Of a DNA stretch of 40,848 bases, positions 1-40,848 are shown one piece after another. Every line of letters starts with the position of its first letter. Position 1 is the stretch's first letter. Under the pieces are notes generated by a model that saw nothing but the letters and a program-made list of their open reading frames with translations, was not told the origin of the DNA and made no database searches. The position numbers and the translations under genes were made by a program. Source of the DNA: Methylobacter sp. (GTDB lineage: Bacteria > Pseudomonadota > Gammaproteobacteria > Methylococcales > Methylomonadaceae); NCBI RefSeq assembly GCF_004322395.1, contig NZ_SCTW01000151.1:1-40848 (forward strand). The letters run 5' to 3'.

Positions 1-12
1 GAGAGGAAGGTC

Positions 13-876
13 ATGTCTACAAATAACGATTATTACATTCCGCATAAAGCCACTTGGCCGGTCGTTGGAACTGGCGGTTTGGTGATGATGCTGGCTGGAT
101 TTGCAAATTATTTAAACGGTTCAACAGCCGGTACGGCCTGGATGGCGTTGGGTCTGGTTGTGTTTATTATTATGCTGGCCGGATGGTTCACATTGCAGTC
201 CGGTGAAAGCGAATCAGGCATGTATAGTTCACAGGTAGGCATTTCCTATCGCATGGGCATGATGTGGTTTATTTTTTCAGAGATCATGTTTTTTGCCGTG
301 TTCTTCGGCGCACTTTGGTATACACGTAATTTATCGGTACCATGGCTAGGTGGAGAAGGCGCTAGAGCGGCAACTAAAGAACTATTGTGGCCTTCTTTTG
401 AAGCAGTCTGGCCTACCAATGGTCCCGGCAAAGTCGGTGGCGACTTTGAGCCCATGGGAGCATGGGGCTTGCCTTTTTTGAATACCTTAATATTGTTAAC
501 TAGTGGCGTATCCTGTACTTGGGCTCATCACGGACTGCTTGCAAAAAACCGTGACCAGTTAATTAAAGGACTAGCGGTTACTGTAGGTTTGGGGCTTTTG
601 TTTGTCGCATTCCAGGCATCCGAGTATCATGAAGCATATACCGAAATGGGTTTGACTTTGGGATCGGGTATTTACGGAACTACTTTTTTCATGTTGACCG
701 GTTTTCACGGTTTTCATGTTTGCGTAGGCGCTATTATTCTTAGTGTGGTACTGTTTCGTAGCTGGAAAGGTCACTTCAAGCCGGAAAACCATTTTGCTTT
801 TGAAGCAGCAGCTTGGTATTGGCATTTTGTTGACGTGGTATGGTTAGGATTATTTATATTTGTTTATGTAATTTAA
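13..876 (+). CDS. coxC: Cytochrome c oxidase subunit III (aa3-type)
   Basis: Subunit III of the haem-copper cytochrome c oxidase, an integral inner-membrane protein that stabilises the catalytic subunit I. The 287 residues carry about seven hydrophobic segments. Family hallmarks are visible: SEIMFFAVFFGALW near residue 90, the Glu-containing segment ASEYHEAY near 203, FFMLTGFHGFHV near 225, and the C-terminal WHFVDVVWLGLFIFVYV. The length suits an unfused proteobacterial subunit III. The start has a clear ribosome site (GGAAGG) just upstream. It is the first gene of the window, so subunits I and II and CtaG are presumably to the left, outside it. It is followed by a hairpin terminator and then SURF1 and haem A synthase genes, which fits an oxidase assembly operon. 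Confidence 0.96.
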   Translation: MSTNNDYYIPHKATWPVVGTGGLVMMLAGFANYLNGSTAGTAWMALGLVVFIIMLAGWFTLQSGESESGMYSSQVGISYRMGMMWFIFSEIMFFAVFFGALWYTRNLSVPWLGGEGARAATKELLWPSFEAVWPTNGPGKVGGDFEPMGAWGLPFLNTLILLTSGVSCTWAHHGLLAKNRDQLIKGLAVTVGLGLLFVAFQASEYHEAYTEMGLTLGSGIYGTTFFMLTGFHGFHVCVGAIILSVVLFRSWKGHFKPENHFAFEAAAWYWHFVDVVWLGLFIFVYVI

Positions 877-895
877 TTTAAACAGCCATACTAAT

Positions 896-929
896 AAAAG
901 CGCTGCCTAACAGACAGCGCTTTTTTTTT
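896..929 (+). terminator. Rho-independent terminator after coxC
   Basis: A 10-bp stem (AAAAGCGCTG / CAGCGCTTTT) with a 9-nt loop is followed directly by a run of T. It lies 20 bases after the coxC stop and between two convergent genes. It may partly uncouple the structural subunit gene from the assembly genes downstream. Confidence 0.85.
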
Positions 930-950
930 GCCGGAATGATTGAGTCGTTT

Positions 951-1199
951 TTATTTAACAGGAACGGCTGGTGTTTGGTGCATTCGAGCGCCCAGACCGT
1001 GAGGCGTGAACAACCCGGTTGCAAAAGCAATGAAAATAAAAATAAATAATATGATTGAGAGTGCAATGCGAAAAGTCAGCGCTTTGGCTGTTTTTTCGGA
1101 TTGTTCCTGAGTCTGATGTTTAACCAGATGGAATAGTGCTGAGCCCAGGCTGATAATTATTAGAATAAAGGCGATAATAACGATGCTTTTTATAATCAT
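951..1199 (-). CDS. DUF2909-like twin-TM membrane protein
   Basis: Small membrane protein of 82 residues with two hydrophobic segments (about residues 3-23 and 44-64) separated by a polar, charged loop (KHQTQEQSEKTAK). Size, topology and position between coxC and SURF1 match the DUF2909 family found in proteobacterial cytochrome oxidase operons. Its role is unknown; involvement in oxidase assembly is an inference from context. The frame is open to position 1307, but the first 36 residues of that longer version look non-coding. The methionine that starts the hydrophobic segment (MIIKSIVII) gives the usual family length. No strong ribosome site is visible at this start. It is encoded opposite to its neighbours. 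Confidence 0.7.
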   Translation of the reverse strand: MIIKSIVIIAFILIIISLGSALFHLVKHQTQEQSEKTAKALTFRIALSIILFIFIFIAFATGLFTPHGLGARMHQTPAVPVK

Positions 1200-1306
1200 G
1201 AGTACTGTTATGTCCGTTAATGGATAAGGTTTTTTGTATTCTCGGTTATTTAGCTGTCTGTGCCAATAGGATAAACAAAAAAGCATAATTTCCCGGATAC
1301 TAGCCA

Positions 1307-2029
1307 ATGAAGTTCAAACTCATCCCAACATTAGTTTATTTGTGTCTGTTACCGGTATTGATTGCGCTGGGAATGTGGCAATTAGACCGCTCAGAGCAGA
1401 AACGAGCATTTCTTGAAGCGCAAGAACAAGCGGTCATAGCAGAAACGCTGCATTTGTCGGCGGTTATTGAAAACAATACAGAAGCACTGAGATATAGAAA
1501 TGTCGAAGTTGCCGGCCGTTACGATGTAACGCATCAGTTTTTAATAGATAATCAAATCAGCGACGGGAAGGCAGGGTACTTTGTGTTGACGCCATTTATA
1601 TTGGCCGGGGAAACCAAGGCTGTTTTAGTAAACCGGGGCTGGGTTCCTTTAAATCCGGATCGATCGATTCTTCCTGATTTGCAGATTAAAAAGGCAGAAG
1701 CGATTATTACTGGGCGGATTAATAATTTTCCAAGCGTTGGTATAAAATTAGCCGGAGCGGAAATTCCAAGCGAAGGTTGGCCATCAATCGTTCAGGTGGT
1801 TGATAGTAACGTCTTAGCTGAGAAATTAGGCTATCCATTATTTCAATTCCAGATTGAATTGGCTAAAGAGTTACCTGATGGATATAAGCGGGAATGGCAT
1901 ACATCGACCATTATGCAGCCCGAGCAACATACAGCCTATGCAGTTCAGTGGTTTGCATTGGCATTGACACTAACGATCTTATTTATTTGGTACAGTTTTA
2001 AAAAGAACGATGCAAAATCAAAAGAATAA
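1307..2029 (+). CDS. SURF1 family cytochrome oxidase biogenesis protein
   Basis: SURF1/Shy1-type assembly factor, 240 residues, which helps insert haem a into cytochrome c oxidase subunit I. The architecture is the classic one: an N-terminal membrane segment (residues 5-22) ending in GMWQLDR, a periplasmic domain containing VLVNRGWVP near residue 106, and a second membrane segment near residues 212-229. The gene overlaps the next one by 20 bases, indicating translational coupling. Neighbours on both sides are oxidase genes, which supports the call. Confidence 0.93.
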   Translation: MKFKLIPTLVYLCLLPVLIALGMWQLDRSEQKRAFLEAQEQAVIAETLHLSAVIENNTEALRYRNVEVAGRYDVTHQFLIDNQISDGKAGYFVLTPFILAGETKAVLVNRGWVPLNPDRSILPDLQIKKAEAIITGRINNFPSVGIKLAGAEIPSEGWPSIVQVVDSNVLAEKLGYPLFQFQIELAKELPDGYKREWHTSTIMQPEQHTAYAVQWFALALTLTILFIWYSFKKNDAKSKE

Positions 2030-2606
2030 AAATCATATATTAATTCTGGTTATATTTGGAATGTCGGTTATTCCATTTTTAATCGCTTGGGGCTTAAAAG
2101 AACATCCGCAGTTCTTAAAAGGGCAAACAAATCATGGGCAGTTAATAACGCCGCCACTGACAACCGAACGCGCCGACCTAGGTGGCTTTGACCAGTTTTC
2201 AAAGGACAATATGTCCGAACTTTCCGGACACTGGCTGTTGGTAAATATTATTCCAAATAGCGATTGTAATGAGGCTTGTATTGAAGCTATTCATAAAACC
2301 AAGCAGATTCGGTTAATGTTAAATAAGGAGCTGACCCGTACCCGTCGGATTGTTATGGTCTTAAAAGACGTTGCGCCGGAAACAGCAAGCAAATGGTGGG
2401 AAGATGACAATACCTTATTACGAGTTAAAGCCAATGACGCCATTATCAAGAAAATTGCCGAGATCAGACAAGGCAATATTCCGGACGGTATGCTGCTGTT
2501 AATGGACCCGTTAGGTAATTTAATGATGCAGTATGAGCCGGGGTTCGATCCTTACAATGTAAAAAGCGATCTTATGCATCTTTTGCGAATCTCACAAATC
2601 GGATAG
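2010..2606 (+). CDS. Oxidase-cluster membrane protein with CxxxC motif
   Basis: A 198-residue protein with one N-terminal membrane anchor (about residues 9-28) and a soluble domain facing the periplasm. It belongs to the poorly characterised transmembrane proteins encoded between SURF1 and haem A synthase in gammaproteobacterial cox operons. The soluble part looks like a divergent thioredoxin/SCO fold: HWLLVNIIP is followed by a Cys-x3-Cys pair (C86 and C90), as in the copper chaperone SCO1, and a later segment (DGMLLLMDPLGNLMMQY) resembles the SCO strand before the metal-binding His. A copper or thiol role in oxidase assembly is inferred from the motif and context. It overlaps SURF1 and lies 10 bases before the next gene. 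Confidence 0.75.
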   Translation: MQNQKNKNHILILVIFGMSVIPFLIAWGLKEHPQFLKGQTNHGQLITPPLTTERADLGGFDQFSKDNMSELSGHWLLVNIIPNSDCNEACIEAIHKTKQIRLMLNKELTRTRRIVMVLKDVAPETASKWWEDDNTLLRVKANDAIIKKIAEIRQGNIPDGMLLLMDPLGNLMMQYEPGFDPYNVKSDLMHLLRISQIG

Positions 2607-2616
2607 TGGAAATAAA

Positions 2617-4632
2617 ATGTTTAGAAAAATAGCTCTGTTTAGCGTTGTTTTAGCTTTAATAGTTGTCATAGTAGGCGCATATGTCCGGCTATCCGGGGCA
2701 GGTTTGGGTTGCCCTGATTGGCCTGGGTGTTATGGACAAGCCATTCCCTTCGACTTCGCTCAGGGCGGGGTTAGCGATCAAGCCGATTTTAAAGCGCATG
2801 CTGCGGAAGCATTTCCCGGTCAAACTCCGGATATTGCAAAAGCTTGGAAGGAAATGACGCATCGTTATCTGGCGGCAGTCTTAGGTCTGACTGTTTTGGT
2901 GTTGGCGTTGCTCTCATGGCGTCAAAAACAAAACCGCCTAACAGTTGTTACGGCCACATTCGGCCTGGTAGTTTTGATAGTCTTGCAAGCGTTTTTAGGC
3001 ATGTGGGCCGTGAAATTGCATGTTATGCCTATTGTTGTAACCGGCCATTTGTTGTTGGGTATGATGACTTTTTGGCTGTTGTTTTGGCTGTATTTGCGGG
3101 TTAATCCAGAAGTTTCGCTGTTAACCGTTCGCAACAAGGGCTTAGTACTGTTTGCCCGATTCGCAATGCCGGTCTTGTTATTAGAGATTGTTTTAGGCGG
3201 ATGGGTTAGCGCTAATTATGCCGCTTTAGCCTGTTCCGGCTTTCCTCAGTGTAATGGCTCATGGTGGCCCCAAGCCGATTATCAAACGGCACTGGATTTG
3301 TTTCGCGGATTAGACACAGGTTATACCGGTGTCATAGCATTCGATGCGCAGGTTGCCGCAAACTGGCTGCACCGGGTTGGAGCGCTAATCAGTTTTGTCG
3401 TACTCACCCTGCTGATGTTGAATGCAACATCAGCACATCATCCGAAACCGGTAAGAAGAGCCGGCCTATGGCTGAGTGTGCTGCTGTTGATGCAAATCGG
3501 TTCGGGTATTATTGGTGTTAAACTCGGGGAACCTTTATGGGTAGCGGTAGCCCATAATGCTTTTGCAGCATTGTTAATGTTGCCGTTGATTGCCATCAGT
3601 TTTTACAGTCGATACGGCTATGTTGAAGAGCTAAAGCGTCCCAAAGCCGAGCCGCAACGGGAAGGCGTAGTTGTACCCACAGCGGAAGAAGCTTATCCGG
3701 TAGCGGAACCCGAGCCGTTATATTTACGTCTTAGAACGCAGTTAAAGCGGACCCGTTCAGGCCTAAGTGGAGTTTTGGCGCATATACCTATCGGCCGGCA
3801 AGAAATTGACAAGGATTTGCTGGAAGAGATTGAAGCTAGTTTGTTAATGGCTGATATAGGTGTTGATGCGACCACAGAAATAATCAAGCGTTTGACTGAA
3901 AGCGTTGAACGCCACCAGCTTAATGATGGTGAAGCGTTATCAGCCGCATTAAAGCAGGAACTGCTGAGCATGCTCAGGCCTTGCAGCAAAAATTTGCGGA
4001 TTCCAAAACAGGATAAACCTTTTGTTATCCTGGTTGTCGGCGTTAATGGCGCGGGAAAAACCACAACCATCGGTAAATTGGCCAAACGTTTGCAGATACA
4101 AGGTCATAGCGTTATGTTAGCCGCCGGAGATACGTTCAGAGCCGCAGCGGTCGAGCAATTACAGACCTGGGGCGAACGTAATAATATTCATGTGGTCGCC
4201 CAGCATACCGGCGCCGATTCGGCATCCGTTATTTATGACGCAGTGCAATCTGCGCAGGCAAAAGGCGTTGATGTGTTAATTGCCGATACTGCGGGACGTT
4301 TGCATACCAAATCCAATCTGATGGATGAATTGAAAAAAGTAAAACGGATTATCAGCAAACTGGATGAAACGGCGCCTCATGAAGTGCTGTTGGTATTGGA
4401 TGCCGGCACCGGACAAAATGCCTTGTCGCAAGCAAAATTGTTTAATGAAGCTGTCGAATTGACAGGACTGGCTTTGACCAAACTCGATGGTACGGCAAAA
4501 GGCGGGGTGATTTTCGCGCTCGCCAAACAATTTGGAATTCCGATTCGTTTTATAGGAATTGGCGAAGGTATTGATGATCTGCAGGATTTCGATGCGGATG
4601 CTTTTGTAAATGCATTGTTTGTCAAAGACTAA
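2617..4632 (+). CDS. ctaA::ftsY: Haem A synthase (COX15/CtaA) fused to SRP receptor FtsY
   Basis: One uninterrupted frame of 671 residues joins two normally separate proteins. Residues 1-330 form a complete COX15/CtaA haem A synthase (converts haem O to haem A in the membrane): about eight hydrophobic segments and the four expected histidines, H82 (EMTHRY), H144 (GHLLLG), H252 (LHRVGAL) and H313 (AHNAF). Residues 331-370 are a charged, proline-rich linker. Residues 375-671 form a complete FtsY NG GTPase, the receptor for the signal recognition particle: P-loop GVNGAGKTT at 475, DTFRAAAVEQL at 505, DTAGR at 557, TKLDGTAKGG at 621. No ATG/GTG/TTG with a good ribosome site exists between the two halves, so FtsY is probably made only as the fusion. 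The usual acidic A domain of FtsY is nearly absent; the COX15 membrane domain would replace it as anchor. The haem O synthase gene that often follows COX15 is missing here. The downstream order ftsE-ftsX-rpoH is the standard one for ftsY. A true gene fusion by deletion or rearrangement is likely; an assembly chimera cannot be excluded. Confidence 0.9.
   Translation: MFRKIALFSVVLALIVVIVGAYVRLSGAGLGCPDWPGCYGQAIPFDFAQGGVSDQADFKAHAAEAFPGQTPDIAKAWKEMTHRYLAAVLGLTVLVLALLSWRQKQNRLTVVTATFGLVVLIVLQAFLGMWAVKLHVMPIVVTGHLLLGMMTFWLLFWLYLRVNPEVSLLTVRNKGLVLFARFAMPVLLLEIVLGGWVSANYAALACSGFPQCNGSWWPQADYQTALDLFRGLDTGYTGVIAFDAQVAANWLHRVGALISFVVLTLLMLNATSAHHPKPVRRAGLWLSVLLLMQIGSGIIGVKLGEPLWVAVAHNAFAALLMLPLIAISFYSRYGYVEELKRPKAEPQREGVVVPTAEEAYPVAEPEPLYLRLRTQLKRTRSGLSGVLAHIPIGRQEIDKDLLEEIEASLLMADIGVDATTEIIKRLTESVERHQLNDGEALSAALKQELLSMLRPCSKNLRIPKQDKPFVILVVGVNGAGKTTTIGKLAKRLQIQGHSVMLAAGDTFRAAAVEQLQTWGERNNIHVVAQHTGADSASVIYDAVQSAQAKGVDVLIADTAGRLHTKSNLMDELKKVKRIISKLDETAPHEVLLVLDAGTGQNALSQAKLFNEAVELTGLALTKLDGTAKGGVIFALAKQFGIPIRFIGIGEGIDDLQDFDADAFVNALFVKD
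2746..2765. repeat. Possible intragenic copy of a dispersed repeat
   Basis: The 20 bases here (beginning CCCTTCGAC and ending CTCAGGG) resemble one half of a CCTTCGAC...GCTCAGG dispersed repeat that I know from many bacterial genomes. They encode PFDFAQG, directly after the conserved CPDWPGCYGQ motif of COX15, where family members normally read straight into an Ala/Glu-rich stretch. The related unit at 11293-11350 is intergenic. The call rests on similarity by eye only. Confidence 0.35.
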
Positions 4633-4640
4633 AGAAGCTT

Positions 4641-5297
4641 ATGTTAAAGTTTGATAATGTCAGTATGAGGTACCCTGGCGCAGGCGATGTACTGCGTAAT
4701 GTCAGTTTTCATTTGCAGCGCGGTGAAATGGCATTTTTGACAGGACATTCCGGGGCTGGAAAAAGTACATTATTGAAATTAATTGCGCTGATCGAGCGTT
4801 GCAGTAGGGGGCAGGTTTTGCTGGACGGCGAAAGTCTCAACTTGGCTAAAGACAGACAAGTTCCTTATTTACGCAGGAAAGTGGGTTTGATCTTTCAGGA
4901 TTATAAACTGCTACAGGACAGGACGGTTTTTGATAATGTGGCCTTGCCATTAATAATAGCGGGTTACGGCCATCACGAAGTTTCCCGGAGAGTCAGAGCT
5001 TCATTGGACAAAGTCGGCCTATTAGGCAAAGAAAGAAAATATCCCGCTGTCTTGTCTGGTGGAGAGCAGCAACGGGTCGGCATCGCCAGGGCGGTGGTCA
5101 ATAAGCCGCCGATGATTTTGGCCGATGAGCCGACCGGAAATCTCGATCCTGAGTTGTCCGCCGAGATAATGCATCTGTTCGAACAGTTTCAACAAGTCGG
5201 TGTCACAATATTGATTGCCTCGCATGATATTTCATTGATTGCCCAAATGAATCATCGGATTTTAAAGTTGGATCACGGCCAGCTGGTGGCGAGCTAA
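4641..5297 (+). CDS. ftsE: Cell division ATP-binding protein FtsE
   Basis: ATPase subunit of the FtsEX complex, which couples septal ring constriction to peptidoglycan hydrolase activation at the inner membrane. The 218 residues contain the ABC hallmarks in order: Walker [10 protein letters not shown] (near residue 36), Q-loop FQDYKLL, signature [14 protein letters not shown], Walker [13 protein letters not shown], and the switch His in IASHD. The length matches the family. It starts 8 bases after the upstream fusion gene and is directly followed by ftsX, so the three are surely co-transcribed. Confidence 0.97.
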
Positions 5298-6296
5298 ATG
5301 ATGAAACACATTAATAAAAAGTCGGTTAAACAGGAGCCGCGTTGGCAAACTAAAATTTCCGGCGGCAATTTTGTCGATAAATTCCATGCTTATCGGAACC
5401 ATCATGCGCAAGCGTTATTTTCAAGCCTTGGACGATTAGTCGCATCACGATTCTCCTCTGCAATGACGATAATTGTTTTGGCGATTGCCATTTCGCTAGC
5501 CAGCGGCTTTTATATTCTGGTAGCGAATCTTCAGCAGTTGGCCGGCAATTTGGAAGCCAGCAATCAAATCTCACTGTTTATTAAAGATGAAATTTCAGAG
5601 GCAAGAGTCAATAAATTCGCCAATAGTATCAGGCAAAATTCGGACATTCAGGAAGTTAAATTAATTACCAAAGAGCAAGCGCTGGAAGAGTTTCAGTCAT
5701 ATAGCGGGTTCGGTGAAGCAATAAAAGCACTGGACAAAAATCCGCTACCGGTTGTCATTCAGGTGTTACCTAAAAACTCATTGGAAAATGAGCAGGCGCT
5801 TGAGGCTTTGCTTGATGATTTTAAGCGATCGGCAGAAGTTGATTTCGCTCAGATGGATATGCAATGGGTTAAGCGGTTGCAGTCCATTATGGAAGTGGCG
5901 CGGCGAGGCGTTACCCTATTAAGTTTACTACTGGGTGCTGGGGTGCTGTTTATTACAGCCAATACCATACGCCTGGAGTTATATAATCGCCGCGATGAAG
6001 TCGTGATCGCTAAACTGGTGGGAGCGACCAACGGGTTCATTCATAGGCCATTTTTATATAGTGGTTTTTGGATAGGTTTTTTTTCCGGTGTGACCGCATG
6101 GTTCATAGTCACAACGATCATGCTGATTTTAAAACAACCCATTGAAACACTTTCCAGGCTTTATGATAATGCTTTCCATATGTTGTTTTTGGGCTTTGCT
6201 GAAACACTGGCATTATTATTCATTTCATCTTTGCTGGGCGTGGTAGGTTCATGGATAGTGCTTCATTTCCAGCTTCAGCAATTAAAACCCGAGTAA
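5298..6296 (+). CDS. ftsX: Cell division protein FtsX
   Basis: Membrane subunit of FtsEX, 332 residues. A basic cytoplasmic N-terminus (about 50 residues) precedes the first membrane segment (near 55-77). A periplasmic loop of about 120 residues follows, which in the family contacts the amidase activator EnvC, and then three more membrane segments in the C-terminal half with the FtsX signature RLELYNRRDEVVIAKLVGAT. The ATG begins directly after the ftsE stop codon with no gap; a second ATG is the next codon, so the exact start could shift by one residue. Confidence 0.95.
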   Translation: MMKHINKKSVKQEPRWQTKISGGNFVDKFHAYRNHHAQALFSSLGRLVASRFSSAMTIIVLAIAISLASGFYILVANLQQLAGNLEASNQISLFIKDEISEARVNKFANSIRQNSDIQEVKLITKEQALEEFQSYSGFGEAIKALDKNPLPVVIQVLPKNSLENEQALEALLDDFKRSAEVDFAQMDMQWVKRLQSIMEVARRGVTLLSLLLGAGVLFITANTIRLELYNRRDEVVIAKLVGATNGFIHRPFLYSGFWIGFFSGVTAWFIVTTIMLILKQPIETLSRLYDNAFHMLFLGFAETLALLFISSLLGVVGSWIVLHFQLQQLKPE

Positions 6297-6317
6297 AAAT
6301 GTGAATCGATAAAATTA

Positions 6318-6344
6318 TTAGCACTCTTTGTTGCAGAGTGCTAG
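6318..6344 (+). promoter_or_regulatory. CIRCE element (HrcA operator) upstream of rpoH
   Basis: TTAGCACTC, nine spacer bases, GAGTGCTAG. The established CIRCE consensus is TTAGCACTC-N9-GAGTGCTAA, so 17 of 18 arm positions match and the spacer is exactly nine. It lies 33 bases before the likely rpoH start. A TTAGCA / TAGAAT pair (6318-6323 and 6342-6347, 18-bp spacing) would form a weak sigma-70-like promoter overlapping both arms, so bound HrcA would block it. A simple terminator for ftsX is less likely, since no T run follows the stem. Confidence 0.85.
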
Positions 6345-6377
6345 AATTCGAAAAAAATTTCTTACATGGGGGTTTCA

Positions 6378-7235
6378 ATGAGTAATGCACTAGCTTTACC
6401 TGTAAATTTATCGGTTGGAACATTTGACGCTTATCTAAATGTCGTCAGGCAAATGCCTAAATTGACGGTAGAACAGGAGCGCGAGTTAGCTATAAAGTTC
6501 AGAGATAATGGCGATTTGGAAGCTGCACGCGAGTTGGTAATGACCAATTTGCGTTTTGTAATTCACGTTGCCAGAGGCTACAGCGGTTATGGCTTATCCA
6601 TGCCCGATATTATTCAGGAAGGCAATATAGGCTTGATGAAAGCCGTTAAACGTTTCGATCCCGATATCGGCGTTCGTTTGGTTTCTTTTGCCGTACATTG
6701 GATTAAGGCCGAAATTCACGAGTATGTGATTAAAAACTGGGGCATCGTAAAAATTGCTACCACTAAAGCCCAGCGTAAGCTGTTCTTCAACTTGCGTAAA
6801 TCCAAGCAGGACTTAGGCTGGTTATCCAATGATGAAGCAGTGGCGATTGCCAACGATCTTGATGTCGATGTGAGCGCCGTTTACGAAATGGAAAAACGTC
6901 TGGGTAGCAAGGACATGTCTTTTGATATGTCGGCCGATGAATCGGCAGAGGACAGCTATGTCGCTCCGGCCAGCTATCTTCATCAACACGGTGCCGATCC
7001 TGCGGTATTGATTGAAAACTCGGATTGGGTAGGCCATGAGCAGGATTTGTTGGCCGATGCGATGGCGGAGTTGGACGAGCGGAGTCAGGATATTCTTTCA
7101 AGCCGTTGGCTGGTGGAGAAAAAAGCTACATTGCATGAGCTTGCCGAACGCTACAATGTTTCTGCAGAAAGAATCAGGCAACTGGAACAAAATGCGATGA
7201 AAAAATTAAGAGCAGCGGTTGAACTTGCTGCTTGA
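6378..7235 (+). CDS. rpoH: Heat-shock sigma factor RpoH (sigma-32)
   Basis: Alternative sigma factor that directs RNA polymerase to heat-shock promoters. From this start it is 285 residues, the usual length. Region 2 is intact (LRFVIHVARGYSGYGLSMPDI, then IIQEGNIGLMKAVKRFDP), followed by the RpoH box QRKLFFNLRK that separates sigma-32 from other group members. The C-terminal region 4 ends in SAERIRQLEQNAMKKLR. An ATG four codons upstream (6366) is in frame, but 6378 is preceded by a GGGGG ribosome site at five-base spacing. It follows ftsX as in most gammaproteobacteria. A CIRCE operator lies in front, so HrcA may add transcriptional control to the usual post-transcriptional control of sigma-32. 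Confidence 0.97.
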   Translation: MSNALALPVNLSVGTFDAYLNVVRQMPKLTVEQERELAIKFRDNGDLEAARELVMTNLRFVIHVARGYSGYGLSMPDIIQEGNIGLMKAVKRFDPDIGVRLVSFAVHWIKAEIHEYVIKNWGIVKIATTKAQRKLFFNLRKSKQDLGWLSNDEAVAIANDLDVDVSAVYEMEKRLGSKDMSFDMSADESAEDSYVAPASYLHQHGADPAVLIENSDWVGHEQDLLADAMAELDERSQDILSSRWLVEKKATLHELAERYNVSAERIRQLEQNAMKKLRAAVELAA

Positions 7236-7251
7236 TCGATAGTTGTACTAC

Positions 7252-7288
7252 AAAAAAGGCTTAACGATCTAATCGTTAAGCCTTTTTT
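7252..7288 (+). terminator. Strong terminator after rpoH
   Basis: A 16-bp perfect stem whose core is GGCTTAACGA / TCGTTAAGCC, with a five-base loop, flanked by A6 before and T6 after. The symmetry lets it work in both directions, ending rpoH and the convergent gene at 7322-7558. Confidence 0.93.
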
Positions 7289-7321
7289 ATTGTTTTACGG
7301 TTTAGCGTAGCCGTAAAAACT

Positions 7322-7558
7322 TTAGATTGGCCTGAGTATATCCAGAACTGCCTGAGCCTGTTTTGCAGTTTCCAAGCCGAGATTGGTCAGATACCCCCCG
7401 TCATCCAGTGAAATCAAACCTTTTTCGAATAGTCGATGCGTAGCGGCAATTGTTTCCGGCGAAGCCGTTTTATGTACCTTGATTCCTTCTTGAGTAGTGG
7501 TCAAATTGTAGCGAACCAGAACGTTCAGTTCTTCCACAATATCTTGGGTATAGGGCAT
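7322..7558 (-). CDS. TIGR02647 family small protein
   Basis: A 78-residue soluble protein with the conserved pattern NLTTTQEGIKVHKTASPETIAA and KGLI..DDGGYLT of the TIGR02647 family, which I know as an uncharacterised family from Pseudomonas-like gammaproteobacteria. The charge pattern and the DGGYLT turn suggest a winged-helix-like fold, but no function is established. It converges on rpoH across a shared terminator and is separated from the next gene by about 70 bases, so it may be its own unit. Confidence 0.8.
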   Translation of the reverse strand: MPYTQDIVEELNVLVRYNLTTTQEGIKVHKTASPETIAATHRLFEKGLISLDDGGYLTNLGLETAKQAQAVLDILRPI

Positions 7559-7628
7559 AGTAAATCCTCATGACTCATTGGTTTAAAATATTAGCATAAT
7601 GCTATTTATACAGAAGGAGTATCTTTTT

Positions 7629-8318
7629 TTACGCTGTCTTTTTTCTAGCGACGATCACTCCGTCACGCGTCGGATTGATAAAAGCGTCGAATTCAGGGTC
7701 ATTAAAAATTAACTCATTGTGTTTAATAATCGCCTCAGTCCAGCCGGGAAAAATATCAGTATAGTTTTCCACGGCTACCCGTCCGCGCCAAAGCACATTA
7801 TCGGCAATGTAAAGCCCGCCGGGGCGAATTCTGTTTTTAGCCATAAGCCATATTTCCGGATAGTCTCCCTTATCGACATCGTTATAGCAGATATCGAAAA
7901 AGCCTTCGGTCCGGGCAAAAACTTCCTGGGCCATGCCTACCCGAAAATTGATTCGATCCCATAAATTGGCGGCACCGAGATATTGTTCGGCTTTCTCTTG
8001 ATTCAGAAAGTCGGCATCGGTGCAGATTACTTGGCCTTTGGGGCCCACAGCCTTGGCAAACCAATAGGCTGAATAACCGTAACCGCTGCCAAATTCAAAT
8101 ACCCGTTCAGCATTGATCATTTTGGCCTGCGATTCAATAAAAGCGCCGACCAAACGGCCAATAATAGGAAAGTTGTTTTTTTGCGCCAGCTCTTCCATAT
8201 CGGTTAACACCGGATGATCAGTACGGCGTAGTAAGCCGTGCATGTAATTTTCAATGATCGGATTAACCGGATTCAATATGCCGGGATTTAAAACGGTTGG
8301 AGATTCTAGATCGGCCAT
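7629..8318 (-). CDS. SAM-dependent O-methyltransferase
   Basis: Class I methyltransferase of 229 residues, resembling the small bacterial and caffeoyl-CoA O-methyltransferases (methyltransferase family 3). The SAM-binding motif I is RVFEFGSGYGYSAYW near residue 70. Motif II acid residues follow in VICTDAD. A later FFDICYNDVDKGDYPEIW segment corresponds to the metal/substrate-binding DxDK-type motif of the family, and RIRPGGLYIADNVLWRG follows. The substrate is not deducible. It sits outside the APE cluster and is not obviously part of it. Confidence 0.85.
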   Translation of the reverse strand: MADLESPTVLNPGILNPVNPIIENYMHGLLRRTDHPVLTDMEELAQKNNFPIIGRLVGAFIESQAKMINAERVFEFGSGYGYSAYWFAKAVGPKGQVICTDADFLNQEKAEQYLGAANLWDRINFRVGMAQEVFARTEGFFDICYNDVDKGDYPEIWLMAKNRIRPGGLYIADNVLWRGRVAVENYTDIFPGWTEAIIKHNELIFNDPEFDAFINPTRDGVIVARKKTA

Positions 8319-8478
8319 TAGCTGTTCCTCACGGATGATTAAAATGTTAGCTATTCTAGCTTGATAAGACCAAGTACGGTGCGGCTTTTTTAAAACAGTT
8401 CAATTTCAGTGATGCCGTTATTCCGTGCAAGAACGGACATATTTTCATACAAAACTATTTAGTTTCTGCCGCCGTCTT

Positions 8479-9369
8479 TTATAGGTCTTGGCGAAATAAC
8501 CGCGCATGTTCTTTCTGGCTGGGCAGACCCAAGCGAGCCCCCATTTTCATACAGCACAAAGTACCTGCGGCGCTGGCGTATCGAAGCAGCGATTGCCAAT
8601 CCATGCCGAGAGCAAGTGCGGCGGTAAAAGCGCCATGAAAAGCGTCACCGGCGCCGGTGGTATCAATCGGGGTGACAGGATACGCAGGTACTACGCCTTG
8701 TTCATGACCGCGTTGCCAAATCAGCCCTTTTTCGCCCAGTGTGATAACCACAGCAGGTGCTAGTTCAGCCAGTTGGCTTAAGGCCTTGCGTTCATCGCCG
8801 GCGTATTGGCGTGCAAATTTTTCCGAACAAACCAGATAATCGACGCGGTTCATCAACGCCAACGTGCCGTCATGCACAGAGCCCCCATCCAATACGGTCG
8901 GGATATTGGCTTGCCGGGCTTGTTCGGCAAGCGGCAATGAGATAAAAGGCTCATGGCCGTCGAATAGCATGACTTTTGCCGAAACGCCGCTAAAATCCAG
9001 CGCATCGGCAGGCAATGCTTTGGTATCGCCTTTGTAATTGATCAAGCAGCGTTTGCCGTCCGGGCTTACCAATATGGTCGACAGCGGGGTAGGGGATGGG
9101 CCGCGAACGATCAGCTGCGTGTTGACTTTTGAATCGTTCAGTTCTTGAAAATGCCGGTCGCCGTAAAGATCGTGTCCCAAGTAACCGGCAAATGCCGATG
9201 TCAAACCCAGCTTGGCAACGCAAACGGCAGCGTTGGCAGCCGGTCCGCCGCCGCAACTGAGCAAGTCGTCGGCCACAATCTTTTCATCGGCGCCCGGATG
9301 GCGGCTTACCGAAAAAATTAAATCATAAGAAGCGTGCCCTACGCACAGTACATCGATATTAACTGTCAT
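8479..9369 (-). CDS. PfkB family carbohydrate/nucleoside kinase
   Basis: ATP-dependent sugar or nucleoside kinase of the ribokinase/PfkB superfamily, 296 residues. The N-terminal signature DDLLSCGGGPAANAAVCVAKLG (starting near residue 34) and the C-terminal catalytic signature DTTGAGDAFHGAF (near residue 240), with its catalytic Asp, are both intact. Within the superfamily it most resembles sugar kinases of the ribokinase type. The true substrate cannot be read from sequence. It is flanked by gaps of 110-160 bases on both sides and does not appear to be in a tight operon. Confidence 0.9.
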   Translation of the reverse strand: MTVNIDVLCVGHASYDLIFSVSRHPGADEKIVADDLLSCGGGPAANAAVCVAKLGLTSAFAGYLGHDLYGDRHFQELNDSKVNTQLIVRGPSPTPLSTILVSPDGKRCLINYKGDTKALPADALDFSGVSAKVMLFDGHEPFISLPLAEQARQANIPTVLDGGSVHDGTLALMNRVDYLVCSEKFARQYAGDERKALSQLAELAPAVVITLGEKGLIWQRGHEQGVVPAYPVTPIDTTGAGDAFHGAFTAALALGMDWQSLLRYASAAGTLCCMKMGARLGLPSQKEHARLFRQDL

Positions 9370-9480
9370 GAAACAACCTGTTTAATAGATATTTCGGATT
9401 TTCCAATCAGTTTTGGATATTGGCGTAGCAACCTAATATGGTTTGATATACGAAATGTTGGGCTTATTCCAATAGCGGTT

Positions 9481-10521
9481 CTATTTCCAAATCGGATGGA
9501 CGCCATAATCGTGGGGAAATAGTGTAATGTATTGTACTACCCGCGGATAATTCGCCAAATTACGGCCGCTACCGTGCGGTAAGGCGTGGTGCCAGAGGAC
9601 GAGATCCCCTGCAGAGCCGGTGACCGCCAACGGTCCCAGGCTTTCCAAATCCTGTTCGCGTGGGTTTTGCTCAGGCCCAAGTTCTTTTAACCATTGATCT
9701 ATGCGACGATGAAATCCCGGTATACACCGGAAAGCGCCCTGTTCGGCGCTGGTATCGCTCAAATAAAGCAAGCCCTGGATGCCGAAAGGCATCGGCAAAG
9801 CAAGACTGACATCCCAATGCAGCCGGCTGGGGCCGGATATATCGATGCCGTCGCGCTCCGGTCGGTTTAGGCTGGAACGGTCCACAGTGGCCCATAAGTC
9901 ATCGGTTCCCCAGAGCTGCTCGAAAGCTTTGCGGATGCGTCGCGATGCGCGGTTTTTATTCAGCGCGGGATGTTGGAATAGCGACACCCAAAATTGATGC
10001 GTTCCGTTGTACCAACTATCGGGAGTTTGCGGATTCATACCTAGGAAGTTCCAAATGGCCTTTTCTGCTTCTCGGCAGTCTTCTATAGAAACTGCATTGC
10101 GCAGCACTACATAACCGTACTCTTGCCAGAACGCCAAGTCATCTGCCGATAAAACAGGATCTTCAATATTTTTTCCTTCAATCGGATATGTTTGATGCGA
10201 TTGTTCCAGGTAACGCCTGACCATTTCATTAAGGCGCTCGAGCAAGGTGCTGTCAGGGTAACCCCCAAGTTTCTGCACGATCCATTGTTCGAATTCAGTA
10301 TAGGTTGGGCGGTGATGGAACAGGTATTCGAGCGGTTCGATAATACCCAATCCCAAGCCGTGCATCAGGGCATAATCCAGTCTGTATTCGGCTGTTACGC
10401 TCTCTTGGTCAAGCCGATTTTCGACTTCCAATAATCGCTTGGTCCAATAGCGGCGCAAGTGGAGCAAACCTAATTCTCCAGTTTCCATCGAGGAAATGCT
10501 AAGTTCAGATTTGGCAATCAT
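9481..10521 (-). CDS. PhyH-type Fe(II)/2-oxoglutarate dioxygenase
   Basis: Putative non-haem iron, 2-oxoglutarate-dependent oxygenase of the phytanoyl-CoA dioxygenase family. The catalytic double-stranded beta-helix is in residues 125-345, with the iron facial triad HxD at H235/D237 (RLHWDVSL) and the distal His at H316. R320 (LPHGSGRN) is placed to bind 2-oxoglutarate. The first 120 residues are an extra helical region rich in charged and aromatic residues. The substrate is unknown. Members often hydroxylate small secondary metabolites, so a link to the nearby O-methyltransferase is possible but unsupported. Confidence 0.87.
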   Translation of the reverse strand: MIAKSELSISSMETGELGLLHLRRYWTKRLLEVENRLDQESVTAEYRLDYALMHGLGLGIIEPLEYLFHHRPTYTEFEQWIVQKLGGYPDSTLLERLNEMVRRYLEQSHQTYPIEGKNIEDPVLSADDLAFWQEYGYVVLRNAVSIEDCREAEKAIWNFLGMNPQTPDSWYNGTHQFWVSLFQHPALNKNRASRRIRKAFEQLWGTDDLWATVDRSSLNRPERDGIDISGPSRLHWDVSLALPMPFGIQGLLYLSDTSAEQGAFRCIPGFHRRIDQWLKELGPEQNPREQDLESLGPLAVTGSAGDLVLWHHALPHGSGRNLANYPRVVQYITLFPHDYGVHPIWK

Positions 10522-10806
10522 CAGTTCTTTGGCTTAATGCTGTCCTTTTGTTTTGAATTACCCTAATTTCAAACAGGCGCTAGGAAGCAGTTTAGACAAA
10601 TCACCGGTACTTGCCAACTGATAGTCGCTGCTAATTGGAAAGAATTAGTTATCCCGAAATTCTAAAAATAGTAGATACGTCCTACATTGAGCATGGAAGC
10701 GCTATGTTTGAGATTCTTTAATTCTGCTTGTTGAATTTATGCCCGGTTTCAGGATGCATTGACCTGTATTCTGGTATAAAGCAAGCTGGATACGGGCTAC
10801 TGTCTA
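10522..10806. other. Intergenic gap without recognisable feature
   Basis: About 285 bases between the di-Mop gene, which ends here, and the dioxygenase start. I see no convincing gene, tRNA, hairpin terminator or operator. It presumably carries the promoter for the dioxygenase gene. Confidence 0.5.
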
Positions 10807-11235
10807 TCAGTCGGCAACAGCCAGAATCACTGCACCGGCCTTGAACACAGCCGTGGCAGGCTGGCCTTTACGTAAGCCCAGTGTGTCAACGCTGTCGTTG
10901 GTCACGGTCGCGGCAACCTGTTCGCCGCCTTTTAACTCGATATCGACTTCGGCATTGACCGCACCGGGTTTAACTTGAGTTACCGTGCCTTGCAGTTGGT
11001 TGCGCGCGGAAAGCCGGTAGCCGCCGAAATCGGTGACGATAATGATTTGCGGGGCCTTAACCAAGGCGATGACTTCCATGCCAGTCTTGATCGCCAACGT
11101 TTCGACGGATTCCTTGGTAATAGAGGCGACAATGGTTTCTCCGCCTTTCAAGCCGACATGAACTTCGGCATTCACTGCACCGATAAGTACTTCGCTGACG
11201 GTCCCGGTAAACTGATTACGTGCACTTGCTTTCAT
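10807..11235 (-). CDS. Molbindin with two Mop domains
   Basis: Cytoplasmic molybdate-binding protein of 142 residues made of two tandem Mop repeats. Each begins SARNQ(F/L).GTV, then GAVNAEV and KGGE, the oxyanion-binding pattern of molbindins. Proteins of this type store or buffer molybdate. The start has a good GGAG ribosome site. It is the last gene of the porin-modABC-mop run, separated from modC by a repeat. The same repeat type of domain forms the C-terminal halves of ModE and ModC nearby. Confidence 0.92.
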   Translation of the reverse strand: MKASARNQFTGTVSEVLIGAVNAEVHVGLKGGETIVASITKESVETLAIKTGMEVIALVKAPQIIIVTDFGGYRLSARNQLQGTVTQVKPGAVNAEVDIELKGGEQVAATVTNDSVDTLGLRKGQPATAVFKAGAVILAVAD

Positions 11236-11292
11236 GGTGAATCTCCTCGGGGTTGGTTAAGGAATCTCCGAATAAGTTGATTCCGCTCATGG

Positions 11293-11350
11293 TTCAACAG
11301 GCTCACCACGAACGGAATCAACATAAACCGTTCATCCTGAGCCTGTCGAA
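11293..11350. repeat. Dispersed palindromic repeat (GACAGGCTCA type)
   Basis: Imperfect inverted repeat with 23-bp arms: TTCAACAGGCTCA...GAACGG on the left, its complement CCGTTC...TGAGCCTGTCGAA on the right, and a 12-base centre. It matches a repeat type common in intergenic regions of many proteobacteria. It lies between modC and the molbindin gene and may act as an mRNA hairpin in the operon. Confidence 0.75.
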
Positions 11351-11357
11351 GGATCTC

Positions 11358-12434
11358 TTAATTCAGTATCGACGTCCCCTTGATCTGCACGTAAATCGCC
11401 ATGCCGATCTGCAAACCCAGCATTAGAGCCGATTTGCGGGTGATATGCGCCAGCAGCGCCTGATCGCCGATCTGCAACCGCACTACGCTCTGGCCGTCGC
11501 GGCCATCGGCGATGCCGGTGATGGTCGCGGACAATACATTCAGAATGCTGGTGGCGGTCGGCGCTTCAAGGGCGATGCTGACATCGCGGGCGTAAATCTG
11601 TATACGTAACGGTGTACCAACCGGGGCATCGACCGCTGGAAGGCTGAGCGAGCCCCCGGCAAAAGCGACACGAGTCAGATGATAGTCGGCTTCATGTTCG
11701 GCGACTGTTGCCTGCCACACAGTGGCGGCCTCCCGGTCTTGCGCCAGCGGCACGTCGAGACGGCTTTGCGTTTCCGCCAGCGGCCCGGATGCCAGCGCCC
11801 GGCCTTCTTCCAGAATCACCAGCGTGTCGGCTAATTGCGCGACTTCCTGCTGAGAGTGGGTGACATACAGCACCGGAATATCCAGTTGCTGATGCAGGCA
11901 GCTTAAAAACGGCAGGATTTCCTGCTTGCGCTTGAAATCCAACGATGCGAGCGGCTCGTCCATCAGCAGGATTTCAGGATTCAGCGCCAAGGCGCGGGCG
12001 ATAGCGACGCGTTGCCGTTCGCCGCCGGATAAGTGTTCGGGCATGCGTTCCATTAAGTGGCCGATGCCCAACAATTCAAGGGTTTGATCCAGTTTTACCG
12101 AGCCCTGATTTTGTTTAATCCGCTTCAAACCGTAGAGCAGGTTATCCCGTACCGTTAAATGCGGAAACAGGTTGGCTTCCTGAAATACATAACCTAGCGG
12201 CCGTTTATAAGTGGGCAGGAACAGGTCGCGTTCGCTGTCCTGCCAGACATTGCCGTTAATTTCCAGGAAACCTTGTGGCGCGCGTTGCAGTCCTGCGATA
12301 CAGCGCAGCAAGGTGGTTTTGCCGGAGCCGGAATGGCCGAACAAGACGGTAACGCCGGTGCCAGGCAGGTTTAAGTCGACGTCCAATTTAAAGTCGCCGT
12401 AGTCGAGCTGGAAGCGGGCTTGGATGGTGGTCAT
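11358..12434 (-). CDS. modC: Molybdate ABC transporter ATP-binding protein ModC
   Basis: ATPase that powers molybdate import, 358 residues, peripheral on the inner membrane. Walker A GHSGSGKT is at residues 33-40, the Q-loop at FQEANLFPHL, the signature at LSGGERQRVAIARA, and Walker B at ILLMDEPLASLD. The last 70 residues (from about 288) form a TOBE/Mop regulatory domain typical of ModC. Length and order modA-modB-modC are standard. The gap to modB is unusually long (229 bases) because a repeat element lies in it. Confidence 0.96.
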   Translation of the reverse strand: MTTIQARFQLDYGDFKLDVDLNLPGTGVTVLFGHSGSGKTTLLRCIAGLQRAPQGFLEINGNVWQDSERDLFLPTYKRPLGYVFQEANLFPHLTVRDNLLYGLKRIKQNQGSVKLDQTLELLGIGHLMERMPEHLSGGERQRVAIARALALNPEILLMDEPLASLDFKRKQEILPFLSCLHQQLDIPVLYVTHSQQEVAQLADTLVILEEGRALASGPLAETQSRLDVPLAQDREAATVWQATVAEHEADYHLTRVAFAGGSLSLPAVDAPVGTPLRIQIYARDVSIALEAPTATSILNVLSATITGIADGRDGQSVVRLQIGDQALLAHITRKSALMLGLQIGMAIYVQIKGTSILN

Positions 12435-12479
12435 GTACGCACTAGTTATATATGTGTATTAGGTTTATCAACGTAGCTC

Positions 12480-12624
12480 GTCATCCCGGCAGGGATTGCC
12501 GGGATCCAGAACACAGGGATGTGAAAAGTAACTCAAAAAATCGTTCCATATGCTAAAAAACAATAGTGAAATTAGAGATTGCCATCCATGGCTGCTGGAT
12601 CCCGGCATTCCCTGCCGGGATGAC
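12480..12624. repeat. MITE-like element with 30-bp terminal inverted repeats
   Basis: A 145-bp unit bounded by 30-bp inverted repeats (12480-12509 and 12595-12624) differing at one position. Each contains GTCATCCCGGCAGGGA and CCGGGATCCAG. The interior is AT-rich and non-coding. It has the form of a miniature inverted-repeat or REP/BIME element and sits between modB and modC. Confidence 0.85.
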
Positions 12625-12663
12625 GGTGTAGTATAAATTTGTATAGAAACCTGATATCCGAAG

Positions 12664-13350
12664 CTATTTAAGCGGATGCGCGACGGGTTGCGTTTTCAGC
12701 ACGGTATACAAAACCAGCAGCACGCTAAACGAGAACAACAGCAAACAGCCCGCCAGCCAATGCGCTTCGCTGTATTCCAGCGCTTCGACATGGTTGTAGA
12801 TTTGCACCGACACCACGCGGGTCTTGTCCGGAATATTGCCGCCGACCATCAGCACCACGCCGAACTCGCCGACGGTATGCGCAAAGCCTAGAATACCGGC
12901 GCTCAGGAAGCCGGGTTTCGCCAACGGCACTACGACGCTGAAAAACGTATCCAGAGGACTGGCGCGCAAGGTAGCTGCCGCTTCCAAGGCTTGTTCACTT
13001 ATGCCTGAAAATGAGGCTTGCAACGGTTGCACCACGAACGGTATGGAATACAGCACCGAAGCCACGATCAATCCGGCGAAAGTAAACGGCAGCGTACCCA
13101 ATCCCAACCAAGTGGTCAGCTTGCCGACCGGTCCGGCAGGCCCCATCAAAACCAGCAAATAGAAACCAAGCACTGAAGGCGGTAACACCAATGGCAGCGC
13201 GACCAGGGTATTGACGATGCCTTTCAAGGAAGAGGAGGTTCGGGTTAGCCACCATGCCAACGGCGTGCCGATCAACAACATTAACGAAGTTGCGATCCCA
13301 GCGATTTTGCAGGTGAGTAACAGGGTGTCGAGATCGGCGGTTGTCAGCAT
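12664..13350 (-). CDS. modB: Molybdate ABC transporter permease ModB
   Basis: Inner-membrane permease of the molybdate importer, 228 residues with about five membrane segments. The ABC-coupling (EAA) loop reads QALEAAATLRASPLDTFFSVVVPLAKPG near residues 137-164, and the family segment FAHTVGEFGVVLMVGGNIPDKTRVVS follows. It starts 13 bases after modA with a GGAG ribosome site, so the two are co-translated. The normal tight join to modC is interrupted by the repeat at 12480-12624. Confidence 0.96.
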   Translation of the reverse strand: MLTTADLDTLLLTCKIAGIATSLMLLIGTPLAWWLTRTSSSLKGIVNTLVALPLVLPPSVLGFYLLVLMGPAGPVGKLTTWLGLGTLPFTFAGLIVASVLYSIPFVVQPLQASFSGISEQALEAAATLRASPLDTFFSVVVPLAKPGFLSAGILGFAHTVGEFGVVLMVGGNIPDKTRVVSVQIYNHVEALEYSEAHWLAGCLLLFSFSVLLVLYTVLKTQPVAHPLK

Positions 13351-13363
13351 CAGTGAGCTCCGG

Positions 13364-14128
13364 TTACTTGGCCAAGTCGTAGCCGTATTTTTCGATAATC
13401 GCCAAAGCGGGCGCAGATTTTAGATAGTCGATCAAGGCTTTGGCGGCTGGGTTTTCAGCACCCAAAGTCAATAATACCGCACCTTGCTTGATGGGGGCAT
13501 AGCGATCGGTAGGAACGATCCAGCCGGAGCCGCTGCTGATTTTTCCGTTATCAATCACTTGCGATAAGGCGACAAAGCCCAATTCGGCATTACCGGTGCT
13601 GACAAATTGGTGGGTTTGGGCAATGTTTTCGCCCAGAACGATTAACGGCTGTAGTTTTTCCGCTAAGCCCTGATTTTTCAATACCTCCATTGCAGCAACC
13701 CCGTAAGGCGCCAGCTTGGGATCAGCCAAAGCCAGATGTTTAAAACTGCCGCTGCCGAGCACCTTGCCTTGATCGTCAACAAAGCCCGGCGTTGCCGACC
13801 ACAGCACCAACTTGCCCAGCGCGTAGACAAAACGACTGCCGGGTACGGTAAAACCGCTTTGTTCCAGTTTTAGCGGGCCGCTTTCATCGGCTGATAAAAA
13901 TACTTCAAACGGCGCGCCGTTTTGCATTTGCGAAACGAATTTGCCGGAGGAACCGAACGACAGTTTGGCGGTGTGGCCGGTGGCCTTTTCAAATTCGCTG
14001 GCAATTTCGGTCATCGGTTTGGTGAAGTTGGCAGCCACTGCAACCAAGGTTGTTTCGGCCGAACCGATAGAACTAACCAGCAGCAGAGCTAATAAGGAAA
14101 TGGAACGGAAAGAATTGTTTTTTAACAT
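13364..14128 (-). CDS. modA: Periplasmic molybdate-binding protein ModA
   Basis: Substrate-binding protein of the molybdate ABC importer, 254 residues. An N-terminal signal peptide (MLKNNSFRSISLLALLLVSS, cleaved near GSAE) precedes the mature protein, which begins LVAVAANFTKPM with the oxyanion-binding Ser in SFGSSGKF. Later ModA-typical segments are PFEVFLSADE and ELGFVALSQV. The frame is open 33 codons further upstream, but the chosen ATG has a GGAG ribosome site at six-base spacing and directly begins the signal peptide. It lies downstream of the porin gene on the same strand with no clear terminator between. Confidence 0.95.
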   Translation of the reverse strand: MLKNNSFRSISLLALLLVSSIGSAETTLVAVAANFTKPMTEIASEFEKATGHTAKLSFGSSGKFVSQMQNGAPFEVFLSADESGPLKLEQSGFTVPGSRFVYALGKLVLWSATPGFVDDQGKVLGSGSFKHLALADPKLAPYGVAAMEVLKNQGLAEKLQPLIVLGENIAQTHQFVSTGNAELGFVALSQVIDNGKISSGSGWIVPTDRYAPIKQGAVLLTLGAENPAAKALIDYLKSAPALAIIEKYGYDLAK

Positions 14129-14370
14129 GTGAACTCCGGAATATGGAAGAAAATTACTCACGAGTGAAAGAGCTCCTGGGGTATTGAGGGCATTTGGAAT
14201 GATTTCATTTACACTACGTGTGCTCACAAACGCCTTAAATACCTCGGTGACTTTTTAGAATGCTAAATCAATTACAGCGCTTTTATATTGCATTAGTTAC
14301 TTCTTTAGTAGATGCGTTGCACATATCCATCGATGATTAACCAAGAACGAAAACGCTATATATCGACATT

Positions 14371-15990
14371 TTAAAATCGCAACTGACTTTGGACAAAGAA
14401 GTAGTCAGTGTCTGCGCCAGGCGTAACAGGTCCCGTTTGGGCTGCGCCTGTGGCGTTTGTTCGTCTTGCTGTTTTAGCAAAATCTCCTTTAAATAAGTGA
14501 TACCAGCCCGCATCAAAATTCAAGCTACTGTTAAAGTTGTAACGCCCAACAAGGCCTACTTGATCGCCGACATAACTGCCATTGCCTCCGGCAAGACCGG
14601 GAGCGGTAGCTGATGTACAGGCAGATCCCCCCCAACAATCTCCACCTGATGCCAGCCATACTAAGCGCTGTTGAAATCTGAATGAGACGTCCTTGTGTGG
14701 TGAAAACTCCAGTTTATAACCGGGTGAGTTGATGTTGGTGCGTTGAAAAGCGCCATAGATACCGGTAGGTCCAAAATCAAAATCCTGAGCGCCGTAGAGA
14801 GAATCGAATCGCGAATCTACGGTACCGGGCGAGTGGTCTTTCCAGTTTTTATTTCCGCTCGCGTAGTCGTGTTCTAAGTAAAATCTTGGAGACCAGGGCA
14901 AGTCAAAGCTATAACCTGCTTCGATATGCGAAGACCATGCTTCATGTTGCTGCTGAGTGGTTGCAAAAGCACCGGTTGCTGCATAGTTGACTGTACCGAA
15001 TTGCCCCATGCCTTCGGCGGTAAAATCAAAATTGCCTTTGCTGGGTTTTTGGAAGAATCGAATGCCTGGGGTGAAATAACGGCGGTTCCGAGTGGGGTTA
15101 CGCGGGTTATCCCCTTCCGTGAGATGGTAAAGATAGACTTCGGCATTAATATCTTTATAAAGTTTGTCACCTTGTAAAATTCCCCCGGAAAACCAAGTAC
15201 GGGTATCCTCTTTATCCCAGTCTTGGTGATTAATCAAATTTGCATTGGGCGTAACGGAATTATAGTTAGGGTATCGAATGACCGGCATGGTCACGAAACC
15301 GTTGAATTGCCAGCGGTCGTAATCAATGACTCTCAGCCGGACGCCGGTAAAATTGTTGACGGTAGTCCTAAAGATAGGCCTTGCTACCAGCCTTCTGCTA
15401 CCCAAATCCATGGTTTGACGCCCTGCCTTAATCTCAACGCCTTTTCCGCTAAAAAATGCATTTTGATCGGCCCAAGACACATAGCCTTGAGCGAAATCCA
15501 ATGTATCAGCCATCGAGTTATTTGGGGGATTGGGGGTGTTGTTTGTGCCCTTATCCGAAGCGGTCGTTCTGGCATCCAGAAATTCTGTTGCAAAACGGAA
15601 TTTACCCAGTCTGGCTTGTAACCAAAGGTCGGATTGAAACGAAATTTGTTGGTCTCCTCCACTGGCAGTGGGTGCGGGAGCAGGCATTGATGCCTTGAAG
15701 GTATCTGCCAAAGTTTCATATCGGGTTCTTTGCTCAAGACCCACCGATAACCATTCAGGTAAACCGAGTGTGTCATGCAAATTCCACACCGGTTTCTCAT
15801 AGCTGTTACCTAACAGAGGGTCCTGCATCATAAAGTTGTAAGCGGCCATTGGCGCTCGACTATAGGTTTGCTGTGGTTCCGCAGCTTGGACATTATTGAG
15901 GCTATATCCTAAGCAAAGGCCGCCAGTGACAATTAAATTGAGTGTATGGTTAGGGGTAACGCCGGTAAAAGATTTTCTTCGCATCATCAA
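14371..15990 (-). CDS. Alginate-export-family outer-membrane porin
   Basis: A 539-residue outer-membrane beta-barrel with a signal peptide ending near VQAAEP. Hallmarks of the alginate-export domain family are an early GLEQRTRYETL, repeated alternating hydrophobic strands, aromatic girdles (LWLQARLGKFRFATEFLDAR, FNGFVTMPVIRYP), the KAGRQTMDLGSRRLVAR strand and a terminal phenylalanine (FVQSQLRF). Characterised relatives export alginate, but many members are generic porins. Its position ahead of modA on the same strand, and the ModE-like operator in its upstream region, suggest an outer-membrane entry channel for molybdate. That role is inference. Confidence 0.82.
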   Translation of the reverse strand: MMMRRKSFTGVTPNHTLNLIVTGGLCLGYSLNNVQAAEPQQTYSRAPMAAYNFMMQDPLLGNSYEKPVWNLHDTLGLPEWLSVGLEQRTRYETLADTFKASMPAPAPTASGGDQQISFQSDLWLQARLGKFRFATEFLDARTTASDKGTNNTPNPPNNSMADTLDFAQGYVSWADQNAFFSGKGVEIKAGRQTMDLGSRRLVARPIFRTTVNNFTGVRLRVIDYDRWQFNGFVTMPVIRYPNYNSVTPNANLINHQDWDKEDTRTWFSGGILQGDKLYKDINAEVYLYHLTEGDNPRNPTRNRRYFTPGIRFFQKPSKGNFDFTAEGMGQFGTVNYAATGAFATTQQQHEAWSSHIEAGYSFDLPWSPRFYLEHDYASGNKNWKDHSPGTVDSRFDSLYGAQDFDFGPTGIYGAFQRTNINSPGYKLEFSPHKDVSFRFQQRLVWLASGGDCWGGSACTSATAPGLAGGNGSYVGDQVGLVGRYNFNSSLNFDAGWYHLFKGDFAKTARRTNATGAAQTGPVTPGADTDYFFVQSQLRF

Positions 15991-16078
15991 TGACCTATAA
16001 TTGTAATTATGAATTCACAGCGACGTTGGTTCGTCGATGTATATAGAACTTATCCAAAAAATAAAAAACAGCTCTAGT

Positions 16079-16114
16079 TTAACTCGTTATGTATAAAAGT
16101 ACATAACGAGTTAA
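16079..16114. promoter_or_regulatory. ModE-box palindrome in the porin/modE divergent region
   Basis: Perfect inverted repeat with 15-bp arms and a six-base spacer; its core is CGTTATGTA-N6-TACATAACG. The known ModE operator of enterobacteria has the form CGTTATAT...TACATAACG, so the match is close. It lies about 90 bases upstream of the porin start and 250 bases upstream of modE, so it could repress both transcripts. Elsewhere in this 371-base gap (15991-16361) I see only a weaker 7-bp-arm repeat (AATAGAA / TTCTATT, 16142-16161). Confidence 0.8.
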
Positions 16115-16361
16115 TGATAATTCTCCAGCAAACGGTATGCCAATAGAACAATATTTCTATTATGCTATTGAATTATATTAATTTGTTGTTGCTTCGCCAA
16201 AGAGTAAGCAATGTTGTGTTTCAAACATTTTGTTATGTTCTGTAGGTTTAGCAACACTAAGGTTATTCAACACTGTCCTCACAGCATTTAATTGAAAATC
16301 AGGTTGTTTCTGGTTGGGAAATAATGTTTAACTCAATTTTTGCGCCGCAACACAATCATTT

Positions 16362-17180
16362 ATGACAGGCAGCTCAAACTACAACAATACTCCAACAGCT
16401 TGGGTCGATGGCGAATTGCGTTTAGCCGGCTTGGATAGTCGAATAATCGGCTTGTTAAGGGAGATAGATCAAAGCGGTTCCATCAATCAAGCCGCCAAGC
16501 AGGTCGGTTTGAGTTATAAGGGCGCTTGGCAAATTATCGAAAGAGCCAACAATGGCGCTCCAAAAATATTGGTTACTACTGCCACGGGCGGCAGCAAAGG
16601 CGGCGGCACTTGTTTAACCGAGGCCGGACGTTCTTTGCTGACGCTGTTTACCCGCCTGGAACAACAGCACCAACAGTTTCTTGAGCAGCTCAACCGTGGT
16701 CTCGCCGACGATCCCGATACGGTTTTGCTGTTGCAGCATCTGGTGGTTAAAACCAGCGCCCGCAACCAACTTTTTGGCAGTATTGTTGAGATTCAAGCTG
16801 GTGCGGTGAATGCCGAGGTAAGCGTGAAATTGAAGGGCGGCGAACAGGTCATTGCTACAGTAACCCTGGCATCGCTGAGCGGCCTTGGCTTACAGGTTGG
16901 CGCCGACGCAGTTTTGTTGATCAACAGCGCTGACATAACGCTAACAACCGATTCCGATCTTAATCGCTTTTCGGCACGCAACCGTTTGTCCGGCAGCGTG
17001 ATTCGCGTCCAGCAAGACGAGGTGAATGCGGAAGTAATTGCTTTGTTACCCGGCGGCGAAACGCTGGTCTCGATGATCACGCAGCAAAGCGCACAAAGTC
17101 TGGCGCTTATGCCCGGCATGCAGGTATCGGCGATGTTTAAAAGTAACGCTCCGGTTCTGGGCGTTATGCCGTCGCTTTGA
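16362..17180 (+). CDS. modE: Molybdate-responsive transcriptional regulator ModE
   Basis: Repressor/activator of molybdate genes, 272 residues. The N-terminal winged helix-turn-helix (residues 15-85; GSINQAAKQVGLSYKGAWQI, with the ModE-typical GGxxGGGxxLT segment near 75) is followed by two C-terminal Mop/TOBE domains (about 130-197 and 205-270). Each of these carries SARN, NAEV and GGE, and they bind molybdate. Length and architecture equal enterobacterial ModE. It is divergent from the porin-modABC-mop operon with the palindromic operator between. No strong ribosome site is seen at this ATG, but it gives the usual N-terminus. Confidence 0.95.
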   Translation: MTGSSNYNNTPTAWVDGELRLAGLDSRIIGLLREIDQSGSINQAAKQVGLSYKGAWQIIERANNGAPKILVTTATGGSKGGGTCLTEAGRSLLTLFTRLEQQHQQFLEQLNRGLADDPDTVLLLQHLVVKTSARNQLFGSIVEIQAGAVNAEVSVKLKGGEQVIATVTLASLSGLGLQVGADAVLLINSADITLTTDSDLNRFSARNRLSGSVIRVQQDEVNAEVIALLPGGETLVSMITQQSAQSLALMPGMQVSAMFKSNAPVLGVMPSL

Positions 17181-17291
17181 TAACTGCCAATCCATTCTCA
17201 ACAGTCGTCTGAAATTGCGTTTAATATATGAATTCAAGAACGTTGGATTTTTATTGTCCGTCAAGTGTAAAGGTTCAATCGGATTGATATA

Positions 17292-18023
17292 ATGACTGTT
17301 GATTTCATAGTAAGGCAATGGAATGCGTGGGCGCCGGGGATAAGTTGTCGAGAGGATTGGCAAACGTGGCGTGACCGTCAAACCTTTGCCCAACAGGAAA
17401 AAGCCGCGATACCGGCTGCGGTGCCTAAGGCACTGCAACGCAGGTTAAGTCCATTAGCCAGGGCGGTTTTTAACGCCGCGGACGGTTGTATTGATAACGA
17501 TAAGTCATTACCTATTATTTTCAGTTCCGCCCATGGCGAAGTGAATAAGTCATTGGAAATGCTTCAAAGTATGCAGAAAGGCGAGGAAGTTTCGCCCACA
17601 GCCTTTAGCCTGTCGGTTCATAACGCCATACCGGGATTGTTTTCGATGGCCTATGGCAATCATCAGGAAATTACCGTGATTGCGCCCGGTCAGGACGGCA
17701 TTGCTCCGGCGTTTATTGAAGCGTTGGGGCTTTTGCAGGAACGCCATGCCGATGAGGTGCTGATAGTTTTATATGATGAACCATTATCGGATTTTTATCC
17801 GTCGTTGCCGTTTGCGCTTAATGCGCCTGCCATGTGTGCATTGGCTTTAAGAATTTCTTTAACCGGGGTTGGCTTATCTTTGCAACTTAACAGATCGTCC
17901 GCGCATCGCGACGATGACGAGCATGCTTTGCAGATATTCTCTTTTATAAAGTTTCTTGTTGCCGACGATAAAGCGTTGGTGCTGGGTAATCATAGACATA
18001 GCTGGGAATGGTACAAAAAATAG
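17292..18023 (+). CDS. Ketosynthase-like chain length factor (APE cluster)
   Basis: A 243-residue protein of the short, N-terminal ketosynthase-like family (PF13723). It is annotated in APE clusters as a chain length factor and is thought to pair with a full ketosynthase. The segment IIFSSAHGEVNKSLEML and the VHNAIPGLFSMA stretch are typical. The place of the active-site Cys is taken by non-catalytic residues (NHQEITVIAPGQDGIA), and the C-terminal half of a ketosynthase is absent. It opens the APE cluster and overlaps the next gene by 16 bases. The upstream gap is 111 bases and must contain the cluster promoter, though I cannot assign boxes with confidence. Confidence 0.87.
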   Translation: MTVDFIVRQWNAWAPGISCREDWQTWRDRQTFAQQEKAAIPAAVPKALQRRLSPLARAVFNAADGCIDNDKSLPIIFSSAHGEVNKSLEMLQSMQKGEEVSPTAFSLSVHNAIPGLFSMAYGNHQEITVIAPGQDGIAPAFIEALGLLQERHADEVLIVLYDEPLSDFYPSLPFALNAPAMCALALRISLTGVGLSLQLNRSSAHRDDDEHALQIFSFIKFLVADDKALVLGNHRHSWEWYKK

Positions 18024-18802
18024 CGGTAAAATTAGGCTATGGCTGGCGTCTTATGGCAACAGGATTAAGTTTTTTTAGTTTTGGCATGGGCGGTTTATTG
18101 CTATGGTTTTTCGTGTTTCCGGTGTTGTCTTTGTTGCCCGGTAATTCACGGGAAAAGGTCGGCCGGGGCCAAAAAACGGTGTGTTACAGTTTTTATGTTT
18201 TTATTGGTTTGATGCACAGGCTTGGGGTGATGACTTACGACATCGTGGGTCTGGAAAAGCTTAACCGCTCCGGCCAGTTGATTATCGCCAATCATCCAAC
18301 GCTGGTCGATATTGTGTTTTTGATCAGCCGAATCAAACAAGCCAGCTGTATTGTCAAAGCCAAGCTGTGGCATAATCCGTTCATGCGCGGCCCTATACTC
18401 AATGCGGGATATATCGGCAACGGCGATCCCGAGCAAATGATAGCCGAGTGCGTTGCCTGGTTACGCTCAGGCGGATCGATGATTATTTTTCCTGAAGGAA
18501 CTCGATCAATACCGGGCAAGCCGTATCGTTTTCAACGCGGCGCGGCGGCCATTGCGTTGCAGGCGAATGCCATTGTGACCCCGGTGACGCTGACCTGTTC
18601 TCCCAGCACTTTAACCAAAGCCGAGCGGTGGTATCAAATTCCTGAGCGCCGCTTTCATCTGACCATGCATGTTGGCGACGATATACCATTGGAGCAGTTT
18701 GCGAAGATTAGTCCAAAATCAGTAGGCGTCCGTCGTTTTACACAATATCAGCAAGATTATTTTACCCAACAAAGAGAGCTTTATAAGCACGATGGAAAAT
18801 GA
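18008..18802 (+). CDS. PlsC-like lysophospholipid acyltransferase (APE cluster)
   Basis: Membrane-bound acyltransferase of the LPLAT/PlsC superfamily, 264 residues. The hydrophobic N-terminus (about residues 16-44) is followed by the catalytic HX4D motif (NHPTLVD, H96-D101) and the FPEGTRS motif at 161-167. In APE clusters this enzyme is expected to help build the lipid part to which the aryl polyene is attached; the exact acceptor is inferred. It overlaps its neighbours on both sides, showing translational coupling. Confidence 0.9.
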   Translation: MVQKIAVKLGYGWRLMATGLSFFSFGMGGLLLWFFVFPVLSLLPGNSREKVGRGQKTVCYSFYVFIGLMHRLGVMTYDIVGLEKLNRSGQLIIANHPTLVDIVFLISRIKQASCIVKAKLWHNPFMRGPILNAGYIGNGDPEQMIAECVAWLRSGGSMIIFPEGTRSIPGKPYRFQRGAAAIALQANAIVTPVTLTCSPSTLTKAERWYQIPERRFHLTMHVGDDIPLEQFAKISPKSVGVRRFTQYQQDYFTQQRELYKHDGK

Positions 18803-19040
18803 ATTAAAACAACTCATTATTGATACGCTGGATCTGGAAGATATTAGCGTAGCGGATATAGACAGTGACGCACCGTTGTTTAACGACGGTTTAGGACTGG
18901 ATTCCATCGATGCCCTGGAACTGGGTTTGGCTATCCGCAAAAAATACAACGTAAAGATTGATGCCGAAAAAGAAGATGTAGTGAAGATTTTCGCTTCGGT
19001 TTCAGCGCTGGCTGAATACATTCAAGCGGCGCGCGATTGA
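18792..19040 (+). CDS. Acyl carrier protein 1 (APE cluster)
   Basis: An 82-residue acidic acyl carrier protein. The phosphopantetheine attachment serine is S38 in GLGLDSIDALEL. Four-helix ACP spacing and an acidic helix II are evident. It carries the growing aryl-polyene chain during extension. The gene overlaps the acyltransferase gene by 11 bases and precedes a second ACP gene by 7 bases, the paired arrangement seen in APE clusters. Confidence 0.93.
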   Translation: MENELKQLIIDTLDLEDISVADIDSDAPLFNDGLGLDSIDALELGLAIRKKYNVKIDAEKEDVVKIFASVSALAEYIQAARD

Positions 19041-19047
19041 GGCAATT

Positions 19048-19299
19048 ATGATAAAAGAACGCGAAGAAATTTTAACGGCCATTAGAGAGATTATGGTCGA
19101 GATGTTCGAGATGGACGAACAGTCCATCACCCTGGAAGCGAGGCTGTACGAAGATCTGGACTTCGACAGCATCGATGCGGTGGATATGATCGTCAGGCTT
19201 AAGGAAATGACCGGTAAAGCGATTAAAGCCGAAGATTTCAAAACGGCACGCACCATTGGCGATGTGGTCGAGGCGGTTTATAAAATGCTTAACGGTTGA
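19048..19299 (+). CDS. Acyl carrier protein 2 (APE cluster)
   Basis: An 83-residue acyl carrier protein with the attachment serine S41 in DLDFDSIDAVDM. It differs clearly from the first ACP (longer acidic N-terminal helix, KAIKAEDF near the C-terminus), so the two probably have separate jobs, such as starter loading versus extension. It is followed by a palindromic repeat before the next gene, breaking the otherwise tight spacing. Confidence 0.93.
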   Translation: MIKEREEILTAIREIMVEMFEMDEQSITLEARLYEDLDFDSIDAVDMIVRLKEMTGKAIKAEDFKTARTIGDVVEAVYKMLNG

Positions 19300-19320
19300 T
19301 ATGCGGTTGTCTGGTTTTCT

Positions 19321-19351
19321 TCTCGTTCCCACGCGCTGCGTGGGAACGAGA
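19321..19351. repeat. Palindromic repeat (CGTTCCCACGC hairpin)
   Basis: Perfect 14-bp arms (TCTCGTTCCCACGC and its complement) around a three-base centre. This matches a hairpin type scattered through many gammaproteobacterial genomes. It lies in the 76-base gap between the second ACP gene and the membrane protein gene and would form a strong mRNA stem. Confidence 0.85.
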
Positions 19352-19375
19352 TAAGTACGTGGAAACGAACTAAAT

Positions 19376-19927
19376 ATGCGCTGGTTTGTAAACGGCGTGA
19401 TGGGTTTTTCCACCCTGTTATACCCGTTGGCGGTTTTTTTCGGCAGAGAATATTTCGAGCCCTGGAAAATAGCCGCCATATTGATTGTGTTGCTGCTGGT
19501 CAGACTGGCGGCCAGTTATTCGATTAAACATTGGAGCACCCCGTTATTGATTGCGGGCATCGGCTATTGTTTATTTGCGATGTGGAGCAATCAATTCGGC
19601 ACGTTGCTGTTTTACCCGATTCTGGTCAATGGCTTGATGCTGCTCATTTTCGGTTGGAGCCTATTTTCGCCGCCCAGTTTGGTTGAACGTTTGGCTCGTA
19701 TACAACACCCTGATTTACCTCCGGAAGGCGTTATTTACACTCGCCGTGTGACTCAAGTCTGGTGCGGCTTCTTTATTATTAATGGTATTCTGGCATGGGT
19801 AACGGCTGTTTGGTGCAGTTTGGAAGTCTGGAGTTTATACAATGGCCTGATCGCTTATGTGCTGATGGGCGTTTTATTCGCCGCAGAGTATCTGGTCAGG
19901 ATGAGAACCCAGAAGCATGTCAGATAA
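19376..19927 (+). CDS. COG4648-type membrane protein (APE cluster)
   Basis: A 183-residue polytopic membrane protein with about five to six hydrophobic segments and short charged loops (SPPSLVERLARIQHPDLPPEGVIYTRRVT near residue 98). This pattern and its place directly before the ligase gene match the COG4648 membrane protein present in most APE clusters. Its function is unknown; a role in membrane placement of the pathway or in product transfer is inferred. It overlaps the next gene by 11 bases. Confidence 0.83.
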   Translation: MRWFVNGVMGFSTLLYPLAVFFGREYFEPWKIAAILIVLLLVRLAASYSIKHWSTPLLIAGIGYCLFAMWSNQFGTLLFYPILVNGLMLLIFGWSLFSPPSLVERLARIQHPDLPPEGVIYTRRVTQVWCGFFIINGILAWVTAVWCSLEVWSLYNGLIAYVLMGVLFAAEYLVRMRTQKHVR

Positions 19928-21959
19928 GCTGCTGCCGCTGTCCCACTGTTTAAGCATCCAAAGGTCAACTGATACGCTAATTGCCTATCATGCCGGGCAG
20001 TATTATTCGGCCGGGCAATTTACAAGCGCGGTTAAATTCTGGGTAGACAAACTGCAAGCGCAACCGTACCGGCACTATGCCTTGTACACCGAAGACGCCT
20101 ATCCGTTTGCCGTGCTGTTGTTTGCGTTGCTGCATGCCGGTAAACAAATCTGGATACCCGGCAATAATCGTCCCGGCACTGCCGAGCAATTAGCGCAAGA
20201 CTGTCAGTTGCTGGGCGATTGGCACAGTGGCGAGAATTTCGATTATTGTTTAGACGCATCGGCTAGTTCCAACCGATCATTATCGCCGTTAAATCCTTTG
20301 GGCAAGCAGTTGGTTATTTTTACTTCCGGCTCCACGGGCCAAGCCAAGCCGATAGCCAAATGCTTAAATCAGTTTCAGCTTGAAATCGCCACGCTGGAAG
20401 AACATTGGGGCGAACAGCTGGGCGATGCGGAGGCATTGGCAACGGTCAGTCATCAGCATATTTATGGTTTGCTGTTTCGTGTGCTATGGCCGTTATCGGC
20501 AGGGCGGTGCTTTCATAGTCAGGCTTATATCAACCCTGAAATACTGGTTAATGCTATTCAACAGGGATCGGCTTACTGGGTTGCCAGCCCTGCGCATTTA
20601 AAGCGCTTGGATCAGCAGTCGCCTTGGGACGGCATTAGTGATTTAAAGGCGATTTTTAGTTCCGGAGGCGCATTACCGGAGAACGCGGCCCAGCAGATAT
20701 TTAGCAGCAGTGGGCAAGCGGTGATTGAAGTCTACGGCAGTTCCGAAACTGGCGGTATTGCTTGGCGGCAGCAGGAAAAGGCTTGGACGTTATTTTCCGG
20801 GGTGAGGTTAAGTTGTATTGATGACAAGTGGTTGTTACATTCGCCTTATTTGCAAATCCCCCCCAGCCCCCCTTTTTCAAAGGGGGGAGATGAGAAGCCT
20901 TCCGTTGTGGCAAAAGAGAATTCTCCCGTTTTTAGCAAGGAGGAATCCTCACCGCTGCCAAGGAAATCTCCCCTCCCTTTTTCAAAGGGGGGAGATGAGC
21001 GATCTTCCTTTGTGGAAAAAGAAGAATCACCTATTTTTAACAAAGAGGAATCCTCACCGTTGCTAAGGAAATCTCCCCTCCCTTTTTCAAAGGGGGAAGA
21101 TGAGCGATTTTCCTTTGTGGAAAAAGAAGAATCACCTATTTTTAGCAAGGAGGAATTCTCACCGCTGCCAAGGAAATATCTCTCCCCCTTAGAAAAAGGG
21201 GGGGCAGGGGGGGGGATTCAACTGGACGATCAAATCACCCTGTTGGACGATGGCCGTTTCATGCTGAATGGACGTTCGGATCGCATAGTCAAAATAGAAG
21301 AAAAACGCCTATCTTTGGTCGAACTGGAACAACACTTGATGGCAGAGCCGTGGATAGATGATGCCCATGCACTGGTGATGACCAAAAGCAGGGATGTCGT
21401 CGCGGCGGTTGTGATGTTAAGCCGGCAAGGGTTGGAACAATTGAAAACCCAAGGCAGAAACCGGCTAATCAGGCAACTGCGCGAAACGCTTGGGCAATGG
21501 TTCGAATCCGTCGTGCTGCCTCGAAAGTGGTTGTTTGTAAACACGATACCGTTAACGAGCCAAGGCAAAATCGATCGGCAGCTGTTAACAAGCCTGTTGG
21601 ATTTTGATAATCGAAAACTGCCGCAAGTACTTAATCTTGAAACGGCTCCCGATAGCGTCCGGCTTGGTCTAAGAGTGCCCGAAGATTTGGTTTATTTTCC
21701 CGATCATTTTTCCGATTTCCCGATATTACCGGGAGTGGTGCAGCTGGCTTGGGTGGAGCATTTCGGTAAACTGTTTTTTGTCATTGATAAGCCGTTTTCA
21801 TATATGGAAGTCATCAAATTTGTGCAAATCATCCAGCCTGGAGAAGAATTAACTTTGGTTCTCGATTGGAAATCAGTACTGGGAAAACTGTATTTTAATT
21901 TCAGTTCAGTGCGCGGTGCGCATAGCTCAGGGCGTATGGTTTACGAGGGCAACGGATGA
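19917..21959 (+). CDS. Acyl-activating ligase fused to hotdog dehydratase, with repeat insert
   Basis: A 680-residue enzyme with two domains. The N-terminal AMP-forming ligase carries IFTSGSTGQAKPIAK (near 140) and YGSSETGGIAW (near 275). Its C-terminal subdomain resumes at FMLNGRSDRIVKIEEKRLSL, after the insert. It should activate the 4-hydroxybenzoate or cinnamate-type starter and load it on an ACP. The last 110 residues are a FabA/FabZ-like hotdog domain with the catalytic pattern HFSDFPILPG (H597), a dehydratase for polyene formation. Between them, residues 313-434 are a foreign, low-complexity stretch of three 35-residue repeats (PFSKGGDE...SPIF..EESSPL..K), encoded by a palindromic repeat element. 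Without it the protein would be about 558 residues. The insert sits just before the hinge to the small ligase subdomain, so activity could be retained or impaired. The gene overlaps the next by 4 bases. Confidence 0.88.
   Translation: MSDKLLPLSHCLSIQRSTDTLIAYHAGQYYSAGQFTSAVKFWVDKLQAQPYRHYALYTEDAYPFAVLLFALLHAGKQIWIPGNNRPGTAEQLAQDCQLLGDWHSGENFDYCLDASASSNRSLSPLNPLGKQLVIFTSGSTGQAKPIAKCLNQFQLEIATLEEHWGEQLGDAEALATVSHQHIYGLLFRVLWPLSAGRCFHSQAYINPEILVNAIQQGSAYWVASPAHLKRLDQQSPWDGISDLKAIFSSGGALPENAAQQIFSSSGQAVIEVYGSSETGGIAWRQQEKAWTLFSGVRLSCIDDKWLLHSPYLQIPPSPPFSKGGDEKPSVVAKENSPVFSKEESSPLPRKSPLPFSKGGDERSSFVEKEESPIFNKEESSPLLRKSPLPFSKGEDERFSFVEKEESPIFSKEEFSPLPRKYLSPLEKGGAGGGIQLDDQITLLDDGRFMLNGRSDRIVKIEEKRLSLVELEQHLMAEPWIDDAHALVMTKSRDVVAAVVMLSRQGLEQLKTQGRNRLIRQLRETLGQWFESVVLPRKWLFVNTIPLTSQGKIDRQLLTSLLDFDNRKLPQVLNLETAPDSVRLGLRVPEDLVYFPDHFSDFPILPGVVQLAWVEHFGKLFFVIDKPFSYMEVIKFVQIIQPGEELTLVLDWKSVLGKLYFNFSSVRGAHSSGRMVYEGNG
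20854..21219. repeat. In-frame G/C-run repeat element with three 105-bp tandem units
   Basis: The element begins AAATCCCCCCC and ends GGGGGGGATT, with the internal hairpin core CCTTTTTCAAAGGGGGGAG at the left and CTCCCCCTTAGAAAAAGGGGG at the right. Inside, unit starts (AAATCTCC or similar) recur at 20964, 21069 and 21174, exactly 105 bases apart, equal to 35 codons. The total is 366 bases, 122 codons, so the ligase frame is kept. The same terminal sequence bounds the element at 31543-31674. Confidence 0.9.
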
Positions 21960-22690
21960 AAATCTGCATCATCATTCCTGTTTATAATCATGAAGCCGCT
22001 ATTCCACATGTGCTTGCAAAATTAAAAAACTTCGGCCTTCCTACTTTACTGGTTAACGACGGCAGCTCGACGTTGTGCTCCCAGATTTTGGCAGATTGTG
22101 TCGAACGGGAACCGGATTGGCTTACCTTAATCAAGCGTTCGGAAAACGGCGGCAAAGGCGCTGCCGTGCTGGACGGTTTTAAGACTGCACAGGCTTTGGG
22201 ATTTAGCCATGCGATTCAGATTGATGCCGATGGACAGCACGATGTTAATGACATCCCTGTATTTATTGAGGCGGGCAGACAGCATCCTGTCGCGTTGATT
22301 TTAGGTCAACCGCTGTTTGATAAAACAGCGCCGAAGAGCCGGGTTTACGGCCGAATTATTGCCAATCTGTGGGTATGGATCAACACCTTGTCGCTTGCGA
22401 TTGCAGACAGCATGTGCGGTTTTCGTTTGTATCCTCTGGCAGCGGTCGCGGAGTTAGCCGGTGAGACACACATAGCCAGAGGCATGGATTTCGACATCGA
22501 CATTCTGGTGCGCTTGTATTGGCAAGGCGTAGATATGATCAATATTCCGACTGCTGTCCATTACCCTTATGACGGCGTGTCGCATTTCAAGTTGTGGCAG
22601 GATAATATGAGGATTTCAAAAGCCCATGCCAAACTGTTTTTCGGCATGTTGCTGCGTATTCCGCAGTTGCTGAGCAGACATCAGTCATGA
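21956..22690 (+). CDS. Family 2 glycosyltransferase (APE cluster)
   Basis: A 244-residue GT-A fold glycosyltransferase resembling dolichol-phosphate mannosyltransferase-like enzymes. The N-terminal nucleotide-sugar site is IIIPVYNHEAAIPHVLAKL followed by LLVNDGSS; the metal-binding DxD region is QIDADGQHD near residue 85; DSMCGFRLYPL follows near 145. Family 2 members transfer a sugar to a lipid or polyene carrier. In APE clusters the acceptor is probably the aryl-polyene lipid anchor (inference). It is coupled by 4-base overlaps to both neighbours. Confidence 0.92.
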   Translation: MKICIIIPVYNHEAAIPHVLAKLKNFGLPTLLVNDGSSTLCSQILADCVEREPDWLTLIKRSENGGKGAAVLDGFKTAQALGFSHAIQIDADGQHDVNDIPVFIEAGRQHPVALILGQPLFDKTAPKSRVYGRIIANLWVWINTLSLAIADSMCGFRLYPLAAVAELAGETHIARGMDFDIDILVRLYWQGVDMINIPTAVHYPYDGVSHFKLWQDNMRISKAHAKLFFGMLLRIPQLLSRHQS

Positions 22691-23619
22691 AAAAACCTTC
22701 GCATTGGTCGGACGTAGGCGAATGGAGCATGATTTGGGGCATGCGCTTTTTGCTGCGCGTTTACCTGGTGTTCGGGCGTACTGTGTTGCAGTGGTTTTTA
22801 TATCCCGTCGTGAGTTATTACTGGCTGGCGAACAAGCCGGGCAGGGAAGCCAGTCAGGTCTATCTAAAGCGCGTTGCGAAGCTGCTGCCTAAATCAACTT
22901 TAAGTGGAAATCTCTGGGACAGCTATCGGCACTTTATTAGCTTTGCCAATGCCATTATCGATAAATTGGCGGCCTGGTCGGGCGCGTTGTCGTGTGCCGA
23001 CATAAGTTATCGAGGACGCGACGAATTGCTGGCTCAAATCAAGGCGAATAAAGGTGCAATCTTGCTAGGTTCTCATTTGGGTAATCTTGAAGTCTGCCGC
23101 GTGATTGCGGATATGGACGATGCACCTCGCATTAACGTATTGGTATACACCAAACATGCTGAAAAATTTAATCGTTTGCTAAGGCAAACCAACGAGAATA
23201 GCAGCTTAAACCTGATTCAGGTTACCGACATTAGCGCCGCGACGGCAATGTTGTTGAGTGATAAAATCGATAACGGCGAGTTGATTATTATTACCGCAGA
23301 CAGAACGTCGGTAAATCAGAATCCGCGGGTTAGCTGGGCCGGATTTCTGGGTGCTGATGCTTCGTTTCCGCAAGGTCCGTTTATCCTCGCTTCATTGCTT
23401 AAATGCCCGGTTTATACTTTGTTTTGCTTGAAGCAACTGGGCAAACAGGTGATCTATTTTGAGCATTTCAGCGATATGTTGATTTTCCCCAGAAAAAACC
23501 GTGAGCAATCCATGCAGCAAACAATTCAGCGTTATGCCCAGCGACTAGAGCATTATTGCTTAATGGAACCGTTACAGTGGTTTAATTTTTTCGATTTTTG
23601 GCGGGTGGATGAACAGTAA
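22687..23619 (+). CDS. LpxL-like lipid acyltransferase (APE cluster)
   Basis: A 310-residue membrane-associated acyltransferase of the lipid A biosynthesis (LpxL/HtrB) family. The catalytic HX4E motif reads SHLGNLE near residue 120, and ITADRTSV...RVSWAGFLGADASFPQGPF near residue 200 corresponds to the family's conserved DR segment. The N-terminus has a membrane segment (MRFLLRVYLVFGRTVLQWFLYPVVSYYWL). It probably transfers the ACP-bound acyl or polyene chain to the lipid core; the direct substrate is inferred from cluster context. It overlaps the lyase gene by 11 bases. Confidence 0.9.
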   Translation: MKKPSHWSDVGEWSMIWGMRFLLRVYLVFGRTVLQWFLYPVVSYYWLANKPGREASQVYLKRVAKLLPKSTLSGNLWDSYRHFISFANAIIDKLAAWSGALSCADISYRGRDELLAQIKANKGAILLGSHLGNLEVCRVIADMDDAPRINVLVYTKHAEKFNRLLRQTNENSSLNLIQVTDISAATAMLLSDKIDNGELIIITADRTSVNQNPRVSWAGFLGADASFPQGPFILASLLKCPVYTLFCLKQLGKQVIYFEHFSDMLIFPRKNREQSMQQTIQRYAQRLEHYCLMEPLQWFNFFDFWRVDEQ

Positions 23620-25141
23620 AAATACCGTGGTTTTTGATGGTCAGTCGTTGACTATTGAAGACGTTTATCAGATAGCTAACCAACAAGCGCAGGTTGAGTT
23701 AGGCAGGCAACCTGAATTTATTGAGCGCATAGACAAAGGCGCCCGGTTTATCGATGATTTATTAAAGGAAGAAGGTTTTGTTTATGGCGTAACTACCGGT
23801 TACGGTGAGTCTTGCACGGTTTCCATTCCGCTGAATCTGGTCGATCAACTGCCTAAGCAGCTCTATACTTTCCATGGTTGCGGGTTGGGCAATCATTTTG
23901 ATGCCCAGCAAACAAGAGCCATACTGGCGGTGCGTTTGACCAGCTTGGCTCGCGGTTATTCGGGTGTCCGCTACAAGCTATTACAGCAGTTGGCTGAATT
24001 GTTAAAACAGGACATTCTGCCGATAATTCCGCAGGAAGGCTCGGTCGGCGCCAGCGGCGATTTAACACCTTTGTCTTATGTTGCAGCCGTGCTGGCCGGT
24101 GAGCGGGACGTGCTTTATCAGAAACAACGCCAATCCACGCAAACGGTTTTTGCCGGGCTCAATATCGAACCGTTGACCTTAAAACCTAAAGAAGGCTTGG
24201 CGATTATGAACGGCACGGCGGCCATGACCGGCATCGCTTGTCTGGCCTATCAGCGAGCCGAATACTTATCCCGGTTGACCACACGCATCACCAGCTTGGC
24301 TTCGGTCGCCTTGAACGGCAATGCCTACCACTTTGATGAGAAACTGTTTTCGGTCAAGCCGCATCCCGGCCAAAACCGCGTCGCCGAGCGGATACGTTCG
24401 GATTTACAGTTGCAGCATAGCGCGCCGCGCCACGATACCCGCTTGCAGGATCGCTATTCCCTGCGTTGCGCGCCGCATATCATCGGGGTGTTGGAAGACT
24501 CATTGCCTTGGCTTAGGCAGTTTATCGAAAACGAATTAAACAGCGCCAACGACAACCCGATCATTGATGCTGAAGACGAACACGTCTTGCACGGCGGCCA
24601 TTTTTACGGCGGACATATTGCCTTTGCGATGGATTCTCTTAAAACCGCCGTAGCCAATCTGGCCGATTTAATGGACCGGCAAATGGCGCAGTTGATGGAC
24701 CCAAAATTCAATCATGGCCTGCCTGCCAATCTGTCCGGCGCTATTGGCGAACAAGCCTTGTTGAGCCATGGCTTTAAAGCTTTGCAAATAGCCGTATCCG
24801 CCTGGACAGCGGAAGCCCTTAAACTGACGATGCCTGCCAGCGTGTTTTCCCGCTCCACCGAATGTCACAATCAGGACAAGGTCAGCATGGGCACGATAGC
24901 TGCACGAGATTGCATCCGCATTTTGGAGTTGACCGAGCAGGTTGCTGTGGCGGTGTTGTTTGCAGTTATTCAGGGTGTTGAGTTGCGGGGCAATGTGGAG
25001 GCGTTAAGCCCGGCTTTGAAAAAGACTGTTGGGCAATTGCGGGAGCATAGTTCGTTTTTGAGTGCTGACCGGGCGTTGGAACAAGAGTTGCGGCTGTGCC
25101 TGGAGCTAATTCGCAAGCGGCATTGGGATTTGTATGACTAA
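23609..25141 (+). CDS. MIO-dependent aromatic amino acid ammonia lyase (APE cluster)
   Basis: A 510-residue member of the HAL/PAL/TAL family that removes ammonia from an aromatic amino acid. The cofactor MIO forms from A148-S149-G150 (SVGASGDLTPLSY), the catalytic tyrosine is Y65 (TTGYGES), and SANDNPII and the GNF-like segment HGGHFYGGH are present. In APE clusters such lyases are thought to supply a cinnamate-type starter unit. The selectivity loop reads YTFHGCGLG (F88-H89), unlike the SH pair usual in histidine lyases, which argues against simple histidine degradation, as does the absence of other hut genes. Tyrosine specificity is an inference. It overlaps the thioesterase gene by 8 bases. 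Confidence 0.9.
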   Translation: MNSKNTVVFDGQSLTIEDVYQIANQQAQVELGRQPEFIERIDKGARFIDDLLKEEGFVYGVTTGYGESCTVSIPLNLVDQLPKQLYTFHGCGLGNHFDAQQTRAILAVRLTSLARGYSGVRYKLLQQLAELLKQDILPIIPQEGSVGASGDLTPLSYVAAVLAGERDVLYQKQRQSTQTVFAGLNIEPLTLKPKEGLAIMNGTAAMTGIACLAYQRAEYLSRLTTRITSLASVALNGNAYHFDEKLFSVKPHPGQNRVAERIRSDLQLQHSAPRHDTRLQDRYSLRCAPHIIGVLEDSLPWLRQFIENELNSANDNPIIDAEDEHVLHGGHFYGGHIAFAMDSLKTAVANLADLMDRQMAQLMDPKFNHGLPANLSGAIGEQALLSHGFKALQIAVSAWTAEALKLTMPASVFSRSTECHNQDKVSMGTIAARDCIRILELTEQVAVAVLFAVIQGVELRGNVEALSPALKKTVGQLREHSSFLSADRALEQELRLCLELIRKRHWDLYD

Positions 25142-25556
25142 AACTATTCATCAAATATCAATTGATCTGCAAATCCCCTTCCATGATGTCGACATGATGG
25201 AAGTCGTTTGGCACGGCCATTACGCCAAGTATTTTGAAATCGCCCGCTGTGCTTTGTTGGAAAAGATAGATTACAACTATCCGCAAATGCGTGATTCAGG
25301 CTATGCCTGGCCGGTCATCGATCTGAGTATTCGTTATGTGCAACCGGCGGTATTCGGGCAAACAATTACGGTAAAAGCTCAAATCGTTGAATGGGAAAAT
25401 CGCCTGAAAATAAACTACCTGATCACTGATAAAGGTACAGGCTTAAGGCTGACCAAAGGTCATAGTGTTCAAGTGGCGGTAGACTTGATCACTAAAGAAA
25501 TGTGCTTTGCATCGCCTGCTGTGTTGTCTGAAAAACTCGGTCTAGAGGTCTCTTAA
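25134..25556 (+). CDS. Acyl-CoA/ACP thioesterase, 4HBT hotdog family (APE cluster)
   Basis: A 140-residue hotdog-fold thioesterase. The catalytic pattern of the 4-hydroxybenzoyl-CoA thioesterase family is present: FHDVDMMEVVWHGHYAKYFEIAR (starting near residue 15), with the active-site Asp in the DVDMMEVVWHG stretch. It could release or proofread acyl intermediates of the polyene pathway. It is coupled to the lyase gene, while the next cluster gene is displaced by the inserted vapBC pair. Confidence 0.9.
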   Translation: MTKTIHQISIDLQIPFHDVDMMEVVWHGHYAKYFEIARCALLEKIDYNYPQMRDSGYAWPVIDLSIRYVQPAVFGQTITVKAQIVEWENRLKINYLITDKGTGLRLTKGHSVQVAVDLITKEMCFASPAVLSEKLGLEVS

Positions 25557-25701
25557 TTATTTAATCAAAGTGCCGCAGATGAAGCAATGTTGACTCAAAT
25601 TGCTGTACGATTGGCAAAAATACTCATGCTGTGGGATTTGCAGAGCTAAGAAAAATCAGGTATAGAACACTCAAGTTAAATATAAATTTTAGGATTTTAC
25701 C
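25557..25701. other. Gap between thioesterase gene and vapB
   Basis: This 145-base AT-rich gap breaks the otherwise overlapping cluster. A short open stretch (25564-25650, reading NQSAADEAMLTQIAVRLAKI and on to a stop) has no start codon at its beginning and may be a remnant of another gene that arrived with the toxin-antitoxin pair. The end holds an AGGA ribosome site for vapB. Confidence 0.45.
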
Positions 25702-25908
25702 ATGCAAACAACCATTACTATTGATGATCAGCAGTTAAAAAGCTTGATGCTTTACACCCATTCTAATAATGAATCCGAAGCTATTTATAAAGCTATTCAA
25801 ACCTATTTGCAGCAGGCAAAGCGGCAGCAGGATTTATTAGCGTTGCGCGGACAAGTCGATATTGAAGATAACTGGCAAGCATTGCGCGATTTGGAAATCA
25901 ATAAATGA
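25702..25908 (+). CDS. vapB: VapB-like antitoxin
   Basis: A 68-residue protein with an N-terminal ribbon-helix-helix-like start (TTITIDDQQLKSLMLYTHSNNESEAIYKAIQ) and a charged C-terminal tail (DIEDNWQALRDLE) of the type that wraps around a PIN toxin. This is the size and layout of VapB antitoxins. It has an AGGA ribosome site at about eight bases and overlaps the toxin gene by 4 bases, so the two are made together. In this family the antitoxin also represses its own promoter. It stands inside the APE cluster, where it has no pathway role. Confidence 0.85.
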   Translation: MQTTITIDDQQLKSLMLYTHSNNESEAIYKAIQTYLQQAKRQQDLLALRGQVDIEDNWQALRDLEINK

Positions 25909-26291
25909 GTGATGGTTTGGTTTTAGTCGATACTTGCGCGTGGATTGATTTTTTACGTTACCAGGAAGGTAAGTTAGGAAATCAAGTGGCTTTTTTAATA
26001 GAAAATAATCAAGTCGCTATAACAGGTGTAATTATTGCCGAATTGCTGCAAGGCGCTAAAACTGAAAAACAGCAACAACAAATTAATCTTTTGATAAATT
26101 CTGTGACGTCTTTTCCTACGCAGGAGTTTGATTGGGTAAGTGCCGGATTGTTATTGCAAGAGCTAAGAAGTCGAGGGATAACCCTACCTTTAACAGATGC
26201 GTTAATCGCTGTTATCGCTCAACGTTTTCAGGCAAAAGTATTGACGATTGATAAACATTTCCACCATTTAGCGGTTGAGTTGCATGTTTAG
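25905..26291 (+). CDS. vapC: VapC PIN-domain ribonuclease toxin
   Basis: A 128-residue PIN-domain protein. The acidic active site is visible: VLVDTCAWIDFLR (first Asp near residue 9), the conserved Glu in VIIAELLQGAK, and LPLTDALIAVIAQ with VLTIDKHFHHL near the C-terminus. VapC toxins cleave tRNA or rRNA to stop growth until the partner antitoxin is renewed. Its 3' end overlaps the start region of the following LolA-like gene, showing how tightly it is embedded. Confidence 0.93.
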   Translation: MSDGLVLVDTCAWIDFLRYQEGKLGNQVAFLIENNQVAITGVIIAELLQGAKTEKQQQQINLLINSVTSFPTQEFDWVSAGLLLQELRSRGITLPLTDALIAVIAQRFQAKVLTIDKHFHHLAVELHV

Positions 26292-26925
26292 CACTGCCTT
26301 GCTCCAAGATTGTACAGGATTACGCTATTGCTATATTCCGGCTACTTTCTTAAAAACGTTATTACTGTTTTTTTTGTTGTTAGGTCAAAGTTACGCTGAC
26401 GATGTGTTAATTCAAATTACCCCACGCTTGGCAAAAACGCCGATCACTCAAGGCGACTTTTACCAGCAAAAATACCTGAAAGCTTTACACAAGCCTTTAA
26501 TTTCCTCGGGCACGTTTACATATCACCAAAGCAAAGGCGTTATCTGGAAAACTCTGACGCCGGTTGTTTCGTTACTGTTGGTCAATGAATCGCGGCTGTT
26601 GACAGGGCAAGGGGAGCAAGCGGTACCTGCGGCTTTCGGCAAGGTTTTCAAGGCCATGTTGGGCGCTGATTTAGCGGCGCTGACCGATGGCTTTAGCGTG
26701 ACCGGAACCGATCAAAAAACTTCCTGGCAATTGGAGTTAACGCCCAAGGAGGAGATGCTGAAAAAAATCATCAGCACGATGATGTTGTCAGGCGATACCG
26801 AGCTGCGTCATCTTGAAATACGCGAAGCAGGCGGCAACATAACCCGCATTAGCTTCGATAACATCACGCACCCTGCAAAATTAAACGACGAGCAACAAGC
26901 CGATTTTGAACGTTTATCACCCTAA
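26284..26925 (+). CDS. LolA-like outer-membrane lipoprotein carrier (APE cluster)
   Basis: A 213-residue exported protein. An N-terminal hydrophobic stretch (FLKTLLLFFLLLGQSYADD) ends in a likely cleavage site. The mature part has the LolA-like pattern SGTFTYHQSKGVIWKTLTPVVSLLLVN and the later WQLELTPKEEMLKKIISTM. In APE clusters a LolA-like protein and an MMPL pump are thought to move the finished polyene lipid to the outer membrane. The ATG lies inside the end of vapC; the leader before the hydrophobic part (DCTGLRYCYIPAT) looks unlike a signal peptide, so the original start may have been altered when vapBC inserted. Confidence 0.82.
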   Translation: MFSTALLQDCTGLRYCYIPATFLKTLLLFFLLLGQSYADDVLIQITPRLAKTPITQGDFYQQKYLKALHKPLISSGTFTYHQSKGVIWKTLTPVVSLLLVNESRLLTGQGEQAVPAAFGKVFKAMLGADLAALTDGFSVTGTDQKTSWQLELTPKEEMLKKIISTMMLSGDTELRHLEIREAGGNITRISFDNITHPAKLNDEQQADFERLSP

Positions 26926-29257
26926 GTTGACCGCAGGAGTTTGGCTGGCCGGAATGCTGGCCATCTGTATTCTCGGCGGCCAAGTATTGACTAGAGACTG
27001 GCTGGAAACCGGCTTTTTAGCGTTATTGCCGACCAGCGAACAGCAGCCGGAAATCGCCAAAGCTACCCTGCAACATAATCAGCTGCTGAACCGGAAAGTG
27101 ATCTGGCTGACTGGCGCGACAACGTCTCAAGAAGCCATCAATCATGCACAAAAACTTAAACAGCAATTGGAGCAAAGCCGGCTGTTTAGCAAGGTGGTGC
27201 TGGAGTTTCCCCAACAGCAATATATCCAGCAATACCGGCAACTGTTTCCTTATCGCTATCGGCTGTTGGATGCGCAATCCCAATCAATCTTGGCGACTAA
27301 TCCTGAGGATTTAATCAAGCAAAATCTGGAGATACTCAATAGCCCCATCGGGCAGATGCAGGCGGCCGATCTTGAGCGAGATCCGTCGTTGATATTCAGC
27401 CGTTATTTTAATGCGCAAAATCCGATCAAGCTGAATTTGGAACAGGGCATCGTCGTGCTGTCCGATCAGCATCGGTTTTGGGCATTGCTATTGACCGATT
27501 TGCAAGATGAGAAGTTACAGCTGGATAAACTGGAAACCTTGTCGAGTCTGGTTAACAGCGCCACCGAACAAGTCAAAGCGGTAGGCGGCGAGTTGTTGGT
27601 TTCCGGCATGCCGTTATTTACCGCGCATGGAGCTGAGTCGGCCAAACAGGAAATTTCCACGGTCGGCATAGGTTCGAGTCTCGGCATTATCGTGTTGCTG
27701 TGGGCGACTTTTCGCAGTATGCGGCCTTTGCTGTTATCGAGTCTCGCGATAGGCAGCGGCCTGATTGCTGCGTTGGTTATCTCTGTACTGTTTTTCGGAA
27801 AGATACATATCCTGACGCTGGTTTTTGGCGCCAGTTTAATCGGCGTTGCCGATGACTATGCGCAACATTTTTTATGCGACAGCTTCGGCGAGAAGGACTG
27901 GAATCCCCGGAAAGGCCTAAAGTTTATTCTTCCGGGACTTTCTTTAGGGCTAGCAAGCAATCTGCTAAGTTATGCAGGCTTGGGCTTTTCGCCGTTTCCG
28001 GGCTTGCAGGAAGTTGCGTTATTTTCCGCTGTCGGTCTGCTGGTCGCATGGCTGACGGTGGTGCTGCTGTTTCCGTTGCTGTTAACCGGGTTCAGATTCG
28101 ACCATCAGCCCGGCATACTTAAACTGACCACCTATTGGGAGGAGCACTGGCCGCTTTGGGTAAGCAACAACCGGCGCTGGCTGGGCTTGATATTGTCGGT
28201 TTTTGTCGCGGGCGGCCTGTGGCTGCTGACGCCGCAGGATGATGTGCGCTTACTGCAATCGCCACCGGCCGAGTTGCTCCGCACCGCCGATAAAATCCGT
28301 CAGTTGTTTCCGATGAGTCCCGACAACCAGTTTTTTTTGGTGTCGGGGAAAGATCAAACTGAATGGCATCAAAATGAACAAAAATTGCTTAAACGCCTGG
28401 AAGCGTTAAAACAACAAAAAGCCCTGACCGCTTATGAAGGCTTGAGCAATTATTGGCCTGATGCGACTCAGCAGCAACAAAATTATCAGTTGTTAAAACA
28501 TAAGCTGTACGATTCAGGCTTGCTTGAACGCTATATGGCCGATCTTGGCTTTGACGAGGCGGCAGTGAAAGCCGAGTACAAACAGTTTGCCGAGGCAGCA
28601 AGCAACACATTGACCTTGCCGGAGTGGCTGGCAGCTGCCGATCAAACCAAGCAACAGTTGTGGCTGGGCTGTGATTTCGGGCACTGCCAAAGCACGGTTG
28701 CGTTAATCGGCATCAACGATATTAGTGCGTTGACGGCGCTACAGGATTTGTCTGGCGTAATCTGGGTGGATCAGGTCGAGTCGGTATCGTCGTTGTTTGC
28801 GCGTTATCGGATCAGGGCCAGCGGCTTGTTGGCGATTGCTTTTTGCCTGGCTTCGCTAGGTTTGGGTTACAAGTTCGGTTGGCGCAATGGCATGACCATC
28901 ATGTCGGTGCCGGTTGTTGCGTTGGCGGTTTCGTTAGCCATGTCAGGCTGGTTCGGCCAATTGTTCAGCCTGTTCAACTTGTTTGCGTTGTTACTGGTAT
29001 TGGGCATCGGTGTCGATTACGGGCTGTTCTTTTTTATGGCAGGGGACAGGCGCGCCAGCACTTCGCTGGGGGTTACGCTTTCGGCATTAACGACCTTACT
29101 GGCATTCGGCTTGTTGGCGGCAAGTTCTACCGAGATCGTGCATGCGTTCGGTTTTACGGTAACTGCCGGTATTGTAACGGCGCTGCTGTGCGCGCCATTG
29201 ATTGGGCTTAAGGATATTCAGTCATCAAATACAATGGAACGCAGATGCCAAAAGTAG
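26906..29257 (+). CDS. MMPL/RND-type exporter (APE cluster)
   Basis: A 783-residue transporter with two similar halves, each with a large periplasmic domain and a block of about five to six membrane segments (about 250-390 and 630-770), as in the MMPL family. GASLIGVADDYAQHF near residue 320 and LLVLGIGVDYGLFFF near 705 carry the conserved Asp-Tyr pairs of the proton relay. It presumably exports the aryl-polyene lipid with the LolA-like protein. Only TTG starts are available: this one, overlapping lolA by 20 bases, or TTG at 26927. The last residues (ERRCQK) are encoded by the left arm of a large inverted repeat, so the natural C-terminus was replaced. Confidence 0.87.
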   Translation: MNVYHPKLTAGVWLAGMLAICILGGQVLTRDWLETGFLALLPTSEQQPEIAKATLQHNQLLNRKVIWLTGATTSQEAINHAQKLKQQLEQSRLFSKVVLEFPQQQYIQQYRQLFPYRYRLLDAQSQSILATNPEDLIKQNLEILNSPIGQMQAADLERDPSLIFSRYFNAQNPIKLNLEQGIVVLSDQHRFWALLLTDLQDEKLQLDKLETLSSLVNSATEQVKAVGGELLVSGMPLFTAHGAESAKQEISTVGIGSSLGIIVLLWATFRSMRPLLLSSLAIGSGLIAALVISVLFFGKIHILTLVFGASLIGVADDYAQHFLCDSFGEKDWNPRKGLKFILPGLSLGLASNLLSYAGLGFSPFPGLQEVALFSAVGLLVAWLTVVLLFPLLLTGFRFDHQPGILKLTTYWEEHWPLWVSNNRRWLGLILSVFVAGGLWLLTPQDDVRLLQSPPAELLRTADKIRQLFPMSPDNQFFLVSGKDQTEWHQNEQKLLKRLEALKQQKALTAYEGLSNYWPDATQQQQNYQLLKHKLYDSGLLERYMADLGFDEAAVKAEYKQFAEAASNTLTLPEWLAAADQTKQQLWLGCDFGHCQSTVALIGINDISALTALQDLSGVIWVDQVESVSSLFARYRIRASGLLAIAFCLASLGLGYKFGWRNGMTIMSVPVVALAVSLAMSGWFGQLFSLFNLFALLLVLGIGVDYGLFFFMAGDRRASTSLGVTLSALTTLLAFGLLAASSTEIVHAFGFTVTAGIVTALLCAPLIGLKDIQSSNTMERRCQK

Positions 29258-29373
29258 GCGCCTCTAGGCGACGCTGATAATTATGATTAAATAAGATTTT
29301 ATTGAATTATCTGTGTTCATCATATTTATCAGCGTCGCCTAGAGGCGCCTACTTTTGGCATCTGCGTTCTATT
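29233..29373. repeat. Large inverted repeat, 44-bp perfect arms
   Basis: Arms 29237-29280 and 29326-29369 are perfect complements, and similarity continues at both ends with single mismatches. The arms contain CAAAAGTAGGCGCCTC and GGCGACGCTGATAA; the 45-base centre is AT-rich. The unit begins inside the exporter gene, whose TAG stop lies in the left arm, and fills the gap before the oxidoreductase gene. It looks like a MITE-type insertion and would also form a very strong hairpin within the operon. Confidence 0.92.
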
Positions 29374-29402
29374 TTTTAACATTTGAGTAGTGACAAATCA
29401 TC

Positions 29403-30635
29403 ATGACAAATAAGAATAATAAAGGCGAAATTATCATTATCGGCGCCGGGCCGTCCGGGAGTATCGCCGGTGCATTGCTGCAAAACCAGGGCTTTAAAGT
29501 GACCATCCTTGAACGCCAGCTGTTTCCACGATTCAGTATCGGAGAAAGCCTGTTGCCGCAATGCATGGAATTCATCAAGCAGGCCGGGATGATGGATGCG
29601 TTGGTCGATGCCGGGTTTCAGTATAAAAACGGCGCGTCTTTTGTCTATCGAGATCTGCATACCGAGTTTTCCTTTGAAGACAAATTCAGTCCCGGCATGG
29701 GCACCACGTTTCAGGTGCAGCGCGGCCGGTTCGACAAGCTGCTTGCCGATGAAGCGGTGCGAATGGGTGTTGACATACAGTGGCAAATGGAAGTGATGGC
29801 GGCCGATTTCGCTTCCGACCGGCCGGAGCTTACTGTGCGTAACAGCCGCGGCGAGGTCATGATCTACCGTGCCGATTTTGTGCTGGACGCCAGCGGTTTC
29901 GGGCGCATCTTGCCCAAGTTGCTGGATTTGGAATCGCCGTCCGGGTTTCCGGTCAGGCAAGCCTTGTTCGGGCATATTGAAGACCGGATCGGGGAGGGCC
30001 GGTTCGACAGAAACAAAATCCGGATCACCGTGCATCCCGAGCATAAAGATGTCTGGTATTGGCTTATCCCGTTCAGCAACGGACGCAGCAGTGTGGGTGT
30101 GGTCGCGGAGCCGGAATTTTTTAAGTCATGGGACAATAACGACCAGGCCTTGCAGGACATCATCAATCAGGACCCCAGCCTGACCGCATTGCTTCAAAAT
30201 GCTGTGTTCGATGAAAAAATCAATACCATCGTCGGTTATTCCGCCAATGTAAAAAGCTTGTACGGCAAAGGTTATGCGTTGATGGGCAATGCCGGTGAGT
30301 TCTTGGATCCGGTGTTTTCATCCGGCGTAACGATTGCGATGAAATCGGCCAGCTTGGCCGCGGATATTCTGGTCAGGCAATTTAACAATGAAACAGTGGA
30401 CTGGCAGCAGGATTACGCCGAGCCTTTGCAGCGCGGCGTCAATACTTTCCGGGTATTTGTCGATGCTTGGTATGATGGCCGTTTTCAGGACGTGATCTTT
30501 CACCCGCAGCAGCAACCCGAAGTTAAGGCGATGATCAGTTCAATACTGGCCGGTTATGCCTGGGACGAAAATAATCCTTATGTCAAAAATGCCCGGTCGA
30601 GGTTGGATACTTTGGTTGAGTTATGCCGGGGTTGA
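29403..30635 (+). CDS. FAD-dependent oxidoreductase, halogenase-like (APE cluster)
   Basis: A 410-residue flavoprotein of the tryptophan-halogenase/geranylgeranyl-reductase-like group. The dinucleotide fold is IIIGAGPSGSIAG (G14-x-G16-x-x-G19), followed by the ILERQLFPRFSIGESLLP segment typical of this group. GYALMGNAGEFLDPVFSSGV near residue 290 binds the flavin. The WxWxIP motif of true halogenases is replaced by VWYWLIPFSNG, so halogenation is not supported. The enzyme is regular in APE clusters and probably modifies the aryl head or the polyene. The insertion just upstream has removed the usual overlap with the exporter gene, and no strong ribosome site is seen. Confidence 0.9.
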   Translation: MTNKNNKGEIIIIGAGPSGSIAGALLQNQGFKVTILERQLFPRFSIGESLLPQCMEFIKQAGMMDALVDAGFQYKNGASFVYRDLHTEFSFEDKFSPGMGTTFQVQRGRFDKLLADEAVRMGVDIQWQMEVMAADFASDRPELTVRNSRGEVMIYRADFVLDASGFGRILPKLLDLESPSGFPVRQALFGHIEDRIGEGRFDRNKIRITVHPEHKDVWYWLIPFSNGRSSVGVVAEPEFFKSWDNNDQALQDIINQDPSLTALLQNAVFDEKINTIVGYSANVKSLYGKGYALMGNAGEFLDPVFSSGVTIAMKSASLAADILVRQFNNETVDWQQDYAEPLQRGVNTFRVFVDAWYDGRFQDVIFHPQQQPEVKAMISSILAGYAWDENNPYVKNARSRLDTLVELCRG

Positions 30636-30829
30636 TTTTTTTTTCGTTTCCACTCGCTGTGTTCATCGTTATACATAAGTACGTTATTCCGATAGTTCCT
30701 TATCTGGCGATAGGCAGGAAATATACCGGTATGGAGACCTTCCAGGTTTTTAAAACCTGGAAGGTCTGGCTCGCAACGTTTTCAATTGGCGAGACCGTCT
30801 CGTTCTCATGCGCTACGCCGTGCTGGAAA
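30636..30829. other. Repeat-containing insertion before the DUF3261-like gene
   Basis: About 195 bases of sequence separate the oxidoreductase stop from the likely lipoprotein start, although APE genes normally abut. The centre is a perfect hairpin described separately. Flanking bases resemble other dispersed repeats of this genome (TCGTTTCCACTCGCTG, CGTCTCGTTCTCATGCGC). The downstream frame is open through it, but the peptide it would encode looks random. Confidence 0.6.
30735..30767. repeat. Perfect hairpin repeat, 16-bp arms
   Basis: AGACCTTCCAGGTTTT and its exact complement around a single central base. It forms an extremely strong stem-loop and belongs to another palindromic repeat type (ACCTTCCAGGTTTT). 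It lies in the insertion between two APE cluster genes. Confidence 0.88.
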
Positions 30830-31402
30830 TTGGGAAACAGCGTAAAAGTCATAAGTGCGATGTTTTTACTATGGTTGTCCGGCTGTGGACTGATACAGCC
30901 GGAGAAAGTTACCGCTAAAACGGAATCGATGCCGATTGCGCAGCCTTTAGGCCCGGCCAGACGGATAGTGCAGCAAATTGACGCCGTGTGGGGGGATCGG
31001 CAGGAATCCTTGTTGGCAGTTTTGGAGTTGGATTCCCGGCATATCGCGATGGCCGGGCTCAGCAATGATGGCTTGAGCCTGTTCAATTTAACTTATGACG
31101 GCAAGCATGTTGTATCCGACAAAAGCCTGTTATTGCCGGAGTCGGTCAGCCCGGAGTTCATCATTTCCGATCTGCAATTGGTGTATTGGCCGATTGCCGA
31201 GCTGCAAAAAATACTTCCGGCCGAGTGGCGATTGGAAACCGGTCAGAACACGCGAATTTTAACGGTCAGGAATAACAAACAAGTTGAAGTTAACTATTTA
31301 TCCCCCGATCCTGTATGGCCTAAAGCCGTGGAACTGATCAATTTTCAGTACAATTACTCCCTGCATATTAAAACCATAAGTTATGAACTTATACCTGAAT
31401 GA
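30830..31402 (+). CDS. DUF3261-like lipoprotein (APE cluster)
   Basis: A predicted lipoprotein of about 190 residues. The lipobox LSGC follows a short hydrophobic stretch (VISAMFLLWLSGC). The mature part has a beta-rich pattern (LLAVLELDSRHIAMAGLSNDGLSLFNLTYDG) and the later LQLVYWPIAELQKILP, as in the DUF3261 lipoproteins regularly encoded between oxidoreductase and ketosynthase genes in APE clusters. The frame is open from 30623, but that leader is repeat-derived. I place the start at the TTG (30830), which gives a normal signal sequence; an ATG at 30860 would be too short. The role is unknown, probably in export or anchoring of the product. Confidence 0.72.
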   Translation: MGNSVKVISAMFLLWLSGCGLIQPEKVTAKTESMPIAQPLGPARRIVQQIDAVWGDRQESLLAVLELDSRHIAMAGLSNDGLSLFNLTYDGKHVVSDKSLLLPESVSPEFIISDLQLVYWPIAELQKILPAEWRLETGQNTRILTVRNNKQVEVNYLSPDPVWPKAVELINFQYNYSLHIKTISYELIPE

Positions 31403-32666
31403 CTTAGGCTTACTGTGTGCGGCAGGCACTAGTAAATCCGAAGTATTAAAACGCTTGCTGGCCGGCGATCGGTCGGGATTGGTGCCCAGCGATGAGTTTG
31501 GGACTCGCTGTTTTGTCGGTGCCGTTAATGCTGATCTTCCAGAAATCCCCCCCGGCCCCCCTTTTTCAAAGGGGGGAGATTCCTGCTTGGTAAAAAAAGA
31601 GAGTTTCCCTTGTGCGGAGAAGAAAATTGCTCACTCACTCCCCCTTTTGAAAAAGGGGGGTAAGGGGGGGATTTACAATTGCCGCAACAATCGCCTGCTG
31701 TTAGCAGCCTTAAGCCAGATCGAGCAAACGGTTAGCGATATGAAAGTCCGATTCGGCGCTGATCGTATCGGCATTGTGCTGGGCACCAGCACGTCGGGGG
31801 TACGCAATACCGAACTTGCGTTGGCTTATTGGGCAGACCACGGCGCATTGCCTGGTGCGTTTCATTACAAGCAGCAGCAAATGGGTGCCGGAGCGGACTT
31901 TTTGGCGGATATTCTGGGCGTTCAAGGCCCGGCTTATACGATCTCTACGGCCTGTTCTTCCAGTGGCAAGGCGTTTGCATCGGCGCGGCGATTAATCAGG
32001 CAGGGCATATGCGATGCGGTTATAGTGGGCGGAGCAGATAGTTTATGCGGTTTGACCGTTAATGGCTTTGCGGCGCTGGAGTCTATCAGTACCGGCTTGT
32101 GCAAGCCGTTCGGCTTGCACCGTGACGGCATAAATATCGGCGAAGCAGTCAGCCTTTTTGTATTGAGTAAAAAACCGGGACCGGTCATCTTGCGAGGCAT
32201 AGGTGCAACCAGCGATGCGTACCATTTTGCCGCGCCGGATCCGGATGCAACCGATGTAATCCGAGCCATGCAAAATGCGCTGGACGATGCAGGTAAAACA
32301 CCGGCTGAGATTGATTATTTAAATTTGCATGGCACGGCTACGGTATTGAACGATGCAATGGAAAGCAAAGCCGTTAATGCATTATTTGGTCAGGCTGTGG
32401 CTGCGAGTTCCACCAAGGGCATGACCGGGCATACTTTGGGCGCTGCCGCTGCATTGGAACTGGCGTTTTGTTGGTTGCTGCTGACCCATGACAATGAACA
32501 AGGCGCGTTGATTCCCAATATCAACGATGATGAGCCGGATACAACATTGCCAGCGTTAAACCTGGTAAAAAAAGGCGGCATGTTGGGGCGTAGAATTAAT
32601 ACTTGTCAAAGCAACTCGTTTGCTTTTGGCGGCAATAACTTATCTATTGTGGTGGAGCGAGCATGA
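31383..32666 (+). CDS. Beta-ketoacyl synthase with repeat insert (APE cluster)
   Basis: A 427-residue condensing enzyme. The catalytic triad is complete: C191 (STACSSSG), H316 (NLHGTAT) and H350 (KGMTGHTLGAA), so it is an active elongating ketosynthase rather than a chain length factor. It may pair with the short ketosynthase-like protein at the start of the cluster. Residues 54-97 (IPPGPPFSKGGD through LLKKGGKGGI) are foreign to the family and correspond to a 132-base palindromic repeat element inserted in frame. The family sequence resumes at CRNNRLLLAAL. Without the insert it would be 383 residues. The insertion is in the N-terminal half well before the active site, so the enzyme may still fold with an added loop. 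Confidence 0.92.
   Translation: MNLYLNDLGLLCAAGTSKSEVLKRLLAGDRSGLVPSDEFGTRCFVGAVNADLPEIPPGPPFSKGGDSCLVKKESFPCAEKKIAHSLPLLKKGGKGGIYNCRNNRLLLAALSQIEQTVSDMKVRFGADRIGIVLGTSTSGVRNTELALAYWADHGALPGAFHYKQQQMGAGADFLADILGVQGPAYTISTACSSSGKAFASARRLIRQGICDAVIVGGADSLCGLTVNGFAALESISTGLCKPFGLHRDGINIGEAVSLFVLSKKPGPVILRGIGATSDAYHFAAPDPDATDVIRAMQNALDDAGKTPAEIDYLNLHGTATVLNDAMESKAVNALFGQAVAASSTKGMTGHTLGAAAALELAFCWLLLTHDNEQGALIPNINDDEPDTTLPALNLVKKGGMLGRRINTCQSNSFAFGGNNLSIVVERA
31543..31674. repeat. In-frame G/C-run palindromic element (132 bp)
   Basis: Bounded by AAATCCCCCCCGGCCCCCC at the left and GGGGGGTAAGGGGGGGATTT at the right. Each end carries an internal hairpin (CCTTTTTCAAAGGGGGGAG; CTCCCCCTTTTGAAAAAGGGGG), so the two ends are near-perfect inverted repeats. 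The length is 132 bases, exactly 44 codons. It encodes IPPGPPFSKGGD, almost the same peptide as the element at 20854-21219, in the same orientation and frame. Confidence 0.92.
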
Positions 32667-33202
32667 ACAAAGTGGCCGACGACTGCATTGATACAATAGA
32701 TAAGCTCCCAACAATGATGGGAGAGTTAAAATCGCGTTCGCAGCAGCAATCGAGAACAGCAACCGTAGGTCTATTAAACGATACAGTAGCAGTTACCGAT
32801 TTGATTCCGCACAGCGGCAGCATGGTGTTGCTGGATCGTATTATTAACTATGACGATCAGAGTTTGACAGCCGAACTTGTGGTACGTGACGATGGTTTAC
32901 TAGGCGATAATGAATCCGTTCCTGCCTGGGCCGGTATTGAATACATGGCTCAAACGATAGCCGCGTATGCAGGCATTACGGCAAGACAGGCTAATGAGCC
33001 GATACGGCTGGGTTTTTTGCTGGGAACCAGGCGTTTTAGCAGTAATATTGCAGCTTTTAAGGCCGGCTCAAAGCTAACGATACGGGTGAATAAAATCATG
33101 CAGGATGACGGCCTAGGGGTTTTTGACTGCCTAATTCAGGGGATGGACGTAGAAGTCACGGCCAACCTCAATGTTTTTCAACTTCCGTTAAATAATACAT
33201 AA
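32663..33202 (+). CDS. Hotdog-fold 3-hydroxyacyl-ACP dehydratase (APE cluster)
   Basis: A 179-residue protein whose residues 40-175 form a hotdog domain of the FabZ/ApeP-like type: TDLIPHSGSMVLLDRIINYD with the catalytic His, then VPAWAGIEYMAQTIAAYAG with the conserved Glu. It removes water from the 3-hydroxyacyl intermediate to give the double bonds of the polyene. The first 40 residues are polar and weakly conserved in look; a later start is possible. It overlaps the ketosynthase gene by 4 bases and precedes the ketoreductase by 7. Confidence 0.9.
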   Translation: MNKVADDCIDTIDKLPTMMGELKSRSQQQSRTATVGLLNDTVAVTDLIPHSGSMVLLDRIINYDDQSLTAELVVRDDGLLGDNESVPAWAGIEYMAQTIAAYAGITARQANEPIRLGFLLGTRRFSSNIAAFKAGSKLTIRVNKIMQDDGLGVFDCLIQGMDVEVTANLNVFQLPLNNT

Positions 33203-33209
33203 GCATAAT

Positions 33210-33935
33210 ATGAATAAAACTGTTTTAGTGACCGGTTCCAGTCGGGGCATCGGTAAAGCCATAGCATTATATCTGGCTAAACAGGGTTTTGATTTGGTCA
33301 TCCATTGCCGCAGCCAACGTTTGCAGGCCGAGGAAGTCGTTGCTGAAATCGAGCGGCTAGGCCGACAAGCCCGGATTTTACAATTCGACATTGCCGACCG
33401 CGCACAATGTAGCGAACAAATCGATCAGGATATTGAAAATCACGGCGCTTATTACGGAGTGGTGTGCAATGCCGGTATTACGGCCGATAACGCCTTTCCG
33501 TCGCTGACCGGCGAACAATGGGACAGCGTGATTCACAGCAATCTTGACGGTTTTTATAATGTTTTGCAGCCGGTGGTGATGCCGATGGTCAGGCGGCGCA
33601 AGCCTGGGCGCATCGTAACGTTATCTTCGGTTTCCGGCTTGATGGGCAATCGCGGCCAGGTCAATTACAGTGCGGCAAAAGCCGGTATTATCGGTGCTAC
33701 CAAGGCACTGGCGCTCGAACTGGCAAAACGCGACATCACCGTCAATTGCGTGGCGCCAGGGCTTATCGAGACGGAAATGGTCAGCGAATTGCCTCTGGAG
33801 GAAATCAAAAAAATGATTCCGGCGCGTAGAGTAGGAAGCCCCCAAGAAGTCGCAGCAGTCGTGGCTTTTTTAATGTCGGAAGATGCTGCCTACGTTACCC
33901 GGCAGGTCATTTCCGTCAATGGTGGTTTATGTTGA
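33210..33935 (+). CDS. fabG: FabG-like 3-oxoacyl-ACP reductase (APE cluster)
   Basis: A short-chain dehydrogenase of 241 residues, NADPH-dependent. The cofactor motif is TGSSRGIG (residues 8-15), the NAG motif is CNAGIT, and the catalytic residues are S140, Y153 and K157 (YSAAK). It reduces the 3-oxoacyl-ACP made by the ketosynthases, the step before dehydration. This is a cluster-dedicated copy rather than the housekeeping FabG, judged from its place between dehydratase and ketosynthase genes. It overlaps the next gene by 7 bases. Confidence 0.94.
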   Translation: MNKTVLVTGSSRGIGKAIALYLAKQGFDLVIHCRSQRLQAEEVVAEIERLGRQARILQFDIADRAQCSEQIDQDIENHGAYYGVVCNAGITADNAFPSLTGEQWDSVIHSNLDGFYNVLQPVVMPMVRRRKPGRIVTLSSVSGLMGNRGQVNYSAAKAGIIGATKALALELAKRDITVNCVAPGLIETEMVSELPLEEIKKMIPARRVGSPQEVAAVVAFLMSEDAAYVTRQVISVNGGLC

Positions 33936-35158
33936 AACGCGTGGTAGTGACCGGCATGGCGGGGATTTCGCCGATAGGCAATAATTGGCAGCAAGTCGCC
34001 GAGCGCCTTAAAAGTAAGTCTACCGGTATTCAAACAATGCAGGACTGGGACAAATACCAAGGCTTGAATACCCGTTTGGGAGCGCCGGCCGATTTCACCA
34101 AGCCTGAGCATTATTCGCGCAAGCAAATTCGCTGCATGGGACGTATCGCTTTAATGTCGACTTACGCAACCGAATTGGCGCTGAGCGATGCCGGTTTGTT
34201 GCATGACGATTGCCTTAAAAGCGGGCAGATGGGCATTGCTTACGGCAGTTCATCCGGCAGCCCCGATGCCATCGCCGAGTTCGGCAATATGCTCCTTAAT
34301 CATGCAACCGGCGGTTTGAATGCCACCTCGTATATCAGAATGATGAGTCACACAGCACCGGTCAATATCAGCCTGTTCTTCGGCATAAACGGAAGGATTT
34401 ACACGACCTCAAGCGCCTGCACCTCAAGTAGTCAAGGCATAGGTTATGCTTATGAAGCGATAAAGTTCGGTCAGCAAAAACTGATGGTGGCGGGCGGTGC
34501 TGAAGAACTATCGGCCATCCAGTCCGCGGTTTTCGACACGTTGTTTGCAACCAGTCTTCGCAATGATATGCCCGAGAAAAGCCCCAGGCCTTTCGATCGC
34601 GACCGGGACGGGCTGGTCATCGGTGAAGGCGCGGGAACGTTGATATTGGAAGAGCTGGAACATGCTTTGGCGCGTGGCGCTGATATTCATGCCGAATTGG
34701 TGGGGTTCGGCACCAATTCGGATGGTTTGCATGTCACCCAGCCTAACAGTGACAGTATGCAGGTTGCGATGCGCTTGGCTTTGCAGGATGCCAAGCTTGA
34801 AGCATCCGCGATCGGTTACATCAGTGCGCATGGCACGGCGACAAGTCACGGCGATGTTGCCGAAAGCCATGCGACCGCTGCGGTATTCGGCGATAAAACG
34901 CCGATCAGTGCGCTGAAAAGCTTTACCGGCCACACTCTGGGCGCTTGCGGGGCGTTAGAGGCCTGGGTGGCGGTCAATATGATGAATGAAGGCTGGTTTC
35001 ATGCCACGGCCAATCTTGACAACATTGACCCTGAATGTGCCCGGCTGGACTATATTAAAGAGGATATCCGCCAGCTCGATTGCGACTATGTGATGAGTAA
35101 CAATTTTGCTTTCGGCGGTATCAATACCTCTTTGATTTTTAAGCATTGGGATGGTTGA
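33929..35158 (+). CDS. Beta-ketoacyl-ACP synthase, second copy (APE cluster)
   Basis: A 409-residue FabB/FabF-type condensing enzyme with the intact triad C164 (SSACTSSS), H301 (SAHGTAT) and H335 (FTGHTLGACGALE) and the glycine-rich C-terminal NNFAFGGINTSL. It has no repeat insert, unlike the other ketosynthase. APE systems use two ketosynthases with complementary roles: one with a chain length partner and one acting alone, probably in early or shorter elongations. It is the last biosynthetic gene of the cluster. Confidence 0.95.
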   Translation: MLKRVVVTGMAGISPIGNNWQQVAERLKSKSTGIQTMQDWDKYQGLNTRLGAPADFTKPEHYSRKQIRCMGRIALMSTYATELALSDAGLLHDDCLKSGQMGIAYGSSSGSPDAIAEFGNMLLNHATGGLNATSYIRMMSHTAPVNISLFFGINGRIYTTSSACTSSSQGIGYAYEAIKFGQQKLMVAGGAEELSAIQSAVFDTLFATSLRNDMPEKSPRPFDRDRDGLVIGEGAGTLILEELEHALARGADIHAELVGFGTNSDGLHVTQPNSDSMQVAMRLALQDAKLEASAIGYISAHGTATSHGDVAESHATAAVFGDKTPISALKSFTGHTLGACGALEAWVAVNMMNEGWFHATANLDNIDPECARLDYIKEDIRQLDCDYVMSNNFAFGGINTSLIFKHWDG

Positions 35159-35184
35159 TGTCCCGTTAAACCTGGAGAACTACA

Positions 35185-35547
35185 ATGATAAGAAAAATGT
35201 GTTTAGCCTTGGCTTTGCTGATTTTGGTCACAGGCTGTACCACGACAGGTACATTCAAAGTGCCGCCCGGCTCCGATCTGTATGTCTACAAAAGGCCGGA
35301 GCCGGTAGACATCAAAGCCGATGGCAAGGTAACCACCAAGCCGTTCTTCTGGACTGCTGCGGGAGTACCGCCGGAAGGAGGCATTCCTTACCGTTTGGAA
35401 AAAGGCGGAAAAGTAATTAAAGAGGGTAAATTGAGAACAAAATTCCGCACTGCTTCAATATTCTGGCCGCCCGCCGCCGCTATCTATTGGCCTATGGGAT
35501 TTAACTCGGACATCACCTACGATTTGGTAAATGACAAGCAGGAATAA
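35185..35547 (+). CDS. Small lipoprotein of unknown function
   Basis: A 120-residue predicted lipoprotein. The signal sequence MIRKMCLALALLILVTGC has a clear lipobox (LVTGC), so the mature protein starts at Cys18. It is followed by TTTGTFKVPPGSDLYVYKRPEPV, a PEGA-like beta segment, and a hydrophobic patch (FWPPAAAIYWPMGF) near residue 95. I do not recognise the family. It begins 27 bases after the last APE gene, on the same strand and with a GGAG ribosome site, so it may be transcribed with the cluster. Confidence 0.8.
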   Translation: MIRKMCLALALLILVTGCTTTGTFKVPPGSDLYVYKRPEPVDIKADGKVTTKPFFWTAAGVPPEGGIPYRLEKGGKVIKEGKLRTKFRTASIFWPPAAAIYWPMGFNSDITYDLVNDKQE

Positions 35548-35621
35548 AATATTGGCATGACCTATTAGTCAGGTTTTTACAACGTGAACCGACAAATAGG
35601 GAGGTCGTTTTCTTGACCAGG

Positions 35622-35646
35622 GTTATCCACATTTTCTGTGGATAAC
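35622..35646. promoter_or_regulatory. Inverted pair of perfect DnaA boxes
   Basis: GTTATCCACA, five bases, TGTGGATAAC. Both arms contain the exact consensus DnaA box TTATCCACA in opposite orientation. No dnaA, dnaN or gidA gene is nearby, so a replication origin is not indicated; a DnaA titration or regulatory site is possible. Confidence 0.7.
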
Positions 35647-35929
35647 TCTGTGTGTAAACTGGAATCATAAGTCCTAACTATTCACTTCTTAAGCTTTTTT
35701 GTTAAATTGTTTAGATTGTAGTCACTGCACGACTCGGTGTGGATATAATATAGAATATCAATCACTTAGGTTGTAAGAAGATGATTTTAGCGGAGTTTTT
35801 CTATAGGTATAGTGAGGTTTTGCGGCTATGCTGCTGAAACAAAAGTATATTGTATATGCCTGTGGAAAAGGCTGGATTTGAAGTTTGCTGTCAAGCTTTA
35901 TTTTTTTAAATATAGCGGATTTTTATCAC

Positions 35930-35945
35930 TCAACCAATCGGTTGA
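35930..35945. promoter_or_regulatory. Operator-like palindrome
   Basis: TCAACCAATCGGTTGA, six-base arms with a four-base centre. The form resembles TetR-family operators. No regulator gene is adjacent, so the call is tentative. Confidence 0.3.
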
Positions 35946-36049
35946 ATTTATCATCTTTTTGCGTGGATATTCGGATAAAGACTCTGTATAGAGCTCCATA
36001 AATATCCGGCAAATGCACAAGGCATTGATGTTCTTTGGGGGAGAAAAGA

Positions 36050-36085
36050 ATGACTACAGTTTCGATATTAGGGGGCGACCGGTAA
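36050..36085 (+). CDS. Possible 11-residue leader peptide
   Basis: ATG preceded by GGGGGAG at an eight-base spacing, reading MTTVSILGGDR then TAA. The stop falls in the GC hairpin that follows (36073-36096: GGGCGACC, eight bases, GGTCGCCC). A leader peptide with an attenuating hairpin is conceivable, but no gene follows on this strand, so it may instead belong to a small RNA or be a relic. Confidence 0.25.
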   Translation: MTTVSILGGDR

Positions 36086-36178
36086 ACAGGTCGCCCGGAT
36101 AGCTCAGCTATATTCCCTTGTCATATGCGCTAAGGCAGTTGATTAATCAGGTGGAGCAGAGGCTGTATCGTTAATGCT

Positions 36179-36445
36179 TCAATGGCGTCTGCCATTTTTA
36201 CCGGGAGTCGTCTCTTCAAATTTAACTTTTAAAGATTTTCCGCAGTATAAATTGCCGTCCAGCGCGGCTATCGCAGCTCTTGCTTCGTGGCCTTCCATCC
36301 CAATAAAGCCGAAGCCACGGCATTTTCCGCTAAATATATCGGAAACAAGTTGAATGGAACGGACTTTGCCGTATTCAGAAAATAAAGCCTGTACAGTTTC
36401 TTCAGTGGCTTCGCTAGGTAAGTTTCCTACAAAAATTCGTTTCAA
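36179..36445 (-). CDS. RRM-domain RNA-binding protein
   Basis: An 88-residue single-RRM protein like the small glycine-rich RNA-binding proteins of cyanobacteria and some proteobacteria. RNP2 is IFVGNL (residues 4-9) and RNP1 is CRGFGFIGM (near 43), with the expected aromatic residues. The tail (TTPGKNGRRH) is short and basic. The start is a TTG with an AGGA ribosome site eight bases away; the nearest ATG upstream is out of frame. It lies downstream of the cold-shock gene on the same strand, suggesting a shared role in cold or RNA-structure response. Confidence 0.92.
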   Translation of the reverse strand: MKRIFVGNLPSEATEETVQALFSEYGKVRSIQLVSDIFSGKCRGFGFIGMEGHEARAAIAALDGNLYCGKSLKVKFEETTPGKNGRRH

Positions 36446-36501
36446 AAGACATGTCCTAAATTAGGGGGTGAGTTGATTGGCCGGGTAAACCGGATATGCC
36501 A

Positions 36502-36531
36502 CAACCCCGCGTATTATCTAAGGCGGGGTTG
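36502..36531 (-). terminator. Hairpin after the cold-shock gene
   Basis: A nine-bp stem (CAACCCCGC / GCGGGGTTG) with a 12-base loop, lying between the cold-shock gene and the RRM gene. No T run follows, so it may be an mRNA-stabilising or partial terminator hairpin. Confidence 0.5.
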
Positions 36532-36553
36532 GATGTTGGAAAGTAAAGCAGTT

Positions 36554-36760
36554 TTAAGCGGCGCTTACTTGTGACGCTTGTGGGCCTTTAGGGCCTGATT
36601 CGACATTGTATTTAACTGCTTGGCCTTCAGCCAATGTACGGAAGCCGCCTTCACTTGTGATTGCAGAAAAGTGTACAAATACGTCCGCGCTGCCATCGCT
36701 AGGTGAAATAAAACCGAAACCTTTAGAATCGTTAAACCACTTAACAGTACCTGTTGCCAT
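36554..36760 (-). CDS. Cold-shock protein, CspA family
   Basis: A 68-residue single-stranded nucleic acid-binding protein. Both RNA-binding motifs are intact: KGFGFISP (RNP1) and VFVHFSAI (RNP2), after the typical start [12 protein letters not shown]. The end KGPQASQVS is also standard. It acts as an RNA chaperone. The long leader upstream (from about 36761 to 36900) is AT-rich and resembles the extended 5' untranslated regions of cold-shock genes, though I can identify no cold box. Confidence 0.96.
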
Positions 36761-37026
36761 AAAATTACCTATAAAAAATCAATGAAAAAAGTTTGATTGC
36801 AAATCATGCCGGGCAATTTTAAGGAGAAAAGCGAGTAGAATTTCTGAAAAGTGCTGAATAACATGCAAAACTTAAGTACAAGCCTCGCGTTTGTGCGGAA
36901 TGCTACCTACTTAGCACTGCATTATAGGGGCTAATTCCCAGTATAGCCATTGAAAATTTAGAAAATAGTCTCTCATAAGAGATAAAGGCCTTAAATTTAC
37001 AGGAGATGTTTATTGGCGGTAAACCA

Positions 37027-37413
37027 TTAATCATGGTTTCTATGGTCGAAGTTATTGCGATGACTGTCATGGTTATCGTTATGTTGGCGACCATTTCTAT
37101 AGTTAAAGGAATGATCATAATCTCTGCCGCGTTGATGATGCGCTGAATAATCATTATCCCAGCGGCGTTGGACATTGTATTGATCATGTTGGCGATGATG
37201 TGGAAAATAAGCTCTACCATGATGATGACCATAGTCATGATCATAATGATTCGGCCTTTCGCCATAATAATTTCTGTGCATAATGGTATATCCACTGCTG
37301 TAACCGCCGTAATCAGGATAATATGAATACTGTTGCGGATAATGTGCACAAGCGGTGGATAGTAGCGCAAAGCCAACGAACAACATTTCTTTTATTTTCG
37401 AATTCATTGTCAT
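37027..37413 (-). CDS. His/Tyr-rich small lipoprotein
   Basis: A 128-residue predicted lipoprotein with a signal sequence (IKEMLFVGFALLSTAC) and lipobox LSTAC. The mature part is made almost wholly of His, Tyr, Asn, Asp and Arg (stretches such as HYDHDYGHHHGRAYFPHH and HNDNHDSHRNNFDHRNHD) with no evident fold. Such composition suggests metal binding or a disordered surface protein; I recognise no family. A second ATG two codons later is equally possible as start. A longer open frame on the same strand in another register (36903-37376) looks like a shadow of this gene. Confidence 0.65.
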   Translation of the reverse strand: MTMNSKIKEMLFVGFALLSTACAHYPQQYSYYPDYGGYSSGYTIMHRNYYGERPNHYDHDYGHHHGRAYFPHHRQHDQYNVQRRWDNDYSAHHQRGRDYDHSFNYRNGRQHNDNHDSHRNNFDHRNHD

Positions 37414-37524
37414 AGCCCGTGATAGTTAACCTGTGCTAAAGATACCTATGGATCGCTGAATGCTGAATGAATCGAAAATATTATGTTTAACTGGTACCAC
37501 TCTGACATAACTAAAAGGAAGCTT

Positions 37525-38895
37525 ATGGAATATCAAGTAGTTGACGCACGCATTACTCCTGAAGGACGATTGGATGTACTGTCCAAAACCGAAGTTACGA
37601 AACTGCTCGATACCAGCCAAGGCGGACTGTACCGGCTATTTCGCAATTGCTCGCTCGCTGTATTAAATTCCGGCAATAACATGGATAACGGCAAGGAACT
37701 GCTGGAACGCTATCCCGACTTTGAGATACGTGTAGTCCAAGAGCAGCGCGGTATTAAACTGGACGTTAAATCTGCCCCTGCCCATGCCTTCGTTGACGGC
37801 AAAATGATCAAAGGCATCAATGAGCATTTATTTGCGGTGCTGCGAGATATTATCTACGTCAGTGACGAGATCAATAATAATCGGATGTTTAACCTGGACA
37901 CCTCGGACGGTATTAGTAGCGCGGTATTTCACATTTTGCGCAATGCCAAAATTCTACGGCCGATGACTAATCCAAACCTGGTGGTGTGTTGGGGCGGACA
38001 TTCAATCAGTCGTAAGGAATACGATTACAGCAAGATAGTCGGCCATGAGATGGGGCTGCGCGGCTTGGATATTTGTACCGGCTGTGGGCCAGGTGCGATG
38101 AAAGGCCCGATGAAAGGTGCAACCATCGGTCATGCCAAGCAGCGGATAAAACACGGCCAGTATTTAGGAATAACCGAACCCGGTATTATTGCGGCAGAAT
38201 CACCTAATCCTATAGTCAACGATCTGGTGATTCTGCCGGATATTGAAAAGCGCCTGGAAGCGTTTGCCCGTGTCGGACATGGTATCGTGGTGTTTCCGGG
38301 CGGTGTAGGTACGGCGGAGGAAATACTTTATATACTGGGTATCCTGTTGCATCCTGAAAATAAAGACATGCCGTTTCCACTGGTATTTTCCGGCCCGGAC
38401 TGTTCGGAAAATTACTTTAAGGAAATAGATCGGTTCATTGCCGGAACTTTGGGTGAATCCGCACAGCAGCGTTACAAAATTATTATTGATGATCCTGTGC
38501 AAGTCGCTCGGGAAATGCAGGCAGGTATTCAACAGGTGCGCCAGTTTCGTAAAGAAACAGGAGATGCGTACTATTTCAATTGGCTGCTTAAGATCGATCA
38601 TGTGTTCCAACAGCCGTTTATACCTACCCATGACAATATGAGAAGCCTAGCTTTGCATAAAGATCAGGAAAGTCATAATCTGGCCGCCAATCTGCGCTGT
38701 GCGTTTTCCGGCATCGTTGCAGGTAACGTAAAAGACGAAGGTATTCGTGCCATTGAGCAATACGGACATTTTGAAATTCACGGGGATGAAAACATCATGG
38801 CATTGATGGATTCGTTATTGAACTCATTTGTTGCGCAACATCGTATGAAATTGCCGGGGAAGAAATATTCGCCGTGCTATAAGATTATTAAATGA
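37525..38895 (+). CDS. ppnN: Nucleotide 5'-monophosphate nucleosidase PpnN
   Basis: A 456-residue enzyme of the PpnN (YgdH) family that splits purine and pyrimidine nucleoside monophosphates into base and ribose 5-phosphate. The central LOG-like Rossmann domain has the motif FPGGVGTAEEILYILG near residue 260, preceded by TGCGPGAMKGPMKGA. N- and C-terminal extensions match the long PpnN form, known from E. coli as a (p)ppGpp-responsive enzyme. The frame is open 14 codons upstream, but this ATG has an AAGGA ribosome site and gives the family length (about 454). Confidence 0.93.
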   Translation: MEYQVVDARITPEGRLDVLSKTEVTKLLDTSQGGLYRLFRNCSLAVLNSGNNMDNGKELLERYPDFEIRVVQEQRGIKLDVKSAPAHAFVDGKMIKGINEHLFAVLRDIIYVSDEINNNRMFNLDTSDGISSAVFHILRNAKILRPMTNPNLVVCWGGHSISRKEYDYSKIVGHEMGLRGLDICTGCGPGAMKGPMKGATIGHAKQRIKHGQYLGITEPGIIAAESPNPIVNDLVILPDIEKRLEAFARVGHGIVVFPGGVGTAEEILYILGILLHPENKDMPFPLVFSGPDCSENYFKEIDRFIAGTLGESAQQRYKIIIDDPVQVAREMQAGIQQVRQFRKETGDAYYFNWLLKIDHVFQQPFIPTHDNMRSLALHKDQESHNLAANLRCAFSGIVAGNVKDEGIRAIEQYGHFEIHGDENIMALMDSLLNSFVAQHRMKLPGKKYSPCYKIIK

Positions 38896-39166
38896 TTAAT
38901 CGTTCCCATTCTGGAGTGTCTCTAGCTTCATTCTCACGCCAGAGCGCTCGTTGTTATACACATCTCGACGTAGGCCGGAATAAGCCTGTCCGTGCGTTAA
39001 GCGCAGGACCGGCGTTTCCGGCGTTCCGATTGCCGGAAACGCCCGCCCTTGCTGTCGCCGGGCGGGCTTATTCCGGCCTACATCCGAGCCATTCCAGCGC
39101 TCATACCAAAATAACGGTCTTGAACAGACTTGTATATAACGACGAGCGCCGGAGCTTGGGAACGAT
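38896..39166. repeat. Composite nested palindromic repeat
   Basis: A nested set of inverted repeats between ppnN and topB. Outermost is TCGTTCCCA / TGGGAACGA, then an imperfect GCGCTCGTTGTTATACAC arm, then a perfect 17-bp pair (38970-38986 and 39065-39081, GTAGGCCGGAATAAGCC), and innermost a perfect 12-bp hairpin (39011-39022 and 39032-39043, GGCGTTTCCGGC). This looks like one repeat inserted inside another, BIME-like. The remaining bases to the topB start hold nothing else recognisable. Confidence 0.85.
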
Positions 39167-39184
39167 ACCTGTATACCCGGCATC

Positions 39185-40848
39185 ATGAAAGTCATCCTGA
39201 CCGAAAAACCCTCAGTCGCCCGCGACATAGCCAAATGCCTGAATATCAGCAGCAAGCATGACGGTTATTTTGAGGGCAACGGCTATCAAATTACCTGGGC
39301 GTTCGGGCATCTGGTTGAATTGAAAGAGCCGGATGAATATAACCAAGCCTGGAAGCGCTGGTCTTTGGAATCCCTGCCGATCATTCCCGAACGATTCGGC
39401 TTAAAAGCGAGGGGCGACGCCTCAGCGCAAAAACAGCTAAACACCATCAAGCGCTTGTTCAAGGCAGCCGACGAAATCATCTGCGCAACCGATGCGGGAA
39501 GAGAAGGGGAGCTGATTTTCAGGTACATCCTGTCCTGGGCCGGCTGTGTGCATAAACCGTTCAAACGCTTGTGGATCAGCTCCTTAACCGACGACTCGAT
39601 ACGCAAAGGCTTTGCCGAGTTGCAGGAAGGCCATGCCTATGACGGACTTTACCGCGCAGCCAAATGCCGTAGCGAATCGGACTGGATAGTCGGCTTGAAT
39701 GCTACGCGGCTTTACACCCTCAAGTTCGGCCAGCAAGGCAGCTTATGGACGATAGGCCGAGTGCAAACGCCGGTATTGGCACTCATCGTGCAAAAAGATT
39801 CGGAGATTAGCAGCTTTGTGGCCAAGGATTTTTGGGAATTGCACACCTTGTATCGGGATGCCGATTTTCAATATGTCGGCGGACGGTTCGACAGCAAAGC
39901 CGATGCGGAAGCCCTGCTAAATCAAATTTCCGGGCGGGATTTTCGGATTAACGAAGTCAAAGGCAAGCGGGAAACGCTCAGTCCTCCGTTATTGTACGAT
40001 TTGACCGATCTGCAAAAAGACATGAGCATCCGCTACGGCTTGACTGCCGATCAAACCTTAAGCTGCGCCCAGCAGTTATACGAGAAAAAGCACGTTACTT
40101 ATCCGCGTACCGATAGCCGCTATTTAACCAATGATATGAAGCCGGACATGAAGCCTTTGTTGACTAAATTGCGCTCTAAATTTGAGCAGCAGATTGAGCC
40201 ATTGGATCTCGATAAACTGGCGCTGAGCAGCCGCATATTCAACGACACCAAAGTAAGCGATCACCATGCGATCATTCCCACGACCGCATTGCCCGGTACT
40301 TTGTCGGGACAGGAAGCCAAAGTCTACGAAGCGATAGTCCAGCGGTTTATTGCGGCGTTTTATCCGCCTTGCATCAAACAAATTACTACTGTTCTGGGCA
40401 GCGTTAATGCAGAAACGCCGATAGCCGAAGTAAAGTTCAAAACCATCGGTACGATTATCGAATCGCCCGGCTGGCAAGCCTTATATAAAAATGACGCGTT
40501 AAAGCAAGCCGATAAAGAACTGAAAATCCTGCCTAACTTTGTGCAAGGCGAAACCGGTTCGCAACAGCCGTCGATCAATCAAGGCAAAACTACGCCGCCC
40601 AAGCCTTTTAACGAAGCGAGTTTGTTGAGCATCATGGAATCGGCCGGTAAAACCTGCGACGATGAACAGCTTAAGGAAGCATTAAAAGAAAAAGGTCTCG
40701 GTACGCCGGCAACCCGAGCCTCGATTATTGAGGTGTTAATTAAGCGCAACTACATCCAGCGGCAAAAAAAGACTCTGGTCAGCACCGAATCGGGACGGCA
40801 TCTTATCTCCATTATCGCCGACGACAACTTAAAGTCCGCGGCGATGAC
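39185..40848 (+). CDS. topB: DNA topoisomerase III, partial (runs off window)
   Basis: Type IA topoisomerase, 554 residues visible and still open at the window end. The N-terminal Toprim domain begins MKVILTEKPSVARDIAK and has the acidic motif ATDAGREGELIFRYI near residue 100. The active-site tyrosine lies in VTYPRTDSRYL near residue 307. SDHHAIIPT and the GLGTPATRASIIE motif follow. These features separate TopB from TopA. It decatenates DNA during replication and recombination. The start has no strong ribosome site but begins at the standard N-terminus. Confidence 0.95.
   Translation, partial: MKVILTEKPSVARDIAKCLNISSKHDGYFEGNGYQITWAFGHLVELKEPDEYNQAWKRWSLESLPIIPERFGLKARGDASAQKQLNTIKRLFKAADEIICATDAGREGELIFRYILSWAGCVHKPFKRLWISSLTDDSIRKGFAELQEGHAYDGLYRAAKCRSESDWIVGLNATRLYTLKFGQQGSLWTIGRVQTPVLALIVQKDSEISSFVAKDFWELHTLYRDADFQYVGGRFDSKADAEALLNQISGRDFRINEVKGKRETLSPPLLYDLTDLQKDMSIRYGLTADQTLSCAQQLYEKKHVTYPRTDSRYLTNDMKPDMKPLLTKLRSKFEQQIEPLDLDKLALSSRIFNDTKVSDHHAIIPTTALPGTLSGQEAKVYEAIVQRFIAAFYPPCIKQITTVLGSVNAETPIAEVKFKTIGTIIESPGWQALYKNDALKQADKELKILPNFVQGETGSQQPSINQGKTTPPKPFNEASLLSIMESAGKTCDDEQLKEALKEKGLGTPATRASIIEVLIKRNYIQRQKKTLVSTESGRHLISIIADDNLKSAAM

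Follow-up and report, generated by a model that had tools for sequence, protein, structure and literature searches.

The locus described here raises the question of how the SRP receptor FtsY comes to share a single reading frame with a heme A synthase of the COX15/CtaA family, and what the enzyme part would do there. FtsY, the docking protein for ribosomes at the cell membrane, is essential, and whether it needs to cycle between cytosol and membrane has been debated largely with engineered Escherichia coli constructs. The window, by which we mean the whole stretch of DNA analyzed (40,848 nucleotides from a Methylobacter sp.), carries the fusion gene between genes of cytochrome oxidase assembly and the ftsE-ftsX-rpoH genes (Table 1).

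To begin with the architecture, a sequence-only reading had recognized, within a single frame, COX15 followed by an entire FtsY NG domain, which is borne out by Pfam, by NCBIfam, and by the alignment of the four haem histidines. In Pfam, COX15-CtaA scores 232.6 bits (cut-off 29.9) over residues 4-322, followed by SRP54_N at residues 393-449 and the SRP54 GTPase at residues 468-668, and the NCBIfam equivalog for ftsY (TIGR00064) is matched with 371.7 bits (cut-off 260.7). The NCBIfam heme A synthase equivalog, by its name a model of the alphaproteobacterial type, is not reached (38.1 bits against a cut-off of 550). The C-terminal part aligns with E. coli FtsY across the NG domain and, in fact, the structural comparison by Foldseek of the modelled NG domain with that of E. 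coli FtsY (6cqp) gave a TM-score of 0.91 by target length with 62% identity. The AlphaFold2 model of the fusion (pLDDT 81) shows eight long helices in its first half, then a low-confidence stretch at residues 337-363, and then the NG domain, with a pTM of 0.54, such that the mutual placement of the domains is not fixed by the model. Since the 50 Foldseek matches listed for the fusion model were FtsY and SRP chains only, support for the COX15 fold comes from the sequence and the helix predictions. Here, hydropathy gave eight hydrophobic segments in 69 of 95 fusions and seven to nine in 93 of them, this 95-row set being the one also used below for start codons and dN/dS, and one whose motif filter missed Methylomonas-type rows.

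Table 1. Features of the fusion gene and its neighbors in the window.
Feature	Position	Strand	Basis or remark
Cytochrome c oxidase subunit III	13..876	+	PF00510
DUF2909 protein	951..1307	-	PF11137
SURF1	1307..2029	+	PF02104
198-aa protein	2010..2606	+	no Pfam or NCBIfam match; beside COX15 in fused and unfused loci
COX15-FtsY fusion gene	2617..4632	+	ATG start, 671 aa, 72.9 kDa calculated; sole FtsY found in the genome
COX15/CtaA domain, residues 4-322	2626..3582	+	Pfam PF02628, AlphaFold2 helices, hydropathy; eight predicted transmembrane helices
H82, substrate-haem site of N half (B. subtilis H60)	2860..2862	+	alignment to 6a2j; kept in 73/108
H144, substrate-haem site of N half (B. subtilis H123)	3046..3048	+	alignment to 6a2j; kept in 68/108
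H252, cofactor haem b ligand of C half (B. subtilis H216)	3370..3372	+	alignment to 6a2j; kept in 107/108
H313, cofactor haem b ligand of C half (B. subtilis H278)	3553..3555	+	alignment to 6a2j; kept in 107/108
Linker, residues 333-366	3613..3714	+	variable, acidic; pLDDT under 50 at 337-363
FtsY alphaN1-type helix region, retained	3718..3780	+	invariant residues; position of EGFFGRLK..L.KTR in unfused FtsY
FtsY NG GTPase domain, residues 393-668	3793..4620	+	Pfam, NCBIfam, alignment to E. coli FtsY, Foldseek
ftsE, 8 bases after the fusion	4641..5297	+	TIGR02673 over cut-off
ftsX	5298..6296	+	TIGR00439 over cut-off
CIRCE-like element before rpoH	6318..6344	+	1 mismatch; 0 expected
rpoH	6366..7235	+	TIGR02392 over cut-off

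The A domain differs between FtsY proteins, and membership of the family does not require it. Its replacement by COX15, as the sequence-only reading had it, holds for the N-terminal peptide: the MFGFGKKK terminus, which in six unfused FtsY proteins is separated from the alphaN1 helix by a short segment, is missing from the fusion, and COX15 occupies that place. The alphaN1 helix region, on the other hand, is retained ahead of the N domain, with LY in place of the FF of EGFF, and six of its residues (R371, L372, Q375, L376, T379, and R380) are invariant in 53 rows. From the AlphaFold2 helices and this comparison with unfused FtsY, the proposed anchoring of FtsY through a polytopic respiratory-enzyme domain is likewise predicted.

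We then asked whether the cell has any other SRP receptor. The window genome (4.59 Mb in 157 contigs, listed as 100% complete) contains one FtsY, with the other matches being ffh (TIGR00959) and FlhF (TIGR03499), both over cut-off, and a separate COX15. Across the order, the ftsY cut-off is passed in 57 of 61 genomes, in 51 of them by a frame of 565-864 aa and in six by one of 343-367 aa, and no second FtsY over the curated cut-off was found in any of these 57. A second ftsY elsewhere, for which the sequence-only reading had proposed a search, was rejected on the search of the window genome and on the single match in each of the 57, and so the fusion is the one FtsY found.

As regards distribution, other proteins of this kind, whose existence had been left to a search, occur across six families of the order: in a sample of 151 genomes, a match crosses the junction in one frame in 124 of 131 genomes of these families. 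In five more, a frame of 651-787 aa at first aligned with the FtsY part only, and all five were found to hold a COX15 part in the same frame, some of them strongly diverged. As for the remaining two, G482 had no match at the threshold used and G470 was classed as neither fused nor unfused. The fusion is found in the genus and family of the window as well as in further families, with named isolates including Methylobacter tundripaludum SV96, Methylotuvimicrobium buryatense 5G, Methylomonas methanica, and Methylovulum miyakonense; in 80 of the 393 confirmed loci, the match starts from residue 1 in 73. One locus (L214, position 1089 on) carries a fusion whose COX15 part is strongly diverged and still keeps the Cys pair of the C half and both histidines. 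Two additional families, f7 (18 genomes, 17 matched) and f8 (two genomes), have a separate FtsY, with frames 237-367 aa long; the shortest of these (G049) is truncated by the contig end, while the ctaA of that genome ends by itself in a frame of 333 aa. Class-wide, the matches listed for 369 genomes include three that cross the junction, all from this order, in a search that a strongly diverged or independent fusion could escape.

That the fusion is an artefact of assembly or sequencing has a practically negligible probability, as the same junction recurs in many independently assembled isolates and MAGs, among them the single-contig genomes G039 and G054, and we regard this explanation as ruled out by the distribution. 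Indeed, with 124 of 131 genomes from six families matching across the junction, the fusion is neither an artefact nor a recent deletion. The order includes methane oxidizers, but a connection of the fusion with methane oxidation, by way of the Cu-monooxygenase family PF02461, was rejected, for this family is also matched in unfused genomes (12 of 18 in f7 and both in f8) and does not separate the two groups. No description of a COX15-FtsY protein was found by title in the open-access literature searched, in keeping with what the sequence-only reading had supposed, though the architecture may already be visible in protein databases.

How the junction arose is best approached from the unfused families. 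There, ftsY-ftsE-ftsX-rpoH converges on ctaA-(unnamed)-SURF1-coxC in all five loci that hold both, with the same genes within about 5-10 kb, yet as convergent and separate genes, with an FtsY that begins MFGFGKKK and, in the three loci checked, with ctaB (heme o synthase over cut-off) between the two operons and adjoining ctaA. Moreover, four distant genomes (G077, G178, G180, and G181) have ftsY and ctaA facing each other within 20 kb, by reason of which this order looks ancestral. Beside the fusion gene ctaB is absent, as had been noted, but it is not missing from the genome, where it lies on another contig (C97; TIGR01473, 313.8 bits, cut-off 210.3). A simple deletion of ctaB at the junction was accordingly discarded as a candidate, and the local deletion that the sequence-only reading had invoked gives way to another event, for the fusion is old enough to span six families, and, since ctaB-ctaA converges on ftsY-ftsE-ftsX-rpoH in the unfused families, its probable cause is an inversion in which ctaB was displaced. 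The fusion would have arisen once, or been fixed early, when such an inversion set ftsY-ftsE-ftsX-rpoH head-to-tail behind ctaA and displaced ctaB. In an FtsY tree, holding the 108 distinct fusions together gave a likelihood above that of the free quick search (p-AU 0.857), by which a single origin is not rejected; the quick tree has long branches and serves as a guide only.

Turning to the haem sites, we mapped the residues by alignment to Bacillus subtilis CtaA (6a2j), the N-terminal bundle of which is described as the catalytic site for haem O (E57, H60, and H123) and the C-terminal bundle as binding haem b via H216 and H278 (PMC8239418, PMC12808453). In the window protein, E79, H82, H144, H252, and H313 are all present and eight helices are predicted, and the two haem sites and the Cys pairs are alike by alignment to the B. 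subtilis protein, from which the fusion differs in its C-terminal FtsY and in the loss of N-half catalytic residues in many relatives. Among the 108 distinct fusions (132 frames in 138 loci, window included), E79 is kept in 42, H82 and H144 together in 59, and the complete E79-H82-H144 triad in 32, with 76 thereby lacking at least one of the three, and the first Cys pair is kept in 75, the second in 106, and H252 with H313 in 107. On the quick FtsY tree, the triad requires at least 15 changes and the haem b pair one. The M. buryatense 5G fusion, for example, carries R in place of H82 and Q in place of H144, and a degenerate relative (L091) was modelled by AlphaFold2 with moderate confidence (pLDDT 72). 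Both haem b histidines are lost in L093, where the fusion is still present, and the second Cys pair is lost in L093 and in L131, whose alignment is doubtful. The complete haem A synthase half that had been read from the window sequence is therefore a property of this species and not of the fusions as a group. Judged from sequence, those fusions without the catalytic E-H-H are CtaA homologs that should not be named heme A synthases on that ground alone, and many 'heme A synthase' domains annotated in this order may not be synthases. However, Asn is reported to occupy the H1 position naturally (PMC12808453), and a change at H82 does not, for that reason, always mean inactivity.

Unfused CtaA proteins of the class served as the control. 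A first set comprised the 30 best-matching ones, in which all nine residues are kept in 30 of 30, and which, being picked by similarity, leans toward intact proteins; it was widened by 28 places to 58, with the two places of the window genome and seven weak matches left aside. All 58 keep the haem b pair and 55 have the whole triad, and so triad decay is far more common in fusions (32 of 108 complete versus 55 of 58; Fisher p 2e-17, with rows that are not independent). The three unfused CtaA with a broken triad (L231 and L241, both from G139, and L244), which by their sequences may be non-synthase relatives of CtaA, keep the haem b pair, and hence its retention is not special to fusions and, alone, is no evidence of a role in FtsY. 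Given these exceptions and the free CtaA types with E57K and H123N that are listed in one survey (PMC8239418), decay of the N half is perhaps a general fate of spare CtaA copies.

Selection on the three parts of the protein was compared by dN/dS in closely related pairs, which are not independent of each other, from the 95-row set. For the N half, the median was 0.138 where the triad is intact in both members (80 pairs) and 0.236 where H82 or H144 is lost in both (32 pairs), whereas the C half (0.124 and 0.123) and FtsY (0.033 and 0.034) hardly differ between the two classes; the 24 of 136 pairs in neither class gave 0.193 for the N half and 0.143 for the C half. With 0.236 set against 0.138, the decayed N half is relaxed yet still constrained. 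Here, then, an enzyme has apparently lost its active site repeatedly, with the fold and one haem site preserved.

These patterns lead us to the reading that we favor as likely, which is that the fusion is a permanently membrane-anchored SRP receptor, the anchor being a haem A synthase that is intact here and probably decommissioned in many relatives. Bearing on this is the separate COX15 (E below 1e-100) that is found in 40 of 41 fused genomes of at least 90% completeness and in none of six such unfused genomes. It is also absent from four fused or incomplete genomes under 90% (G013, G015, G017, and G050). Its TM2 motif is EYxNR, in which Asn replaces the first substrate-haem histidine; in L117, such a separate COX15 with EYxNR lies at 6619-7668 on the minus strand, of a kind conserved in fused genomes and absent from the unfused families. 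Haem A is probably still needed, as 53 of the 61 order genomes have a ctaD that passes the TIGR02891 cut-off, and the second COX15 likely supplies it where the fused one has decayed. With that second copy present, the N-terminal catalytic half would be dispensable and could be lost repeatedly in relatives, and the domain, with its helices and cofactor haem b site kept, would serve them as an anchor, probably a haem b-bearing one. In the window species, where the catalytic residues are intact, the COX15 domain may still make haem A.

Alternatively, and less probably, the fused COX15 could still supply heme A to the aa3 oxidase encoded in its operon, with the fusion serving mainly to couple expression or to place oxidase assembly beside membrane insertion. 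The intact residues of the window protein, encoded downstream of oxidase subunit III and SURF1, agree with such a bifunctional enzyme, as do the 32 fusions with complete triads and, in particular, G040, the one exception among the 41 fused genomes, which is without a separate COX15 and has the full triad in its fused domain. This is countered by the 76 of 108 fusions in which at least one of E79, H82, and H144 is gone, by the second COX15 in nearly all good fused genomes, and by the persistence of the fusion in genomes whose ctaD lies far from it (G039, G054, and G060).

For the anchored receptor, it also matters whether the two parts stay together. The fusion might be genetic only, with cleavage in the linker or an internal start releasing an ordinary FtsY, and the variable linker with its very low model confidence would suit this; moreover, E. 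coli FtsY is reported to be cut near the A/N boundary. As the sequence-only reading had stated, no credible internal start is found in the window, no start codon in the stretch from the last helix to the N domain having a Shine-Dalgarno-like sequence. Among 95 distinct fusions, 18 do have an ATG, GTG, or TTG with such a sequence in the scanned stretch, though at scattered positions, while an ATG so preceded occurs in one and no position is common to more than three, and an internal start for free FtsY was accordingly rejected for want of a conserved candidate among the 95. Furthermore, purifying selection acts on the membrane part also in fusions that have lost catalytic residues, something for which a leader that is thrown away would have little need, and this disfavors a polyprotein, which we deem unlikely. 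A single chain in vivo, translated from the ATG in Table 1, is what we infer instead.

A further possibility is that the haem b bundle of a decommissioned synthase, as a sensor of haem, redox state, or oxygen or as an obligatory cofactor site, controls the GTPase of FtsY or its docking at SecYEG. The near-universal H252 and H313 (107 of 108) and the unchanged dN/dS of the C half, next to a haem site that decays, speak for this, but haem b may be needed just for folding of the bundle, the same histidine pair persists in the unfused CtaA whose triads are broken, and L093 keeps the fusion without either histidine, all of which make us consider this quite improbable. If true, a haem-controlled SRP receptor would couple the insertion of membrane proteins to the supply of haem or to redox state.

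Under the anchored-receptor reading, then, a single polypeptide would run from a polytopic domain of the haem A synthase type, whose C terminus lies on the cytoplasmic side, through a short acidic linker and the alphaN1 helix to the NG GTPase, and, as the sole SRP receptor of the cell, would stand in for the soluble, lipid-cycling FtsY. The COX15 part would take over from the A domain's N-terminal peptide and keep the receptor permanently in the membrane, and the retained alphaN1 helix would preserve the switch for SRP-dependent activation. There are precedents for both aspects in what is reported of engineered E. coli FtsY, which works when permanently tethered by a transmembrane domain (PMC2780400), and in which a transmembrane anchor rescues NG, with a form lacking alphaN1 being strongly defective (PMC5533587); the natural fusion retains the part that the engineered protein needs. 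In such constructs, NG is held for good by membrane helices and is functional, as proposed for the fusion, although those tethers were made in the laboratory and the fusion is a natural receptor and the sole one found in its genomes. Gram-positive and archaeal FtsY proteins described with a transmembrane or extended lipid-binding helix, such as the hydrophobic alphaA1 of Streptomyces lividans, also have NG held at the membrane by the N terminus (PMC2780400, PMC5533587), but by one helix or lipid-binding motif, as against the eight-helix protein of a haem enzyme family seen here. Likewise, COX15 is joined to another protein in the CtaA-CtaB fusions on record (PMC8239418, PMC12808453), where the partner belongs to the same pathway rather than being the SRP receptor. 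What the order offers is a natural counterpart in six families, where the one receptor found seems to be fixed in the membrane for good and still has its alphaN1 switch. This makes the question of FtsY cycling approachable in a cultured methanotroph, for instance M. buryatense 5G, whose fused synthase is without H82 and H144.

Lastly, the gene order had suggested that expression of the genes downstream, possibly including rpoH, is tied to the oxidase operon. For rpoH, this is weakened by the CIRCE-like element, TTAGCACTC-N9-GAGTGCTAG, that lies between ftsX and rpoH and by the hrcA gene present in the window genome, given which rpoH need not depend on the oxidase operon and is probably controlled by HrcA; the distant ctaD of some relatives points the same way. 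The CIRCE core recurs in 60 of 215 loci, in many of them about 1.7 kb past the fusion gene. Two minor observations concern the window itself. After rpoH, a strong terminator-like hairpin of 17 pairs followed by a T run occupies positions 7252-7288. Positions 2747-2764, which fall in the first extracellular loop of COX15 (FDFAQGG), hold the repeat CCTTCGACTTCGCTCAGG, which, with at most one mismatch, occurs at eight places in the genome, this one included, as compared with none for the reversed control.
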